DNA of 64,000 bases, taken from contig JAIQEU010000014.1 of the NCBI GenBank assembly GCA_020073665.1, forward strand, positions 62,001-126,000. Reading direction: 5' to 3'. A program made the translations under genes and the position numbers. The stretch comes from Terriglobia bacterium. Lineage in GTDB: Bacteria; Acidobacteriota; Terriglobia; Terriglobales; Acidobacteriaceae. Shown piece after piece: positions 1 to 64,000 of the stretch (position 1 is the first letter of the stretch; the number at the start of each line of letters is the position of its first letter). The notes beneath the pieces are model-generated. The model made no database searches and had not been told where the DNA came from. It was given only the letters and a program-made list of their open reading frames with translations.

Positions 1-2
1 TC

Positions 3-233
3 GTCGACCTGAAGCAACTAAAGGCCATTCTGCAGCGCGAAGTGCTGGATGCCATGGACCACCGCTTTCTGAACAAAGAGGTGCCGGAATTCTTGCATCG
101 CATTCCTACCACCGAGAACCTGGCCATTGCCATCTGGGAGCGCCTGGCGACCAAACTGAGTACCGCGCGCCTGCATCGCGTACGGGTTTACGAGACGCCC
201 GACCTGTTCGTGGATTTTTACGGAGAAGAATGA
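3..233 (+). CDS. 6-pyruvoyl-tetrahydropterin synthase / 6-carboxytetrahydropterin synthase family, C-terminal part
   Basis: The gene enters from the left edge; only its last 76 codons are present, so the start and the zinc-binding histidines are outside the window. The visible part carries the family hallmarks: a VDLKQLK strand-helix start, the catalytic Asp-His pair in MDHRFLN, the PTTENLA substrate loop, and the terminal Glu in the VYETP strand that anchors the pterin. The family uses 7,8-dihydroneopterin triphosphate, to make either tetrahydrobiopterin or queuosine precursors. Its TGA overlaps the ATG of a second family member, so the two are translationally coupled, and folE follows. Which of the two reactions it catalyses cannot be decided here. 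Confidence 0.88.
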   Translation, partial: VDLKQLKAILQREVLDAMDHRFLNKEVPEFLHRIPTTENLAIAIWERLATKLSTARLHRVRVYETPDLFVDFYGEE

Positions 234-652
234 AGGCCCACCTCACCCGGCGATACATGTTTTCCGCGTCGCACCGGCTGCATAGCGAAGCGATGTCAGC
301 CCAGGAGAACGTCTCGACTTACGGCAAATGCAACAACCCGCACGGACACGGGCACAACTATGCTCTCGAGGTCACGGTCAGCGGACCCGTGGACCAAAGC
401 ACCGGCATGGTCTGCAACCTGGTGGACCTGGACGGCTTTGTGGAGCGGGAAATCCTGGAACGCTTCGATCTCCAGAACCTGAACCAGCTCGACGAATTTG
501 CGGAACCCGTGCCCACCACCGAGAACCTCTGTACGGTGATTTACGATATTTTGCAGCGCGGGTTCTCCCACGCACATCTGGATAAGGTACGCCTGGAAGA
601 GACCATGATGAATTCGTTCGAGTACGCTGGAGGGAAGGAAGCAATTTGGTAA
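230..652 (+). CDS. Second 6-pyruvoyl-tetrahydropterin synthase-like protein, lacking the catalytic His
   Basis: This is a complete 140-residue member of the same family as the gene before it. Zinc ligands are visible as H15 (FSASHRL) and H40/H42 (HGHGHNY). The catalytic Cys is C34 (YGKCNNP). The pterin loop PTTENL spans 95-100, and the late Glu pair is E123/E124. The usual Asp-His of the Cys-Asp-His triad is altered: where the upstream copy has MDHRFLN, this one has FDLQNLN, with D80 kept and His replaced by Leu. It may therefore bind pterins with a changed reaction, or work as a partner of the first copy. The ATG overlaps the upstream TGA; folE begins about 100 bases downstream. Confidence 0.88.
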   Translation: MKAHLTRRYMFSASHRLHSEAMSAQENVSTYGKCNNPHGHGHNYALEVTVSGPVDQSTGMVCNLVDLDGFVEREILERFDLQNLNQLDEFAEPVPTTENLCTVIYDILQRGFSHAHLDKVRLEETMMNSFEYAGGKEAIW

Positions 653-659
653 TTGAGCA

Positions 660-724
660 ATCGGGTAATTGTGTGATTTGAAGACCTTCGCAGGGGCCGA
701 GTTTTCAATTACAAAATTACCCGG
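660..724. repeat. Inverted repeat in the gap before folE
   Basis: CGGGTAATT at 662-670 is matched by its exact complement AATTACCCG at 715-723, inside an AT-rich stretch with several TAATT/AATTA words. The composition differs sharply from the GC-rich genes on either side. Short taattg words of this kind recur near 14020. It reads as an interspersed element rather than a simple terminator, since there is no T-run. Confidence 0.5.
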
Positions 725-753
725 TTACAAGATCACCTAATTCACACAAAACC

Positions 754-1353
754 ATGAGCCCATCAGTCGAGCCCGCAACCCTGACCAGCGCTAGCTTCGA
801 GGAACTGGTGCGCGAAGTGATTGTTCGCCTGGGCGAAGATCCCGCGCGCGAAGGCTTAACCCGCACGCCGGACCGCGTGCATCGCGCCTACGAATATCTG
901 ACGAAGGGATATCGTGAAGATCCCGACGCGCTGCTCAAGAACGCGCTGTTTACGGTCACCTACGACGAAATGGTGATCGTCAAAGACATTGAAATGTTCA
1001 GCCTATGCGAACACCACATGCTGCCGTTTTTCGGCAAGGTGCACGTGGCCTATATCCCCAATGGCAAGGTTGTGGGTCTGAGCAAGATTCCACGCTTGAT
1101 CGAAATTTTCTCGCGCCGCCTGCAAATCCAGGAACGCCTGACTACGCAGATTGCGGAGACCATCCAGAAGGCCATTGCTCCGCAGGGCGTGGGCGTAGTG
1201 ATCGAAGCGCGTCACCTGTGCATGATGATGCGCGGAGTGGAGAAACAGCATTCCGCGGCGGTGACCTCTTCCATGCTGGGTTGCTTCCGCGACGAACAGG
1301 AAACGCGGACGGAGTTTTTGTCGCTGATCCGTAACCGGGCGAACGGAGTCTAG
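754..1353 (+). CDS. folE: GTP cyclohydrolase I
   Basis: This 199-residue protein converts GTP to 7,8-dihydroneopterin triphosphate plus formate, the first step of folate and tetrahydrobiopterin synthesis, in the cytoplasm. The zinc site is visible as C85 and H88 in SLCEHHM and C156 in HLCMMMRG. The GLSKIPRL segment and the QERLTTQIA helix are family signatures, and the length is normal. Its product is the substrate of the pyruvoyl-tetrahydropterin-synthase-like proteins just upstream. The next gene starts one base after its TAG stop, so the cluster is probably one transcript. Confidence 0.97.
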
Positions 1354-1354
1354 G

Positions 1355-2107
1355 TTGGCGCGTGCGAGCGGTGCCGGCCAGTCTCGTAAACCGCAGCGCC
1401 TGCGGGGGAAAGTGGCTCTCATCACCGGCGCCAGCCGCGGTATTGGCCTGGCGATTGCACATGCGCTGGCGGCGGAAGGCTGCCACCTCGCCATCACGGG
1501 CCGCAGCCAGGCTCCCCTCAAGAAGGCACTCCGGAAGTTGGAGAAAACCGGAGTCAGAGTGCTCGCGCGCCCTTGCGACGTACGCGATCCCGGGTCCGTC
1601 GCATCTCTGCTCAGAGCAGTCCAGGAAGAATTTAACCGTCTCGACATCCTGGTCAACAATGCTGGCGTTGCTCATCCCAACCTGCACGTCGACAAATTGC
1701 GGTTCGAGTATTGGTCGGAGGCGATTGACACTAACCTGACCGGCACCTTCCTGGTGACCCACTATGCCCTGGCTCGGATGACACGCGGTGGGGCAATCGT
1801 CAACAATCTTTCGACCGCCTCCCGCAAGGCCTTTGCTGGGTCCTCGGCGTACGTAGCGTCCAAGCACGGCGCTCTGGGCCTTACTGACACTCTGCGCGAG
1901 GAACTTCGCCCCAGAGGGATTCGGGTAATTGCGCTGATGCCAGGGGCCACCGATACTGAGCTTTGGAACACGCTCTGGCCACAGGCCCCGCGGCGCAAGA
2001 TGATGTCGCCCGACAGCGTGGCCACGGCCGTGGTGAACGCGCTGATCCTTCCATCCGACAGCACACTGGAAGAGTTGACCATCCGGCCTGCGGCGGGCAC
2101 CCTGTAG
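1355..2107 (+). CDS. Short-chain dehydrogenase/reductase (SDR), possible pteridine reductase
   Basis: This classical SDR has 250 residues. It shows the nucleotide-binding TGASRGIG motif near residue 24, the NNAG motif near 102, and the YVASK catalytic Tyr-Lys pair near 165. The start is a TTG placed one base after the folE stop; no better in-frame start precedes the Rossmann strand, and tight spacing fits translational coupling. The family reduces carbonyls with NAD(P)H. Its place after two PTPS-family genes and folE suggests a sepiapterin- or dihydropterin-reductase role. That role is inference from context, since SDR sequence alone does not fix the substrate. Confidence 0.85.
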   Translation: MARASGAGQSRKPQRLRGKVALITGASRGIGLAIAHALAAEGCHLAITGRSQAPLKKALRKLEKTGVRVLARPCDVRDPGSVASLLRAVQEEFNRLDILVNNAGVAHPNLHVDKLRFEYWSEAIDTNLTGTFLVTHYALARMTRGGAIVNNLSTASRKAFAGSSAYVASKHGALGLTDTLREELRPRGIRVIALMPGATDTELWNTLWPQAPRRKMMSPDSVATAVVNALILPSDSTLEELTIRPAAGTL

Positions 2108-2270
2108 CCGCAGTGTTCAGGAGCCCTAACTGGGCTTCGTTCTGCTGCTGGCGCCGGAGTTGGCAAATCGCATTCCGCCCCGAATAACTCGCTGACTTCA
2201 TGGTGTGAAAAGCGTAATATCGTACCCTTCTGGTTATGATTCCTGCTTCCAGCCACGAATCGCCCCGGCC

Positions 2271-2600
2271 ATGGCCCTGCCACTGAGTTCCTGCCAAACC
2301 TGGAATGTGCTCGGCCAGTGGGCATGCAACACGCTGCGCGTCCAGGGAGTGCTGCTGCTAGTCTGGCAATACGGAGAGAAGAAGGGCGATGTCTACAATA
2401 TTCTGTGGGCGCTGGTGTTCGGTTTTGCCACGCTCAACATCCTGGGATTGGTGGCCAGACGCTTTGAACCCTCGCGCAACCGGCTAAGTTTTGGCGAGGT
2501 CCTGGCCATCACGGTTGTGTGTGTGTCTGTAATTTTGCTCTCTTGGGAGATGCTGTACTTGTTCAAGATCCTTCCCATCAAGCTGCAACCCCGCTACTAG
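2271..2600 (+). CDS. Small two-span membrane protein, function unknown
   Basis: This 109-residue protein was not recognised. Two hydrophobic segments are clear, at about residues 43-62 (LWALVFGFATLNILGL) and 76-98 (VLAITVVCVSVILL). A basic loop (ARRFEPSRNR) lies between them, so both ends are probably outside the cytoplasm. The ATG at 2271 was chosen; an upstream GTG at 2205 would add a hydrophilic stretch of no obvious merit. It stands alone between the pteridine cluster and the zinc-finger gene. Confidence 0.6.
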   Translation: MALPLSSCQTWNVLGQWACNTLRVQGVLLLVWQYGEKKGDVYNILWALVFGFATLNILGLVARRFEPSRNRLSFGEVLAITVVCVSVILLSWEMLYLFKILPIKLQPRY

Positions 2601-2625
2601 GCGTTTTTTGCGGTATGATCCCATC

Positions 2626-2934
2626 ATGTCTAAGAGTGCGCCTCAGTTCGAAGTTACCTGCCCCTGCTGCGGTGCAGTGCTGAAGGTGGATACCGTTGAA
2701 AGGGCGGTTATCTCGCACATTGCTCCGGTTAAGCCTAAGACCTTCAACGATATAGAAGAAGCTGCGCGAGCCATGAAAGAGCAGGACAGCCGCCGCGATT
2801 CGATTTTCCGCCAATCCGTGGAAAACCAGAAGCATGCCGCCGAACTGCTGGAAAAGAAGTTCCAGGAGGCGGTAAGGAAAGCCAAGGAGTCTCCCGACAC
2901 CGGCAAGCCGATTCGGGACTTCGACCTCGACTAA
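2626..2934 (+). CDS. Small CPCC-motif protein with a coiled-coil tail
   Basis: This 102-residue protein has a single TCPCCGAVLKVD knuckle near residues 11-22, of the kind found in zinc-ribbon proteins. A long charged helix (about 42-90, rich in E, K, A and Q) follows and is likely a coiled coil. Only one Cys pair is present, so metal binding would need a dimer or would be absent. The ATG at 2626 gives a sensible N-terminus directly before the knuckle. No function can be assigned. Confidence 0.65.
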   Translation: MSKSAPQFEVTCPCCGAVLKVDTVERAVISHIAPVKPKTFNDIEEAARAMKEQDSRRDSIFRQSVENQKHAAELLEKKFQEAVRKAKESPDTGKPIRDFDLD

Positions 2935-2997
2935 TTTACAAAATAATTCCTGCTAGCGCACAGACACGTTAGCGTGCATGCCTTACAATCTGCCCCG

Positions 2998-3672
2998 ATG
3001 GCTACTATTCCCCTCCTCCTCGGCCATCGTGGGGCCCCTTCGTCGGGTTCGGTTGCGGAGAATACTTTTGCGGCGTTTGATTTGGCCCTCGCCCGCGGTT
3101 GCGATGGGTTCGAGTTCGACGTGCGCCTCACAGGTTGCGGACGCGCGCTGGTTTGCCACGATCCCAAAGTTGGCGGAGTAACGGTCGCGCGCGCGACCGC
3201 TCGGCAGCTAACCAGCCTGCCCCAGTTGCACGAGGTGTTGGTTCGATACGGGCAGCGCGTCTTTCTCGACATCGAACTCAAAGTGAAGGGACTGGAGCCC
3301 CTGGTCCTGGCAGCTCTGCGAAAACACCCTCCGGGACGGAACTACGTAGTTTCGTCATTCCTCTCCGACGTCTTGCTGGAACTGAAGGTCCGCAGCGCAC
3401 GGGTGCCGGTGGGGATCATTTGTGACAGGGAAGCGCAGCTCGCCAAGTGGCGCAATCTGCCGGTTGATTACGTCATCGCCCACCGGTCGCTGGTTAAGCG
3501 CGAACTAGCCGGTGAGGTTCATGCTGCCGGCAAGAAACTGATTGTTTGGACAGTGAACGACAAGCGTTCGATTCTCCGCTTGGCTGAGTACGGAGCTGAC
3601 GCCATCATCACCGACCGAACGCAGGCGGTGATGAGCATCCGAGGAGAACAATTGCCGAGGCCATCTGCCTGA
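2998..3672 (+). CDS. Glycerophosphodiester phosphodiesterase
   Basis: This is a 224-residue GDPD-family TIM barrel that hydrolyses glycerophosphodiesters to sn-glycerol 3-phosphate and an alcohol. The diagnostic residues are the HRGAPSSGSVAENT block near the N-terminus (metal/phosphate binding), EFDVRLTGCG with the paired acidic residues, and the CHDP motif. A late IVWTVND strand and GADAIITD complete the barrel. No signal peptide is present, so it acts in the cytoplasm. The ATG at 2998 begins just before the first beta strand. It converges on a glycerol-3-phosphate dehydrogenase gene that would use its product. Confidence 0.92.
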   Translation: MATIPLLLGHRGAPSSGSVAENTFAAFDLALARGCDGFEFDVRLTGCGRALVCHDPKVGGVTVARATARQLTSLPQLHEVLVRYGQRVFLDIELKVKGLEPLVLAALRKHPPGRNYVVSSFLSDVLLELKVRSARVPVGIICDREAQLAKWRNLPVDYVIAHRSLVKRELAGEVHAAGKKLIVWTVNDKRSILRLAEYGADAIITDRTQAVMSIRGEQLPRPSA

Positions 3673-3699
3673 CCGGCTGCCCGTGTGCCATCCACGGGA

Positions 3700-5343
3700 T
3701 CAGTCGGCTGCGGCTTCCAGCAGCATCTTGTTGTAGGTCGGCTTGCGCAGGAAGGCAGCGCGCTCGGTCTCGAACGATTCCAGTTCCGCCGCCGTTTGTT
3801 CTTCCGTCCAACCCATGACCGCTCCGATCCGTAATGCAGCTTCCCGGCTGCACCGGTCTGACCAGCAGCCTCCGAGAGCGACCGGCACGCGCCTCAGCAG
3901 CACGTCGCCCAGGCTGACTGCGTATTGACTCGTGAACGCGTCCACCGCCTCGGCCACAATGTGTTCCGAGTGCTGGCACAGCGGGGCGCGCATTTGGGCG
4001 CTGCTCAGCGCCATGCGGGCGATGGCCAGGGATCGCTTGCCGTGCCACTCTACAATGCCCCGAGCGGAGACTTCGCTGATGCCGCCGGCTTCGGCGATTT
4101 CGATGACCCAACTATCAAGATGCGGGTCCAGATTTTCGTCGGAGACGGTCACGGTCGTAACTATAGCCTTCGGCTTGGCGCCGATCCGAGCCGCGCATTC
4201 CCGCGCCAGCTGTGCGGCGGTGGTCAGCTTGCCGCCGATCACCGAGATCATTTGTGCTGCGCCCTCGCCCCGGTGGTCGTGGAAGTAATGCTTCCTGGTC
4301 ACCGCTCCGGGTTGTTGCTTCGGCGAGAAGGGAAGCGGCCGCACCCCGGCGAACGCATAACGGATGTCATGGGCCGAGGCCTTGGCCCGCGGAAACAGGC
4401 GAAGCAGCGAGCGTACCAGGTACTCGATCTCTCCCGCCGAAGGCTCGACCTTTGCGGGATCGTTTTTGTCCGGGACTTCGGTAGTCCCTACCAGGATCTG
4501 CTCATTCCACGGAATCACGAAAATGGGCCGGCCGTCGGTGGCTTCCGTATAGACCGCTGAATCGGGAGCGCCCGCGAAACGCGGCAGAACGATGTGCGAG
4601 CCGCGAACCCCGCCTAGCATCAGGTCCTTCGTCTCGATCCGCGAACGCTGGCACAGGCGGTCGGCCCACGGCCCGGTAGCGTTCACTATCCAAGTCGCCT
4701 CGACGTGCTCCTGCTTCCCGCTGGTCCAATCGTGCAGCAGAACGCCTTTGGCCCGCCCGTGAAAAACGTCAACCGCGAGCACCTGGGTATGATTGCGCAC
4801 CACGGCGCCGGCTTCCCCGGCCTCAACCAGCCACTCGGCGACCAGGCGCTCGGGAAACTCGCACTGGGCGTCTTCAAAACTGAACACGGACCAGCGGCGC
4901 CCGGCGTCAAGCAAGCGCTCCAGTTTGAACCGTTCCATGGGCGAGTCATCAGGTCCGAACCGCGGGCCGCCCATGCGTCCGTACAGCCACAGGCCAGCGC
5001 GAACGCTGAGGGCACTGCGGCGGCTTTTCTCGTCGAGCGCCAACAGGAAGTGGACCGGATGAACCAGGTGCGGGTGCTGCCGCAGCAGGCGCTGGCGCTC
5101 GCGTAAAGACTCGCGTACCTGTCCGATCTCGGCGTGCTCCAGGTAGCGCAGGCCGCCATGAATCATGCGCGTGGAGCGACTGGTGGTGCCGGCGGCGAAA
5201 TCGTTCTGCTCCACCAGTAGAGTACGGCGTCCCGCGCGGGCGCATTCGCGGGCGATGGCGACGCCGTTGATGCCGCCACCAATCACCACCACGTGAAAAC
5301 GCTCGCCCTCAAGCGGTCGCCGGGTTGGGCCGGGGATATTCAC
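3700..5343 (-). CDS. glpD: Aerobic glycerol-3-phosphate dehydrogenase (FAD)
   Basis: This 547-residue flavoprotein oxidises sn-glycerol 3-phosphate to dihydroxyacetone phosphate and passes electrons to quinone at the inner membrane face. The FAD-binding VVIGGGINGVAIA motif sits near residue 19 and is followed by the GTTSRSTRMIHGGLRYLE substrate-side signature. IVNATGPWAD and VIPWNEQILVGTTE are further DAO-fold marks, and the C-terminal helical domain typical of GlpD is present. It converges with the phosphodiesterase gene 27 bases away. Together they form a phospholipid-headgroup salvage route into glycolysis. Confidence 0.95.
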   Translation of the reverse strand: MNIPGPTRRPLEGERFHVVVIGGGINGVAIARECARAGRRTLLVEQNDFAAGTTSRSTRMIHGGLRYLEHAEIGQVRESLRERQRLLRQHPHLVHPVHFLLALDEKSRRSALSVRAGLWLYGRMGGPRFGPDDSPMERFKLERLLDAGRRWSVFSFEDAQCEFPERLVAEWLVEAGEAGAVVRNHTQVLAVDVFHGRAKGVLLHDWTSGKQEHVEATWIVNATGPWADRLCQRSRIETKDLMLGGVRGSHIVLPRFAGAPDSAVYTEATDGRPIFVIPWNEQILVGTTEVPDKNDPAKVEPSAGEIEYLVRSLLRLFPRAKASAHDIRYAFAGVRPLPFSPKQQPGAVTRKHYFHDHRGEGAAQMISVIGGKLTTAAQLARECAARIGAKPKAIVTTVTVSDENLDPHLDSWVIEIAEAGGISEVSARGIVEWHGKRSLAIARMALSSAQMRAPLCQHSEHIVAEAVDAFTSQYAVSLGDVLLRRVPVALGGCWSDRCSREAALRIGAVMGWTEEQTAAELESFETERAAFLRKPTYNKMLLEAAAD

Positions 5344-5665
5344 TTGCTTTGGTTTAGATGCTGCCTGCGTAAAGGGTCTGCCGCGGCGCAGGGCATCCCG
5401 ACTGTAAGTCTGCGCCGGCAGCGGGTTCTAGGGAAGATAACCTTAGTCCAGCAAAAGCCGGTTCCCGGCGGGGTGTCGGAACCCCCGGCTGATGCTCCAC
5501 AAACAGTTGAGAAAGACTCTGTAAGTGTATGTAAGTACAATCTTAAGCACATTCCCTTCGAGCGAGTCGGGCCTCGGCTGTCACCGCATCCGGTGATCTG
5601 GTAACCGGTTACCCGGACGCACTTCATTGCCCGCGATTGCGTCCCTCATTTACAGTGTTGAACCA
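5344..5665. promoter_or_regulatory. Divergent promoter region between glpD and mazG with several inverted repeats
   Basis: No gene is seen in this 322-base gap. It holds a stem-loop at 5456-5490 (AGCCGGTTCC against GGAA...CCGGCT), a hairpin TCACCG-CATC-CGGTGA at 5581-5596, and a perfect 14-base palindrome GGTAACCGGTTACC at 5600-5613. A possible mazG promoter is TTGCCC (5627-5632) with TACAGT (5651-5656), spacer 18, which would give a very short leader. The palindromes may be operators for either gene; none matches a regulator I can name. Confidence 0.4.
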
Positions 5666-6574
5666 ATGTCCACCACTACAGGGGAGCGGTTCGAGCGGGC
5701 GGTCTCCATCATGGCCCGGCTGCGGGCCCCCGGCGGATGTCCCTGGGACCGCGAGCAAACCTTCGATTCCATCAAGCCCTACACGCTCGAAGAGACCTAC
5801 GAAGTCCTGGAAGCTATCGACAACCGCGACTGGAACGAGCTGACTGGGGAACTGGGCGACCTGTTGCTGCAGGTGCTGTTCTACGCCCAGATGGCCAAAG
5901 AACAGGGAACGTTCTCCATTGACCAGGTGCTGGAACGGCTCTCCAACAAGCTCGTGGACCGCCATCCGCACGTGTTCGGCGATGTGAAAGCCGAGACCTC
6001 CTCCGAGGTGCTGCGCAACTGGGAAGTCCTGAAAGCGGAGGAAAAGAAAAAGCGCCTGGAAGCTGGAGGCGGCAAGTCGGCAAAAGGAGAGGAGCATCCG
6101 CAGTCGGTGCTGGCCGGAATCTCAAGCTCGATTCCTGCGCTGCTGGAAGCCTACAAGCTGAGTTCGCGCGCCGCCCACGTGGGCTTTGATTGGCCAAACG
6201 TCGGCGGCTTGTTCGAAAAGCTGCACGAGGAAACTGAAGAGTTGCAGGAACAGCTAAACAAATTCCCTTCGCCCGGCCTTCAACCCCAGGGCCGCGGTGT
6301 GGCGGGTTCCGGGCGGCAGCCCATCCCCGAAGATTTGAGGAAACGCCTGGAAGATGAGGTGGGCGATCTCTTTTTCGTGCTGGTCAACATTGCCCGTTAT
6401 CTCTCGCTCGATCCGGAATCCGCGCTGCGCAAGACCAACCGCAAGTTCAAGCGGCGGTTCCAGTGGATGGAGGAGCAACTGCGCGCTTCCGGGCGGACGC
6501 CGCAACACGCCTCGATGGAGGAACTCGAGTCCCTGTGGCAAGGGGCCAAGCGGCAGGAGAAAGGGAACGAGTGA
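5666..6574 (+). CDS. mazG: Nucleoside triphosphate pyrophosphohydrolase MazG
   Basis: This 302-residue protein hydrolyses (d)NTPs to the monophosphate and pyrophosphate and is regarded as a housecleaning enzyme. It has two MazG domains. The first, near residues 10-115, carries GGCPWDREQTFDSI, EETYEVLEAI and ELGDLLLQVLFYA, with the acidic residues that bind magnesium. The second, near 170-275, has EETEEL and DEVGDLFFVLVN. A Gly/Pro-rich insert of about 20 residues in the second domain (KFPSPGLQPQGRG) is unusual. The ATG at 5666 begins directly before the family N-terminus. Its stop overlaps the start of the next gene. Confidence 0.93.
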   Translation: MSTTTGERFERAVSIMARLRAPGGCPWDREQTFDSIKPYTLEETYEVLEAIDNRDWNELTGELGDLLLQVLFYAQMAKEQGTFSIDQVLERLSNKLVDRHPHVFGDVKAETSSEVLRNWEVLKAEEKKKRLEAGGGKSAKGEEHPQSVLAGISSSIPALLEAYKLSSRAAHVGFDWPNVGGLFEKLHEETEELQEQLNKFPSPGLQPQGRGVAGSGRQPIPEDLRKRLEDEVGDLFFVLVNIARYLSLDPESALRKTNRKFKRRFQWMEEQLRASGRTPQHASMEELESLWQGAKRQEKGNE

Positions 6575-7341
6575 CGGCGGACTCGGTGGTGATCCGGAAA
6601 TGCCATCGGCTCGAAGAAATGCGGGCTTGCGTGGCCTTGCAGAAGGAAGTCTGGAATTTTTCCGATATCGAACTGGTGCCCTTGCGGCTGTTCGTCGTCG
6701 CCGAGAAAGTAGGCGGCCAGGTGATGGGCGCCTTCGAAGGCAACGACCTGGTGGGTTTTGCCCTGGCGATTCCCGGGTTCCGCGCCGGGCGTTCCTATCT
6801 CTACTCACACATGCTGGCCGTACGCAGCGACCATCGCAATGCCGGGCTGGGGCGGAGGCTGAAGCTTTTTCAGCGTGACGACGGGCTGGCCCGCGGGTTC
6901 GAGTTGATGGAGTGGACCTTCGATCCGCTGGAAATCAAGAACGCCTATCTGAACATCGAAAAACTGGGAGCGATCGCGCGCCGGTATAACGTCAACCAGT
7001 ACGGCATTACGTCCTCTCCGTTACAGGGCGGTTTGCCGACCGACCGCTTGGTGGCAGAGTGGTGGCTGAAGTCAAAACGGGTAGAATGCGTACTGGGCGA
7101 GCAACCAAAATCAGAATTTGGTGTTCAGGCGACTGTCCCGGTTCCGGCACAGATCTACGAATGGAAGGCCTCGCCGTCCACGCGTGAGAAAGCGAAGGAA
7201 GTGCAAGACCGCAATCGCGCCCTGTTCCTGAAAGCGTTTGCAGACGGTTTAAGCGTGCTGGGTTACGAACGCGATCGGGAAGGGAATGGAAAGTTCCTGT
7301 TGGGGAAGTGGGACGAAAAGTGGCTGTACGCGGCCCCTTGA
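6571..7341 (+). CDS. GNAT-family acyltransferase (COG3375-like)
   Basis: This is a 256-residue GNAT-superfamily protein. The acetyl/acyl-CoA-binding block is seen as LAVRSDHRNAGLGRRLKLFQ near residues 90-109, where R/Q-x-x-G-x-G/A is conserved as RNAGLGR. It is followed by MEWTFDPLEIKNAYLNIEKLGA, typical of the larger COG3375 type. The start is a GTG whose last two bases form part of the mazG TGA, so translation is coupled. The next gene encodes an N-succinylamino-acid-racemase-like enolase, so this enzyme may succinylate or acetylate D-amino acids. That substrate is inference from the gene pairing. Confidence 0.85.
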   Translation: MTADSVVIRKCHRLEEMRACVALQKEVWNFSDIELVPLRLFVVAEKVGGQVMGAFEGNDLVGFALAIPGFRAGRSYLYSHMLAVRSDHRNAGLGRRLKLFQRDDGLARGFELMEWTFDPLEIKNAYLNIEKLGAIARRYNVNQYGITSSPLQGGLPTDRLVAEWWLKSKRVECVLGEQPKSEFGVQATVPVPAQIYEWKASPSTREKAKEVQDRNRALFLKAFADGLSVLGYERDREGNGKFLLGKWDEKWLYAAP

Positions 7342-7426
7342 TTTCGGTTCACCACGGAGATAGCAGGCGGAGCCAGGAAGGAAATCCGATGTCCCCTGTT
7401 TCCTTCGGCCCCTGCGGTTACTCATC

Positions 7427-8548
7427 ATGAAAGTCGAAGCCATTACTCTACGCGAGATTCAAATGCCGCTCGTCCATTTTTTCGAGACGAGCTTCGGCCG
7501 TACTTACAGTCGCAACATCCTCTTGCTTACGGCACACTGCGAAGGCGTAAACGGATGGGCCGAGTGCGTGGCCGGGGAAGACCCCTTCTACAGTGCGGAG
7601 TGGACGGACACAGCCTGGCCCACCATCCTTCGTTATCTTGGGCCGGCGGTGTTGGGTAAGACCCTGCCTGCCGCCCGGGACGCCGCGGCCTTGATGGCCA
7701 GGGTGCGCGGCCACCGTATGGCGAAAAGCACGGTGGAGAATGCGCTGTGGGATGCCGAAGCCAAGCAGAAACAGCAGCCCTTGTGGAGGCTGCTCGGCGG
7801 TACCCGGCGCGAGATTCCCTGCGGGGTCTCGATCGGCATCCAGGATTCGATCGAGCAGTTGCTGCAGAAGATCGAGACCGAACTGGCTGCCGGATACCGG
7901 CGCATCAAGGTGAAAGTCAAACCCGGCTGGGACATTAATGTACTGGAACGGATTCGCTCCCGCTGGTCTGATATCGTCCTGAGCTGTGACGCCAACTCCG
8001 CATACACTCTGGACGAAGTGGAGCACTTGCGAAAGTTTGACCAGTTCAACCTGCTGATGATCGAGCAGCCGCTGTGGAACGACGACTACTATTTCCACGC
8101 CCGGCTGCAGCGCGAGCTGCGGACCGCGATCTGCCTGGACGAATCTATTCGCAGCGCGCGCGACGCCGCAGCTGCCATCGATACCGGCGCTTGCCGCATC
8201 ATCAACGTCAAGGTCGGACGGGTCGGCGGCTTCACCGAGGCCAAGAAAGTGCACGACGCCTGCCAGGCCCAGAATATCCCGGTGTGGTGCGGCGGAATGT
8301 TGGAATCGGGCATCGGACGGGCGCAGAACATCGCTCTCTCCACCTTGGAGAACTTCCGCCTGCCGGGAGATGTCTCTGCCTCCAAACGCTATTGGAAGGA
8401 AGACATCATCGATCCTGAGGTCGAGGTCTCATCCCAGGGCACGATTGCGGTGGACGAGCAACCGGGCACGGGATACCGGGTGCGTGAAGACCTGATCGAA
8501 AAGCTCACGGTGCGGAAACAGACGATTCGTGCCGGGCAAGCGAAGTAG
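7427..8548 (+). CDS. Enolase-superfamily protein: o-succinylbenzoate synthase / N-succinylamino acid racemase
   Basis: This 373-residue enzyme has the full active site of the muconate-lactonizing subgroup. The first catalytic Lys pair is K161/K163 (RIKVKVKPG). The magnesium ligands are D188 (LSCDAN), E213 (MIEQPL) and D238 (CLDES). The second Lys is K262 (INVKVGRVGG). These positions match the known OSBS/NSAR enzymes almost residue for residue. No other menaquinone gene is nearby, while a GNAT acyltransferase lies immediately upstream. Amino acid racemisation is therefore at least as likely as menaquinone synthesis (MenC); promiscuous members do both. Confidence 0.88.
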   Translation: MKVEAITLREIQMPLVHFFETSFGRTYSRNILLLTAHCEGVNGWAECVAGEDPFYSAEWTDTAWPTILRYLGPAVLGKTLPAARDAAALMARVRGHRMAKSTVENALWDAEAKQKQQPLWRLLGGTRREIPCGVSIGIQDSIEQLLQKIETELAAGYRRIKVKVKPGWDINVLERIRSRWSDIVLSCDANSAYTLDEVEHLRKFDQFNLLMIEQPLWNDDYYFHARLQRELRTAICLDESIRSARDAAAAIDTGACRIINVKVGRVGGFTEAKKVHDACQAQNIPVWCGGMLESGIGRAQNIALSTLENFRLPGDVSASKRYWKEDIIDPEVEVSSQGTIAVDEQPGTGYRVREDLIEKLTVRKQTIRAGQAK

Positions 8549-8567
8549 TCAGATTTCAGCGGGGTGG

Positions 8568-9452
8568 TTACTTCGACTGGGGGTGGTTTTCTGCAACCGA
8601 ATCCTCCTCCTTCAGCAATGCCAATCCCTGCGCAAAGGTGAGGTCGGGCGGCACCGGGCGAAAATCGCTGAGCGTTTCCGTCGTCTTCACATTGATATTC
8701 TTGAACAGCAGAACCTTCCCGGTGAAGGTGTACTGCACCGCAGTGATCTGCCAGGTGTTTTCGCTGACCTCTGCCTGTTCGATATAGATGTGCCCGCCAC
8801 GATCTAGGTGTCCGAGCAGGCCCCACCCGAAGCCCACATCTTTGAACAGCGTGCCCTCAATCCTGACCATTCGGTTACGCTTGGCATCGACCAGGGCGCT
8901 TCCCTGCATACCGGTCAGTATCTGTTCCACGCGAGTGGGCGGGTCGTATTTGGGGTTGGGCCGGAACTTCAGCCGGACCAGCTCCTCACCCGGCTTGCCC
9001 ACTCCTGGCCGGCTGGTCTCGGTTCCGTCGAATTCGTACTGAAACGCGTCGGGAAGCGCCTTGATGATGCGGCTGGCTCGATCGGCATCATCTTTTTCCT
9101 GTTGCTGCTTTTTCCGCAGCTCGTTGGAATCTTTCACAAAACGTTCGATGCGAGCGATTTCCCACTGGTGCTGCTGCGGGCTAAGCGGTTGGCCATTCAA
9201 GGCGACGACCATCCCCACCGCGCCGTCCCGAGTCTCGACGATCAGCTTGGTCTGGTCATCGCTGATTCTTTTCTTGTGGTCCCGAAACATGAACTTGGCG
9301 GGATCGTCTTTGGACTTGATTTCATTCTGCACCGCCCTGCGAACCAGTTCGTCAGGTGACAAGGGCGAAACTTGCCCTGCGGCCCCGCTCGCAGCGAGGG
9401 CGACGAGCAGACCGGAACTGAGCAATCTCGATCGAAACCGCTGGATTTTCAT
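8568..9452 (-). CDS. Secreted protein of unknown function
   Basis: This 294-residue protein begins with a clear signal peptide: basic KIQRFRSR, a hydrophobic SSGLLVALAA core, and a small-residue cleavage region near ASGAAGQ. The mature part has a charged helical stretch around residues 100-130 (RKKQQQEKDDADRA) and then beta-rich segments such as HIYIEQAEVSENTW and VLLFKNINVKTTETLSDF. These could resemble outer-membrane lipoprotein-sorting folds, though I do not recognise it firmly. The ATG at 9452 was preferred because it starts exactly at the signal peptide. It converges on the enolase gene 19 bases away. Confidence 0.75.
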   Translation of the reverse strand: MKIQRFRSRLLSSGLLVALAASGAAGQVSPLSPDELVRRAVQNEIKSKDDPAKFMFRDHKKRISDDQTKLIVETRDGAVGMVVALNGQPLSPQQHQWEIARIERFVKDSNELRKKQQQEKDDADRASRIIKALPDAFQYEFDGTETSRPGVGKPGEELVRLKFRPNPKYDPPTRVEQILTGMQGSALVDAKRNRMVRIEGTLFKDVGFGWGLLGHLDRGGHIYIEQAEVSENTWQITAVQYTFTGKVLLFKNINVKTTETLSDFRPVPPDLTFAQGLALLKEEDSVAENHPQSK

Positions 9453-9737
9453 GTTTGGTCCAGATTTCAGTCTGTTTAGACGGCAATCCTGCTCCTGCCG
9501 TTGTCCAACCCTTGGTCTGATTGGCGGTTCGCGCACCTGGCGGCGCCCCAAAGTTGGCTTATTTTGCCACATCCGATGGAGCATTTGCTCTGCAGCGTGA
9601 CTATGGTACAGTGCCCAGACAAGACGCTGCGCAGCAGACCTCACTTTAATTTCCCGGTCCGCCCGAGTAAGCCGCAGGATGATTTAGAATCGGGTATTCC
9701 GGCTTGCAGCCCGCGTTGCACATCTAGGAGACCGAGT

Positions 9738-10199
9738 ATGGATACGCCCAAGGCAGGAGAGTTTGCTCACATTGGCAGGTCTGTCGTTATCAAGGGAGAA
9801 CTCTCCGGCAGCGAAGACTTGTACGTCGACGGCCAGGTCGAAGGCACAATCGAACTGACAGGCAATAATCTCATCATTGGTCCCAACGGACAGGTGCGGG
9901 CAAACGTCAATGCCAAGGGTGTGGTTATACAGGGCAAGCTGGATGGCAATATCCGGGCCAGCGAGCGGACCGAATTGCGAAAGTCAGCGGTCGCCGTGGG
10001 CGACATTGTCACCCAGAGAGTCGCCATCGAGGACGGCGCCTACTTCAAGGGGAAAGTCGACATTCAGAGGGAGAGCGCCAAGGCCGAGACCAAGAGCGCC
10101 TCGACCGCCGTGGTTATTCCGGCTGCGTCGGGAGCGGCGGCCTCGGCGGGGGGGCCGCATGCCACCAAAACTCCGGTAACCGAACCCACAAAGATCTAG
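9738..10199 (+). CDS. Bactofilin (polymer-forming cytoskeletal protein)
   Basis: This 153-residue protein has the DUF583/bactofilin core at about residues 10-112. It is a right-handed beta helix visible as repeating short strands with Gly and Val/Ile: IGRSVVIKGELSGSEDLYVD, VEGTIEL, NLIIGPNGQVRANV, GVVIQGKLDGNI and GAYFKGKVDI. The C-terminal 40 residues are a disordered Ala/Thr-rich tail. Bactofilins polymerise without nucleotide and organise envelope or pilus machinery at the membrane. The ATG at 9738 is preceded by a good TAGGAG ribosome site at 9725-9730, which decides the start. Confidence 0.93.
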   Translation: MDTPKAGEFAHIGRSVVIKGELSGSEDLYVDGQVEGTIELTGNNLIIGPNGQVRANVNAKGVVIQGKLDGNIRASERTELRKSAVAVGDIVTQRVAIEDGAYFKGKVDIQRESAKAETKSASTAVVIPAASGAAASAGGPHATKTPVTEPTKI

Positions 10200-10269
10200 C
10201 CGGTTCTGGCAGATTGTCCGCGGTATATTTAGACGGACAGGCTTGCAGAACCGGACGCCAGGAAGGGCC

Positions 10270-10992
10270 ATGGCATCCGTAGCCTATAGTTTCATGAAAC
10301 TCTTTCGTAGCTCATCCACCAGCCCCGACCCGGGTTCGGCGCGGCCACAAACCACGCGGCTCACCCGCCGCTCCAGCGGGTTGGGCGAACTCAGCCGGAT
10401 GCTGGCGTCAGAAGAGCCTCTTTGCGTGCTCGACCTCGGCTCGACCTCGCCCAATAACATCCGCTACATGACGGAGCGGGGCCACAAGATCTACAGCGAA
10501 GATCTGCTGGATGCTTCCACCGATCCCGTGCTGGCAATCAAAGACGAACAAGGCATGCCGACGCTCGACAGCAAGCGCTTCCTGGCTGACAATCTGGTCT
10601 ATCCGGCGGCGCGTTTTGACCTGGTCCTGTGCTGGAACCTGGCGGATTATCTCGATGAGAGCCTGGTGAAGCCGGTGGTGGGACGCCTATGGTCGGTGCT
10701 GAAGCCGGGGGGGATGTTGCTGGCGTTCTTCCATACCAAGGAAGCTGGCCCCGACGCCCCTTGCTACCGTTTCCACATCGTGGGGACAGACTTGCTGGAG
10801 ATGCAGCGTATCGAGGCTCGGCGCGCTGTGCGCAAGGGTCCCACGGGCGCGGTCCATACCGCTGTCGGACTGGGATTCCGCCTGCAGCGAGTGTTCAACA
10901 ATCGCCACATCGAGAACCTGTTCCGCGACTTTGGCTCGATCAAGTTCTTCCTGGCCCGCGACAATGTACGCGAAGTGCTGGTGGTACGGTAA
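10270..10992 (+). CDS. SAM-dependent methyltransferase-like protein
   Basis: This 240-residue protein has a Rossmann-type methyltransferase pattern. VLDLGSTSPNNIRYM near residue 48 sits at the place of motif I. FDLVLCWNLADYLDE near residue 117 fits motif IV/V, and RLWSVLKPGGMLLAFFH fits the motif VI helix-strand. Motif I is weak (DLGSTSP rather than E/DxGxGxG), so substrate and even activity are uncertain. It lies 70 bases after the bactofilin gene on the same strand and may be cotranscribed. The ATG at 10270 is preferred to an upstream in-frame start at 10243. Confidence 0.7.
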   Translation: MASVAYSFMKLFRSSSTSPDPGSARPQTTRLTRRSSGLGELSRMLASEEPLCVLDLGSTSPNNIRYMTERGHKIYSEDLLDASTDPVLAIKDEQGMPTLDSKRFLADNLVYPAARFDLVLCWNLADYLDESLVKPVVGRLWSVLKPGGMLLAFFHTKEAGPDAPCYRFHIVGTDLLEMQRIEARRAVRKGPTGAVHTAVGLGFRLQRVFNNRHIENLFRDFGSIKFFLARDNVREVLVVR

Positions 10993-11029
10993 GCGGCCGG
11001 CCGCCATCAAGCAGGGGTTTCGCGATCGC

Positions 11030-11329
11030 CTAGAGGTTTTCCCGCAAGGCCCGTGCGAATTCACGAACCGCGGGTTCATTTCGCCGGTACCAGCGCCACT
11101 GCCCCAGTCTCTTCGCTTCCACCAGCCCGGCTTTCTTCAATATCGCCATGTGGTGTGAAATGGTAGGCTGCGAAAGCCGTATGCGGTTCTCGATGTCGGA
11201 AGCGCACAGGCCAACGTCCTTGTCGAGAGAACAACCGCCGCGTTCCTTTAGAGCTTGCAGGATACGCCGGCGCGTAGGGTCGGCGACGGCGTGCAGGATG
11301 CGATCGAGGTTCCGGTCCGGCTGGGTCAT
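11030..11329 (-). CDS. ArsR-family winged-helix regulator
   Basis: This 99-residue protein is almost wholly one winged-helix domain: HAVADPTRRRILQALKERG (helix 1-2), LCASDIENRIRLSQPTISHHM (recognition helix), and ILKKAGLVEAKRLGQWRWYRRN (the wing). Cysteines occur in GGCSLDKDVGLC, but the classic ELCVCDL metal-sensing motif is not complete, so the inducer is unknown. It is transcribed away from a molybdoenzyme gene. An inverted repeat ATTGA-N6-TCAAT lies 23 bases upstream of its start and may be its own operator. The ATG at 11329 was chosen because the longer frame adds no domain. Confidence 0.88.
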   Translation of the reverse strand: MTQPDRNLDRILHAVADPTRRRILQALKERGGCSLDKDVGLCASDIENRIRLSQPTISHHMAILKKAGLVEAKRLGQWRWYRRNEPAVREFARALRENL

Positions 11330-11352
11330 GGCAAGATAGGAATAGTCCGAAA

Positions 11353-11368
11353 ATTGATAGTTGTCAAT
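11353..11368. promoter_or_regulatory. Candidate operator ATTGA-N6-TCAAT
   Basis: Perfect five-base arms (11353-11357 and 11364-11368) separated by TAGTTG lie in the divergent gap between the ArsR regulator and the sulfite-oxidase-like gene. Size and placement fit a winged-helix dimer site. Binding by the adjacent ArsR protein is inference. Confidence 0.4.
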
Positions 11369-11461
11369 ATGCGGGTTCGGGCCTTGGACCTTGACCTCAG
11401 CCGTCGGCCATGCCCGGGTCAGAAGTCCGAGGTCCGACATCTAAGAGCTGAGGTCCGCTTC

Positions 11462-12073
11462 ATGCTTTTTGACGGAAAAGATCGCAAGGAACTGGAGCGG
11501 TTGAGAAAGCAGGAAGGCAGGTTGCCTCCCGGACAGTCGCTCACCCTGAAATGGCCGGTCTTGCATTACGGGTCGGTGCCCAGGTTCGATCCCGAGCACT
11601 GGGATTTTCGCGTCTACGGACTGGTGCAATCGCCGCTAAGACTGTCCTGGGACGAGTTCAACGCCCTGCCCAGAATTCAGCGAACCGGCGACTTTCATTG
11701 CGTCACTCGCTGGAGCCGCTTCGACAATCAGTGGGACGGCGTGGCGGTTCGCGAGGTGCTGCGGCGGGCACACCCCAGGCCCGAGGCGGCATACGTCCTG
11801 GTCCATGGAGAACAAGGTTTTACGGCGAACGTTCCCCTGGCCGACCTGGATCGCGATGAGGCGGTGCTGGCCACTCATCACGACGGTCAGCCACTGACCC
11901 CGGATCACGGCTATCCCCTGCGGCTGATTGTGCCTCACCTGTACGCGTGGAAGTCGGTAAAGTGGCTGCGCGGCCTGGAATTTCTGGACTGCGACGCCCC
12001 AGGGTTCTGGGAGCAGAACGGCTATCATATGTACGGGGACCCGTGGAAGGAGCAACGATTCAGCAGCCAGTAA
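11462..12073 (+). CDS. Sulfite-oxidase-like molybdopterin oxidoreductase (soluble)
   Basis: This 203-residue protein belongs to the sulfite oxidase / MsrP-like fold. The molybdenum-ligating Cys is C80 in GDFHCVTRWS. RLPPGQ near residue 20, SWDEFNALP near 62, PLTPDHGYPLRLIVPHLYAWKSVKW (positions about 153-177) and the final GFWEQNGYH segment are typical of the short cytoplasmic members. There is no Tat signal, so it acts in the cytoplasm. The substrate is unknown. The ATG at 11462 lies 132 bases from the divergent arsR-like gene, which may control it. Confidence 0.88.
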   Translation: MLFDGKDRKELERLRKQEGRLPPGQSLTLKWPVLHYGSVPRFDPEHWDFRVYGLVQSPLRLSWDEFNALPRIQRTGDFHCVTRWSRFDNQWDGVAVREVLRRAHPRPEAAYVLVHGEQGFTANVPLADLDRDEAVLATHHDGQPLTPDHGYPLRLIVPHLYAWKSVKWLRGLEFLDCDAPGFWEQNGYHMYGDPWKEQRFSSQ

Positions 12074-12149
12074 CTGGTGTCTGGGAGTTGGAAACTGGTA
12101 CCGGGCAAGTATCGCGAGATTGGTTCTTGAACGGTTTGAAAGGACGCGG

Positions 12150-12205
12150 CTTCAGTCGCGCCGCAACGCTCTCTGCAAAGAAAGAGCTTTAGCCCCTGAG
12201 GGTGT
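12150..12205. repeat. Dispersed CTTCAG/CTTTAG hairpin element
   Basis: The gap between the molybdoenzyme and SPOR genes holds GCGGCTTCAGTCGCGCCGC and then GAGCTTTAGCCCCTGAGG. The same style of paired CTTCAG/CTTTAG hairpins occurs at 43499-43552, and a GGCTTTAGCCACTGAGG word occurs near 56859. I read it as an interspersed acidobacterial repeat. Confidence 0.45.
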
Positions 12206-12247
12206 GGGCACCAGCCCGATGTTCGTTTCCCAGCTACCAGCCCCCAG

Positions 12248-12850
12248 CTACTTCTTCAAAATCGGATTGTACCCGTCGCTGACCAACTTGGCGCGCATGC
12301 CTTCAGCGTCTTTAATGTCCACGAACGGCCCCACTTGCACGTGAAAGAGCTTGTCTGAGGGCGCGTTGTTATTGGCGAAGGCGGGATACTGTTTCTTCTT
12401 GAGCGCGTCTACCAGGGCCTCGGCGTCTTCCTGTTTGCTGACCGCAGCCACCTGCACGTAATAGCCGGCGGTCGCGGGTAGGACCATCGGGTCCGGAGAC
12501 GAGGGCTTGTTCTCAGCGGGCGCTGGTGCGCTGGCTGGCGCACTCGCTGTCTTGTCGGCGTCGTTGGTTGTCAGCTGGGAATCAGCATCTTTCTGTCCGA
12601 CTGCCTTGTAGAACGTCATTTCAGGAGCCGGCGTGTTCGCCGCCGACTTGACCGCGGAAGGACGAACTGCCGCGGTGGTTGCCGGGGCCGTGGCCTGGGC
12701 TTCGCCGGCCTCCACCTTGACCGTGCTCCTGCCCAGCGAGAAGCCCATCCCAAAAAACACCGCACAGAGCACCACTAGCGCGAAGAACAGGGCCAGCATC
12801 TTGCCTGTGCCCAGTGTAATTTCGGTATCTTGCGGTCCGGCTGTCGTCAT
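12248..12850 (-). CDS. SPOR-domain membrane protein
   Basis: This 200-residue protein has a cytoplasmic N-terminus, one transmembrane segment at about residues 18-40 (MLALFFALVVLCAVFFGMGF), and an Ala/Pro/Thr-rich periplasmic linker. A C-terminal SPOR domain spans about 127-198, seen as YYVQVAAVSKQEDAEALV and LFHVQVGPFVDIKDAEGM. SPOR domains bind denuded glycan strands at division sites, so a role in septal peptidoglycan is likely. It lies 34 bases after the slipin gene in the same direction. Confidence 0.9.
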   Translation of the reverse strand: MTTAGPQDTEITLGTGKMLALFFALVVLCAVFFGMGFSLGRSTVKVEAGEAQATAPATTAAVRPSAVKSAANTPAPEMTFYKAVGQKDADSQLTTNDADKTASAPASAPAPAENKPSSPDPMVLPATAGYYVQVAAVSKQEDAEALVDALKKKQYPAFANNNAPSDKLFHVQVGPFVDIKDAEGMRAKLVSDGYNPILKK

Positions 12851-12884
12851 GGGTTGTTCCGCTTCCTCCTTCAGTGGCTAGCCG

Positions 12885-13685
12885 TCAGCTCTTGGGCGCC
12901 GCTGGCGCGCCTTCTACGCTGGTCGTTCCCAGAATCTTCTGGATGCCGGAGAAGAAATCCACCGGCACTGGGAAGACCACGGTGGTGTTCTTCTCCACGC
13001 CGATTTCGGTCAAGGTCTGCAGATACCGAAGCTGCACGCTCACTGGTTCGGTGGCCAGCAACCGGGCGGCGTCAACCAGGCGCTGGGCTGCCGAGAATTC
13101 GCCTTCCGCATGGATGATCTTCGAGCGCTTCTCGCGTTCCGCTTCAGCCTGCTTGGCCATAGCGCGCAGCATGGACTCGGGCATGTCCACCTGCTTGACC
13201 TCGACATTGGCCACCTTCACCCCCCACGGCGCCGTGTGCGTATCCAGAATGCTCTGCAGGCGCAGATTGATCTTCTCCCGGTGTGCCAGCAGTTCGTCAA
13301 GTTCCTGCTCGCCTAGCACCGAACGCAAAGTCGTCTGCGCGAACTGCGATGTCTGATAAACGTAGTTGGAGACTTCCACCACGGCTTTGTTCGGATCAAT
13401 GACACGCAGGAAGATGACGGCGTTCACTTTTAGGGTGACGTTGTCGCGGGTGATGATGTCCTGAGGGGGAACTTCCAGGGCCTCTTGCCGCAAGGAAATG
13501 CGCACCATGCGGTCGACCGGGGCAAACACCAGGATGATGCCGGGCCCCTTCGCCGCGGGCAACAACCGACCCAAACGGAAAATCACGCCACGCTCGTATT
13601 CCGCCAGGATCTTAATAGAGCTGAGCAGATATAGAGCCACGATGACGATGACGATGGTAGTGAAACCAAACCCAAGTCCTTCCAT
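12885..13685 (-). CDS. Slipin / stomatin-like SPFH protein
   Basis: This 266-residue protein has an N-terminal membrane anchor (about 6-26, TIVIVIVALYLLSSI), then the SPFH domain starting EYERGVIFRLGRLLPAAKGPG. Its conserved stretch DNVTLKVNAVIFLRVIDP and the Ala/Glu-rich coiled coil AKQAEAEREKRSKIIHAEGE follow. The family forms membrane rafts or cages and is usually paired with an NfeD protease; here nfeD lies upstream in the same direction, 332 bases away. The ATG at 13685 begins just before the anchor. Confidence 0.93.
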   Translation of the reverse strand: MEGLGFGFTTIVIVIVALYLLSSIKILAEYERGVIFRLGRLLPAAKGPGIILVFAPVDRMVRISLRQEALEVPPQDIITRDNVTLKVNAVIFLRVIDPNKAVVEVSNYVYQTSQFAQTTLRSVLGEQELDELLAHREKINLRLQSILDTHTAPWGVKVANVEVKQVDMPESMLRAMAKQAEAEREKRSKIIHAEGEFSAAQRLVDAARLLATEPVSVQLRYLQTLTEIGVEKNTTVVFPVPVDFFSGIQKILGTTSVEGAPAAPKS

Positions 13686-14017
13686 GGGTGCCTCCACCTG
13701 ACTGTCAGGAATGCTTCTGTGGCGGATTGTATCGCAATTCCAACGCGAAGGCTGTGCGTGGGGTTGCCTCGGCGGATGCGCGGAACCAGCAACCAGCAAC
13801 TAACAGTTAGCATTTAGCCGGTACAGGTAGCTGCTGCGCCCTGCAACAGCACCCCCATAACGCTGTAAAGGACTCTAAGTTGAAAGGGAAAGAAGCGGCA
13901 CCTGTTAGCCGCGAAAGCGACGAAAGAACGCAGCCCATGGTGCAAGCCGTGGGTGCCATGCGTGGACTGGACCCAGCCACGCGAAAGAAGCCGCCCGTGC
14001 CTTCGAAGAGCCAAATG
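13686..14017. other. Intergenic gap between nfeD-like and slipin genes, repeat-rich, no gene seen
   Basis: A short reading frame at 13814-14014 has no recognisable features. The segment contains an imperfect hairpin CCCATGG...CCGTGGG near 13935-13955 and a direct repeat of TGCTAATT at 14017-14030. The gap breaks what is usually a tight NfeD-slipin operon, so slipin may have its own promoter here. Confidence 0.4.
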
Positions 14018-15340
14018 CTAATTGCTAATTGCTAGCGTTTCCCGCGCTGCCACCGGGTCCACCCGCAGTTGCAATCCGTCTATACTCCGCACCACCACTG
14101 TCTGTCCTGCCGGCACGTTCGTCGAGGACACCGCATCCCAGAGTTCTCCGTGTACGAAGACCTTACCTTGGGGCGATAGCGCGCACTGTGCGGTGCCGAT
14201 TTCTCCAACCAGTCCCTGGGAACCGGTAACGATTTTGTTGGCGCGGGCCTTGAGCGCAATGCCCATCAGGAAGACGGTGATGATCCCCAGTGGGATGCTT
14301 ACCGCGAGCGCGGTCAGCAGGTGGACTCGCATTTCTGGAATGGGCGCATCCACCAGCAACAGTCCGCCCAGTACCATGGTGGCAATGCCGCCGATGGCCA
14401 GCACCCCGTGGGTGGCAAACTTGGCCTCCAGCGCGAACAGGGCGAACGAGGCGAAAATCAGCACTACCGCCGCAAAGCGTACCGGCAGCAGGTTGAGCGC
14501 AAAAATTGCCAGCAAAATGAAAACCACGCCCACGGTTCCCGGCACGACGGCCCCGGGGTGGTTAAATTCCGCGTACAGCGCAAGCGCGCCGATCGCCAGC
14601 AGAATGAAAGCTACGTTCGGGTCGAGGATGTAAGCCAGGATGTGCTGCTTCAAGGTCATCTCGTAGTTGCGGATGGGCTGGCCCACTAGATTGAGGGTCA
14701 CAGTTTCGCCGCTGAAGCGTTTGACCGGCTTTCCCTGGAGCTGCTTGAACAAATCATCATCGCTGGAGGCCACGTAGTCGACCAGGTGCTGCGACAGCGC
14801 TTCCTGGTCGGTGAACGACTTGGACTGCCGCACCGCGGTCTCGGCAATTTCGACGTTGCGCCCGCGCTTGGAGACCACCGACCGCATCAAAGCGGCAGCG
14901 TCGTTCTCCATTTTCTGCTTCATCACGTCGTCGAGCTTGCCGCCGCCCAGGGTCACTGGATGCGCGGCCCCGGTGTTGGTTCCCGGCGCCATTGCCGCCA
15001 CATCGGCGGCTTCCAGAATGAAGAATCCGGCCGACGCCGCCCGGCTGCCGCTCGGAGCCACGTAAATAATTACCGGAACCTTGGCCGCCAGAAGCTTTTC
15101 AATGATGTCCCGGGTCGAGTCGAGCAGGCCACCGGGCGTGCTCAACTCAATCAGCAAGGCCTGATCCTTGCCGCTTTCCGCAGCGGCAATAGCGCGGGCA
15201 ATGTACTCCTCGGTGATGGGATGGATGGCGTCGTTCACCACGATCTTCAACACTTCGGCCGAAGCCGGTGCAGACAGCGCAAGCAACAGCAGCCCCGCCA
15301 GCAGGCTGCACCAGGTGCGTGATACGGAGAATGTCTTCAT
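14018..15340 (-). CDS. NfeD-family membrane-bound serine protease (ClpP class)
   Basis: This 440-residue protein has a signal peptide (about 1-28, ending APASA). A ClpP-like protease domain follows at about 30-220, with STPGGLLDSTRDI and the nucleophile motif SRAASAGFF, and a candidate Lys in RQSKSFTDQEAL. Five or so membrane spans lie at about 235-370, and a C-terminal OB-fold NfeD domain lies near 375-435 (GSQGLVGEIGTAQ, VRSIDGLQLRV). This matches the long NfeD1b type, which cleaves stomatin partners. Its ATG overlaps the stop of the TPR gene upstream. Confidence 0.93.
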   Translation of the reverse strand: MKTFSVSRTWCSLLAGLLLLALSAPASAEVLKIVVNDAIHPITEEYIARAIAAAESGKDQALLIELSTPGGLLDSTRDIIEKLLAAKVPVIIYVAPSGSRAASAGFFILEAADVAAMAPGTNTGAAHPVTLGGGKLDDVMKQKMENDAAALMRSVVSKRGRNVEIAETAVRQSKSFTDQEALSQHLVDYVASSDDDLFKQLQGKPVKRFSGETVTLNLVGQPIRNYEMTLKQHILAYILDPNVAFILLAIGALALYAEFNHPGAVVPGTVGVVFILLAIFALNLLPVRFAAVVLIFASFALFALEAKFATHGVLAIGGIATMVLGGLLLVDAPIPEMRVHLLTALAVSIPLGIITVFLMGIALKARANKIVTGSQGLVGEIGTAQCALSPQGKVFVHGELWDAVSSTNVPAGQTVVVRSIDGLQLRVDPVAARETLAISN

Positions 15341-16956
15341 GGGTTAGGCAGCGGCTGCGCTTTCCCCGCCAGCTTGGCTGCGACAGTTCGCTTCAGCGCC
15401 TGCGCCTGGACATTGGAAGGCTCCAGTCGCAGCGCCTGGTTCACGTTCTCGGAAGCCTGTTCAGTTCTATTGTCGCGCAAATCGAGCCGGACCAGTACCA
15501 GCAAAGGTTCAGCAAACTGCTGCAACCGTAGCGCCGCCTCGGCCTCCGAACGCGCCCCGGCAGGGTCGCCGCCCAACTCCAGCACCTGTGCCAGCCCGGC
15601 ATGAGAGGCCGCTTGGGACGGATCGAGCGCCAGGGCTTCGCGGAATTCTCGCTCCGCCTCGGTGACAAATCCCTGGGTCAGCAACTCGTGTCCGCGGTCG
15701 GTGTGGTAGTGCGCGTGGGTGTGGGGATCGGTTTTCGCCAGACGCTGCTCGGCGGTGGCTTCGATCTTCAAGGCGAGCTGTCGGAACGAACTCTCGTCAT
15801 AATTTCGCCGCAGGCGCTCCATCGGAGCTTTGTTGGCTGAAGCGGGCCGTTGCTCGGCTCTGGCGCTGGCGTCGGCGGAGATCGTTTCCAGCAGCGCTTT
15901 GGCGTCGGCATCGCCCGGCGTCAACCCCAGAGTAACCCGCAATTGCCGGGAGGCGCCTGCCAAATCTCCCCCTCGATAGAACGTGACCGCAAGGTTGAAG
16001 TGATAGTCAGGATCATTGGGGTCGGCATCGATGGCCTTCTGGAAGTACTCCGCCGCGTTCTTTTTCCCGCGGCGCGCCGCCACCACGCCCAGATTGTTGT
16101 AAACCTCGGTCAGAGGCAGGCGTGCGGCCACGAAGTTCAAGGCCGATTCCGCGCGCTCGTAATCCCCCTGGGAATACGCTGCCAGCGCCAGATAGAAATT
16201 GGCCTGGCCGGCATGCGGATCGGTCGCCGGCACCCGCCCCAGCCACGAGACCGCCTGGTCGTATTCCCGCTCGCGAAAGTACGTCATGCCCAAATGCAAT
16301 AACGCTTCGGGATACTCAGGATTCAGCCGCACTGCCTCACGAAAGTGGCGAATCTGTTCCTGGGCGTTGGCTGCAATGATGCCGCGCACGTAGTTCTCGA
16401 ACGCGTCCAACCGCACCGGCGGGGCGGTGGCCTTGAACGCTTCACGAGTGGTGGAAAGCTCCGGCCGCAAGCTGTGCATTACGTCCCAGGCCAGCGCGGT
16501 TTGTACGTCGATCAATTCCAGCAAGGGACCGGATTCGGTCATCGCCGGAAGCAGCCGAGTGTGCCCCAGATCGAGCACTTGCGCGGTGGTGGTGAACATC
16601 CTCCCATCAAAACTGTAATTGCCCAGGACGACGTAATCGACGTCCATCTGTTCCGCCATGCGATACAGCGTGGCGCGCGTGGGATGAATGCCGTTGGGTA
16701 TCCCGACCCGGTCGTAAGCCCGTATGCGGTCCTCGCGAGGAACCACGTACAGGGTTGGTGAATTCAGACGCTCTCCGAGAATTTCGGGAATGCCTTCGCC
16801 AATCCATTCCAAGCCTGGGGTTTGTGATTGATTTTCAAAAGGAATAACGACGACGGTGCGACCCGAGGTGGCGGGGCTTTGGGCGGTGGCGATTCCAGAA
16901 AGGGCAACAAAAAGCGACAACAAGGCCGCGCTGAGTCGAAGAAAGCTCACAGCCAA
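15337..16956 (-). CDS. Secreted TPR protein with an N-terminal FlgO/TolB-like domain
   Basis: This 539-residue protein has a signal peptide (LSAALLSLFVALSGIATA). An alpha/beta domain at about 33-165 begins RTVVVIPFENQSQTPGLEWIGEGI, a pattern of TolB-N/FlgO-like domains in acidobacterial TPR proteins. Several tetratricopeptide repeats follow, for example PEYPEALLHLGMTYFREREY, TEVYNNLGVVAARRGKKNAA and DPSQAASHAGLAQVLELGGD. It likely serves as a periplasmic scaffold. It starts 4 bases after the NADH dehydrogenase stop, and its TGA overlaps the NfeD ATG, so the three form one operon. Confidence 0.88.
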   Translation of the reverse strand: MAVSFLRLSAALLSLFVALSGIATAQSPATSGRTVVVIPFENQSQTPGLEWIGEGIPEILGERLNSPTLYVVPREDRIRAYDRVGIPNGIHPTRATLYRMAEQMDVDYVVLGNYSFDGRMFTTTAQVLDLGHTRLLPAMTESGPLLELIDVQTALAWDVMHSLRPELSTTREAFKATAPPVRLDAFENYVRGIIAANAQEQIRHFREAVRLNPEYPEALLHLGMTYFREREYDQAVSWLGRVPATDPHAGQANFYLALAAYSQGDYERAESALNFVAARLPLTEVYNNLGVVAARRGKKNAAEYFQKAIDADPNDPDYHFNLAVTFYRGGDLAGASRQLRVTLGLTPGDADAKALLETISADASARAEQRPASANKAPMERLRRNYDESSFRQLALKIEATAEQRLAKTDPHTHAHYHTDRGHELLTQGFVTEAEREFREALALDPSQAASHAGLAQVLELGGDPAGARSEAEAALRLQQFAEPLLVLVRLDLRDNRTEQASENVNQALRLEPSNVQAQALKRTVAAKLAGKAQPLPNP

Positions 16957-16960
16957 CCAA

Positions 16961-18319
16961 TTATAGCGGTTTAGGCGTGCCAGGCCGCGAAACCCTCGCA
17001 GACTGAGACACGTCAGCGGCGGCGGGAGCGTGAGCGGCTTCCACGTTCTGGGCCGTCCAACTGGGCAGGCTGGTATCCCCCGTAATCAGGCGGGCGCCAC
17101 GTTCATAAGTCAGGTACGACCACGCCCATTGGATCAGCACGATGATGCGGTTGCGAAATCCGATGAGGAAGAAGATGTGAATAAAAAGCCAGCTGAGCCA
17201 GGCCAGAAAGCCCGAGATGTGAATCTCGCCGAACTCTGCTATGGCGGCAGCTCGGCCGATGGTCGCAAGATTCCCCTTGTTGAAGTATCGGAAATTGCGC
17301 CGCGGCTCATCCCGCAGGTCGCGCCCGATGTTGTGCGCGGTGGCCGCGCCCTCCTGCATCGCGACCGGCGCCACCCCCGGTAGCCATTTGCCGTCTTCGT
17401 CTTTGAAGGCTGCGAGATCGCCCACTACGAATACTTCCGGGCGCCCGGGGATGCTGAGGTCGGGATTCACCAGCACCCGTCCGACCCGATCCACGGGGGC
17501 CCCTAGTTTCTTTCCCAAAGGCGATGCGGCCACGCCGGCAGCCCACAGAATCACCGCCGCAGGCAGCCTGGTATCGCCAATATGAACGGCGTCCGCTTCC
17601 ATGCCCGTCACCAGGGTTGAGGTGCGGACTTCTACCCCCAGACGGCGCAGCTGTTCTTCTGCGCTGCGGGAGAGGTCTTCGGGATAGTTGGCCAGAATAC
17701 GCGGCCCGCCTTCGAGTAACAGGATTCGGGTGTGCTCAGGATCGATGGACCGGAACTCGTTGGCCAGCACCCGGCGGGCGATCTCGGCCAGGGTGCCCGC
17801 CAGTTCCACGCCGGTCGGACCGCCCCCGATGACCACGAAGTTCAACGGATAATGCACCTTACCACTGGCGGCCTGCCGTTCTGCCAACTCAAAGGCCAGG
17901 AGAATCCGCCGGCGAATCTCCAAAGCGTCTTCAATGGTCTTCAACCCGGGTGCCAAAGGTTCCCACTCGTCGTGGCCAAAGTAGGCGTGGCTGGCGCCAG
18001 GAGCCGCAATGAGGTAGTCATAGGGAATCTCCTGGTCGGCGAGCTGCACCACCCGCCGCTCCAGATCGAAGTCCATCACTTCTCCCAGCAGCACTTCGAC
18101 GTTGCGGTGGCCGCGAACGATCCAGCGGATGGGAGCGGCGATCTCCGCCGGAGACAGCCCCGCGGTGGCCACCTGGTAGAGCAGGGGCTGAAACGTATGG
18201 TGGTTCTTACGGTCAACGATCGTGACCCGGACCGGGTATTTGGCCAGGTGCCGGGCGGCGTGCAGGCCGCCAAATCCACCGCCCACAATCACAACGTTCG
18301 CTGTGTGCTTGTTCTCCAT
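16961..18319 (-). CDS. ndh: Type II NADH:quinone oxidoreductase (NDH-2)
   Basis: This 452-residue flavoprotein oxidises NADH and reduces quinone without proton pumping. The FAD motif VIVGGGFGGLHAARHL is at the N-terminus and the NADH motif VVIGGGPTGVELAG is near residue 164. VFVVGDLAAFKDEDGKW is the second FAD contact, and GVAPVAMQEGAATAHNI is the family quinone-site helix. A hydrophobic C-terminal stretch at about 370-400 (WLSWLFIHIFFLIGF) anchors it to the membrane. It heads a four- or five-gene set with the TPR, NfeD and slipin genes. Confidence 0.94.
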   Translation of the reverse strand: MENKHTANVVIVGGGFGGLHAARHLAKYPVRVTIVDRKNHHTFQPLLYQVATAGLSPAEIAAPIRWIVRGHRNVEVLLGEVMDFDLERRVVQLADQEIPYDYLIAAPGASHAYFGHDEWEPLAPGLKTIEDALEIRRRILLAFELAERQAASGKVHYPLNFVVIGGGPTGVELAGTLAEIARRVLANEFRSIDPEHTRILLLEGGPRILANYPEDLSRSAEEQLRRLGVEVRTSTLVTGMEADAVHIGDTRLPAAVILWAAGVAASPLGKKLGAPVDRVGRVLVNPDLSIPGRPEVFVVGDLAAFKDEDGKWLPGVAPVAMQEGAATAHNIGRDLRDEPRRNFRYFNKGNLATIGRAAAIAEFGEIHISGFLAWLSWLFIHIFFLIGFRNRIIVLIQWAWSYLTYERGARLITGDTSLPSWTAQNVEAAHAPAAADVSQSARVSRPGTPKPL

Positions 18320-18414
18320 GGCTTGGGGAAAGCCTCTATGTAATAGATTCCCTCACTGTTAGCCAGGTCGAAAAATTCTCACTCCCGGCAAGACTGCCCT
18401 CCGGATCGGGTAAC

Positions 18415-20136
18415 ATGGCGGTGGGTACGGCTTTGGAATCGAAGCCCGCAAAACTCGAAGGTCGGTCAGACGAAGCCTTATCCCACTCTGCCTCATCGAA
18501 CAATCCTGCTTGGCTCGGCCTGCTTCTGCCTTCGGTGACCGATCTGATTTTCATGATTCTGCTGGCCGCCATGACGTTCGGCGCGCTGGCGCCACGTCTG
18601 CTCGGGGATGCCGGAATCGGCTGGCATATTCGCAACGGGCAGCAGATGCTCGCAACTCACTCCATTGCGCGCACAGATTCGTTTTCGTCCACCAGGAGCG
18701 GGCAGCCCTGGTACGCCTGGGAGTGGCTGTACGACTTGGGGATCGCCAAGGTTCACGACCGGCTCGGGTTGAATGGGGTAGTGTTCTTCACCGCGCTGGT
18801 GATCGCAGCTACGTTCGCGATGCTGTTCCCATTCACCCTGGCTCGAGGCGGAAGCCTCCTTGTCACGGTTGTTTTCGTAGTGCTGGCGGTGTGCGCCTCG
18901 GCCATACACCTGTTCGCACGGCCCCATGTACTGAGTTGGCTGCTGGCCGTGATCTGGTTCCAGGTTCTCGATTCGTCAGAAGCGGCGCCAGTAGCGAATC
19001 GCCGGCTGTTCTGGCTGCCTGTGCTCATGCTGCTGTGGGTGAACGTACACGGCGGCTTCTTGCTGGGGCTGGCACTCATGGGGATTTACCTGCTGGCTGG
19101 CTTGTTCCGATATGCAGCGAGCGTCGTCTCTAAGCAGTGGACGAAGAAACTTGCAGGTGTCACTGGACTCACGCTGGTGGCGACGCTCGTCAATCCCTAT
19201 GGCTACAAACTCCACGTTCACGTCTATGACTACCTCTCGAACCGGTTCCTGATGAGTCATATCGACGAGTTTCAATCGCCTGATTTTCACGGCGTAGCGC
19301 AACAGTGCTTTGCGGCACTCCTCCTGGTCACGATCGTAGCCCTGGCCAGCGCGCGGGGGAAAATCCGGACTTCCCATCTGCTGGTCGTGGTGTTCGCCGC
19401 CTATAGTGGGCTGTACGCTTCCCGTAACCTCCCAACCTCGTCGCTGCTGCTGACCCTGGTGGTAGCTCCGATGCTGTCACAAGCCGTGGCTGATGCCGGT
19501 ACTGAAAAGCAACTCGCAGCCTGGTTGCGACGGTTCTTTTCGCAACTGCAATCTTTCTCTGCCCGCATGGGTGACATGGAACAGAGTTGTCACGGACACC
19601 TGTGGCCGCTGGCTGCGGTGATCCTGGGGCTCGTCGTTTGCGTGCAACACGGCCGGCTCGGTTCGCGCCCACTCATGGACGCCCACTTCGATGCCAAACG
19701 CTTTCCGGTCGCAGCCGCCGATTTTATGGCGCACAACTCGATTGGAGAGCCGGTATTCGCACCGGACTACTGGGGTGGATACCTGATCTACCGTTTCTCT
19801 CCGGCGATGAAGGTGGTTGTGGACGACCGCCACGATCTCTACGGCGAACAATTCTTAAGAAATTACTTGAACATCGTGCATGTGGCCCCGAGTTGGGAAG
19901 CATCGTTGGACAGTATGCGGACGGATTGGGTGCTGGCGCCGGCAGGATCATCGCTGGTCAACATCCTCAAGGAAAGTTCGCAGTGGAAAGTCATCTACGA
20001 AGACAAGACGGCGGTGATGTTTCACCGGGCGCGGATCAGGGAATGGGAGCAGACCTCGGACGTCGGATCTCAGACATCAGGTGCTGGATCAACATTTCAT
20101 CCGCAGGTTCGAACTCCTACCGCGTGTCGATGTTGA
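18415..20136 (+). CDS. Multispanning membrane protein, GT-C-like, paralogue 1
   Basis: This 573-residue protein has about ten membrane spans and a C-terminal soluble domain. It has three regions shared with the protein encoded at 29945-31396: GWHIRNGQ with TDSFSSTRSGQPW in the first outer loop, VNPYG followed by SHIDEFQSPDFH, and DYWGGYLIYRFSP followed by VDDRHDLYG near the end. The layout suggests a GT-C-type glycosyltransferase using a lipid-linked sugar, but no family name can be given. The last 20 or so codons run through a TCGGACGTCGGATCTCAGAC-type repeat, and the final 20 bases overlap the convergent TonB gene, so the true C-terminus may have been extended. Confidence 0.8.
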   Translation: MAVGTALESKPAKLEGRSDEALSHSASSNNPAWLGLLLPSVTDLIFMILLAAMTFGALAPRLLGDAGIGWHIRNGQQMLATHSIARTDSFSSTRSGQPWYAWEWLYDLGIAKVHDRLGLNGVVFFTALVIAATFAMLFPFTLARGGSLLVTVVFVVLAVCASAIHLFARPHVLSWLLAVIWFQVLDSSEAAPVANRRLFWLPVLMLLWVNVHGGFLLGLALMGIYLLAGLFRYAASVVSKQWTKKLAGVTGLTLVATLVNPYGYKLHVHVYDYLSNRFLMSHIDEFQSPDFHGVAQQCFAALLLVTIVALASARGKIRTSHLLVVVFAAYSGLYASRNLPTSSLLLTLVVAPMLSQAVADAGTEKQLAAWLRRFFSQLQSFSARMGDMEQSCHGHLWPLAAVILGLVVCVQHGRLGSRPLMDAHFDAKRFPVAAADFMAHNSIGEPVFAPDYWGGYLIYRFSPAMKVVVDDRHDLYGEQFLRNYLNIVHVAPSWEASLDSMRTDWVLAPAGSSLVNILKESSQWKVIYEDKTAVMFHRARIREWEQTSDVGSQTSGAGSTFHPQVRTPTACRC

Positions 20137-22063
20137 ATCCGAGAATAGCGTTGACCTCGATTGGCTGGCCGCCACGCAACACTGGCTGAAACTTCCAGTT
20201 CGGCAGCGCGGCCAGCACTTTGCTGGTCATTTCCGCAGGGCCGGGCTCGAGCACCCGGGTATTCTTCAGCAGTCCGGAACGATCCAGTATGCAGGCGATG
20301 ATCAGCCGTGCCCGGGGTAACCCCGCGGGCAGGTCGGTGCGCAGTGGTTCGGGCGCGACCATGGCTTCGGCGTAGGAGTGCTCCACAGAGGTGGGATCCG
20401 CGAATTGCATGACCGCCGTGCCCAGCGCGGTCTCGATGTAGATGGAGTAGTTGTCGCCCTTGAGTGCGCCGTAAAAATTGAACGCGCCGCCAGAACGTGA
20501 TGTGGCAACAATAGTGATTCCGGGCGAGTGCCGATCGCTTCCGGTGGCAGAGCGGCCGGGCCCGTTGGGCTGACCCGCGTCGGAACCGAAGCTGGGCAGG
20601 GTAACCACATTATTGCTGCCGCCGCGCACGGAGACACCCGGCATGGCCGGTGTCCCGCTGGTTCCGCTGCCGGCGCCTCCGGGTCCGGGATAAGGCGAGA
20701 TTCCGCCCTTCGCCATGGCATCGGACCCACGGCCGGTGCCTTCCTTGGCGGCGCCGGAGCCTTCACCAGCGAGGCCACTGCCTGGCCCGTTGCCTCGGCC
20801 TATGCCGGTGCCGCCGCCAGAGCCTCCCAAGCCCGGCTTGGAGCCTCCGGAAGGCGACATGGCCAGAGAACCGGTGCCGCCGTTCCCGGGTACTCCTACC
20901 TTCGATCCGGGCTGGCTTGACACCACGATGCCGGTCCCGCCGACGCTGCCTCCCCCGCCCTTCGGCGGTGCCGCCGCGACGCCAACGTCGAGGGGACCGC
21001 CCAAGCCCGTGCCTTGGTTTCCCCTACCGCGGCCGCTCAGCGAACTGCCGCCGGAGACCGTTGGCGGAGGGGGAACCACGGCCACTCCGCCGCCCAGCCC
21101 GCTGACCGGCTGATGGCTCAGGGAACCGCCTCCGATCTGGGCCGGAGGTGGCACCACGCTCGGTGCACCTAATCCGCCCACCGTTGCATGTTGGCTTGAG
21201 ATGGTGTTGCCGCTCAGTTGGGCTGGTGGCGGGATGACTTGCTTGTGCATGTCACCAGCGCCAAAGCCCGGTCCCAGGGAAGCCACGTCGCGCGTCACCT
21301 GCGGCGGCGGAGCCACCACCGTAGGCATGGGCAAAGTCAGTTTCGGATTCAGGTTGGTAACTTGCTCGGGCGCCGACACCGGAGGCGGAATCACTTCTAC
21401 GGCCTGCGAGCCGGGCAGGCGCATTGTGGCAGCATTTGCCACCGGAGCCGGTGGAATCACGCCGGCGTTCAATGCCGGCGCCGCGGGAATCTTATTGCGA
21501 TTCACCTGCGGAGCCGGAGCTACCGCCGCCACATCTGGCAAGGCGGGCGCGCGCAGAGAAGACTTCAACCCCTCGGTAGGCGCCGGCCCCGGAATCGGCT
21601 TGTAGGCCAAAAGGTTGGCCACGTCTGAGTCGGATTTCGGCAGGTTCAACTTGGGAGCGTCCACTACTTTCTCGCGTAGGGAGTCACCGCGAGCCACCCG
21701 GATGGTCTGGGTGCGGTGATGAGCCTCCTGCCCACCGGCACGCCCCGAACGGCCGGCTTTGGCTCCGCCCCGATCTTCAGTGCGCGGCAGTTCGTCGCCG
21801 GAAAAGTAAATTACGTCGTACTTAGGCATGGGCGGAGGCGCAAAGGTTCGCAGGGTTGCCAGCTTCGCCGGCACCACGATCACCACGACCAGCAAGGCCG
21901 CTTCCAGCACCCAGGACACCAGCATGCCGCGATACGGAAACAACCCGACGCGTGCCTCACCCGCCAGTCGCTCGGGAGAGCGTCCGAGAGCTGGCCCGAG
22001 CGCGCTGAGGAATTCTTCCCACGGCGACGACCACTCCACCAGAAGTTTAGGTGCGTCGTTCAC
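20117..22063 (-). CDS. Large Gly/Pro-rich TonB-family protein at the end of the Tad operon
   Basis: This 648-residue protein has a short cytoplasmic part, one membrane span at about 48-68 (MLVSWVLEAALLVVVIVVP), and a very long Pro- then Gly-rich periplasmic region (about 100-520). A C-terminal TonB-like domain (about 555-648) contains RLIIACILDRSGLLKNTRVL and ALPNWKFQPVLRGGQPI. The GTG start overlaps the DUF192 stop as GTGA, which fixes the start. TonB proteins normally carry proton-motive energy to outer-membrane receptors. A link to pilus assembly is only suggested by position. Confidence 0.88.
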   Translation of the reverse strand: MNDAPKLLVEWSSPWEEFLSALGPALGRSPERLAGEARVGLFPYRGMLVSWVLEAALLVVVIVVPAKLATLRTFAPPPMPKYDVIYFSGDELPRTEDRGGAKAGRSGRAGGQEAHHRTQTIRVARGDSLREKVVDAPKLNLPKSDSDVANLLAYKPIPGPAPTEGLKSSLRAPALPDVAAVAPAPQVNRNKIPAAPALNAGVIPPAPVANAATMRLPGSQAVEVIPPPVSAPEQVTNLNPKLTLPMPTVVAPPPQVTRDVASLGPGFGAGDMHKQVIPPPAQLSGNTISSQHATVGGLGAPSVVPPPAQIGGGSLSHQPVSGLGGGVAVVPPPPTVSGGSSLSGRGRGNQGTGLGGPLDVGVAAAPPKGGGGSVGGTGIVVSSQPGSKVGVPGNGGTGSLAMSPSGGSKPGLGGSGGGTGIGRGNGPGSGLAGEGSGAAKEGTGRGSDAMAKGGISPYPGPGGAGSGTSGTPAMPGVSVRGGSNNVVTLPSFGSDAGQPNGPGRSATGSDRHSPGITIVATSRSGGAFNFYGALKGDNYSIYIETALGTAVMQFADPTSVEHSYAEAMVAPEPLRTDLPAGLPRARLIIACILDRSGLLKNTRVLEPGPAEMTSKVLAALPNWKFQPVLRGGQPIEVNAILGFNIDTR

Positions 22064-22461
22064 GCCGGGTGGTCCTCTCGAGTCTGGCCTTCGACAATCT
22101 CAATCTCATCTCCTAACAATGTCCCCGTGGAATTCAGGGTGTTACCTGGCAATTCCAGCACAGATGTCGCCCTCATGCGAACGGGAGCAACTCGCCACGG
22201 CGACAGGTTCTTCTCCAAGTGAAGCACAGTCTTGCCCTCGTCAAGGTAGACGACGTCGATAGGAAACCTCATGGCAAAGGTGTGCACTCCGCGGCTGGGA
22301 ACGATCCACAGGCCGTGTCCCGGCCCGAACGACTCCCGATTCTCTCCCATCAGGCCAAGCAGCCGCGACCAGTGGGTGCGGGCGACGGACAGTTTAGTGG
22401 CCAGATAGACTTGCCGCGTGCGGTTGAACGCATACCCTGTGGTTCCCGGTGCCGGCATCAC
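22060..22461 (-). CDS. DUF192 protein
   Basis: This 133-residue protein has the DUF192 core: RTRQVYLATKLSVARTHWSR, then LLGLMG, and GLWIVPSRGVHTFAMRFPIDVVYLDE with the conserved TFxMRFPID motif. The beta-rich fold often follows secretion or Tad genes in bacteria, and its biochemical role is not established. It lies between tadC and the TonB-like gene and is coupled to the latter by a GTGA overlap. Confidence 0.9.
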   Translation of the reverse strand: MMPAPGTTGYAFNRTRQVYLATKLSVARTHWSRLLGLMGENRESFGPGHGLWIVPSRGVHTFAMRFPIDVVYLDEGKTVLHLEKNLSPWRVAPVRMRATSVLELPGNTLNSTGTLLGDEIEIVEGQTREDHPA

Positions 22462-22495
22462 AACTCCTGGGTTCGATCCTTGATCAAGCGGGGCT

Positions 22496-23398
22496 TCACC
22501 GTCCTGTCACTGGCGCCAGGATGCGATACAACCCGATGATTGCCGGTCCCAGTGTCACAAAGATGATAGAAGGCAGAACAAACAAGACGAGGGGGATGAC
22601 CATCTTGATGGTAGTTTTGGCGGCCTGCTCTTCGGCGCGTTGCCGGCGTTCGGTGCGCAGCGAATCGGAGTGGACCCGCAACGCCTTGGCCACGCTGGTT
22701 CCGAAGCGATCGGTTTGCACCAGCGTGGTTACCAGGGCCCGAATGTCTTCCACCCCGGTGCGGCTGACCAGGTTGCGCAAGGCCTCGGCACGGGGTTTGC
22801 CGGCTCGCATCTCTAGATTCACCAGATGAAATTCATCGCTGAGATCGGGATGCGCGTGGTACAGATCTTCGCCGACCCGCAGCAGCGCTTGGTCCAGCGC
22901 CAGCCCTACTTCCACGCAGATTACGGTGAGGTCGAGCGCATCCGGCAAGCCCAGGCGGATGCGTTGTTGACGATCGCGAATCATGCGCTTCAGCATGAAG
23001 CGGGGCAGAAAGAACCCGAACGCAGAAACCCCGACCAGCAGCGGCATGGAACTGAAACCGCTGACCGCTACCACCAGGCCAAATCCGATTATCGCCATCA
23101 GCACCCGGCTGCCTACATATACCGTGAGGTGGCGTTGCTCGCGGTAACCCGCCTGAATCAGCCACGCTCGGGTCCGCGACACCTCGCTGGGCGACAGCGG
23201 CAAGGCTTTGCTGAGCGGATCCAGCGCGTGTTCCAGGCGTTCCTTGAAAGCCGGCTTTTCCCGCGGCTGGGCCCGTTGCCACCCCAGCGCCCGTAAGCGC
23301 GAGCCCAGCACCGAGGACGGCGCATAGACCGCCGCCCCGAAGGAAAATACCACCAGGGCGACCGTAAGGAACACGACAATGGCCAGTGCGGTTTCCAT
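22496..23398 (-). CDS. tadC: Tad pilus inner-membrane platform protein TadC
   Basis: This 300-residue protein is of the T2SS GspF class. An N-terminal span (about 4-25) and further spans near 95-130 and 270-295 enclose the cytoplasmic F domain. The domain is seen as LPDALDLTVICVEVGLALDQAL and the helix ALRNLVSRTGVEDIRALVTT with the TDRFGTSVAKALRVHSD motif. It pairs with TadB to form the platform on which the TadA ATPase works. It starts 3 bases after tadB ends. Confidence 0.92.
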   Translation of the reverse strand: METALAIVVFLTVALVVFSFGAAVYAPSSVLGSRLRALGWQRAQPREKPAFKERLEHALDPLSKALPLSPSEVSRTRAWLIQAGYREQRHLTVYVGSRVLMAIIGFGLVVAVSGFSSMPLLVGVSAFGFFLPRFMLKRMIRDRQQRIRLGLPDALDLTVICVEVGLALDQALLRVGEDLYHAHPDLSDEFHLVNLEMRAGKPRAEALRNLVSRTGVEDIRALVTTLVQTDRFGTSVAKALRVHSDSLRTERRQRAEEQAAKTTIKMVIPLVLFVLPSIIFVTLGPAIIGLYRILAPVTGR

Positions 23399-23401
23399 GC
23401 G

Positions 23402-24370
23402 TTAAACCTGGATCTGAATAATCTTCCGAATCACAAAATACCCGAACGTTTGCAGGGTGATGCCCAGGACAATCAGCACGTGTCCGATCGGATCCGCGAA
23501 CAGAGGCCGGATGAAGCTCGGGTTGAACACCAGCATGGTCACCACAATGACTGGCGGCAGTCCCATCAGAAGCATCATGGTCAGCCGCCCCTGGGCCGTG
23601 TACACCCGTACTTGCCGCATGATCTTGAAGCGTTCCCGGATCACGTAAGACAGGTTGTCGAGGATCTCGGCAAGATTGCCGCCGGTTTCGCGCTGCAGCA
23701 TGACCGCGGTAACAAAAAATTTCACGTCCACCAGCGGCATGCGTTCCGTGAGGTTCATGAGCGCGTCGCGCACCGGTAGGCCGAACTTCTGTTCTTCGAA
23801 CAGCTTGCGGAATTCGGAAGAAATGGGCTCCGCAACTTCCGTCGAGATCATTTCCACCGCTGTGGTAAAGGCGTGGCCGGCACGCACCGCGCGCGCCAGC
23901 GTGTCGATGGCCTCGGGAAAAAGTTCTTCGAACTTCTGGAAGCGTTTGTTGCGCCGGTACGAGGCAAAGGAGTAGGGGAAAAACCCACCCAGAAACGCGG
24001 CTGCCCAACCGATGATTGCGTATCCGCTGGCCAGCATCACGCCCAGTCCAATCACCGCACCCGTCCCCAGGCACACCATCAGGAAGTTGCCCGCGCGCAT
24101 GTCCAGATCTGCCTGGGAAAGGGTAGTCTGCAAGGAGGAAATCCGGCCGGAACGGCGTAACAGGCTATCGAGCGCGGGAATCTCGCTCAGCATTTCGTCC
24201 CGCAACAGCGCCAGCTCTTCGCTGGGATTCCGCTCGGCCGCCTTCTCCACCGTGGCCAGGCGTTCACGAATCAAGCGAGCCCGGGAGCTACGTTGGTCGA
24301 GCAGGGATGCGACGGCAAAAATACCTAACGAAACCACCACGAACACCATCAGTGCGATCAGGGTTGACAT
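23402..24370 (-). CDS. tadB: Tad pilus inner-membrane platform protein TadB
   Basis: This 322-residue GspF-class protein has an N-terminal span (STLIALMVFVVVSLGIFAVA), two central spans near 105-145, and C-terminal spans near 265-310. The F domain is seen as FPEAIDTLARAVRAGHAFTTAV and REEQ-like segments, with LPVRDALMNLTERMPLVDVKF and REGG-type ETGGNLAEILDNLSYVIRER. It forms the platform with TadC. Confidence 0.92.
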   Translation of the reverse strand: MSTLIALMVFVVVSLGIFAVASLLDQRSSRARLIRERLATVEKAAERNPSEELALLRDEMLSEIPALDSLLRRSGRISSLQTTLSQADLDMRAGNFLMVCLGTGAVIGLGVMLASGYAIIGWAAAFLGGFFPYSFASYRRNKRFQKFEELFPEAIDTLARAVRAGHAFTTAVEMISTEVAEPISSEFRKLFEEQKFGLPVRDALMNLTERMPLVDVKFFVTAVMLQRETGGNLAEILDNLSYVIRERFKIMRQVRVYTAQGRLTMMLLMGLPPVIVVTMLVFNPSFIRPLFADPIGHVLIVLGITLQTFGYFVIRKIIQIQV

Positions 24371-24403
24371 AGGATGCTCAGCGATAGCCCGGTTCGGTGC
24401 TTC

Positions 24404-25699
24404 CTAGACCTCCATGTGCGATTCAAACAGGGCTGGCCGCAGACGGCAACCTGCGGTGGCCAGGCGGTCGGCAAACTTCGGGCGGATTCCCGTCGCCCGG
24501 AATATGCCTTTCACTTTCCCGCTTTCATCGATGCCGTGACGGTCGAACACAAAAATATCCTGCATGGAAATGAGGTCCCCGTCGAGCCCAGTGACCTCGG
24601 AAATGGTGATTACCTTGCGGGTGCCGTCAGCCAGACGTGCGATTTGCACCACGGCGTGAATCGCAGCCGCAATCTGCTGTCGCATGGCGCGCTCCGGAAT
24701 ATTGAGGTTGGCCATGGAGAACATGTTCTCCACCCGGGCCAGCGCGTCGCGCTGCGAGTTAGCGTGCACCGTGGTCAGCGAGCCTTCGTGGCCGGTGTTC
24801 ATGGCCTGCAACATGTCGAAGGCCTCCTCGCCGCGTACCTCGCCCACCACGATGCGGTCGGGCCGCATACGCAGGCTGTTGATCACCAGTTGCCGCTGCC
24901 GCACCGCCCCCTTGCCTTCAATGTTCGGAGGCCGCGTCTCCAGACGCACCACGTGTTCCTGCTTCAACTGCAGTTCGGCCGCATCTTCGACCGTCACAAT
25001 GCGCTCGGAATTGGGTATGTACCCGGAGAGCACGTTCAGCAGGGTAGTTTTCCCAGCGCCGGTTCCGCCGGAGATCAGCAGGTTCAACCTGCCTTTCACC
25101 ATCGACGACAGCAACTCCAGCATGGGCTCGGTCAGGGTCTTGTTCTCGATCATGTTGCGGGCGGTGATGGGGTCCCGTCCAAAACGGCGGATGGACAGGC
25201 AGGGGCCGTCGATCGCCAGCGGAGGAATAATTGCGTTGACGCGCGAGCCGTCTGCCAAACGTGCGTCCACCATGGGCGAAGATTCATCCACCCGGCGTCC
25301 CACGCGCGAGACAATGCGGTCGATGATTTGCATTAAGTGGGCGTCATCTTTAAAGCTCAGTCCCGTGGGTTCCAGCTTGCCGGCGCGTTCGATGTAGACC
25401 CGGTCGTAGCGGTTCACCAGGATGTCGGAGATGCTGGGGTCCTTCAGTAGGGGCTCAAGCGGTCCCAAGCCGAAAATTTCATCCAGAATTTCCCGCGCCA
25501 GCCGCTCCCGCTCGGCGAAGCTGAGCGGCACCGCTTCGCTGTTGACCGTGTTGCGAATCAGGAGAAGCACTTCTTCCCGCGCCGTGTCGCTGGGAGTACG
25601 GCCCAGCTTCTCCAAGTCCAGGCGGTCCAGGATTTTGCGATGCAGGTCCGCTTTTACCTGCTGGTATTCGGTCTTCTCGAAACTCTGCACTTTTGCCAT
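24404..25699 (-). CDS. tadA: Tad pilus secretion ATPase TadA/CpaF
   Basis: This 431-residue PilT/VirB11-type ATPase powers Flp pilin export and assembly. Walker A is [13 protein letters not shown] near residue 210. The Asp box is [13 protein letters not shown] near 233, Walker B is [18 protein letters not shown] near 277, and the His box is [15 protein letters not shown] near 303. The N-terminal part ([22 protein letters not shown]) is typical of CpaF. It lies 7 bases after the cpaE gene. Confidence 0.96.
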
Positions 25700-25706
25700 G
25701 GGGTCT

Positions 25707-26879
25707 CTAAACTGTCTTAAACAACGACCACGCCGTACGTCTTACTTCTTCATCGTTCTCGGTCAATCGAGCCGCCAGCCCGATAAAGGAGCGCGCGATC
25801 TCGGTGTGGTTTTGCTGCATCAGCGGAATGCCGCGATCGATCGCGGTGGAGACCGCAAAATACTGGTTCGGTATCTTCCACAAGAGCTTGGCGCCGGCGG
25901 CGGCTTCGGCGTCGGACTCGCTGAAGCCGGCGATCTTGCGGAAGCGATTCAGCACCAGCCGGACGCGATCTCGCCCCCCGGTCTCGCTGAGATATTGTTG
26001 CACGCGCGCCGCGCTCCACAGGGTCGCCACATCGGCATGGGCCACCAGCAGCACCGTCTCCGACAGATTGCACACCAGGCGGGTGGTGGGATCGGTACGG
26101 GTAGAGGCGTCGACCACCACATAGCGGAATAGCCCCACCAGCATGTCGAACAGCCGCGCGAACTCCGAGGTTGAGGGCTCCACGCCCGCCGGCGCGCTGG
26201 TTCCAGCCAGCAACTGCAAGCCCCCGCTGTGCCGGGTCATGAAGCTCTCCAGCAGGGAACTGTCCAGGCGGTGCAAGTTGCGAATAGCATCGGCCACTGT
26301 GAACAGCGGCTTTACGTTCATTTGCAGCGCGGTGTGACCCAGCGGCGCAATGTCAATCAGGGCAACGTTGCCGTGGGCGGATTGCAGTGCCAGCGCAAGA
26401 TTGACCGCGACCGTAGTGGCGCCGCTGCCGCCTTTGGCGTTCACCACGGTGAAGACCTTGCCCCTCGCTCCCTCCCGGCGCACCTTGCGCTGCGCCGCGG
26501 TGAGGCGGACGAAGGCCTCCAGAAGGTCGGTGGTGGTGGTGGGGCGTTCGATAAACTCGCGCGCCCCCGCCCGCATAGCGCTCACGATCACCTGCGGCTC
26601 TGCCATGCTGCCGACGGCAAAAACCGCCGAGTCCGGCATTTCCTGGTGAAGCAGTTCGACACTGTGCAGAGCCGACGAGGTGTTGTCCGCGGGAATGTCC
26701 ACCAGGATGACATCCGGGTTGGCGCTCTGGATCCGTCGAATGACCGGGTCGGTGCCGGCCACCGGGAACGTCGCGGAGGTGTGGACCGAACGCGCCACGC
26801 TGGTACCGTCGACCAGTACCTGGAGTACCGCGCGCTGTTCGCCGTCGGCGGCCACGATCACCACTGAAAGTTCCGGCAT
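25707..26879 (-). CDS. cpaE: Tad locus ParA-like localisation protein CpaE/TadZ
   Basis: This 390-residue protein has an N-terminal receiver-like domain (about 1-125, with [11 protein letters not shown] at the phosphorylation-site strand). A ParA/MinD-type ATPase domain follows with the deviant Walker [16 protein letters not shown] near 147, [16 protein letters not shown], and [17 protein letters not shown]. TadZ/CpaE places the Tad machine at the cell pole. It sits between the secretin and tadA, as in many Tad loci. Confidence 0.93.
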
Positions 26880-26961
26880 GCTCCCGCTAGGCTCCCCACT
26901 GCATTAACCACAGTACGTTGCATCTTCGGTTTTCGATAGCCATCCTAAGCCAGCGCCGGCT

Positions 26962-28443
26962 TCACTTACTCGGCGGCTTCGGCTTGGTCGCGTCAAACTT
27001 GCCATTGTCCAGGAACGGCACCGGGTAAGTCGGTCCCGGCGGCGGCTGCAGGCTCGGCGAAACCCTCCGCACCGTGCACAGCACCATCAGTTCGGCATTG
27101 CTCTTCTGTGCGCTCTTGCTGCGGAAGAAATTGCCGAGAATGGGAATGTCCCCCAGACCTGGCACTTTGTTCATCACGTTGGTGACTCGGTTGTCCATCA
27201 AGCCCGCAATCACAAAACTCTGCCCGTCCTGCAGCTCAAATTCGGTATCCGCTTTGCGGGTGCTTAACGCTGGAACGGTGAACCCGGAAATGGTCAAGGC
27301 ATTGGCAAAGTCCAAGGTGCTCACTTCCGGCACCACCCGCAGGTGAATGTTGCCGTTGGGCATGATGACCGGCGTGAATTTCAGTTTCACCCCGAACTCC
27401 CGGAACGAAATGGTAACGGCGGTAAAACCCTGGCCAGGTTGAACAATGGGAAAGGGAAATTCTCCACCCGCCAGAAAGCTGGCTTCCTTGCCGTTCACCG
27501 CAATCAGGTTGGGCTCGGCCAGGATCTGCAACAGGTTTTTCTGTTGCAGCGCCTTGATAACCGCGCCGATGTTTACGTCCGTGCGGGTTATGAACAGATT
27601 CAGGAAGTCGTTGATATTCACTGTCGGCGGCGTAGTCGTCGTGGTGGTTGCCCCGGTAGTCGGATTGGCTGTCGAGGTCACGGGGCCAGAATGCGAGAAG
27701 GTCGTGCCCCCGAATTGCCCGGTTTGCGTCAGCGCAATGGTATTTCCCAGCCCCGGAGCAAACAGGTTGGCCCCAAGCTGGGTAACCGCCGAGCGATCGA
27801 CTTCCGCGAACTTCACTTCCAGTTGCACTTCCTGCGCGCCCACCGGACCGTAACTCAACACGTTGACCACGTTCTTGGAGTAGGCTTCTGCAATCATGCC
27901 GGCATGCTTGGCAACATCTTCGGTAGTGACATGACCCGACAATACGATGGCGGAACGGGACGGCGTTACCTCGATCTGTTCGTCTGGGAAGATGCGTTTC
28001 TCCTCTTCCGCGGCTGCGCTGACGTCGACATCTACTCGCAGGTCGAAGCTGCGCGAGCGCTCCAGTTCATCCCAGATGAGCAGCGAGACCTCTCCCGGAG
28101 AGCGGCCGTGGACCAGGATCTGCGTGGGTGTTACTACCCGCGGATCGGCCACCGTCTCGTCGGTCACTGAAACCCGCTTGAGACGCTCAGTGGTATTGAT
28201 CAAAAGCGACTTGCCGACCATCACCCGCAAGGGCGCCGACCCCTGCGGTTCGGCCTGGGGCGTGGTTGACGCCGCAGCCGGAGCTTGGGCTGCAGGTTGG
28301 GTGGGAGTTTGAGTTACGTCCGGTGCCGCTGGCGACGCTGGCGTTTCCTGAGCCGCAGCGGCCGCACTCATGCCCGCCAGTAACACCAAAACCAACCCGC
28401 ATACAGTCATCTCGCCGACTTTCATTGCTGTTTTCTCCAACAA
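26962..28443 (-). CDS. cpaC: Tad pilus outer-membrane secretin (CpaC/RcpA)
   Basis: This 493-residue protein has a signal peptide (VLVLLAGMSAAAAA), a Pro/Ala/Thr/Gln-rich linker, and a pilus N domain (about 72-140, LRVMVGKSLLINTTERLKRV). A BON-like segment follows (QIEVTPSRSAIVLSGHV). The secretin domain (about 280-465) shows NLIAVNGKEASFLAGGEFPF, VKLKFTPVIMPNGNIHLRV and PGLGDIPILGNFFRS, the classic secretin signature. It forms the outer-membrane pore for the Flp pilus. Confidence 0.95.
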   Translation of the reverse strand: MLEKTAMKVGEMTVCGLVLVLLAGMSAAAAAQETPASPAAPDVTQTPTQPAAQAPAAASTTPQAEPQGSAPLRVMVGKSLLINTTERLKRVSVTDETVADPRVVTPTQILVHGRSPGEVSLLIWDELERSRSFDLRVDVDVSAAAEEEKRIFPDEQIEVTPSRSAIVLSGHVTTEDVAKHAGMIAEAYSKNVVNVLSYGPVGAQEVQLEVKFAEVDRSAVTQLGANLFAPGLGNTIALTQTGQFGGTTFSHSGPVTSTANPTTGATTTTTTPPTVNINDFLNLFITRTDVNIGAVIKALQQKNLLQILAEPNLIAVNGKEASFLAGGEFPFPIVQPGQGFTAVTISFREFGVKLKFTPVIMPNGNIHLRVVPEVSTLDFANALTISGFTVPALSTRKADTEFELQDGQSFVIAGLMDNRVTNVMNKVPGLGDIPILGNFFRSKSAQKSNAELMVLCTVRRVSPSLQPPPGPTYPVPFLDNGKFDATKPKPPSK

Positions 28444-28491
28444 CGGGAGCAGATCAACATGAGCTGAAATCCTCGAGACCTTGAAATTTCT

Positions 28492-29316
28492 CTAGAATTT
28501 GGTGATGTCTTGCTTGTTTCCCCGGATGACCTCGACGGTGTACACACTCGGAGGCGGCGGCGCCTCAGTGCGCTTGGGCCGCGGGCGGGAAGGCGCCGGC
28601 GGCGGCGCTGGCCCGTTGCGATAGAGCGTTCCGGTTTTCACCGAGGCCAGATCTTCCTCCCGGGTGTCGAGCGGATTGCGCAGAGACAATTGGATACGGC
28701 CTTGGGCGCTGGCCAGGGTGAGCTTCTGCGCATCCTCCGGCGAAACCAGCAGCGTGATCACGGGAGTCATTTGCGGGTCGCCGGCGGAGTTGCGTTCCAG
28801 CCGCTGCCCGGTTGCGATGACGGCGACATTCTCCAGCACGGTGGTAGTCTGCTGCTCAGTTGCCCCGGTGGGATTGCCGGTCAACAAAACATCCACGCGG
28901 GTGCCCGGTTGCACGAAGCCGGCCACCGACACCACTTCATTCACCCGCACCGAGACCGCACGCATGCCCCGGGGAATCAGGGACGGCAGGCCGGAGCCGG
29001 CATTTTCTCCCGCCAGCTTGTTGGGCAGAATGAATTCACCTTTGGCGATGGGCAGGATGACTCCTCGACCCACCACCAGCGATTTCTTAGAAAAGCTGCC
29101 CGCCGGCAAATCCTCCGCTGGAAAGCGGACCACCTTCACATCTTTGTCCTCGAGTTTGACACCGATCGACAGGTCGCCGGCGGCGACCACCACCTCGGCG
29201 CCGGGCGGAGTGTTGGATCCGCTCCGCGATTGCAGGTTGCGGTAAACGGCGAAACTGACGAACGCACCCAGTGCGAGGGCCACAACTCCGATCATCAACA
29301 GTCGGCTGCGATTCAT
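28492..29316 (-). CDS. cpaB: Tad pilus assembly protein CpaB/RcpC
   Basis: This 274-residue protein has an N-terminal membrane anchor (LLMIGVVALALGAFVSFAVY), then a SAF/CpaB domain at about 40-110 (EVVVAAGDLSIGVKLEDKDV and the RGVILPIAKGEFILPNKL turn). An RcpC domain follows (RGMRAVSVRVNEVVSVAGFV, PGTRVDVLLTGNP). It supports secretin assembly and may bind peptidoglycan. The C-terminal 35 residues are Pro-rich. It follows the Flp pilin gene across a 220-base spacer that contains a strong hairpin. Confidence 0.93.
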   Translation of the reverse strand: MNRSRLLMIGVVALALGAFVSFAVYRNLQSRSGSNTPPGAEVVVAAGDLSIGVKLEDKDVKVVRFPAEDLPAGSFSKKSLVVGRGVILPIAKGEFILPNKLAGENAGSGLPSLIPRGMRAVSVRVNEVVSVAGFVQPGTRVDVLLTGNPTGATEQQTTTVLENVAVIATGQRLERNSAGDPQMTPVITLLVSPEDAQKLTLASAQGRIQLSLRNPLDTREEDLASVKTGTLYRNGPAPPPAPSRPRPKRTEAPPPPSVYTVEVIRGNKQDITKF

Positions 29317-29412
29317 TCCTGTTCCTCACATGCAAGATCGCGCGATGCAGGCCCGTCCACGCATCCATGTACCGCCAGCCCGGTCTCGGGCGAAAGACTT
29401 CGGCTGTAGTCT

Positions 29413-29438
29413 CCCGCAGGGGATGTGCCCCTGCCGGG
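29413..29438 (-). terminator. GC-rich stem-loop between flp and cpaB
   Basis: GCAGGGG (29416-29422) and CCCCTGC (29428-29434) form a perfect 7-base stem with loop ATGTG, and CCC/GGG extend it past a one-base bulge. No T-run follows on the minus strand. It could stabilise the short flp transcript or reduce read-through, giving far more pilin than assembly proteins, as is known for other Tad loci. Confidence 0.45.
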
Positions 29439-29536
29439 GCGTAAGCCACCGCACAGCGCAGGATCACCAACGCGGGGAGCCCTACCAGGGGCGATCAACA
29501 TGCTTCATGGCCTAACGCCCCGTCGCTTAGGCAGCG

Positions 29537-29701
29537 CTATTGGATCGAACTGGCGACTGACGAGAACACATTGTTGGCATTGGTGCCAATGAGCCGGATG
29601 GTGCCCACCACGATTACCAGGATGACTGCCAGCATCACCGCATATTCTGCGATGTCTTGCCCTTCATCCTCACACCAGAGCCTGCGGAGAACGTCTTTCA
29701 T
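29537..29701 (-). CDS. flp: Flp-type pilin (54 residues)
   Basis: This short gene was found by reading the minus strand upstream of cpaB. The product begins MKDVLRRLWCEDEGQDIAEY. The prepilin site is G14 followed by QDIAEY, giving the mature Glu5-Tyr6 pair that marks Flp pilins. A hydrophobic helix follows (about 21-38, AVMLAVILVIVVGTI), and a short Asn/Ser-rich end stops at VASSIQ. It should be the major pilus subunit. GGGAGGGATGAGAG before the ATG is a good ribosome site. The prepilin peptidase needed to cut it is not in the window. Confidence 0.92.
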   Translation of the reverse strand: MKDVLRRLWCEDEGQDIAEYAVMLAVILVIVVGTIRLIGTNANNVFSSVASSIQ

Positions 29702-29944
29702 CTCTCATCCCTCCCGAAATCAAGGTGCCGGGCACCCGCCCGGGCCTGGCTCGTGCCATTCTGTGCCTGCTGCGATTACACAATATCGTTATTGTTGTTG
29801 TCGAAACAACAGTTTGCGAAGACAAGCCCAGCAAACTCGTCTCCACCGACATGATACCCCGGCGTGCCCCCTGCGAACGACAATTTATTGCACGCCGGTG
29901 CCGGGCTCGACTCAGGCCGCCCAAAGGCGTTAACCCGTCCCATT

Positions 29945-31396
29945 CTAACGGGTTCGAGTCAGGATCACGGCCTGTGCGTCCACATGAATCTGCTTCCAGG
30001 CGGGCGATGATTGCAGGGCAATAGCCAAGGGGGCTTGCGGCGGGAGCAGAACGGTTTGGATTTCCCAGTGTTCGATCGTCTCCCGCCAGGCGTCGGTCAA
30101 GTAATAACTCGCCGCCCGGGCTTGCAGGAAAGAATCGCCGTAGACGTCCGCACGACCGTCCACATAGACCTGATATTCCGGATACACCTTCCAGATTAAA
30201 TACCCGCCCCAGTCGTAGTGGTTTAACAACGGCCCGGGAGGCCGCTGGGCCGACAGGAACGACACCGCGGCGGCTGGAAACCTCTGCGCTTCCAGTTGGG
30301 ATTGCCCAGCCAGCACAGTTCGAACCCGCACTGCGGTAAAGGCAATAAATGCGATAAGCACGGCTGCGTTCAATGCCAGGTTGCGTGGAGCGGTCTGCTT
30401 GGTCGCCGCAAATCGCTGGGCCATGCCGTATCTCTCCAGCCACTCCACGGCCACTCCGCTGAGAATGGGGACGGCGACCAGGGCAAAAATCGCTACATGG
30501 CGAATGGAATGAAGCGCTGCCCCAGTCATCACCAGCAGCAGAAGAAGCTCCCGCGGGCGGAGGCGCCGGCCCGACCAGGGAATCGCCACCATGATCGCCA
30601 GCAGCATGAGAAGCATCGGCAGATGCTTGGCCTGATGAAAATTCGGGGACGACCATTCGTCGATGTAACTCTGCATGGCGGGGGAACGCAGAGTCTCCAG
30701 CGGGTAGCTGTACATTCGTACGCCGTTGGGATTGAGCGGAACCACCGCCAGGCACGCCGCAATGACCAGAGCCAACCGGCGAAGGTGCGGACCCATCTTG
30801 GACCAGTCAGCGAAACCAAACGTCACATCCAGCCCGTCCCCGAGCAGAAACAATCCCAGCAGCGCAATACCCAGCGCGTATTCCGCGTGAAGATTCAGCC
30901 AGAGCCAGGTAAGAGGAACCATCCACCACAGTCGCTTTGGCTGGTCGTACGATTGTTCCAGGATCAGCAGGAACACGCTGGCCAGAAACAGGGACAGCAT
31001 TTGCGGGCGGACACCCCAGGTGGGAGCGCAGGCAGCGGCACCCCAGATGGTGGCCAGCGCCGCGATGTACGGCCGTCCGGGGCAACGCAGGAATACCAGC
31101 AGGAACGTGGCCGAGGTGAGCGTGGCAAAACTGACAATCAATCCTGCCCATCCGGTCGCCCGATACAAACCGTACAGTAAAAGGTCTGATAGCCATTCGT
31201 GATTCACCCACGGCTGGCCGAAGCGAGTAAACGAAAAGGGATCGGTGTGCGGAACGGCGTGATCGTGCAGGATGAGCTGACCCGTCCGCAGATGCCACCA
31301 GACGTCGGGATCGGTTACGCCGCGCGCCGCAATGGCGAACAGGCCCAGCGCCAAGACGATCACCAGCACCCGGCGCATCTGCAGTAGTTGCGTCAT
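29945..31396 (-). CDS. Multispanning membrane protein, GT-C-like, paralogue 2
   Basis: This 483-residue protein has about ten membrane spans. Like its paralogue at 18415-20136, it has an outer-loop signature DPDVWWHLRTGQ followed by TDPFSFTRFGQPW, a mid-protein LNPNG and SYIDEWSSPNFH, and a C-terminal DWGGYLIWKVYP and YVDGRADVYG. The acidic residue beside the aromatic pair in the first loop resembles the metal/sugar-binding Asp of GT-C glycosyltransferases. The family name is unknown to me. It lies about 240 bases upstream of flp in the same direction. Confidence 0.82.
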   Translation of the reverse strand: MTQLLQMRRVLVIVLALGLFAIAARGVTDPDVWWHLRTGQLILHDHAVPHTDPFSFTRFGQPWVNHEWLSDLLLYGLYRATGWAGLIVSFATLTSATFLLVFLRCPGRPYIAALATIWGAAACAPTWGVRPQMLSLFLASVFLLILEQSYDQPKRLWWMVPLTWLWLNLHAEYALGIALLGLFLLGDGLDVTFGFADWSKMGPHLRRLALVIAACLAVVPLNPNGVRMYSYPLETLRSPAMQSYIDEWSSPNFHQAKHLPMLLMLLAIMVAIPWSGRRLRPRELLLLLVMTGAALHSIRHVAIFALVAVPILSGVAVEWLERYGMAQRFAATKQTAPRNLALNAAVLIAFIAFTAVRVRTVLAGQSQLEAQRFPAAAVSFLSAQRPPGPLLNHYDWGGYLIWKVYPEYQVYVDGRADVYGDSFLQARAASYYLTDAWRETIEHWEIQTVLLPPQAPLAIALQSSPAWKQIHVDAQAVILTRTR

Positions 31397-31482
31397 CCGT
31401 CCGCGATCATACCGCGAGCCGTACCTGATTTACTTGGAATCCACGCGGTTGCAAGTGCATTCTCATTTAGAATGAGGCCGCC

Positions 31483-32727
31483 TTGCCTGCTCAACTCCAC
31501 ACCGATAACCGCTCCGCAGTGGGGAAGTGGCGCACTCTGATCATCTTCTTTCTCCTCGGGATGGTCGTGCTGCACGCCGCGATTCTCTGGCAGATGCGCG
31601 GCCTCATCGCCGAGGGCTACGGCGATTTTGCTGCCTTCTACACAGCGGGAAAGCTGGTCCAACACGGGCAGGCGTCGGCGATGTATGACCGGCGCGCGCA
31701 ATGGTCAGCCCAGCAGGAATTTGCGGCAGACGTAAAGATTCGCCGCGGGCCCCTACCGTATATCCGTCCTCCGTTCGAAGCGTTGGTCTTCTTCCTGTTG
31801 GCCTATCTGCGCTATCCGGTTGCGTACCTGGTATGGACGACGCTCAAGATCCTTATTCTGTTCGCGATCCCCTTCTTGCTGCAGCCACATCTTCTCTCTG
31901 AACCCTTGCTTCCGCCGCTTCTGCAAGGGGTGTTAGCGCTTGCTTATTTTCCCGTAGCCTTCGAACTGCTGCAGGGCCAGGACGCCATCCTGTTTTTCCT
32001 TCTGTTCTGCCTCGCTTTCGCTGCTCTACAGCGAGGAGCGGATTTTCGCGCTGGGGTGTGGCTGGCGCTGGGGCTCTTCAAGTTCCACTTGGTCATCCCC
32101 ATCGTTTTGATTTTTGCGCTGCGTCGAAAAACCAGAGTGGTATTCGGTTTTCTGTGCAGCGCCGCGGCTCTGTTGCTGATTTCCGCAGGGCTGGTGGGTT
32201 GGGCCGGTATCGTCGCCTATCCGAAGTACCTGTGGAGCCTCAACCAAGCCTCTGGCGTGGGAATGGTCTATACCGAGAGCATGCCGAACCTCCGAGGCCT
32301 GGCCGGCGCACTCGGGCTGCGCGGTATTTACTCTCACTGGATTGCCGTGCCGGTGGCGGCTGTGGGGATAATCGTCGCCGCCTACTTGTGGCGCCCGGCC
32401 GACGATCAGGACCGAAGACTTTCAATTGCCGGATTCTCCTTGTCTATCGTGCTGACCATTCTGACCAGCTATTACGCGTACTGCTACGACATGATGTTGC
32501 TTCTCATCCCCATAGTGCTGCTCGGAAACCGCAGGGTTTGGAGAAATGAACCCGGCGGCTGGCCGCAAAGGCTTTTGGTTGCCTGCATGGCGCTGCTGTT
32601 GTTCAGCCCTCTGTATTGGGTATTGACCTTAAACCTTAACCAGTTTTACTGGATGGCGGTTGTGTTGTTACTGCTTGCCGTCGCCTTGGCAGGGTGCATG
32701 AAGAGATGGCGTGAACCCGTCGCCTAA
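31483..32727 (+). CDS. GT87-like (DUF2029) integral-membrane glycosyltransferase
   Basis: This 414-residue protein has about ten spans. The DUF2029/GT87 pattern is visible: GDFAAFYTAGKLVQHG with YD in the first outer loop, LLQGQDAILFFLLFCLAF in the middle, and WLALGLFKFHLVIPIVL. Family members transfer mannose or other sugars from polyprenyl phosphates to envelope lipids or glycans; the actual substrate here is unknown. The TTG at 31483 is the first start in this frame; a GTG at 31519 just before the first span is an alternative. It overlaps the next, convergent gene by 4 bases. Confidence 0.82.
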   Translation: MPAQLHTDNRSAVGKWRTLIIFFLLGMVVLHAAILWQMRGLIAEGYGDFAAFYTAGKLVQHGQASAMYDRRAQWSAQQEFAADVKIRRGPLPYIRPPFEALVFFLLAYLRYPVAYLVWTTLKILILFAIPFLLQPHLLSEPLLPPLLQGVLALAYFPVAFELLQGQDAILFFLLFCLAFAALQRGADFRAGVWLALGLFKFHLVIPIVLIFALRRKTRVVFGFLCSAAALLLISAGLVGWAGIVAYPKYLWSLNQASGVGMVYTESMPNLRGLAGALGLRGIYSHWIAVPVAAVGIIVAAYLWRPADDQDRRLSIAGFSLSIVLTILTSYYAYCYDMMLLLIPIVLLGNRRVWRNEPGGWPQRLLVACMALLLFSPLYWVLTLNLNQFYWMAVVLLLLAVALAGCMKRWREPVA

Positions 32728-33626
32728 CTCGCAGGTGCTGCTCCGGCGTGCGACTGAGCGCCTCGGCGATCGTCCCACCAGCGAATCAGGATCGCCCCCA
32801 GCATCGGGAGGTAGATGAAAATGACCGTCCACCGGCCAACCTCGGTGTAACTGTGTGGAATGTGGTACCACCGCCAGATTCCTGCTCCCCAGCTGAAGAA
32901 CACCGTCGCCAGCATTTCCCGACGCGTTTTGGGAATTGCCCAGAGGATCAGGGTGTCGAAGAACCAGCGTTGTGGCATCAGTGCGGCCAGGAACAGCACC
33001 CATGCGTCCCGATCGCGGTAACGCAGCAGAGCCAGAATGAGCACTGGGCCTGGCAACACCAAGAGTGGAATGAAGTGTTGGTAGTATCCCAGCTGTCCAA
33101 TCCAAAGCGCCGGCCAACGCGGCATGATAGCCAGACTCACCAGCAAAACGACAATGCATGCCGCAACGCCGCGCCGGCTCAAGTGGGTCAGCGCCACCGG
33201 CAGCCCGATCTGCGGCTTCACCATGGTCGCCGGCAGCAGCAGTGGGAAAAATGCACTGGCCAGGATGAGTGGCGCCCATTGCGCGGTGAGAATTCCAGCC
33301 CAATAAGGATAGGCCAGAAACACCAGTAGCCGGTGATAGCCGTGGCGACTAACGCCAAAAGCGAGTAGTCCAGAACTGGTGCCGTAAAACAGCCCAGCCG
33401 CAAGTTCGGGCCGCAGCCACAGGAAGGGTAAACCGAACAGCGCAGCGGTTAGCGGATATTGCTCGAAGGGCGTGTCATAGGGATTTCTGCGCTCCAACAG
33501 GTAGCGGGCAGCGCGCATGGCCCAGGTGAAATCGGCCGCGCCCTGCTGAAAGTGCAGCAGCAGAAACCAGCAGAAGGCCCCACTCACCAGTCCGATCGCC
33601 GCCGAGATCAGGATTCGCAATCGCAC
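32724..33626 (-). CDS. Shorter GT87-like membrane protein
   Basis: This 300-residue protein has an N-terminal span (ILISAAIGLVSGAFCWFLL) and about eight more. The loop DFTWAMRAARYLLERRNPYD carries the acidic residue and N-P-Y-D end typical of GT87/DUF2029 outer loops, and MVKPQIGLPVAL matches the family 'K-P-Q/H' span. It is about 100 residues shorter than its neighbours, so the C-terminal region is reduced. Its 3' end overlaps the gene on the other strand by 4 bases. Confidence 0.72.
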   Translation of the reverse strand: MRLRILISAAIGLVSGAFCWFLLLHFQQGAADFTWAMRAARYLLERRNPYDTPFEQYPLTAALFGLPFLWLRPELAAGLFYGTSSGLLAFGVSRHGYHRLLVFLAYPYWAGILTAQWAPLILASAFFPLLLPATMVKPQIGLPVALTHLSRRGVAACIVVLLVSLAIMPRWPALWIGQLGYYQHFIPLLVLPGPVLILALLRYRDRDAWVLFLAALMPQRWFFDTLILWAIPKTRREMLATVFFSWGAGIWRWYHIPHSYTEVGRWTVIFIYLPMLGAILIRWWDDRRGAQSHAGAAPAS

Positions 33627-33676
33627 GGGAACATTGCTCGCATACGTTGTAACATGGCGCTGGCCGCGGTCGGCCC

Positions 33677-34969
33677 ATGCCAGTCTTGTTACGCACGCCC
33701 AAAACCGTTTTGCTGCTCTCGCTGCTGATGGCGGCCAGCCTTTGGCTCTATGTGCAACGGGTGCTGATACCGTACCAGATCGCCGATGCTGCCGCCCACG
33801 GGCAGCCCCGTGGAATCCTGTCTGACCTTTATCCGCGCTGGGTGGGAACGCGCGAACTGCTCTTGCACCACCGCGACCCCTACAGCCCTGAAGTCACGCG
33901 CGAAATCCAGAGTGGCTACTACGGGCGGGTGCTCGATCCCAACCGCCCCGGAGATCCAAGGGACCAGCAGCGTTTTGCCTATCCCGTGTATGTTGCATTC
34001 CTGCTGGCTCCGATCATCGGGCTGCCGTTTTCTGCGGTGCACGCAGCCTTCGGATGGTTTCTGGCCATTCTGACTGCGACGACCGTCTGGCTCTGGCTGC
34101 GCGTGCTGCGTTGGAATGTCTCAGCTACCACGGCCGCCGCCCTCGTGCTTCTTACATTAGGTAGTTTTCCCGCGGTGCAGGGAATCAAGCTGCAACAACT
34201 CAGCTTGATGGTAAGTGGGATGATCGCCGGCTGTGCCGCCCTGCTGGTTACCGGCCATCTTCTGCTTGCCGGCGTCCTGCTCGCGTTGGCCACCATAAAG
34301 CCACAACTCGCATTGCCGCTGTGTGCTTGGCTGCTTCTGTGGGCGCTCAGTGACTGGCGGCGACGCAAGTCACTGGTTTTGAGTTTTGCCGCGACACTTG
34401 CCGTTCTGTTCGCGGCGGCCCAGTACGTTCTCCCGGGATGGTTCAGTGAATTTCGTGGTGCTGTTTCAGCATACCGTCAGTACACCGGCGGCGCGGGATC
34501 ACTGCTGGATGTTCTGGTTACGCCAGTTGTGGGAGCGATACTGGCCGTTGCCATTCTGCTGGCCGTGGGCGGCGTCTGCTGGCGTCTGCGTCAGGTCGAA
34601 TTGAACGATGAAGCTTTCGGTTTGGTGCTGGCCCTGGTGCTCGGAGTCACGGTGGTGGTGGTGCCCATGGTGGCGCCCTACAACCAGGTGCTCCTGCTGC
34701 CGGCCCTGTTTCTTATTGCACGGGACTGGACAGCGCTCTGGGGCAGGAGTTTGCTTACTCGCACACTTTTCTTGCTGACGGCCGCACTGGTTTGCTGGCC
34801 GTGGCTCGCGGCCGGGCTTCTGGCCTTGGCTTCGTTCGGGCCGGGCAAGAATTTAGCCCTGCATGCCTGGGCCTTGCCTCTCTACACCAGCCTCGGGATT
34901 CCGCTGGCCGTGGTCGGCTTGCTCTGGACCCAGGTTTCCGCGGCTTTGCGCGCGCGCTTCACCGCCTAG
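33677..34969 (+). CDS. GT87-like (DUF2029) integral-membrane glycosyltransferase
   Basis: This 430-residue protein has about ten spans. The first outer loop contains SDLYPRWVGTRELLLHHRDPYS, and GYYGR with RFAYPVYVAFLLAP follows. The central LLLAGVLLALATIKPQLALPL is the K-P-Q family span, and VVPMVAPYNQVLLLPAL lies near the end. It probably transfers a sugar from a polyprenyl carrier outside the membrane. It diverges from the shorter homologue (51 bases between starts) and ends by overlapping the next convergent gene by 4 bases. Confidence 0.8.
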   Translation: MPVLLRTPKTVLLLSLLMAASLWLYVQRVLIPYQIADAAAHGQPRGILSDLYPRWVGTRELLLHHRDPYSPEVTREIQSGYYGRVLDPNRPGDPRDQQRFAYPVYVAFLLAPIIGLPFSAVHAAFGWFLAILTATTVWLWLRVLRWNVSATTAAALVLLTLGSFPAVQGIKLQQLSLMVSGMIAGCAALLVTGHLLLAGVLLALATIKPQLALPLCAWLLLWALSDWRRRKSLVLSFAATLAVLFAAAQYVLPGWFSEFRGAVSAYRQYTGGAGSLLDVLVTPVVGAILAVAILLAVGGVCWRLRQVELNDEAFGLVLALVLGVTVVVVPMVAPYNQVLLLPALFLIARDWTALWGRSLLTRTLFLLTAALVCWPWLAAGLLALASFGPGKNLALHAWALPLYTSLGIPLAVVGLLWTQVSAALRARFTA

Positions 34970-37185
34970 GAAGCAGTCGCCGCCCTCCGCAAACGCCGCA
35001 GCCCGATCCCGGCCACGCAATACAATCCCATCGTAACCAGCAGCAGGGCGCGCATTCCCACGAGCAGCGACAGGTTCTCCATCAAGCCTCCCACCACCGC
35101 GCCCAGAATGTTGGCGCCAAGCGCGGCACTAGGAGATGGCGTAACCCGAAACTCCACGGCGAACAACAAGCCAGCAAAAAAAACCGGCACCGCAAAAACC
35201 GCAGCCAGCAGAACACCAACCGTCGCTGGCGATCCCGGAATTCGTGTGAAGGGAAGCCAATATGCAAGCCCTAGTCCGGCGAGCAGTCCCGCCAGAATCC
35301 AGGCTCTCGAGAGTGAAATGCGAATGCGCTCCACCGCCAGGTTCGCCAACAACAAGGCTGTCAGCAAGGCAGAAATCACAATCCCATTGACCTGCCAAGT
35401 GGTCCCAAAATACAGCGCCAATCGGCTGATGACCTGGGTTTCCAGCAGGAGAAATCCCGCTCCCATGCTGAAAAAGAACAGTGACGGGACCCGGGTGCGG
35501 GCTTCCGGAACCTGGAAGTAGAGGCCAATCCCGAGCACCATGACCATGGCACCCAAGGAATAGTAGGTACGGGGGATGGCGTGGAGTTTCTGGTAGAGAT
35601 AAGGCCAGTCATCGGTGGTGATCGGCACTGACTCCGGATCGGGGCTGACGCGATTGCGGTCGACGAACTCGGTCAGTCGGGGATCGGCGGCCCGCGCTTC
35701 TTCAACTCGGCCGGAAGGAGAAATAACGAAGCAGGTGGCGGAGGCCGCGTAACTCGAGGTGGCATGAAAGACCAATGGCGGCTTGCCAAAAATCTGTTGC
35801 AGCATCTCCGCCATCCGGCGGCCCAGCCACGGATGGTTAACCTGAAACTTCAGGAACAGGACACCATCCGGCTTTAAGTGATCTTTGGCTTCGCGAAATG
35901 ATTCCTCGGTGTAAACAAAGTTGTCGATCCGCATGTTCGAATAATCGGAGAATTGGGTGTGTGAATCGAGTAATCCGAACAACACCATGTCGTACTGCTG
36001 TGGACTGCGCTTCAGGAATGCTCGCGCATCGGTCAAGTGAATAGAAACCTGCGGTGAGTTATACGGATGTTCCGGGTGATCGCTTTTCCCCAGCGCCAGG
36101 ATGGCCGGGTCAATCTCCACCGCGTCCACGGACTGGCTGTCGTGGCGCAGGGCCGCCGCTACGTCGTTACCCGTGCCCGAACCCACGATCAGCACGCTGG
36201 GGCTTGCAGTAGCGAAGCGAAAGGGCAGGTTGTATGGGTTCTCGTCCACCGCTTCCTTCAGAGCCGTGGGATGGCGCCGCAAGAAAGCCGGGGAAAGGTC
36301 AACGATCGACTGGTACCCAGTGTGATTGACCCAGACCATGCCGTTGCTGAAATCCCCATTGCCGGCATACATCCGTTGATATTCGATTTGCTGGTAGGGC
36401 GTCCAGAAGCTGTAGTGATCGGAGGTGGCGGGATCGTGCAGCAGAAGCGCCAGCGGAACCAGCAGGCTGGCGACGAAAACCCCGTCCCGCGGCTTGGTTT
36501 GCAGCAGCGCGAAGCCTAGCAGCACCACCCCGAGCCAGAACGAGGGCGGCAACATCAAGCGGCTGACTCCGAGGAAGGCCAGGATCCCCGCCAGGCTGCC
36601 CAACAAGTTCCACGAATAGCCCATCAGCGGGTCGCGGGCAGCATCCATCTGGCGGCTGACAGTTTGCCCGAGAGGCACGAAAATCCAGACCAGCAGCAAG
36701 AACAGGGCGCCGGCCAACAGCACGGCAATCAGGAAGTGGCCCCAATGCCAGACGTTGCCGGTGGCCCACACTTCCACATCGGCGGAGGCCCCCAAATCTC
36801 GCGATAGGCTCTCCAGCTCTGCCCCAGCCCAAGGCAAGCGAATTACCAGCAGTATCCCCAAAAGGGCCTTTACGCCGATTGACCATCGCACCGGCTTACG
36901 CGCCAAGGCACATCCCAGCCCGAAACCGAGAAAACACAGCAGCAGTGCGAGGTTTTTGAAATAAGCGAACACTCGCACCTCCACCGCGATCCAGCGGATG
37001 AAAGCCAGCTCCGCAAACAGGGTCAGGAAGCTGGCAAGCAACAGTTGCCACAGGCTCCACGGGGTGGCCTCGTTCGACGCGCTCTCAAAGAAAGTGTGGC
37101 CCCGCCGCCCAGCCCTGGCCATGACAATTCGTGAGCCCAACAGGAAGGCCGTTGCTGCCAGGAATGTGAGCGTACGCGAGTTCAT
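34966..37185 (-). CDS. Membrane-embedded spermidine-synthase-like protein
   Basis: This 739-residue protein has an N-terminal block of about seven spans, a central Rossmann methyltransferase-like domain, and a C-terminal block of about seven spans. The central domain (about 310-500) shows SVLIVGSGTGNDVAAALRH as SAM-binding motif I, DAVEIDPAILALG as motif II, and HLTDARAFLKRSPQQYD. This matches spermidine-synthase-like proteins with transporter-like flanks. True polyamine synthases need a DDxxxR-type gatekeeper that I cannot confirm, so SAM or decarboxylated-SAM chemistry is open. Confidence 0.8.
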   Translation of the reverse strand: MNSRTLTFLAATAFLLGSRIVMARAGRRGHTFFESASNEATPWSLWQLLLASFLTLFAELAFIRWIAVEVRVFAYFKNLALLLCFLGFGLGCALARKPVRWSIGVKALLGILLVIRLPWAGAELESLSRDLGASADVEVWATGNVWHWGHFLIAVLLAGALFLLLVWIFVPLGQTVSRQMDAARDPLMGYSWNLLGSLAGILAFLGVSRLMLPPSFWLGVVLLGFALLQTKPRDGVFVASLLVPLALLLHDPATSDHYSFWTPYQQIEYQRMYAGNGDFSNGMVWVNHTGYQSIVDLSPAFLRRHPTALKEAVDENPYNLPFRFATASPSVLIVGSGTGNDVAAALRHDSQSVDAVEIDPAILALGKSDHPEHPYNSPQVSIHLTDARAFLKRSPQQYDMVLFGLLDSHTQFSDYSNMRIDNFVYTEESFREAKDHLKPDGVLFLKFQVNHPWLGRRMAEMLQQIFGKPPLVFHATSSYAASATCFVISPSGRVEEARAADPRLTEFVDRNRVSPDPESVPITTDDWPYLYQKLHAIPRTYYSLGAMVMVLGIGLYFQVPEARTRVPSLFFFSMGAGFLLLETQVISRLALYFGTTWQVNGIVISALLTALLLANLAVERIRISLSRAWILAGLLAGLGLAYWLPFTRIPGSPATVGVLLAAVFAVPVFFAGLLFAVEFRVTPSPSAALGANILGAVVGGLMENLSLLVGMRALLLVTMGLYCVAGIGLRRLRRAATAS

Positions 37186-37392
37186 CGTGTGCGGAGCGGC
37201 AGAGTCACAGGCCCCTTAGTGGAGTGCCGCTGAGCATACAGTCTGCCAGACGCAGGGGCAACAGGCTTGCAGAAGCTGTGCGGGAAAATTACCGGGGGTC
37301 TTAACCGCGAAGAGCATTCTTGCGGAGAGACAGAAAAGGAGCCTTGACGCCAGTCACGGCTCCTTCACGATGCTGAGGTAGTGCGAGATTTC

Positions 37393-37629
37393 TTAAGCGG
37401 CCTGTTTGGTGGCCAGCTCGCGCACCCGGGCCCGACTTCGCTCCGACGCGTCCACGACTCTCATCTCGGTCCAGTCGTATGCCAATTCTTTGCCGCAGTC
37501 CAGACACACTACGTACGTGCCGGTTAGGGAGGCGGCCCCGCTCCGGCGTTTGCCGGAACGAACCGTCATGGGAAAACTGTAATGATTGTGCCAACAGCCA
37601 AAAAACACATCCATTAATTTCGCCAACAT
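37393..37629 (-). CDS. Small CxxC protein downstream of the sigma/anti-sigma pair
   Basis: This 78-residue protein begins MLAKLMDVFFGCWHNHYSFP and has a VCLDCGKELAYDW zinc-knuckle-like motif near residues 41-53, then a basic tail. H14 and H16 with C12 could complete a metal site. It has no known family that I can name. It follows the anti-sigma gene in the same direction after about 230 bases and may belong to its regulon. Confidence 0.6.
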   Translation of the reverse strand: MLAKLMDVFFGCWHNHYSFPMTVRSGKRRSGAASLTGTYVVCLDCGKELAYDWTEMRVVDASERSRARVRELATKQAA

Positions 37630-37858
37630 ACCTACCTCCCCGAAAACAGGCTCTACTTGGCCCTTTACCTGGGAACTTCCCAAACCCTTTTGCGCCTTAC
37701 AACTGCTTAGATTCAGATGCAGCGCGAAAGGTTCGTTAGATATACGGAGCACATGGCGTGCCAGATTTGCTGGGAGAAAACCCTTGCCGGAAAGGGGGTT
37801 ACAGAAGGGCTGAGGAATGCTGCGCAGACTTTTGCATAGCTTGGGATAAGGCCGCGTG

Positions 37859-38116
37859 TCAGACCGGCTCAGAGCCTGATTTCTTGCGCGCCTGGCACTT
37901 GGCCATGATGGCGGAGCGGAGCCGGTCACGAAGATTTTCAGGAAGAGCGTAGAGTTGCGAGTCGCGGTAAATCTCGATGGTTTTCTTGGTAGTGTCGCAG
38001 ACCACGTAACAGTTGTGACACCAGGCCAAATGATCTTCCAGTTCGGCCTTGGTGCGGGCGTCGAGGACGCCATCGAGGTAATTGGTTAGCTCTTGCAGAA
38101 ATTCAGAGCATTTCAC
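37859..38116 (-). CDS. Anti-sigma factor with a zinc-binding (zf-HC2) domain
   Basis: This 85-residue protein has the ZAS pattern C3...H29-x3-C33-x2-C36 (HLAWCHNC), used by soluble anti-sigma factors to clamp ECF sigma factors and often to sense redox state. There is no membrane span, so the sensor is cytoplasmic. Its start overlaps the sigma-factor stop by 4 bases, the usual coupling that keeps the two in balance. Confidence 0.9.
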   Translation of the reverse strand: MKCSEFLQELTNYLDGVLDARTKAELEDHLAWCHNCYVVCDTTKKTIEIYRDSQLYALPENLRDRLRSAIMAKCQARKKSGSEPV

Positions 38117-38742
38117 TGTGCATTCTCTCCGCTCTCGCGTTTCTGAAAGTACCGGCTGAGCCGTTCCCGCAACTGCAAACGGGCACGCAGCAGTCTCGAC
38201 TTGACCGCGGGAATGCTGAGGTCTAGTGCCTCGGCTGTTTCCTCGGTCGAGAGACCTTCCACATCCCTTAGGACAAACACTGTCCGAAAGCTGGGGGGGA
38301 GACCTTGAATCGTCCGGGTCAAAATGTCCCGCAACTCCGCTTGCGTATACTGCTGTTCCGGGTTGGGGCTCCAGTCCGCGACTTCGCGCGGTACCGAGTC
38401 TTCCTCGGTCTTGACCTCTTCGTCCAGCGAAACCATGCGCTCCGGCCGACGCTTGCGCAACTTCATCAGCGCTTCGTTGACCGCGATGCGCACCAGCCAG
38501 GTATAAAACTTGGACTGTCCCTGGAACTGTTGCAGGTTCTCGTACGATTTCAGGAACGCATCTTGCACCACGTCTTCCGCATCTTCGCGATTTTGCGTAA
38601 TGTGCTGCGCGATGCGAAATACGTTCCGGTCGTAACGTCGAACCAGTTCTTCAAACGCCGCAATGTCGCCGGCCTTTGCCGCCTGAACCAGCGCCAGCTC
38701 ATCACTGACAGGTTCACCTACGTTTTGTTGGATGGCAGTCAT
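38113..38742 (-). CDS. ECF-family RNA polymerase sigma factor
   Basis: This 209-residue protein has region 2 at about 25-95 (YDRNVFRIAQHITQNREDAED, the core-binding and -10 contact helices). Region 4 at about 135-195 is LPPSFRTVFVLRDVEGLSTEETA with SIPAVKSRLLRARLQLRERL as the -35 recognition helix-turn-helix. A long acidic linker (RMVSLDEEVKTEEDSVP) joins them. It is coupled to a zinc anti-sigma gene, so it is likely freed by redox or envelope stress. Confidence 0.94.
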   Translation of the reverse strand: MTAIQQNVGEPVSDELALVQAAKAGDIAAFEELVRRYDRNVFRIAQHITQNREDAEDVVQDAFLKSYENLQQFQGQSKFYTWLVRIAVNEALMKLRKRRPERMVSLDEEVKTEEDSVPREVADWSPNPEQQYTQAELRDILTRTIQGLPPSFRTVFVLRDVEGLSTEETAEALDLSIPAVKSRLLRARLQLRERLSRYFQKRESGENAQ

Positions 38743-39028
38743 TCTCGTTCCGATGCAACAATTTTGCGCGATCCAGCCGGGGACGGAATGTTATTTTACT
38801 TGGTAACCCGGCTTAACGCGTAATTGTTTTGACGTATCCAGAGCCACCCGGTTTACGGTAAATTCGGCGTGGGTCGAAAGCTGTGTGTCATTCGTCGTGA
38901 GCCGCCGGGTGTCTTTTGGCCAACGACCAACGGCCCGCGACCGACAGCAGGTAAGTGCCATATAATCAAAGTTTAAACGCGGGGAACGCCGATCCCGCGC
39001 CGGCTGTGTCCCGTCCGGTTCAGCGATC

Positions 39029-40168
39029 ATGGCAGAGAAAAGTCCACTGGAGCAAATCGTAGAGAAGGTAGTTTCGCAGGTACTGGAAAGCCACGTCCCG
39101 CAGTTGCGGGATGATCTGGTGCGTCGCGTCCTGGACGGATTGCCGCAGGCGCTGGCAACCTCGGAGCCCAGCGCTGGCACTTCCGATAGCAGCGCGGCGA
39201 ACCTGCTCAAAGCGATCGTGGCCATTCACGCGGGCGCGACCCAGCGTGAGATCCTGCGGGCGTTGCTCGACAACACCATCCGCTATTGCGGGCGAGTTGC
39301 GCTGTTCGTCATTAAAGGGGGAACAGCCACAGGATGGGAAGCTCGAGGGTTTGAGAATAACGACGGCATCAAGAATTTTTCTCTCGATGTGAACTCCGGC
39401 GTGGCTTCCCGCGCTCTGCAGTCACGCATGGTATTTTCCGGAACCCGGGCTGACGTCGATCCCGGATTTGTAGCCAAGGTCAGCGCTCCCGGTGACGACC
39501 ACGTTCTATTCCTGCCGCTGCTGCTGAAGGATAAAGTTGCCGCCCTGGTCTACGCCGACGCGGGAACCGACACCGCGGGTAAGATGGACAACGCCGCCCT
39601 GGAAGTCCTCGTGACCTCCACCAGCGCGTGGCTGGAAGTGGCTTCGCTGCGCAAGCAGGCCCAAAAGGAGGGCGGAGCCGAGGCCGGCGGCGGAGAGAGG
39701 CCCGAACCCGCGCCCCCGGTGCAGAAGGTCTCGTCGTTTTCCGACCCGTTCGCTGCCCACGCACCGCTCCATGCACCTGGCCATTCAACTCCTGCCGCGG
39801 AAGCCGCAGCCGCCGAGAGCCCCGCCGTGGAAGAATCTCCGGTCGCGGTGGCCGAGGCTCCGCCCCAGGCCGGCGATGCCTTTAGCCAGATGTCTCCGGA
39901 AGACGCCGAAGTGCACCGCAAGGCACAGCGCTTCGCACGCCTGCTGGTGGATGAAATCAAGCTTTATAACCAGGCGAAGGTCGCCGAAGGGCGCAAGAAC
40001 CGCGACTTGTACGATCGCATGAAAGAAGACATCGAGAAGAGCCGCGCCACGTATCTCAAACGCTATGGCAACACCGCGGCGGCTGGGGCCGATTACTTCA
40101 GCCATGAACTGGTCCGCAGCCTGGCCGAGGATGACACTTCGCTCATGGGCGGAAATTTTCGGCGATAA
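39029..40168 (+). CDS. GAF-like domain protein of unknown function
   Basis: This 379-residue protein has a GAF-like domain at about 58-205: LLKAIVAIHAGATQREILRAL, then VALFVIKGGTATGWEARGF, and VLFLPLLLKDKVAALVYADA. An Ala/Pro/Glu-rich linker follows (about 215-290). The C-terminal conserved helical module has AQRFARLLVDEIKLYNQAKV and RNRDLYDRMKEDIEKSR. It may sense a small molecule and bind partners through the tail. The next gene starts about 10 bases after its stop, so the two are probably cotranscribed. Confidence 0.78.
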   Translation: MAEKSPLEQIVEKVVSQVLESHVPQLRDDLVRRVLDGLPQALATSEPSAGTSDSSAANLLKAIVAIHAGATQREILRALLDNTIRYCGRVALFVIKGGTATGWEARGFENNDGIKNFSLDVNSGVASRALQSRMVFSGTRADVDPGFVAKVSAPGDDHVLFLPLLLKDKVAALVYADAGTDTAGKMDNAALEVLVTSTSAWLEVASLRKQAQKEGGAEAGGGERPEPAPPVQKVSSFSDPFAAHAPLHAPGHSTPAAEAAAAESPAVEESPVAVAEAPPQAGDAFSQMSPEDAEVHRKAQRFARLLVDEIKLYNQAKVAEGRKNRDLYDRMKEDIEKSRATYLKRYGNTAAAGADYFSHELVRSLAEDDTSLMGGNFRR

Positions 40169-40178
40169 TTCATACAAA

Positions 40179-42533
40179 GTGGTTTTTCAGCGGCAGCAAC
40201 TGGTCCTCGTTCTGATCCTGGCAGTCGGGGGCGGATTTTTTTCCGCGCTCCCCGCGCCCACCCTCGCCCAATCCACCCCAGTGCAGCCTGCTCCCAGCCC
40301 CACCGGTTCTGCCTCGAGCCCGCCCGCCAAGCCCCGGCCCAAAGCGAGTTCCACTCCGACTTCTAAGAAATCCACGAGTGCGAAATCCACTAGCCTGAAG
40401 AGGAAACGCAAGCGGTCGTCGCCGCGCCTGCGACGCATGCGCCAGGCATTCGTAGCCTCCGCCAGTTTGAAGCCCATGGCCCGGCAACTGTTGCAGGACC
40501 GCACTCCGGCGGCCTACGCCGGAGTCGAAGCCTACGCGCGTCGTCATGCCAAAGAAGACGCTGGTGCACTGGCCTGGCTGGTGGTGGGGTACGCGCGCGT
40601 GCTCGATCATGACTACGCCAAAGCGGTTGAGCCGCTGAACCAGGCCAAGCCCAAAGCTGGCGACCTTGGGGACTACGTCAGCTATTACCTTGCCAGCGCC
40701 TACTTTCAGACCGGACGGATCGCCGAAGCCATCGCCACGCTCAGCGATTTTGACAAGACCTATCCCGAGTCGCTGATGCTGCGCGACGCCGACGTTCTCT
40801 ATGCCAATGCGCTGCTCTCCGAAGCCCGCCCGCAGGAGGCCATCGCGCTGCTGGAGAAAGACCGCGAACCGATTCGCGCCGATGTTGAACTGGCGTTGGG
40901 ACGCGCCTACGCCGCCGCAAATCAGCCTGCCAAGGCAGTCAGCATCCTGCGCAACTTGTATTTCACCATCCCGCTAAGCGGGGAATCGGGCCAGGCAGAA
41001 ATCGAATTGAAGAAACTGGCGGCGAGCGCGCCCTTGCCGCCGGCCAGCTTGAGCGATCGCCAGACCCGCGCCGATTTGCTGATGAAAGGCAAGCGCTTCA
41101 ACGACGCCGCCAGCGAATATCGCGACCTGTTGGACGAAGTGAGCCCCAGCGAGCGTCCGGCAACGCAGCTGGCGATGGTGGCGGCGATGCGCCGTGCCGG
41201 TCAAGGCAAAGAGGCCAAGCGCATTTTGGAATCCATGGCGAGCCCGACGCCTGAAATCGCTGCGGAACGCTTGTTCAATCTGGGCGAGATCGCCCGCGCG
41301 GCCGATGACGACGACGGCTTCCTGCGGATTCTGGGACAGATTCGCCAGACCGCTCCCACCAGCCCGTGGCTGGAGCAGGCGCTGCTTTCGGCGGGAAATA
41401 TCTACCTGCTGCGACACGATTACGACCGCGCCATCGATTCCTATCGCGAGTTGCAAGAGCGCTTTCCCAATGGCAGCAAAGCCTCCTACGCCCACTGGAA
41501 AGCCGCTTGGTTGACCCTGCGGCAGGGAAGAGACGCCGACGCCAAGACCGCATTCGAACAGCAGATTGCGCTGTATCCGTCCTCAGGAGAGGTGCCCGCG
41601 GCGCTCTACTGGCGAGCTCGCCTGGCGGAGGAAGATGGGGAGACCGCCAAGGCCCGCGCCTACTACCAGAAACTTTCTGAGCGTTTTCGCAATTTCTATT
41701 ACGGTGAACTGGCCCGCCAGCAACTCAAGAAACTGAAAGATGACAGTGACCCGGTGCGCTACCCCCTGCTCGACCGCGTGCCGCCGATCGCATCTGGTGC
41801 CAAGGTGACTACCGACGAGGTTCCCACCGACGATTTGCGGGTGCAGAAGGCAGAACTGCTCGAGAATGGCGCCCTGCTCGACTTTGCCACCCGCGAACTG
41901 CAAGCAACAGCCACCGAGGAGAAAGCCAACTGGCTTCCCTCTGAGGTTGCACGCATGTATCAGGATGTCGGCCGCTACGATGTCGCCATCGAGACTTTGA
42001 AGAAGGCTGTGCCCAACTACTTTGCCCTGGACCTGCCCACCCTGCCTCGTCCTTATTGGGAAGCGTTGTTTCCCAAACCTTACTGGGCCGACTTGAAGCG
42101 TTTTTCCGCCAGCAATGGGCTCGATCCGTACCTGGTGGCCTCGCTCATCCGCCAGGAATCGGAGTTCAATCCCGCGGCGGTGTCGAAAGCGAATGCGGTT
42201 GGATTGATGCAGCTGCTGCCGAAGGTTGGCAAAGGCGTGGCCAGGCAGGAAAAACTCAAGCACTACACTGCCCAGCAACTGTTTACTCCCACCGTCAACC
42301 TGCAACTGGGTACCCGCTACTTCCGCGAAATGGTGGACCAGTTCGGTGCGCTGGAGTACGCCCTGGCCGCCTACAACGCGGGCGCCGACCGTGTACAGGA
42401 TTGGCAAGGACTAGGAAAGTACCGCGACGTCCAGGAATTCGTCGAGTCCATACCGTTCACCGAGACCCGAGAATACGTCCAGGCAATCCTGCGAAATGCG
42501 AACGTCTACCGCCAACTGTACGGGGCGCCGTAG
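40179..42533 (+). CDS. Soluble lytic murein transglycosylase with TPR-like repeats
   Basis: This protein of about 784 residues has a signal region (LVLVLILAVGGGFFSAL ending LAQS), a Pro/Ser/Lys-rich linker, and a long helical TPR/superhelical body. A C-terminal SLT domain at about 650-770 carries the catalytic Glu in SLIRQESEFNPAAVS, and AVGLMQLLPKVGK and ALAAYNAGADRV are the other SLT motifs. The GTG at 40179 is preferred because it gives a normal signal peptide 10 bases after the upstream stop. An ATG at 40065 would overlap that gene by 100 bases. It cleaves peptidoglycan to anhydromuropeptides. Confidence 0.88.
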   Translation: MVFQRQQLVLVLILAVGGGFFSALPAPTLAQSTPVQPAPSPTGSASSPPAKPRPKASSTPTSKKSTSAKSTSLKRKRKRSSPRLRRMRQAFVASASLKPMARQLLQDRTPAAYAGVEAYARRHAKEDAGALAWLVVGYARVLDHDYAKAVEPLNQAKPKAGDLGDYVSYYLASAYFQTGRIAEAIATLSDFDKTYPESLMLRDADVLYANALLSEARPQEAIALLEKDREPIRADVELALGRAYAAANQPAKAVSILRNLYFTIPLSGESGQAEIELKKLAASAPLPPASLSDRQTRADLLMKGKRFNDAASEYRDLLDEVSPSERPATQLAMVAAMRRAGQGKEAKRILESMASPTPEIAAERLFNLGEIARAADDDDGFLRILGQIRQTAPTSPWLEQALLSAGNIYLLRHDYDRAIDSYRELQERFPNGSKASYAHWKAAWLTLRQGRDADAKTAFEQQIALYPSSGEVPAALYWRARLAEEDGETAKARAYYQKLSERFRNFYYGELARQQLKKLKDDSDPVRYPLLDRVPPIASGAKVTTDEVPTDDLRVQKAELLENGALLDFATRELQATATEEKANWLPSEVARMYQDVGRYDVAIETLKKAVPNYFALDLPTLPRPYWEALFPKPYWADLKRFSASNGLDPYLVASLIRQESEFNPAAVSKANAVGLMQLLPKVGKGVARQEKLKHYTAQQLFTPTVNLQLGTRYFREMVDQFGALEYALAAYNAGADRVQDWQGLGKYRDVQEFVESIPFTETREYVQAILRNANVYRQLYGAP

Positions 42534-42686
42534 AAATCGTGAGCCAGCTAAAGACGCGCTGAGCCTCGAATCCTGTCTCAAGCGTGGCTGCTTTGCCTCC
42601 TTCAAGTAACAGTTTAATATTCGGTTACTGTTCGCTCAGGATAATGGGCCTCTCCAGGATCATCTCCACCGCAGTCCTGTGGACAG

Positions 42687-42896
42687 GTGAATGTCATCCC
42701 GGCAAGTGAACAGCGCCTTGGCCAATCCCAGGCTTGCGCCGGCGCGATTTTGCAAAAGCAGCAGGAGGGACGGAAATACTATCGCGGAGTATACGCGACA
42801 TTTCGCAATGGCTATATCTTGTCGTTCGACGCGGAAGCTGCCTCCGAGGACAAACTCAATAAGCTGCTTGCCGGGATTGTCAGCTTCGCGAAGTAG
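42687..42896 (+). pseudogene. Possible C-terminal gene remnant or very small protein
   Basis: A GTG-started frame of 69 codons ends in YYRGVYATFRNGYILSFDAE and DKLNKLLAGIVSFAK. The alternation and length resemble the last strand and helix of a larger secreted protein. There is no signal peptide, no recognisable start region and no ribosome site, and the frame upstream is closed at 42642. It may be a decayed gene end or a real small ORF. Confidence 0.35.
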
Positions 42897-42929
42897 GCCG
42901 CTTCGCAACCTGCCGGAGAACGAAGGCCA

Positions 42930-43436
42930 TCACGCTGATTTTTCCGGAGCCGGAGCCTTGGTAAACAGAATCTCAAACACCAGCAACCCTGCTCCCACGA
43001 CAATCGCGCTGTCGGCGACGTTGAACGCCGGCCACTGGTACTGCCCAAAATAGAAGAGAAGAAAATCCACCACCCGCCCACTGACCAGCCGGTCCCACAG
43101 GTTCCCCAGCGCCCCGCCCAGGATCAGCGCCAGTCCCACTCCGGTGGTGTTCATGGAATGGCTGTTGCGCCACAGCAGCGCCGACACAATCACCAGCGCG
43201 ATCACCGAGAACAGCACCAGCACCGCGATCTTCCATTCCGACGGAGAGTCGGCGAACAGCCCGAATGCGGCGCCGCTGTTTTCTACGTGGGTCAGCCGGA
43301 AGAAGTCCGGGATCACCTGGACGCTTTCATGCAGCGGAATGTTTCGGGCAACCGACCACTTCGCCAGCCGGTCCAGGAACACCACCAGCAAGGCAATCAG
43401 GAAGTGGTACTTGCGCATGGCGTGAAATTCAGTCAT
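42930..43436 (-). CDS. lspA: Lipoprotein signal peptidase (signal peptidase II)
   Basis: This 168-residue four-span membrane protease cuts the signal peptide from diacylglyceryl-prolipoproteins. The catalytic Asp pair is visible in LGNLWDRLVSGRVVDFL and FNVADSAIVVGAG. LTHVENSGAAFGLF is the conserved N-x-G-A-A-F motif. Its position just downstream of ileS is the common bacterial arrangement. The ATG at 43436 gives a few extra residues before the first span; the second Met (MRKYHFL) is also possible. Confidence 0.95.
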   Translation of the reverse strand: MTEFHAMRKYHFLIALLVVFLDRLAKWSVARNIPLHESVQVIPDFFRLTHVENSGAAFGLFADSPSEWKIAVLVLFSVIALVIVSALLWRNSHSMNTTGVGLALILGGALGNLWDRLVSGRVVDFLLFYFGQYQWPAFNVADSAIVVGAGLLVFEILFTKAPAPEKSA

Positions 43437-43498
43437 TCGGGGCCTGTGTATCTAGATTACTCCGCTGGCTCATCGGGTTCGAGATCGATTCGTGTCAG

Positions 43499-43552
43499 GG
43501 CATGCCTTCAGGCATGCCACTCGTCCTGCGTCTTGATCGCGCCTTTAGGCGC
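43499..43552. repeat. Paired hairpins between ileS and lspA
   Basis: GGCATGCC-TTCA-GGCATGCC (43499-43518) and GCGCC-TTTA-GGCGC (43539-43552) stand about 20 bases apart. They look like the CTTCAG/CTTTAG element at 12150. As part of the ileS-lspA transcript they could also act as processing or pause sites. Confidence 0.5.
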
Positions 43553-43558
43553 TGAATT

Positions 43559-46396
<2,838 letters not shown>

Positions 46397-46431
46397 GCGG
46401 TGATTTTCCCCCAAATGGTTGATTTCTCTCA

Positions 46432-46459
46432 TTATAGGGAGCCGGGAAACGAACGTCCA
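46432..46459 (-). promoter_or_regulatory. Candidate ileS promoter
   Basis: Read on the minus strand, TGGACG (46459-46454) and a perfect TATAAT (46437-46432) stand 16 bases apart. A transcript from here would start near 46425 and include the GGGGGA ribosome site ahead of the GTG at 46396. Confidence 0.5.
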
Positions 46460-46654
46460 TTAGCTCCCCGAAAGACACCAAAGTGTTATGGCCCAGGGAC
46501 TTGGAAAAGCACTGTTAGAAAGCAGAAAAAAGCGTGTACAATTTTCAGCAAAGATGACGTTTCGAGCATCCAAGCATCTAACGACATAGAGTTGTCATCT
46601 TGTGGTGTCGGGCCAGGGTACGCGACTGACGGCGTCATTGGGGTGTTAAACAAT

Positions 46655-46670
46655 TGGCACAGTATGTGCT
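46655..46670 (+). promoter_or_regulatory. Sigma-54-type -24/-12 promoter candidate for the TonB gene
   Basis: TGGCAC (46655-46660) followed by AGTAT and GTGCT keeps the essential GG-N10-GC spacing and matches the TGGCAC-N5-TTGC consensus except one base. It lies in an otherwise gene-free 300-base gap (46433-46735), about 65 bases before the TonB-family gene. No other feature was seen in that gap apart from the ileS promoter. Confidence 0.45.
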
Positions 46671-46735
46671 AATCAGTTTGGGAGAGGGTTGCAAGGCCCC
46701 CTCAGAGGAGCGCTAGGCTAGAAGTGGTTTCCAAT

Positions 46736-47734
46736 ATGGCAACACAACAAATCAATCCGCTCGCCCAGCCGGAGCCGCAACTCAATCTCCTGCTGCCCAA
46801 GGAAACTCTGGAACAGCCCTTGTGGAAGTCGCTGTTTCAGGGTCTGGACGAACTTCTCTTTCCCAAAAAGCAAGCCCCCCTGGTTCTGACTTCGAAGCCG
46901 ATCCCGGTAAAAGACATCTGGGGCTTCTACAACTACAAGAAGAATGGCGCCCTGTATTCAACCTTGGTGCACATGCTGGCGCTGGCCTCCATCATCGGCG
47001 GCACCATCCTGGCCGGCCGCGTCGTGACCCAGGTCATCAAGCCGGGCCCGGTCATGTCGATTATTGCGCCCGAAGACATTCCGCCGTTACCGGTCTCAAA
47101 AACGATTGCGGGCGGTGGCGGTGGCGGCGGCGATCGCGACAAGCTGCAGGCCTCCAAGGGTCGGCTGCCGAAAGCCGCAATGGAGCAGTTCACTCCGCCC
47201 ATGGTGGTAGTGCGCAACGATCATCCCAAGCTGGCGGTCGAACCCACGGTAGTCATTCCGCCGCAGATACAACTGGCCCAGAACAATCTGCCTAACCTGG
47301 GCGACCCCATGTCCCATCTGCCCTCCGGCCCGCCCTCGAATGGCACCGGCTCTGGAGGCGGCATCGGCTCTGGCAACGGAGGCGGTGTAGGTAGCGGGGA
47401 AGGACCGGGCGTTGGTCCGGGTCATGGCGGCGGCATCGGTGGTGGGGCGTTTCACGTAGGCGGCGGAGTGTCAGCGCCCAAAGCGGTCTACGCTCCCGAT
47501 CCGGAATACTCCGAGGAAGCGCGTAAGGCGAAGTACACCGGAACCTGCGTCCTCTGGCTAGTGGTCGGGCCGGATGGTCGCCCGCGCGACATCAGGGTTG
47601 CTCGCAGCCTGGGTCTTGGCCTCGATGAGAAGGCCATCGAAGCCGTGAGGAGTTGGAAGTTCGAGCCCGCCATGAAAGATGGTAAGCCGGTGGCGGTGCA
47701 GATCAACGTGGAAGTGAGTTTCCGCTTATACTAA
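46736..47734 (+). CDS. tonB: TonB-family energy transducer
   Basis: This 332-residue protein has an N-terminal cytoplasmic part of about 80 residues, a membrane span near 80-102 (LVHMLALASIIGGTILAG), and a Gly-rich periplasmic stretch including a seven-Gly run and many GxGxG units. A C-terminal TonB domain at about 245-332 has PDPEYSEEARKAKYTGTCVL, GLGLDEKAIEAVRSWKFEPA and AVQINVEVSFRLY. It links proton-motive force to outer-membrane transport. ATG 46736 is chosen; a GTG at 46724 sits closer to the GAGGAG site and would add four residues. A strong terminator follows. Confidence 0.93.
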   Translation: MATQQINPLAQPEPQLNLLLPKETLEQPLWKSLFQGLDELLFPKKQAPLVLTSKPIPVKDIWGFYNYKKNGALYSTLVHMLALASIIGGTILAGRVVTQVIKPGPVMSIIAPEDIPPLPVSKTIAGGGGGGGDRDKLQASKGRLPKAAMEQFTPPMVVVRNDHPKLAVEPTVVIPPQIQLAQNNLPNLGDPMSHLPSGPPSNGTGSGGGIGSGNGGGVGSGEGPGVGPGHGGGIGGGAFHVGGGVSAPKAVYAPDPEYSEEARKAKYTGTCVLWLVVGPDGRPRDIRVARSLGLGLDEKAIEAVRSWKFEPAMKDGKPVAVQINVEVSFRLY

Positions 47735-47754
47735 CCACTTCGTTTTATTAACAG

Positions 47755-47781
47755 AACGGCCGCCCAGCGCGGCCGTTTTTG
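47755..47781 (+). terminator. Rho-independent terminator after the TonB gene
   Basis: ACGGCCGC (47756-47763) and GCGGCCGT (47769-47776) form a perfect 8-base stem with loop CCAGC, followed by TTTTTGTTTT. It stands about 20 bases after the TonB stop. Confidence 0.9.
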
Positions 47782-47858
47782 TTTTGCGCGTGAGTAGGGA
47801 CAGTCGCCTCGGCTGGCTCGTGGGGCGCAGCCCCAAGAGTTTCCTTCCGGATGGGTCG

Positions 47859-48239
47859 TCAATCTCTTCCCCGAAACTGGATGATTCTCCGCCGATCGCG
47901 CTTTGAAGGCTTGCCTGCGGGTAACTGTTCGAACTGCTTCATCGCTCTACGCTCCGCTGCCACCTTCAGACGCAGTTCCCGGCTCGCTTCCGTCTCCCGG
48001 TAGAGTGTTTGCGCGACCGAAGCCGGACCGCGCACCTCGCTCAGCAGCAAGACTTCCACCTCAAAGTCGCCACCGTCGTTGGTCACTCGCAACATGTCTC
48101 CAATCCGGACCTCGCGCGCAGCTTTGGCGGGCTGCCCGTTGGATTGGATCCTGCCAAGTTCACAAGCCCGGGCGGCTAGTGATCGCGTCTTGAAAAACCT
48201 GGCGGCCCAAAGCCATTTATCAATTCGCGCGCCAAGCAT
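47859..48239 (-). CDS. hslR: S4-domain RNA-binding protein (Hsp15-like)
   Basis: This 126-residue protein starts with an S4 domain at about 5-65: IDKWLWAARFFKTRSLAARA, then GRIQSNGQPAKAAREVRIGD and the strand LRVTNDGGDFEV. The basic tail (GKPSKRDRRRIIQF) is typical of Hsp15, which binds the stalled 50S subunit with nascent tRNA. It begins 10 bases after the murI stop in the same direction, so the two are cotranscribed. Confidence 0.92.
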   Translation of the reverse strand: MLGARIDKWLWAARFFKTRSLAARACELGRIQSNGQPAKAAREVRIGDMLRVTNDGGDFEVEVLLLSEVRGPASVAQTLYRETEASRELRLKVAAERRAMKQFEQLPAGKPSKRDRRRIIQFRGRD

Positions 48240-48249
48240 GGCCTGTACG

Positions 48250-49074
48250 CTACTCCTTCAAATCTACGTGCACCACATCCTCGATCGGGTGCCCCAAGAA
48301 TCTCGGTCCCAGCCGCCGGAATTTCTCCACCGAATCAGTAGCAAAGAACTTCAGCCGCGGAGCCTGTCGCCGCTCGTCTGACTCGGGAACGTTGATCGGA
48401 GAGATCCCCAATACCTTGCTAACCACCATTGCGGTGGACTCCGCGGAATCCACAATGGTCACATGCGGTGGGGCCACCCGATGCAGCAACGGCTTGATCA
48501 ACGGGTAGTGGGTGCATCCCAACACTAGCGCGTCGGCCGACTCGAACCCATTCGCGAAAGCCTCGTTCAAATAGATACGCGCCACCTGCTCGGTCACCGG
48601 ATGCTCCACCCAACCCTCTTCCACCAGCGGCACCAGCAGCGGACAAGCTTTCTCCCGCGCCTGCACCCCGCGCGCATCCAGCGCCTTCAGGTAAGCATGG
48701 CTCGTCACGGTAGCTTCGGTCCCAATGACCACGACTTTGCGATTCTTGCTGGCGACCGAAGCCCGCTGTGCTCCCGGTTCCACCACGCCCTCCACGGGAA
48801 TATGTGCCGCTGCACGGATCTGGTCCAGCGCCAGGGCGGTGGCGGTATTGCAAGCCACCACCAGCATGCGCGCCCCATGCTCCTCCAGGTAATGTGCTGC
48901 CCCGACCGCGTACTTGGCCACGGTTTCTGCCGACTTGGAGCCATAGGGAAGGCGAGCCGTATCGCCAAAGTAGATGTAGTCGGCGTCGGGTATCAGCGCG
49001 ACCAGCTCCTTCAGCACCGTGAGGCCGCCGAAGCCGGAATCAAATACGCCGATGCAAGGTCGTCGCGTAGTCAT
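48250..49074 (-). CDS. murI: Glutamate racemase
   Basis: This 274-residue cofactor-independent enzyme makes D-glutamate for peptidoglycan. The general acid/base pair is C75 in VVACNTATA and a later Cys in VLGCTHYPLI. D12 in GVFDSGFGGLTVL and the YFGDTARLPYG segment complete the active site. It is the promoter-proximal gene of a murI-hslR unit and has a normal length. Confidence 0.96.
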   Translation of the reverse strand: MTTRRPCIGVFDSGFGGLTVLKELVALIPDADYIYFGDTARLPYGSKSAETVAKYAVGAAHYLEEHGARMLVVACNTATALALDQIRAAAHIPVEGVVEPGAQRASVASKNRKVVVIGTEATVTSHAYLKALDARGVQAREKACPLLVPLVEEGWVEHPVTEQVARIYLNEAFANGFESADALVLGCTHYPLIKPLLHRVAPPHVTIVDSAESTAMVVSKVLGISPINVPESDERRQAPRLKFFATDSVEKFRRLGPRFLGHPIEDVVHVDLKE

Positions 49075-49213
49075 GAATCAGGATGCAATCCATCATACCG
49101 GACACTTGCGCGGGAGTCGGTTATGCCCATGGTTCTGTGGAACTCGTGGCCGTTGCCCTGTGCGTTTCCGAACAGCCCGTTCTCAGTTCCGAACACAAAC
49201 TCCCGCATCGATT

Positions 49214-49237
49214 CTTGATTAACCCCATCTAATCAAG
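49214..49237. promoter_or_regulatory. Inverted repeat upstream of the ADOP permease
   Basis: CTTGATTA (49214-49221) and TAATCAAG (49230-49237) are perfect complements separated by 8 bases, about 90 bases before the permease start. The arms are AT-rich, unlike the surrounding sequence. It may be an operator; no regulator gene is nearby. Confidence 0.45.
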
Positions 49238-49327
49238 CACTTTCAAGTGACCGGGAGAGGCAGCCGGTTTGCACTTGAGCATGCGGCAATCCCTGCCCGA
49301 TTCTCTGGGACTCGAAAAGGCGGCTCG

Positions 49328-51754
49328 ATGGAAACCTTGTGGCAAGATTTGCGATACGGCGCCCGCAGTCTGCGGAGGTCGCCCGGCTTCACCTTGATGG
49401 CGGTGCTGGTGGTCACTCTCGGCATCGGTGCCAATACTGCCATCTTCAGCGTGGTTCATGCCGTCTTGTTGCAACAACTGCCGTTCAAAGATCCCAGCCA
49501 ACTGGTCACGATCTATTCCAAGCGCACCGACGTGGAGCGCTACCCGAGTTCTATTCCTGATTTCCAGGATTTTCAAAATCAGAGCCAGTCGTTTGACGGG
49601 ATGGCGGCCCTCGCTTTCTCCCCGGCTAGCGTAACCGGGCAAGGCGAACCTGAGCGCCTTCAGGAAGCGAGGGTCTCCGCCAACTATTTTCAAGTCACCG
49701 GCACGTCCGCATATCTGGGACGCACGCTAATCCCTGACGACGACAACCCCGGCAGCGCCCACGTCGTAGTTTTGAATTACGGACTGTGGCAGCGCCGCTT
49801 CGGTGGAGACCGCGCCGTGGTAGGCAAGAGCATCGAACTCAACGGAGAGGCCCACACCATCGTCGGCGTCTTGCCCGAGCAGTTTTTCTTTCCAATTCGT
49901 GCCGCCGAGATGGCTGTCCCCTTAAGTCCCCAAACCGATCCCCGCCGCGCCAATCGTCAGGACCACTTCCTGAACACTCTGGGACGCCTGAAACCTGGCG
50001 TTACCGCCGGCCAAGCCGCGGCTGAACTGAATGCCATCGCACAACATCTGCAGCAGCAATATCCACAAACCAACGGAAAGAATTCGGGCGTCACCATCGT
50101 CAGTCTCTACGACGAAGTCGTAGGCGAATTTCGCTCCGGCCTGCTGATCCTGCAAGGTGCGGTCGCCCTGTTATTGCTCATCGCCTGTTCGAGTCTGGCG
50201 AATCTGCTGTTGGCCCGCGGTTCGGCCCGCACCCGTGAAATCGCCATCCGCACCGCGCTTGGCGGAGACCGCAAACGCATCATCCGCCAACTGGTCACAG
50301 AGACCGTACTTCTCGCCAGCATCGGAGGTGTCTGCGGAATTCTGCTCGCCGCCTGGGGAGTTCACCTGCTGGTCGCCCTCAGTCCCGCCGGCCTGCCTCG
50401 CTCCTCCGACATTACGGTCGACGCCACCGTCCTGGCCTTCGCCGCCGGTCTGTCTGTTATCGCCGGCCTGGTCTTCGGAGTCGTCCCCGCGCTCCAGTGC
50501 ACCGACTCCAACTTCGATCACCTGCGATCGTCCGGCGCATCGGGAGCCGCAGGAGGTGGTAGCAAAGCCCGCGCTTTCATCGTCGCCGCCCAGGTTGCGC
50601 TGTCGCTGGTATTGCTGGTCGCATCCGGTCTGCTGCTGAAGAGTTTCGCCCGCCTGCAATCGGTCAGCCCCGGCTTTGATCCCGAGCACGCGCTCTCACT
50701 GCGCCTGTCGCTCCCCGCCACGGCTTTCCCCGATGGGAATTCCATCGCGAATTTCTATTCTGAAATGCAGCGCCGCATTCAGACTCTGCCCGGCGTAAGC
50801 TCCGTTGGCGCGGTATCGATTCTCCCAACCTCCGGCGCCCTCGCAGAAATGGACTTCACCGTCGTCGGCCATCCCCCCGATTCCCGCGATCACATGCCCA
50901 CAGCCCAATATCGCGTCACTGGCGAAGGATATTTTCGCGCCATGTCCATCCCGCTGCTTCAGGGAAGGGAACTCGCCGCCAGCGACACCTCTGACTCTGC
51001 CAAAGTCGCGGTAGTAAACGAAACTCTCGCCCGGCGACATTTCGCCAATGTTAGTCAGGCAATCGGCGCGCACCTCCACCTCGAAGACGGCAACGAAGTC
51101 GAGATCGTAGGTGTCGTGCCCGACATCAAGCAGTTCACCCTCGACGAAGATCCGCAGCCCGACATCTACGTCCCCTACCCGCAGGTCGGCAAAAATGTAA
51201 TGGTCTACCTGCGCAGCAACATGTTCTGCGTAGTGCGCACCACCGGAGATCCCGCCGCGCTCGCCGCTGCGGCCAAGCACGAAATCCGTTCCGTGCAGGG
51301 CGATGTCGCAATCTCCCGCATACTTCCCATGACCGATTACCTCGCCGCGACGGTGGCGCCCCGCCGATTCAATCTTCTGTTGGTAGTCATGTTCGGAGCC
51401 GTGGCCCTGCTGATTGCCATGGTCGGAGTCTACGGCGTGATCTCCTATTCGGTGAGCCGCAGGACGCGAGAGTTCGGCGTGCGCATGGCGCTAGGAGCAG
51501 GCCAGGGCAACGTGATCGGGGTAGTCCTGGCGCAGGCTGGCCGCCTTGTGGGAGCCGGGATCATAGTCGGCCTGATAGGCTCCATCTTCTGCACCCGCCT
51601 GCTATCCGGCCTGCTGTTCCGAGTAAAGCCCACAGACATAGCCACGTTCAGCGCAGTAGTCGGAGCAATGCTCGTTGTGGCCACGCTAGCCTGCCTAATC
51701 CCAGCTCGCCGCGCCGCAAGGGTAGATCCGCTAGAAGCCCTCCGCTACGAATAG
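49328..51754 (+). CDS. Orphan FtsX/MacB-type permease (ADOP family)
   Basis: This 808-residue protein starts METLWQDLRYGARSLRRSPG, the signature of the acidobacterial duplicated orphan permeases. It has a first span near 22-45, a periplasmic MacB-type core domain (about 50-250), an FtsX span block near 285-420, and a second core domain (about 460-660) with a second FtsX block (about 690-800). The latter contains YGVISYSVSRRTREFGVRMALGA-type residues in short form (TREFGVRMALGAG). No ATPase gene adjoins it, hence 'orphan'. It is thought to act as an exporter or envelope machine with a separate ATPase. The ATG at 49328 begins exactly at the family start. Confidence 0.93.
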   Translation: METLWQDLRYGARSLRRSPGFTLMAVLVVTLGIGANTAIFSVVHAVLLQQLPFKDPSQLVTIYSKRTDVERYPSSIPDFQDFQNQSQSFDGMAALAFSPASVTGQGEPERLQEARVSANYFQVTGTSAYLGRTLIPDDDNPGSAHVVVLNYGLWQRRFGGDRAVVGKSIELNGEAHTIVGVLPEQFFFPIRAAEMAVPLSPQTDPRRANRQDHFLNTLGRLKPGVTAGQAAAELNAIAQHLQQQYPQTNGKNSGVTIVSLYDEVVGEFRSGLLILQGAVALLLLIACSSLANLLLARGSARTREIAIRTALGGDRKRIIRQLVTETVLLASIGGVCGILLAAWGVHLLVALSPAGLPRSSDITVDATVLAFAAGLSVIAGLVFGVVPALQCTDSNFDHLRSSGASGAAGGGSKARAFIVAAQVALSLVLLVASGLLLKSFARLQSVSPGFDPEHALSLRLSLPATAFPDGNSIANFYSEMQRRIQTLPGVSSVGAVSILPTSGALAEMDFTVVGHPPDSRDHMPTAQYRVTGEGYFRAMSIPLLQGRELAASDTSDSAKVAVVNETLARRHFANVSQAIGAHLHLEDGNEVEIVGVVPDIKQFTLDEDPQPDIYVPYPQVGKNVMVYLRSNMFCVVRTTGDPAALAAAAKHEIRSVQGDVAISRILPMTDYLAATVAPRRFNLLLVVMFGAVALLIAMVGVYGVISYSVSRRTREFGVRMALGAGQGNVIGVVLAQAGRLVGAGIIVGLIGSIFCTRLLSGLLFRVKPTDIATFSAVVGAMLVVATLACLIPARRAARVDPLEALRYE

Positions 51755-51848
51755 GGGATGTTACAACAGCTATCGCCAGTCGCAGCCCGAGTCGCTGTGC
51801 GGTGGGGAATGTGTGTTGGAGCGAAGCCGGTAACCCACGGGGAGGGAC

Positions 51849-52421
51849 TCAGCTTTTGCCTTTTTGGACGAGTTCCACCGGCATGTGGCTCAGCTTGGCA
51901 TAAATCCGGCCCCGTCGCAGGAGAGGCCACCAATCGTAAAGATAGATCTGCATCGGTCGCCACATCGCGACCCATCCGGCAATCGTAAGGCTCTCCCGCA
52001 CGACGGCAGCCCAAGCGCCCGCCTCATGACCTAACAACATCTGGCTGAGGAGTAGACAAGCAGCCAAGAACAGCAGCCCGATGAAAAGACTGGTACGGCC
52101 TTGCCGCAGGAGCCGCTTGAACTCCAAGTCAGTAATTTGGGCGCTGTGAGCAAAGTGATTGTGGACGGCCGTCCTGATCAGTTCTTTGGGGTCTTCGGCC
52201 GGCCACTGGTCCAGGTAGACGCGCAATTTGAGCGGTGCGTTAGGGGGAAATTCTTGGGCCCAGCTCACGATGAACTCTTCGGCGTCGTCGTCGAGATCCT
52301 TTTCAATGAATGGGGAAGGGTCCATCGAATTGAAGAGTTGGCCCATGTCGCGTAGTTTCAGACTTATGGTGTGCGCATGCCCCCGGTCCGTAGCGGCAGC
52401 GTATGGTAATGAAAAACGCAT
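51849..52421 (-). CDS. Conserved membrane protein of unknown function
   Basis: This 190-residue protein has a beta-rich N-terminal half with LKLRDMGQLFNSMDPSPF and KDLDDDAEEFIVSWAQEF, which looks like a conserved module found in many soil bacteria. Two membrane spans follow, near 107-130 (LFIGLLFLAACLLLSQML) and 138-158. A basic C-terminus contains YDWWPLLRRGRIYAKL. I know no function. The first ATG (52421) is used because the TISLKLRDM strand seems part of the module. It converges on the permease. Confidence 0.75.
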   Translation of the reverse strand: MRFSLPYAAATDRGHAHTISLKLRDMGQLFNSMDPSPFIEKDLDDDAEEFIVSWAQEFPPNAPLKLRVYLDQWPAEDPKELIRTAVHNHFAHSAQITDLEFKRLLRQGRTSLFIGLLFLAACLLLSQMLLGHEAGAWAAVVRESLTIAGWVAMWRPMQIYLYDWWPLLRRGRIYAKLSHMPVELVQKGKS

Positions 52422-52734
52422 ACGAAATCTCTGCTATCTTCGGTTCTACCAAATATCGGCTCTGTGCACCAAGGGAGTGGTTCCCAGTTGGGATTGGGGC
52501 GCGCACCACATTACACTCGCAACCAGGTCAATGAGTGTAATGGCGATATTACGCCAACGATCGATTATCCGCGCGGGCTCCGTGGGAACAAGGCCAGATA
52601 GATCAGCAGCTTGGCAGTTCAATCGATGGTCACAACTGGATGGTGACCGCCGTACTTTGCGCAGGATGACAGGGATAACCTAGCCTCGGTCAGATCAGCT
52701 GGGAGGCACGACCATTCCATCGTCAGCAAAATTA
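52422..52734. repeat. Gene-free gap with terminal-repeat-like sequence (left edge of the scarred segment)
   Basis: No gene is seen in these 313 bases. CATTACACTC (52509-52518) and GAGTGTAATG (52533-52542) are perfect 10-base inverted repeats around a 14-base loop. The overlapping word GGTCAATGAGTGTAA (52526-52540) occurs once more, inverted, at 56703-56717. A degenerate direct copy of the 33 bases from 52526 starts at 53144. These are possible ends of an old mobile element. Confidence 0.5.
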
Positions 52735-53070
52735 ATGACTACTGCTCGTAATCCAATCGCCAAGCGCCGTAGTGGCCGGATGGCCCTGAAGGCTGCTGTA
52801 GGGTTGACGGGCGAAGACCGCCAGAAGTGTTCCTTCACGATGCCCGCTAGAGCAACCAAACTGAATCGATACGGAGCTGCCATCCAATTAAATCGAGACC
52901 TGTTGGTCGGATCCACCGTTATCGTGCGAAACAAGCGTGGTATTCAGGTTTCCGCCCGCGTCGTTGCGCAGCTAGGCGCAGTGGAAGGTCTCCGCACATA
53001 CGGAATCGAGTTTGTCGAGCAGGATGACCGGGCGATGAATTTTTGGGGAATCACCTTCCCGACGACGTAG
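52735..53070 (+). CDS. PilZ-domain protein
   Basis: This 111-residue protein is essentially a single PilZ domain: basic start KRRSGRMALKAAVGLTG, then FTMPARATKLNRYGAAIQLN, TVIVRNKRGIQVSARVVA, and TYGIEFVEQDDRAMNFWGI. The R-x3-R site for cyclic di-GMP is present as KRRSGRM, but the D/NxSxxG partner is degraded to KLNRYGA, so ligand binding is uncertain. It sits alone between two copies of a 33-base repeat. Confidence 0.82.
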   Translation: MTTARNPIAKRRSGRMALKAAVGLTGEDRQKCSFTMPARATKLNRYGAAIQLNRDLLVGSTVIVRNKRGIQVSARVVAQLGAVEGLRTYGIEFVEQDDRAMNFWGITFPTT

Positions 53071-53143
53071 TTGCCGCTCTCGCAAGCCGATCATTGTCGC
53101 TGTGCTCCATTGTCAACGGGAAAGGTCCTAGTCCCGTGGCCCG

Positions 53144-53258
53144 GGTCAATGAGCGCTATCGCGATGTTACGTCAACTGAGAACTTCGGCAACCAAAAGGT
53201 AGACACCACGAACAATTCGAAAACGGTGATGATATTAGGCCCTATTTTTCGACGGTAA
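53144..53258 (+). pseudogene. Relic of a choice-of-anchor (FGNQ.VGTTS) repeat protein plus repeat copy
   Basis: Translation from about 53166 gives VTSTENFGNQKVDTTNNSKT, a clear scrap of the beta-sandwich repeat usually reading LNFGNQ.VGTTS.....VTLTN. The frame then closes with no gene around it, and it overlaps the 3' end of the convergent propeller gene. The preceding 33 bases (53144-53176) are the degenerate second copy of the repeat at 52526. Confidence 0.55.
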
Positions 53259-55860
53259 ATACCGCGGAGCCGATCGGGCTGACCACGGGCGAGTTCGCTA
53301 CCGGATTGCCGGTGGCCAGTCCCGCCTGCACCGAGGCGAGGTCGCCATCCCCGGCGAAGAAGTATAGGATGTGGCGCCCTGTGGTTTGCGTGGACAGCTT
53401 GATCTTCGCGCTTGAAGTCTGGCTGCCGGGCTTGGCCGTGAGGGTGACAGCCTTCCATGTCCCCTGCCAGCCGTCCACCTGGTAGAAACCATGCTTCGGC
53501 ACCATGTCTGGAGATGTGTTGCCGGAACTGTTGGTTGCCGCCAGGGAGAACCTGGGCGTGGGGTTGCGGGTACGGAAGATGGGCTTGGTGGTAATGGTCA
53601 GGCTGTCGACCACACCCTTTTCCGTAACCGTGGCCTCGAAAGGCGTTGCCGCCCCAACATCGGTTGTCGGGAAGAAAAGATTGGTGTAGCTGTAGCCGGT
53701 GCTGGCGAGCAGACCGTTGCCCAGGTCCACGGCCAGGGCATGGGATGCAACATCAAAAAGCGGAGCGATCCCGGAGACGGTCTTGGTGCGCTCGTCGATG
53801 GCAGCGATCATCGCGGTGCTGGTACCGGAGTCACTCCCCACGTATACACTATCGGTCAGCGGATTGGCCCGAATGTCCGACACACCGGTGATGACAGGGT
53901 AGACGGCGCTGGAGAAGTCGGTGAGCAGCGCATTGGTCGCACTGTACTCGTATACGTGGAACGCGGTTCCGTTTACGCCGACGTAGAAGTTGCCGCTGAC
54001 GGGATTCACGGCGATGGACTGCCCCACGTTCGGCAGCGTGATCGTGGTCATCACGGTATTGGTGCTGGTGTCGATCACTGCCACATTCAGGCCGGTGATC
54101 ACATAGAGACGGCTGCGCGCGGGGTTGAGCGCCGAACCAAGAGGCTGGCCGCTGATGCCAATCGTGGTCACGACTGTGCCCGCCGCCGGATCCACAACGT
54201 AGACGGCCCCTGAAACCGGCGCATACACGAGATTGCGCGCCGGATCTAGCTGCAGGGTAGTGAGAGCGGAGCTGGCGATGGGAACGGTTTTCAGCAGCGC
54301 ATCGGTGGAGCCGTCGAGCACATATAGCGCGGCGCCGGAATAGTCCCAGGCGATGACTTGGTTGGTGGCGTTGTCCACCACCAGGGAACGTACGTCCGCG
54401 TTCGAGGGAACCGAGGTGAGCAGAGTCGCGACGTTGGTCTGCCCATCGACGGAGTACATGTTGCCGACGCTGTCTCCGACGTAAATCTTGTTGGTGGCGG
54501 CGTTCACCGCCACGGCCCCCGAGTATACGCTGGCCAGCGGAATGGTCGTAACTCCGGAGTTGTTTTGCGGCAGGCCAGTGTCGCCAGCTCCGGCCGCCGC
54601 CTCGTTGGTGGCAAACAGATTGTTGACACGCAAGGTATAGACGGTGCCGGTGGCCGGATTGGTGTCGATGTAGTTGTAGCTGATGCTGTTGCCGCCGTGG
54701 TCTCCTTCATAGGCGTCGACCAGTTCGCGCGGGCTGATGTCGAAGACGCTCACCGTCTTGTCGGTGGAGTTGGTGACGAACAGCCTGTGAGTGAGCGGGT
54801 CAAAGGCAACGCCGGCCACGACGTTCCCCGCGGTCAACTCGTGGTAATTCTGTGTAAACAACGGGTTGAGAAGATCGATGAGATAAACAACATCGGTGTT
54901 GCTGTAGAGTGTCGCCATCTGATTGGTGGTTGGGTTGACCGCGATCCCTGCTCCGCCCAACAGGTTGGTCACGAAGGCGTTGCCCAGCGTGAACAACCCG
55001 GTAGCGCCGTCGGCAAATCCGATCACGGTGCTGGAAGACTCGGTCACGTAGAAGAGGCCCGTGGCATAGGCTGAGCCCAGAGGGCCGCTGAGGGTTTCAG
55101 TCTGTACGCCGTACCCACTCGCCGCATAGATCGCGCTATGCGTATTGGTGGACGGGCTTTCCACCACCACAACATTGGTAACCGGGTCCACGGAAATCGA
55201 GGTGCTGCCGGCAGCCACCGCGACCGTGGTCGCGACCTGATTCTTGGTTCCGTCGATGACCACCACGGAACCCGAAGAGCCGCTGCAGGCCACGAACACC
55301 GCGTGGGTTGCTATATTGAGCGCCATCGCCTTCGGAGTCAGCGTCGTGGACAGGGTAGCGAGCAAGGCGCCGGTGGTGGCGTTGAGAACCTCGACCTGGT
55401 TGCGGGAGGTGTCCATTACATAGAGCTGGTTGAGCACGGAATCGACGACTAGGGCGGAGGGCGTGCCGCCGACAGTCCACGTAGCGAGGACGGTGGTCCC
55501 GCTGATGGCAGTTACCGTTCCCACACCAGTGTTCGCCACGTAGGCTTCATTGCTGACCGGATTCACGGCGATCCCCGCCGGCGCAGTGCCCACGGTCAAG
55601 GTTGCCTTGACCTTCAATTGCGCCGTGTCGATGACCGACACGCTATTGCCGCCCTGATTGACGACGTAAGCAAGGTGGCCGGAGGGGTTGACCACGATCT
55701 GGCCGGGATTGGCGCCTACCGAGATCGTTTTGAGCAAGGTATCGGCGTTTGCAGAGACCGGGAGCAGTAGGGCCAGCATGACCAAGAGAGCCCAGGATTT
55801 CGCGACGAGTGAAAGCGGCGGTTGAGGTCTTTGGGGTTTCGACATAGATTCGATGGACAC
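53242..55860 (-). CDS. Large secreted YncE-like beta-propeller repeat protein
   Basis: This 872-residue protein has a signal peptide (SWALLVMLALLLPVSANA). Many propeller blades follow, with YncE/NHL-like wording such as VGANPGQIVVNPSGHLAYVV, GNSVSVIDTAQLKVKATLTV, VGTAPAGIAVNPVSNEAYVA and PKAMALNIATHAVFVA. These repeat at about 42-residue spacing to about residue 740. A C-terminal Ig-like region (about 760-872) has SLTITTKPIFRTRNPTPRFS. It is probably a surface or periplasmic binding protein. It lies inside the scarred segment, so recent acquisition is possible, but the frame is intact. Confidence 0.85.
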   Translation of the reverse strand: MSIESMSKPQRPQPPLSLVAKSWALLVMLALLLPVSANADTLLKTISVGANPGQIVVNPSGHLAYVVNQGGNSVSVIDTAQLKVKATLTVGTAPAGIAVNPVSNEAYVANTGVGTVTAISGTTVLATWTVGGTPSALVVDSVLNQLYVMDTSRNQVEVLNATTGALLATLSTTLTPKAMALNIATHAVFVACSGSSGSVVVIDGTKNQVATTVAVAAGSTSISVDPVTNVVVVESPSTNTHSAIYAASGYGVQTETLSGPLGSAYATGLFYVTESSSTVIGFADGATGLFTLGNAFVTNLLGGAGIAVNPTTNQMATLYSNTDVVYLIDLLNPLFTQNYHELTAGNVVAGVAFDPLTHRLFVTNSTDKTVSVFDISPRELVDAYEGDHGGNSISYNYIDTNPATGTVYTLRVNNLFATNEAAAGAGDTGLPQNNSGVTTIPLASVYSGAVAVNAATNKIYVGDSVGNMYSVDGQTNVATLLTSVPSNADVRSLVVDNATNQVIAWDYSGAALYVLDGSTDALLKTVPIASSALTTLQLDPARNLVYAPVSGAVYVVDPAAGTVVTTIGISGQPLGSALNPARSRLYVITGLNVAVIDTSTNTVMTTITLPNVGQSIAVNPVSGNFYVGVNGTAFHVYEYSATNALLTDFSSAVYPVITGVSDIRANPLTDSVYVGSDSGTSTAMIAAIDERTKTVSGIAPLFDVASHALAVDLGNGLLASTGYSYTNLFFPTTDVGAATPFEATVTEKGVVDSLTITTKPIFRTRNPTPRFSLAATNSSGNTSPDMVPKHGFYQVDGWQGTWKAVTLTAKPGSQTSSAKIKLSTQTTGRHILYFFAGDGDLASVQAGLATGNPVANSPVVSPIGSAVFTVEK

Positions 55861-55998
55861 CTACGGGCTTGAAAGTGGCCAACGAGAGTACGCCAGGAGC
55901 GGGTTGAAAGCAAGGTCCAAATCACGAATCTCCTTCTCTACCCCAATTTTCATACGGACTGGCGCCTACGGTCCGAAGAACGGTCGGGGCACGTTCCT

Positions 55999-56050
55999 TA
56001 AGATTTCACCTGCGACGCTGAACTTCGGAAACCGAAAGTTGGCACCACCA
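55999..56050 (+). pseudogene. Second choice-of-anchor relic, frameshifted
   Basis: The + strand reads ISPATLNFGN followed by RK, then after a one-base shift VGTTSD, the usual wording of this domain. It runs directly into the integrase remnant near 56050, so two unrelated gene fragments are joined there. Confidence 0.5.
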
Positions 56051-56495
56051 GCGACCCGGCGAGATACAGGGACTACTGTGGGAGAACTACCGGGACGGAA
56101 AGCCCCTGGCGCTCGGCAGCGTACTCAACCGCGTCATCTTCCCAGCACTGAATCGCTGCGAGGCGTGCGGAAAAACAGAGTCTGATCACGTGACTGCAGA
56201 CCACCCGTACAAGCGTGACGATCGCATCCCAGAGTGGCACGGATGGCACGCGGCGCGACGGGGTCTAGGAAGCAATCTGTACCGATTGGGTGTGCCGGAC
56301 ATGGTGATCCAGCGAATCCTGAGGCACGCCAACGTTAGCACGACAGCAACGTATTACATCAAGACGGCCACAGATGATGTTCGGAATGCGATGACCAAAC
56401 TGGAGAGCCATATCGCGGACACTCCCCAGAGCCAAAATCGTTTCGGGGCTGCGGGAGCGAACCCTCGAACACTGGAAGGGTCCTCCATCCAATAG
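56049..56495 (+). pseudogene. Tyrosine recombinase (phage-type integrase) remnant
   Basis: The open frame (closed upstream at 56019) encodes RPGEIQGLLWENYRDGKPLA with catalytic Arg I, then CEACGKTESDH. Next come HGWHAARRGL with the H-x-x-R pair, ILRHANVSTT with the second His, and TYYIKT with the nucleophile Tyr. The N-terminal core-binding domain is missing, and the stretch between Arg I and H-x-x-R is too short for a working catalytic domain, so an internal deletion is likely. A GTG at 56190 could start a 101-residue piece. It is the clearest sign of past mobility here. Confidence 0.75.
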
Positions 56496-56878
56496 CGGTC
56501 ACCATAATTGAGCCGTAACCGCGCTGGCGGGAATGGTCGTTAGACGAACGCCCCTGAACTCACCGAGTTCCGGGGCGGTTCCCGTTTCTTGGGCCTTAGG
56601 GACTGTCTAAAGGGTTTGTTGGAACTCACAAGCCGGGTTAAGTGTAATGGGGATCTATCAACAACTACCTGACCAGTAGCTATGATTGTTGAAAACAGGC
56701 GTTTACACTCATTGACCCCTGCTGAGCGATTTTGGGAGCTTCGAAGCTTCACTGCCAACGGAAAAAATGGCAGCCAACAAGGCCCACTTTTTCATCGAAC
56801 CTGTCGGCTACCTCGCTATTCCCGAAGCAACCGGCCCAATTAACACTTCCCAACGGCTTTAGCCACTGAGGTTTCGCT
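56496..56878. repeat. Gene-free gap with hairpin and inverted-repeat copy (right edge of the scarred segment)
   Basis: No gene is seen. A long nested hairpin at 56548-56576 pairs CGCCCC and GAACT with AGTTC and GGGGCG. AGTGTAATGG (56641-56650) repeats a word at 52534, and TTACACTCATTGACC (56703-56717) is the exact inverse of 52526-52540. GGCTTTAGCCACTGAGG near 56859 resembles the dispersed hairpin element. Confidence 0.5.
56548..56576 (+). terminator. Strong stem-loop downstream of the integrase remnant
   Basis: CGCCCC (56548-56553) with GGGGCG (56571-56576), and GAACT (56555-56559) with AGTTC (56565-56569), form an almost continuous stem with loop CACCG. No long T-run follows (GTTCCCGTTTCTTG), so it may act as a weak terminator or be an element remnant. 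Confidence 0.4.
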
Positions 56879-58102
56879 CTACACCGAGCGCACCGATGTC
56901 GAATCCACCGTCCGCACCTGGGCCCCCGCCTTGCAACAAGCTCCCGGCGGTATCGGCGACCCATGCGGACAAGTCCGCGGATGCCCCAAAAACGTACAAA
57001 TCTTCTCCGTCGCCTCATGCGACAAAATATGCTCGAACTTGCAAGCCTGCTGTTCAATCTCTGATTCGCTGTCCAGGGCCAGGCTGTCGGTAAACAGCCG
57101 CTCGGCCAGCCGGTGCCGTCGGATAATATCTGCCGCGCGCTGCCGCCCGCGCTCCGTAAGCTCCACAATCATGCTCCCGTCGCCAACCGACACCCCCGCG
57201 GGCTTCAAAGCATCATGACAGGGATTCACAAACGGCTTGTGATCATGCGCCTCCGGAGGATGCGGCGTCGCCGTGACCAACTCCAACGCCACCATCTTTT
57301 CCACGGCAATACTCACTGGCAGCGCGCCATGCACTTCCATGCGCCCAATCTCTGCCAGCTCGCCATGCTCCTCCAGCGCCCACAACTCTTCCAGCACTTC
57401 GTCGAACTGCTCCTCATCGGCCATGGAGAAAACTTCCTGCGCCGCAATCTTGCCGTGATGCAACTCAATCCGCCGGTCCGCCAGCCGCGCCACCACCGGA
57501 TCGTGGGTTACCATGACGATGGTCCGCCCCTGCTGGTGCAGTTCGCGTAACAGCCGCAACACAATTTCTTCGTTCTGCGCATCCAGGTTACCCGTAGGCT
57601 CATCTGCCAGCACGATCCGAGGATCATTGATCAGCGCCCGCGCAATGCATACTCGCTGCTGTTCGCCGCCCGAAAGCTGAGAAGGAATGTGATGCGCCCG
57701 CGTCTTCAGCCCCACCCGCTCCAACGCATCCAGCGCTTCGTTCTGGTCCGTCATACTATGGAAATACTGCGCCAGCATGACGTTCTCCACCGCCGTGAGG
57801 TAAGGAATCAGATGAAACTGCTGGAACACAAACCCGATCTTCTCCGCTCGCACCCGGTTCAAGTCCGTGGCCGAGAGCTTGGCAACATTCTCATTGTCCA
57901 GCCAGATCTCGCCCTCATCCGGACGATCCAGACACCCAATCAGATTCACCAGCGTAGATTTCCCCGAGCCCGAAGGGCCCATGATTGCCACCCACTCGCC
58001 GGGATCCACGGTGAGGGTGAAATTATCGAGAGCGCGGATGACGCCGCCATTGTGTTCGGCCCGGGCCGGATACAGCCGGCTGACATTCTTCAGCTTGATC
58101 AT
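56879..58102 (-). CDS. ABC transporter ATPase fused to a DtxR-like metal-sensor module
   Basis: This 407-residue protein has two parts. Residues 1-222 are a LolD/MacB-type ATPase: Walker A GPSGSGKST (42-50), signature LSGGEQQR (143-150), Walker B IVLADEPT (163-170), switch H200. Residues about 229-390 resemble a DtxR/MntR-type iron regulator. A winged-helix-like part (FDEVLEELWALEEHGE to MVALELV) and a His-rich loop (281-296) lead to ELTERGRQRAADIIRRHRLA. DtxR metal ligands are matched by H330, E334, C354, E357 and H358 (RRHRLAERL, CKFEH), followed by CPHGSPIPPG. It is the last gene of the FTR1 operon. Metal-gated ATP hydrolysis or DNA binding by this subunit is inference. Confidence 0.9.
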   Translation of the reverse strand: MIKLKNVSRLYPARAEHNGGVIRALDNFTLTVDPGEWVAIMGPSGSGKSTLVNLIGCLDRPDEGEIWLDNENVAKLSATDLNRVRAEKIGFVFQQFHLIPYLTAVENVMLAQYFHSMTDQNEALDALERVGLKTRAHHIPSQLSGGEQQRVCIARALINDPRIVLADEPTGNLDAQNEEIVLRLLRELHQQGRTIVMVTHDPVVARLADRRIELHHGKIAAQEVFSMADEEQFDEVLEELWALEEHGELAEIGRMEVHGALPVSIAVEKMVALELVTATPHPPEAHDHKPFVNPCHDALKPAGVSVGDGSMIVELTERGRQRAADIIRRHRLAERLFTDSLALDSESEIEQQACKFEHILSHEATEKICTFLGHPRTCPHGSPIPPGACCKAGAQVRTVDSTSVRSV

Positions 58103-58103
58103 C

Positions 58104-59267
58104 TCACTCCCCTCGCAGAATCATAGCGGGTTGCACCCGCCGCAGCAGCGAAATCGGCAATACCGACGAGAGCAGCGCCACTGCCACGCTCCCCACCAGA
58201 ACGATCGGCAGTACCCCGAAGCGCGGCACTACCGGCGCATGAAAGTTCGCCCGCCCAATCCACGCCGCCACTCCGATGCCAACTCCAAAACCGATGACCG
58301 CTCCTACCGCGCCCAGCGCCGCCGCCTCCGCCGCAAAGAATCCGTTGAGCAGCCGTTCCGACGCCCCCAGCGCTTTCATGATGGCAAAATCGCGCCGCCG
58401 GTCAAACACCCAGCCGACCAGCGTGGACAGAACACATAACGCAGCGGTCAGAATGATTAGTGTCGCCGCCGCCAGCAGCGTCGACCGCGTCTTGCCCAGC
58501 ACGCGCGCCTCGCCTTCCACAATCTGCCGTATCGGACGCACCTCAGCTGTTGGAAGGGCCTGCCCCAGCTTGTGAATCATGGCATCAACTTCGTCCGCCG
58601 AACCCGAAACCGCGATCTCGATGGTGGACGCGGGCACTCCCGCCCAAGCTTCGAAATCCTTCGCCGACAGATACACGCGGCTATCTTCAGCCGCTCCGGT
58701 CTGCAAAGTTCCGGCCGGATTCACGTGAACCGCACGTCCCTGAAAACTCAACTCAAAGGGCTTGCCCTGGGGACTGACCACGGTCGCTGCCCGGATTCCG
58801 ATCAGCGCCTCCTGCGGTTGGCTCGGCCACGCGCTCACCGACCACCAGCGATCCAGTTGTCGCACCTGCTCCAGATCAGTTCCTGCGACCACCACCGACT
58901 GGCCATCGCCAGTGCGAGCCACCACGTAGGCAAAGGGAACCGCCAAGCCTCGCCCCGCCAGTGTCGTTTCGACCTTACCCAGCGAATCCGCAGGCAGCGT
59001 CTGCCCCTCCTTGGCCACGACCACCACGTTAGCTCCGTAGTTGCGGAACTCCTTGCCCAGCTTGGCCTGCACGTCGACGTACAGATTCAGCATGGCCGTC
59101 GCCACCGCCGCCGCTACCACCATGGCCAGTAGAGCCGAGACTGCACGTCCGCGCCGCAACACCGCCGCCCGAACCAGCATGCGTACGAACATGGAAGTAT
59201 GCGGCGCCGCCGCTCGACGCCGCGCCAGATCTTCACCGCCCGGAGGCTGCATCGGAAGAAAGCTCAT
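58104..59267 (-). CDS. FtsX-like ABC permease of the iron-uptake operon
   Basis: This 387-residue permease has one N-terminal span (ALLAMVVAAAVATAMLNLYV), a periplasmic MacB-type domain (about 65-255), and three C-terminal spans near 265-380. The signature DRRRDFAIMKALGASERLLN occurs at the coupling segment. The start overlaps the upstream permease stop by 4 bases, and the ATPase gene begins one base after its stop. With its sibling it forms the membrane part of an ABC machine next to FTR1, like the permease pair in P19/FTR1 iron-uptake loci. Confidence 0.9.
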   Translation of the reverse strand: MSFLPMQPPGGEDLARRRAAAPHTSMFVRMLVRAAVLRRGRAVSALLAMVVAAAVATAMLNLYVDVQAKLGKEFRNYGANVVVVAKEGQTLPADSLGKVETTLAGRGLAVPFAYVVARTGDGQSVVVAGTDLEQVRQLDRWWSVSAWPSQPQEALIGIRAATVVSPQGKPFELSFQGRAVHVNPAGTLQTGAAEDSRVYLSAKDFEAWAGVPASTIEIAVSGSADEVDAMIHKLGQALPTAEVRPIRQIVEGEARVLGKTRSTLLAAATLIILTAALCVLSTLVGWVFDRRRDFAIMKALGASERLLNGFFAAEAAALGAVGAVIGFGVGIGVAAWIGRANFHAPVVPRFGVLPIVLVGSVAVALLSSVLPISLLRRVQPAMILRGE

Positions 59268-60511
59268 GCTTCACCCCGCAGCGCATACACCGGGTCAAAC
59301 TTCACTGCCCGCCGAATGGCGGCGGCACTACCCGTAAAGGTCACCACCACTGCGACCGCTAGGATGATAGGGAACAGCACGGGTTCGATAGTGATCTGGG
59401 AGTCGAAAATAGACCGCCCGATCTGCCGCGCCAGCAGGGCTCCCGCGGCAAATCCCGCGACCCCGCTCATCAAGGCCAGCAGCGTGGCCTCGGTGAAAAA
59501 CACCGCCGCGATGGAGGCGTTCCCCGCCCCCAGTGCCTTCATCAGGCCAACTTCGCCCCTCCGCTCAAAGATCGCCGTCGCCATGGCGGCCGACACTGCC
59601 AGCGCCGAAGCAAACAGCGCCGCCAGCGTCACCAGCAGCATCAACCCCTGGATGCGCGCCAGCACCGTACCCTCGTTCTGCGCCACCTGGCGAAGCTGCT
59701 CCGCATGCGAGTGCGGAATCGCTTCCTGCAGTTGGTATGCGATCGACTGCACATACGGCGAGCAGTACCAGCGCTCGTACGTCTCCGGCGTCATGGTCTT
59801 GGGATCCCGCCGCGCCAGCGCGTCCTCGGGTTTTGTAAGCGCACTCACGTAGATGCGGCGCACCGCGCCCGGCTTGCCCAGAATCTGCTGCGCCACTGCA
59901 ATCGGCGCCATGATCTGATCATCTTCGGCGCCACCGGTCGAAAGAATGCCGGAAATAGCATGCGGCTGGCCCGCGATATCGAGGTGGTCTCCCGCCCTGC
60001 GCCCCAGCTTGGAGGCCAAACGCTCCCCCAGCAGCACCTCCTGAGAATTGTCGTCAGGCCACGCCCCCGCCACCTTCCACCAGGGATGCGTAATCCGCAC
60101 CCCGGTGACAAAGTCTTCCTTGCCGAACTTCAGCTGCTTGGAGAAATAGGTTCCCAGCACCGTCAGGTTCTGATCACTCAGCTTCACCGGCAGCATGGGC
60201 GAGAATCCCACGATGTTGTGATGCCAGAAGGTGCCGCGAATCCTGGGCAGATCGGCCTCGTTCAGATACGCGCCGTCGCTCGGAGGCCGCAGGTCCACCC
60301 CGCCAATTTCCAGGTTTAAGGTGTCTTCTTGCGGAGTTACTACCAGGTTCGCACCGTAGCTGCGCAGTTCACGGTTAATCTTGTCCCCGATGTCGGTCGC
60401 CACCGCAATCATCGCCGTGGCCACGCCCACGCCCAGGGTGATGGCCACTCCCGCAAGCAGTTTGCGCCGCTTCTGCCGCCGGAACGATTCGTAAACGAGC
60501 CGGACGAACAT
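59264..60511 (-). CDS. FtsX-like ABC permease of the iron-uptake operon
   Basis: This 415-residue permease is a homologue of the next gene. An N-terminal span (LAGVAITLGVGVATAMIAVA), a periplasmic domain (about 45-290), and three C-terminal spans near 290-410 are visible, with ERRGEVGLMKALGAGNASIA as the coupling motif. It begins 4 bases after the FTR1 gene ends. The larger periplasmic domain than in its sibling suggests a paired heterodimer. Confidence 0.9.
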   Translation of the reverse strand: MFVRLVYESFRRQKRRKLLAGVAITLGVGVATAMIAVATDIGDKINRELRSYGANLVVTPQEDTLNLEIGGVDLRPPSDGAYLNEADLPRIRGTFWHHNIVGFSPMLPVKLSDQNLTVLGTYFSKQLKFGKEDFVTGVRITHPWWKVAGAWPDDNSQEVLLGERLASKLGRRAGDHLDIAGQPHAISGILSTGGAEDDQIMAPIAVAQQILGKPGAVRRIYVSALTKPEDALARRDPKTMTPETYERWYCSPYVQSIAYQLQEAIPHSHAEQLRQVAQNEGTVLARIQGLMLLVTLAALFASALAVSAAMATAIFERRGEVGLMKALGAGNASIAAVFFTEATLLALMSGVAGFAAGALLARQIGRSIFDSQITIEPVLFPIILAVAVVVTFTGSAAAIRRAVKFDPVYALRGEA

Positions 60512-60515
60512 AGGC

Positions 60516-61766
60516 CTAGGGCTGCTGGAAGTAGTGGGCCCCGCCCGCTACTTCCGCCTCCGTGATGATGACCGCGTCGCTGGTGACCGTGGCCTTCAAC
60601 GGAATCGGATTGCAGCCACCGGCGATGCCCACCGACTGCGGATTGATAGGAGCCGCACAGTTCTTGCAGACCACGCCATTCGGTCCCTTATAGAAACCCA
60701 CCGGCCCGCAAATCTCACAAGCGTCAAGCAGGGTGGCAATCTTGCCGTCAGGCTTCTGATAAATCCAGAAACGCACCGTGGTACCGTTTTCATTGGCGGA
60801 GAAGCGATGCAGGTCGCCGTCATACACCTGGTTCAAGGGAATGCTGACCTGGCCGTTCACAAAGGTGACCTCGGTGGCCGGGGACAACTTGCTGGCGCTC
60901 TTGGCGTAAACAAATTCTGCGGTCACCATAACGATAAACAGAAACGAACTGGCATACACCGAGGCCATCCACAGCCGCTCCCGGCGCGCCGTCCACATAA
61001 CCTTTCGGCGCTCCGCTGGGGATGCCGGCACCACCGCCGGTTCGCGCCGCTTGATCTCCAGCAGCACCATGAACGCGGCCAGCGCAAATATGGTCACGAA
61101 GAAGAAAATGTCATTGCGCACGATGGGCCCAATGATGGCCATCTCTTGCTTGGAAGAGGGAAGTACGCCGTTTTCCGAAAGTTCGTGCAGGCCGGTGATC
61201 ACCAGCTGTCCCGCCACAAAAAACAGGATCACGGTCGTGACCTTGAAGAATTTCTGCAGGTTGATTCGCACCGTGCCCTTGACGAACACCACTCCGAACA
61301 GGATGGCCACCGCCACGCCCAGCACCGTCCCGATCATGCTCAGCAATTCGGTCGAATTCAGAGACACCACCGAGAGGAACAGGACCGTCTCGACCCCCTC
61401 GCGCAGCACCAGCAGGAACACGAAAACGAACAACCCGAACCAGGCGTCCTGACCGGCCAGCAAGCCCACCTTGCCTTCGATCTCGCCCTTGAGCTTCCGC
61501 CCGGTCCGCATCATGAACACGATCATGGTGACCACGAAGAACGCCCCGGCCAGCATGATCCAGCCTTCGAAGATGTCCTGGTTCCATTGGGTACGGGACA
61601 GCAGGATGGCCACCCCGATGCTGCCGACAAACGCTGCCCCCAAGGCGGCATAGACCGACTGGCGCAGTTCGGGGCGGTTGATTTTGGCCAGGTAGGCCAG
61701 GGTGATGCCCACAATCAGGGCCGCTTCCACTCCCTCCCGCAAGGTAATAATGAACGCCTCAAGCAT
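60516..61766 (-). CDS. FTR1-family iron permease fused to a DUF2318-like Cys-rich domain
   Basis: This 416-residue protein has seven or more spans. The two FTR1/EfeU iron motifs are REGVE at residues 10-14 and 122-126, each in a membrane helix (ITLREGVEAALIVG, LLVLREGVETVLFL). After residue about 290 comes a periplasmic domain: VSIPLNQVYDGDLHRFSA, then ACEICG, CKNC and GGCNPIPL. This looks like the DUF2318 Fe-S/metal domain seen with FTR1-P19 systems. It probably imports ferric or ferrous iron with help from the ABC proteins encoded downstream. A Fur-like palindrome lies just upstream. Confidence 0.93.
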   Translation of the reverse strand: MLEAFIITLREGVEAALIVGITLAYLAKINRPELRQSVYAALGAAFVGSIGVAILLSRTQWNQDIFEGWIMLAGAFFVVTMIVFMMRTGRKLKGEIEGKVGLLAGQDAWFGLFVFVFLLVLREGVETVLFLSVVSLNSTELLSMIGTVLGVAVAILFGVVFVKGTVRINLQKFFKVTTVILFFVAGQLVITGLHELSENGVLPSSKQEMAIIGPIVRNDIFFFVTIFALAAFMVLLEIKRREPAVVPASPAERRKVMWTARRERLWMASVYASSFLFIVMVTAEFVYAKSASKLSPATEVTFVNGQVSIPLNQVYDGDLHRFSANENGTTVRFWIYQKPDGKIATLLDACEICGPVGFYKGPNGVVCKNCAAPINPQSVGIAGGCNPIPLKATVTSDAVIITEAEVAGGAHYFQQP

Positions 61767-61788
61767 GAAAATCAGGCCCCTATGATTT

Positions 61789-61809
61789 TGAAAATGAATT
61801 TCAATTTCA
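61789..61809. promoter_or_regulatory. Fur-like palindrome upstream of the FTR1 operon
   Basis: TGAAAATGAATTTCA (61789-61803) and its extension to TTTCA at 61809 form an almost perfect 21-base palindrome, AT-rich in a GC-rich setting. Its outer arms TGAAA/TTTCA match the iron-box style TGAnAAT-n-ATTnTCA. It stands 22 bases before the FTR1 start and could block the promoter when iron is plentiful. Confidence 0.6.
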
Positions 61810-61867
61810 ACTAGTTAAGGATAGCCTTCCCCCGCCGCGGGCGTCAACGCGCGAAGTCACGAATGGA

Positions 61868-61883
61868 TGTGATTTGCATCACA
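61868..61883. promoter_or_regulatory. CRP/FNR-class palindrome TGTGA-N6-TCACA
   Basis: TGTGATTTGCATCACA is a perfect match to the CRP half-site consensus with N6 spacing. It is about 100 bases upstream of the FTR1 start, a plausible activator position. Which CRP/FNR-family protein of this organism might bind is unknown. Confidence 0.55.
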
Positions 61884-62033
61884 CGGCGAAAAGCAGCATT
61901 GAGCGGTTCGCAGGCGGCATTCTGCCCCGTGGGTTCTTGCCGGCGAAACGCAAGCCTCAGGTCAGCGCCCGAGGCTAAGCCCCAATGGCGCACCGGGACA
62001 GCGCAAGCGGGCCAGTGCCCTGAACGCGAAGAG

Positions 62034-62738
62034 CTAAAAGCTAAGAGCTAATAGCTTTTCTTTCAAAAACCTCCGCGCTTCCTCCAGCCGTGGGAATAGC
62101 ATCTCCTCCGCCTGGAACTCCGTCGAGTGCACGCAGCGCCGGCTGCCCCGCAGTTTCACCGGATGCTTCAGGTGCAGCATCTCGTGATACACGATGTACT
62201 CCACCGCATAGCTCGGCACCCGGGGATGGTCAAAAACTCGGCTGACCACGATGGCATTGTGGGCGGGATCGTAATGCCCCAGCCGGTGGCGGGCGTGGTC
62301 GCGGCTCCAGGTCATTTGCGGACGCGCCAGCAGGCCGTGAAAGAAGCGCGCATTCAGTTGGTCAAAGATGGATTCCAGATTGTAGGCGTGCCCTTGGGCT
62401 GAAGCGATGCGTTTGCGTCCCCGCACTTGCCGCACCAGGTGCGCTTTGGTCACCAGATCGTGGCTGGAGAGATACCGCCGGTAGCGCGCGGAATGCGCCC
62501 GTTCAATCGGCTTGCGGTACATCTTGGCCAGCAGGATGTGGGCCAGGGCGCGCAGCACTGGTTCGGGGGCGCCTTCCAGCAGGTCCGACAGCCGCACCCA
62601 CAGCTTTCCTTCCCGCAGCCGGATGGTGTTGTTGATGTTGGCGTAGGCAAAAAACTCTACCGCGAGATCCGGGATCGGCGTTCGCGGACGCAATTCGCGA
62701 TAGGTTTCCTGAAAAATTGGCAGCAGACGCTCTCTCAC
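62034..62738 (-). CDS. SprT-like zinc metallopeptidase
   Basis: This 234-residue protein carries the zinc motif HEMLH in VYHEMLHLKHPV near residue 185. A following HSTEFQ segment could supply the third ligand. The long helical N-terminal half and the strand IVVSRVFDHPRVPSYAVEYI are usual for SprT-like/DUF45-type proteins. No signal peptide is present, so it acts in the cytoplasm. It stands 88 bases downstream of the secreted coiled-coil genes and converges on no gene. Confidence 0.85.
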   Translation of the reverse strand: MRERLLPIFQETYRELRPRTPIPDLAVEFFAYANINNTIRLREGKLWVRLSDLLEGAPEPVLRALAHILLAKMYRKPIERAHSARYRRYLSSHDLVTKAHLVRQVRGRKRIASAQGHAYNLESIFDQLNARFFHGLLARPQMTWSRDHARHRLGHYDPAHNAIVVSRVFDHPRVPSYAVEYIVYHEMLHLKHPVKLRGSRRCVHSTEFQAEEMLFPRLEEARRFLKEKLLALSF

Positions 62739-62826
62739 CTTAGCGCCAGAGTAGCACGAAAAAAACCGCGGAGTGCAAGCTCGAAATGCCGGGCGCCAGC
62801 CCGGTCAACAGAAAGCCACACTGACC

Positions 62827-63363
62827 TCAATCCGGTTTCACCAGTTTCTTGTGCTTGGCCGCTTCCTCCTGCTCCGCCACGAGTTCACGGTGGTCGTGGG
62901 CGGCAGTATCCACCGCCTCCAGGACATCGGCGAGCAGCAGATCATATTCTTTGATGTCCTTCTGGGTGTCGGCCGAATCCTTGAGCGCCCGCAGTTTGGC
63001 TTGGAACTCGGTGTCGGCCTCAATGATCAACTTCAACGATTTGCGGATGTCATCTTTGCGGTCCGCAAAGGTATCGACATTTTCGTCCAGCTCGTCATAA
63101 ACATCGAGGAAATCCTGCAGACGGTCGCGGGTTGCCTGCGTGCGGTCCTTCACCTCGGGATCGGTACGCGCTTTCTGTAGCGAATCGAGACGCGCGCGGG
63201 CAAACTTAACGAACAATTTAAGCCGCTCGTCAGGCTCCTGGGCAGTGTCGCGCAACTGGTCAATTTCCAATTGGGTCAGCGGATCGCGGCGGCGTTCGGC
63301 CCAGGCGCTGGCAAGCAAAAGCAACGCCAGGAAGGGAAGTGCAACTCGGCGGAGCGCCGTCAT
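62827..63363 (-). CDS. Secreted helical protein, function unknown
   Basis: This 178-residue protein has a signal peptide (LPFLALLLLASAWA). Its mature part is almost wholly charged helix, for example DERLKLFVKFARARLDSLQK and DRLQDFLDVYDELDENVDTF. It looks like a periplasmic coiled-coil bundle. Its ATG overlaps the stop of the gene upstream. I cannot name a family. Confidence 0.75.
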   Translation of the reverse strand: MTALRRVALPFLALLLLASAWAERRRDPLTQLEIDQLRDTAQEPDERLKLFVKFARARLDSLQKARTDPEVKDRTQATRDRLQDFLDVYDELDENVDTFADRKDDIRKSLKLIIEADTEFQAKLRALKDSADTQKDIKEYDLLLADVLEAVDTAAHDHRELVAEQEEAAKHKKLVKPD

Positions 63364-63806
63364 CGTTTGTCACCCTTGCTGCCGAACATGTGGGCCTGCA
63401 GGTCGGTGCGCAAAGTTTCCAGGTGCTCGATGGCAGCCTGCACCGGCGGCTGATCGTCGAAGGCCAAGCCACGCTTGACGTCGCGCAATTTCGCAGCCAT
63501 CTTGCGCACCGAGATTTCCGTTTGCTTGAGCTTCTTGCCAGTCTTGACGGCCGCATCGCGAGCTTTGTCCGAGTACTTGATCACGTCTTGGACCGCCGCG
63601 CTTGCCTCCTCCGCCTTGCCGGCCGCGTACAGCTGGTCGGCAGAGGCCACCTGGCGCTCGGCGATTTCGGTGTAGAGCGCCGGCTGGTCCTGGGGCTTGG
63701 CTGATTCCGCCCGGGCAATCAGCCCCTGCAGGCTCTCTTCCTTGCCTCCAAAGGCTGCCAGCGACGTGGTAAACAGCAGGGCGGCGACGATGAGCGTGCT
63801 GCGCAT
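63360..63806 (-). CDS. Secreted helical protein, function unknown
   Basis: This 148-residue protein has a signal peptide (STLIVAALLFTTSLAAFG) and an Ala/Glu/Lys-rich helical body (IARAESAKPQDQPALYTEIA, KARDAAVKTGKKLKQTEISV). It is probably a partner of the next helical protein, with which it is translationally coupled. The ATG at 63806 is chosen because it starts exactly at the signal peptide; it lies 5 bases after the upstream TPR gene's stop. Confidence 0.72.
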   Translation of the reverse strand: MRSTLIVAALLFTTSLAAFGGKEESLQGLIARAESAKPQDQPALYTEIAERQVASADQLYAAGKAEEASAAVQDVIKYSDKARDAAVKTGKKLKQTEISVRKMAAKLRDVKRGLAFDDQPPVQAAIEHLETLRTDLQAHMFGSKGDKR

Positions 63807-63811
63807 GGCGG

Positions 63812-64000
63812 TTATTTCTTCGGCTCGATTGCGATCAGGCGATGGCGGGCCTGCCACTCCTGATCAGAGAACTGACCGTTGGCCACTTCAAGGAAGCGAT
63901 GATAATTCTCCGCTGCCCGCTTGTAGTCGCGCAAGTGGTCGTACGCGGTGGCGCGAACAAAGTAACCGATGGGAATTTCCGGCAGGAATTTGGCCCGCGC
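63812..64000 (-). CDS. TPR protein, C-terminal part (runs off the right edge)
   Basis: Only the last 62 codons are in the window. The translation has IPIGYFVRATAYDHLRDYKR and AAENYHRFLEVANG, a typical tetratricopeptide helix pair, and ends HRLIAIEPKK. The start and most of the protein lie beyond 64000. It is the first visible gene of the minus-strand set that includes the two secreted helical proteins. Confidence 0.8.
   Translation of the reverse strand, partial: ARAKFLPEIPIGYFVRATAYDHLRDYKRAAENYHRFLEVANGQFSDQEWQARHRLIAIEPKK

Follow-up and report, generated by a model that had tools for sequence, protein, structure and literature searches.

We found that one gene in a 64,000-nucleotide stretch of DNA from a Terriglobia bacterium (contig JAIQEU010000014.1; hereafter the window) joins a FetD-type ABC ATPase to a DtxR-like metal-sensing domain. 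The fused gene lies at 56879-58102 on the minus strand and was identified from its open reading frame and its Pfam domains. Its product is probably the ATPase of a Fet-type iron-uptake system, whose C-terminal, DtxR-derived module would sense cytosolic Fe(II) and feed back on the ATPase. The parts are known, and we found no ATPase-DtxR fusion in the open-access literature; as far as that literature goes the join is new, and the closest published case is Chlamydia YtgCR. Bacterial iron regulation is taught mainly as transcriptional control by Fur and DtxR. If our reading is true, a DtxR module placed in the motor of an importer would provide direct and fast feedback.

Architecture of the fused protein

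The frame is single and unbroken and encodes 407 amino acids with no internal stop, as a preliminary description of this DNA had maintained. The same description recognized a complete ABC ATPase at the N terminus, and this was borne out by our analysis. The nucleotide-binding domain (NBD), delimited by Pfam, 20 aligned fusions and a fold match, comprises residues 1-224 (57431-58102, minus strand). It contains an ABC_tran domain (PF00005, residues 25-170, E 4.3e-37) with all motifs present, and the Walker A motif, Q94, LSGGEQQR, D167-E168 and H200 showed no variation across the 20 aligned fusions. Its fold matched MJ0796 with a Z score of 27.0 and the NBD of MacB with 26.9. The assignment to LolD proper was rejected on the curated LolD cut-offs, which the ATPase does not reach (207.8 vs 307.75 bits). 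Because the gene belongs to a Fet operon and residues 20-223 are 59% identical to the Fet-operon ATPase on an E. coli plasmid, we place the ATPase in the Fet group.

The ATPase is followed, with no linker, by a complete DtxR-fold domain (residues 226-390). The first part of this domain is an eroded winged helix (residues 226-280; 57263-57427, minus strand). The winged-helix-like part described earlier is therefore only partly present: helix 1, with E235 and E238, is preserved, as are helix 3 and the strands of the wing, whereas helix 2 is absent in the model. Between the wing strands lies a His/Cys-rich loop, HPPxxHxHK..NPCHDALxP (residues 281-301; 57200-57262, minus strand). The His-rich loop that had been pointed out is therefore a feature of proteins of the window's type; it is missing in four proteins from the same class or order (L017, L032, L035 and L036) and in 14 deeper fusions (L118-L131). 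The metal-binding and dimerisation domain, Fe_dep_repr_C (PF02742), occupies residues 316-385 (56948-57157, minus strand) with an E value of 2e-26 and a score of 92.2 bits against a cut-off of 27, and holds H330, E334, E350, C354, E357, H358, C369, C378 and H380. It had been stated that the protein ends at CPHGSPIP, which proved to be wrong: PPGACC and 17 more residues follow. In the PGACC tail (residues 386-390; 56933-56947, minus strand) the GxCC pattern is near-invariant, with G387, C389 and C390 present in 104 of 105 distinct fusions and one gap. Pfam revealed no FeoA domain in the window protein.

Structural models were obtained both for the whole protein and for its C-terminal part. When modelled alone, from 66 natural sequences, the C-terminal part reached a pLDDT of 89.1 and a pTM of 0.84, and it matched DtxR (1g3t_B) with a Z score of 18.0 and an rmsd of 1.9 Å over 133 of 138 residues at 29% identity. 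The full-length model shows residues 218-224, the final ATPase strand, continuing directly as the first helix of the DtxR module (225-245); this model is moderate (pLDDT 76.5, pTM 0.61), and the relative placing of its two domains is not reliable. Among the matches listed in a fold search with the full-length model there were ABC ATPases only, one domain having filled the list.

A Fet-type operon

The fused gene closes a tight run of genes on the minus strand. The run begins with an FTR1 iron permease fused to an FtrD-like domain (60516-61766; PF03239, 4.5e-37; PF10080, 2.1e-28), which corresponds to FetM plus the DUF2318 part of FetA. An FtsX/MacB-type permease in the FetB position (59264-60511) and an FtsX-type permease in the FetC position (58104-59267) follow, both assigned by Pfam and neighbour comparison. 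The four genes stand in identical order in the window and in all 19 fusions found in an initial set of 20 fetched relatives (L034 carries no fusion), as well as in 14 of the 14 deeper fusions, which were confirmed from the fetched loci as belonging to the same operon. All of the partner genes are present, their order not being listed, in 63 of the 77 fused loci from named genomes, and the other 14 have less than 4 kb of DNA before the module.

The same gene kinds in the same order make up FetMP-FetABCDEF of C. jejuni and the plasmid-borne FetMP-Fls of E. coli, namely an FTR1 permease, a DUF2318/FtrD Fe-S-type protein, two ABC permeases and an ABC ATPase. However, these operons have a bare ATPase (231 aa in the E. 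coli plasmid case), a P19-type iron protein and thioredoxin-like genes, whereas in the window FTR1 and FtrD are fused, the ATPase carries a DtxR module and the genome has no P19 match. Profile searches of the window's genome detected neither FeoB_C nor P19. In addition, the module is the only PF02742 match of this genome, which has three Fur-family genes.

Distribution and selective constraint

The combination of ABC_tran with Fe_dep_repr_C that the preliminary description had noticed recurs in many genomes. We scanned the named genomes of GTDB and kept the best 80 of 363 candidate loci, all of them from Acidobacteriota; the other genome searches were made within this phylum. Among these best 80 of 363, the fusion is intact in 77, a contig end truncates two (L058 and L094), and an apparent frameshift splits one (L112). 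Altogether, the comparison took in 113 fused loci from Acidobacteriota, which gave 105 distinct C-terminal sequences; Candidatus Korobacter, Candidatus Sulfotelmatobacter and many Terriglobia and Acidobacteriaceae MAGs are among the named carriers. In an even draw of 297 Acidobacteriota genomes, 82 gave a match to the module at E<=1e-15, and the frame lengths indicate that most of these are standalone proteins. The probability of an artefact, in which a frameshift or misassembly joined two genes, is negligible; it was rejected because the 105 distinct fusions come from many independent assemblies, and the single split locus among the 80 (L112) represents the opposite error.

To evaluate selective constraint, dN/dS was estimated from pairs with a moderate synonymous difference, drawn from 94 proteins that share the window's type; there were 143 such pairs, and 124 and 128 in the case of the two short regions. 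The median value was 0.070 for the ATPase, 0.068 for the winged-helix remnant, 0.105 for the His/Cys loop and 0.040 for the metal/dimer part. Purifying selection is strong throughout the fused protein, and the metal/dimer part is the most constrained. Plasmid records were also searched, and among the 3846 matching records none covers 80% of the fused protein. The module alone matches 56 plasmid records; the matches listed, 30 in number, fall in DtxR-type regulators or in stretches with no annotation, and none of them spans more than 68% of the module.

The metal site and the invariant cysteines

In an alignment of the fusion profile with IdeR, H330, E334, E350, C354, E357 and H358 fell on positions 79, 83, 98, 102, 105 and 106. 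This confirmed the earlier proposal that H330, E334, C354, E357 and H358 correspond to H79, E83, C102, E105 and H106 of IdeR/DtxR, which we take to be metal ligands of DtxR. Two extra ligand candidates on the first helix of the module, E235 and E238, were absent from the preliminary description; they match IdeR positions 10 and 13 by a separate, low-scoring stretch of alignment. The helix-1 ligand of DtxR is presumably Met10, where a glutamate stands here, and we assume that MntR, with D8 and E11, has an Asp or Glu at both helix-1 ligand places, as the module has with E235 and E238. A glutamate (E350) stands where IdeR has H98. A cysteine at position 102 goes with iron.

These residues hardly vary. 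E238, E334, C354, E357 and H358 are found in 105 of 105 distinct fusions, and E235, H330 and E350 in 100 of 105 each; H330 is replaced by glutamine in the five fusions L119, L124, L125, L128 and L130. In addition, C369 is present in all 105, and C378, C389 and C390 in 104 with one gap. These three, C354 and C369 make five cysteines that were still invariant after 19 DtxR-FeoA proteins had been added (66 rows), and only C354 has, we presume, a counterpart among the DtxR ligands. In the loop, C295 and H296 are conserved in 94 of 94 sequences of the window's type.

Such a set of cysteines and loop residues would also suit an iron store, a relay or maturation site, or the site of a redox-reporting Fe-S cluster, which we regard as quite unlikely functions of the module. 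The near-complete conservation of the cysteines and of C295 and H296 argues for a function of this kind, and the literature on FetABCDEF leans towards a redox function of the ABC part (PMC10783030). However, the classical DtxR ligands are conserved just as strictly as the cysteines, and a store would have no need of them. None of the 14 deeper fusions has the loop, and the same five cysteines do not vary in the 19 DtxR-FeoA proteins either, which have no ATPase.

Erosion of the DNA-reading region

The part of the module in which a DtxR protein reads DNA is incomplete. Helix 2 would be expected between residues 20 and 38 of the C-terminal model, yet this segment is not helical, at a local pLDDT of 89-91. 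PF01325 gave no match in the window protein at E<=10; of 20 fusions, just 3 matched it at E<=1 (best 6.8e-4), whereas 6 of 6 standalone DtxRs from the same phylum were over its cut-off (38.5-60.9 bits vs 26). Profile alignment of the helix-turn-helix region with IdeR yielded only 1.6-2.1 bits, and the deletion of helix 2 is supported mainly by the model. DNA binding was probably lost in the module. Purifying selection acts on the remnant of the winged helix as strongly as on the ATPase (median dN/dS 0.068 vs 0.070); the remnant should therefore have some function, and our guess is contact with the ATPase.

The module is most closely related to DtxR-FeoA proteins, which share its signature ACxFEH...CPHGxPIPxGxCC and differ from it in carrying a FeoA domain, not an ATPase. 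In a DtxR-domain tree of 88 columns only, rooted on a standalone DtxR set with an intact DNA reader, the fusion modules and the DtxR-FeoA proteins formed one group against 8 standalone DtxR rows with support values of 100/99. Six fused rows that had no cutting motif (L172, L119, L124, L125, L128 and L130) were left out of this tree, and a single clade for all of the fusions was neither shown nor rejected by it (p-AU 0.41). Twenty-five DtxR-FeoA loci were fetched, chosen from the better-scoring standalone matches only, and 23 of them lie directly after FeoB on the same strand; of the remaining two, L144 has no FeoB that we could see, and in L132 a same-strand FeoB overlaps a long called frame. 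Because these relatives follow FeoB, we associate the module with Fe(II) importers.

None of the 13 DtxR-FeoA proteins scanned reached the cut-off of PF01325. As these relatives are eroded in the same way, the erosion of the helix-turn-helix seems to be older than, or common to, the fusion with the ATPase. It is conceivable, and we suggest it tentatively, that one branch of the DtxR family gave up DNA reading and became a plug-in Fe(II) sensor for importers, linked to FeoA beside FeoB in many Acidobacteriota and placed directly on the FetD ATPase in others. If this were true, a classical metalloregulator would have turned into an allosteric transporter brake, and one fold would control two unrelated iron import systems post-translationally.

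The operator and its reader

The upstream survey revealed a 23-bp dyad operator of the Fur type, TTGAAATTGAAATTCATTTTCAA, at 61788-61810 on the minus strand, which ends 21 bp before the start codon of FTR1 and falls within 61767-61890, the region that the preliminary description had named for DNA binding. It is situated between this codon and a pair of promoter-like hexamers read from the sequence, TTGACG-18-TATCCT (61818-61847, minus strand), and lies just downstream of the -10-like hexamer. For the survey, loci with an FTR1 score >300 were used, 8 loci with no start motif were left out, and the 70 regions obtained reduced to 66 distinct ones. The exact 23-mer is present in 34 of these 66 regions, and 54 contain it with <=3 mismatches. 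Under set thresholds, 55 regions carry this first box, 7 have TTGCAACTNAGTTGCAA instead, and 4 have neither.

A position so close to the first gene is what would be expected if the fusion were a dual protein like YtgCR, whose DtxR part, whole or cleaved, binds 61788-61810 and represses the operon at high iron. Chlamydia YtgCR is a direct precedent for such self-repression. We consider it unlikely, because helix 2 is lost in the model, the box is of the Fur type and stands before fur genes, and the box can be exchanged with no change in helix 3. The Pfam model for DNA binding, moreover, mostly fails on the fusions.

The shape of the box, two 7-1-7 dyads offset by 6, is the first of the points that speak for Fur. 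Overlapping 7-1-7 dyads are of the Fur kind, and by eye the box agrees at 16 of 21 positions with the 21-bp Fur consensus. The 19-bp Fur consensus scored a mean of 13.4, compared with 10.4 when each region was shuffled once by single bases, whereas the DtxR box was not enriched (10.1 vs 10.9 shuffled). Second, the first box was found away from the operon in three of 11 other genomes (G006, G011 and G028), and it lies directly before a fur gene twice (L200 and L192; PF01475 confirmed). Third, the fusion's helix-3 region (VHGALPVSIAVEKM-like) does not differ between the two box types, although TTGCAACTNAGTTGCAA replaces the first box in 7 of 66 loci. Since the box precedes fur in two relatives and is swapped while helix 3 stays unchanged, Fur would be a likelier reader of the operator than the fusion, and we tentatively assign transcription to Fur. 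In C. jejuni, a Fur site has likewise been reported ahead of fetM (PMC10783030).

Two further box copies were noted in the other genomes: G027 has a 3-mismatch match inside an ORF, and G009 (L189) has a TTGCAACTNAGTTGCAA-type copy with one mismatch, flanked on one side by the 3' end of a different fur paralogue and on the other by an unknown gene. The distribution within the window's own genome is more favourable to self-repression: the operator occurs there only once when up to 3 mismatches are allowed, and neither a first-type box nor the Fur consensus was found before its own fur genes. One of these fur genes has a 14/17 match to the second-type box 19 bp before its start.

The distribution of the operator among related operons can be read in both ways. 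In genus g35, which belongs to the window's own family, seven fetched unfused operons lack the operator, and neither box was found anywhere in the three g35 genomes searched. The absence of both the DtxR domain and the operator from g35 would suit self-repression, but the two may have been lost in a single event. Among the 14 deeper fusions, two keep operator-like dyads, with 18/21 in L126 and a perfect 7-1-7 in L118, which likewise favours self-repression. However, a clear operator was not found within 300 bp in 11 of the 14, and L128 reached only 15/21.

Proposed feedback on the ATPase

We return to the reading that we prefer, that of a module which senses Fe(II) and acts on the ATPase. Two ATPase subunits under two permeases would bring two DtxR modules side by side. 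At high cytosolic Fe(II), the site formed by E235/E238 and H330/E334/C354/E357/H358 would be filled, and the loaded modules would pair through the DtxR dimer face. The first helix, continuous with the last strand of the ATPase, would then pull or keep the two halves of the ATPase away from the position in which ATP is hydrolysed; the ABC unit would stop, and the entry of iron through FTR1 would slow. In DtxR, the response to metal is that the first helix shifts and the dimer geometry changes, and DtxR dimers need two modules together. We infer the identity of the metal, the pairing of the modules and the effect on the ATPase. Following the trans-inhibition logic of MetN C2 and ModC, we suppose that the module would act as a brake and not as an accelerator. 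The preliminary description had offered two mechanisms, and closure of the transporter at high iron is the one that we favour, while repression of the protein's own operon is disfavoured by the operator data and by the loss of helix 2 in the model.

The step in which stopping the ABC unit slows iron entry relies on deletion phenotypes in C. jejuni, where fetA, fetB, fetC and fetD are each required for normal iron-limited growth. The same source regards FetM as the component that carries the iron; there, FetBCD is a putative heteromeric ABC unit for which a supply of reducing power is suggested and whose function and substrate are called unclear (PMC10783030). If the feedback is true, FetBCD gains a readable output in the form of the ATPase rate against Fe(II).

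It had been remarked earlier that no system of this kind was described, which is too strong in view of YtgCR (PMC7755916) and of MetN and ModC (PMC10710835). YtgCR also has a DtxR-like iron sensor at the C terminus of a component of a metal ABC transporter. However, its partner is a permease, that of the Ytg importer, and its repressor is cleaved off and binds DNA (PMC7755916, PMC5599777), whereas the DtxR module in the window is joined to the ATPase of an FtsX-type unit and has no helix 2 in the model. MetN, with its C2 domain, and ModC likewise carry a C-terminal dimerising domain on an ABC ATPase, which binds the imported substrate and stops transport (PMC10710835). Their folds and substrates are other ones, and the inhibition was measured there, whereas in the window it is inferred. 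With DtxR, IdeR and MntR the module shares the fold, the dimer/metal domain and the ligand pattern; it differs from them in that it is not a free protein, lacks helix 2 in the model and has extra invariant cysteines.

Bare-ATPase operons and the gain or loss of the module

Some relatives have the operon with a bare ATPase. In all seven fetched genomes of g35, the same operon encodes a bare ATPase of 246-263 aa that ends after the NBD, and L171 and L175 have a related operon with a bare ATPase. In L172 the module is shortened and has lost the C..EH ligands, while the ATPase is kept. Because the sister genus g35 has the same operon with a bare ATPase, we regard the DtxR domain as an add-on, and the g35 operon offers a natural comparison with and without the module.

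These cases could also be cited in favour of a structural domain for the assembly of the membrane complex, with a metal site that is only a relic of folding. The operon exists, and presumably works, in g35 without the module, and the remnant in L172 has lost its C..EH ligands beside a preserved ATPase. This function is nevertheless very unlikely, as the metal/dimer part, with a median dN/dS of 0.04, is the most constrained region of the protein and its ligands hardly vary.

In a tree of the ATPase domain, the g35 group sits among the fused rows with moderate support (SH-aLRT 84), a position that would fit a loss of the module. The neighbours of the window in this tree suggest a Terriglobia-like acidobacterium as its source. 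This tree is a quick one with 24 open forks, and the fused state changes 3 times on it, or 4 times if L172 is counted as fused. In the wider phylum, FtrD (PF10080) was over its cut-off in 52 of 297 Acidobacteriota genomes.

C-terminal variation among Fet ATPases

In the fused ATPase of the window, the wing of the DtxR module carries an inserted His/Cys loop, HPPxxHxHK..NPCHDALxP (57200-57262, minus strand). This loop is near-invariant among the window's group and absent from the deeper fusions, and it is possibly a second metal site. In the related Fet operon L172, the ATPase (L172:8225-9244, plus strand) has a shortened C-terminal module, in which CPHGxxIP is retained and the C..EH metal ligands are gone; this would be a loss-of-sensor case occurring in nature. 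The unfused Fet ATPase of another such operon (L175:119-964, minus strand) ends in a short Cys-containing tail, CPNCG, which is unlike the DtxR module and is perhaps a metal-binding extension of independent origin. ATPase and module occupied two overlapping frames at only one of the 80 named loci, the best 80 of 363 candidates (L112:4768-6010, plus strand), and this split is probably a frameshift from assembly.

Genomic context and related iron loci

A SprT-like metallopeptidase gene (62034-62738, minus strand) adjoins the window's Fet operon on the upstream side, and a short phage-integrase-like fragment (56190-56495, plus strand; PF00589, 9e-8) lies about 400 bp from the operon end.

Of the 25 fetched Acidobacteriota loci encoding a DtxR-FeoA protein (L117, L132, L133, L135-L156), 23 have it directly 3' of FeoB. 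The helix-turn-helix of these proteins is eroded and a GxCC signature is present; they may be Feo-system regulators that target the transporter rather than DNA.

Two Fur-type boxes, TTGAAATTGAAATTCATTTTCAA and TTGCAACTNAGTTGCAA (L192, L200 and L189, with boxes near a fur gene, and L178), seem to pair with two Fur paralogues in Acidobacteriota; the Fet operon seems to have changed over between them.
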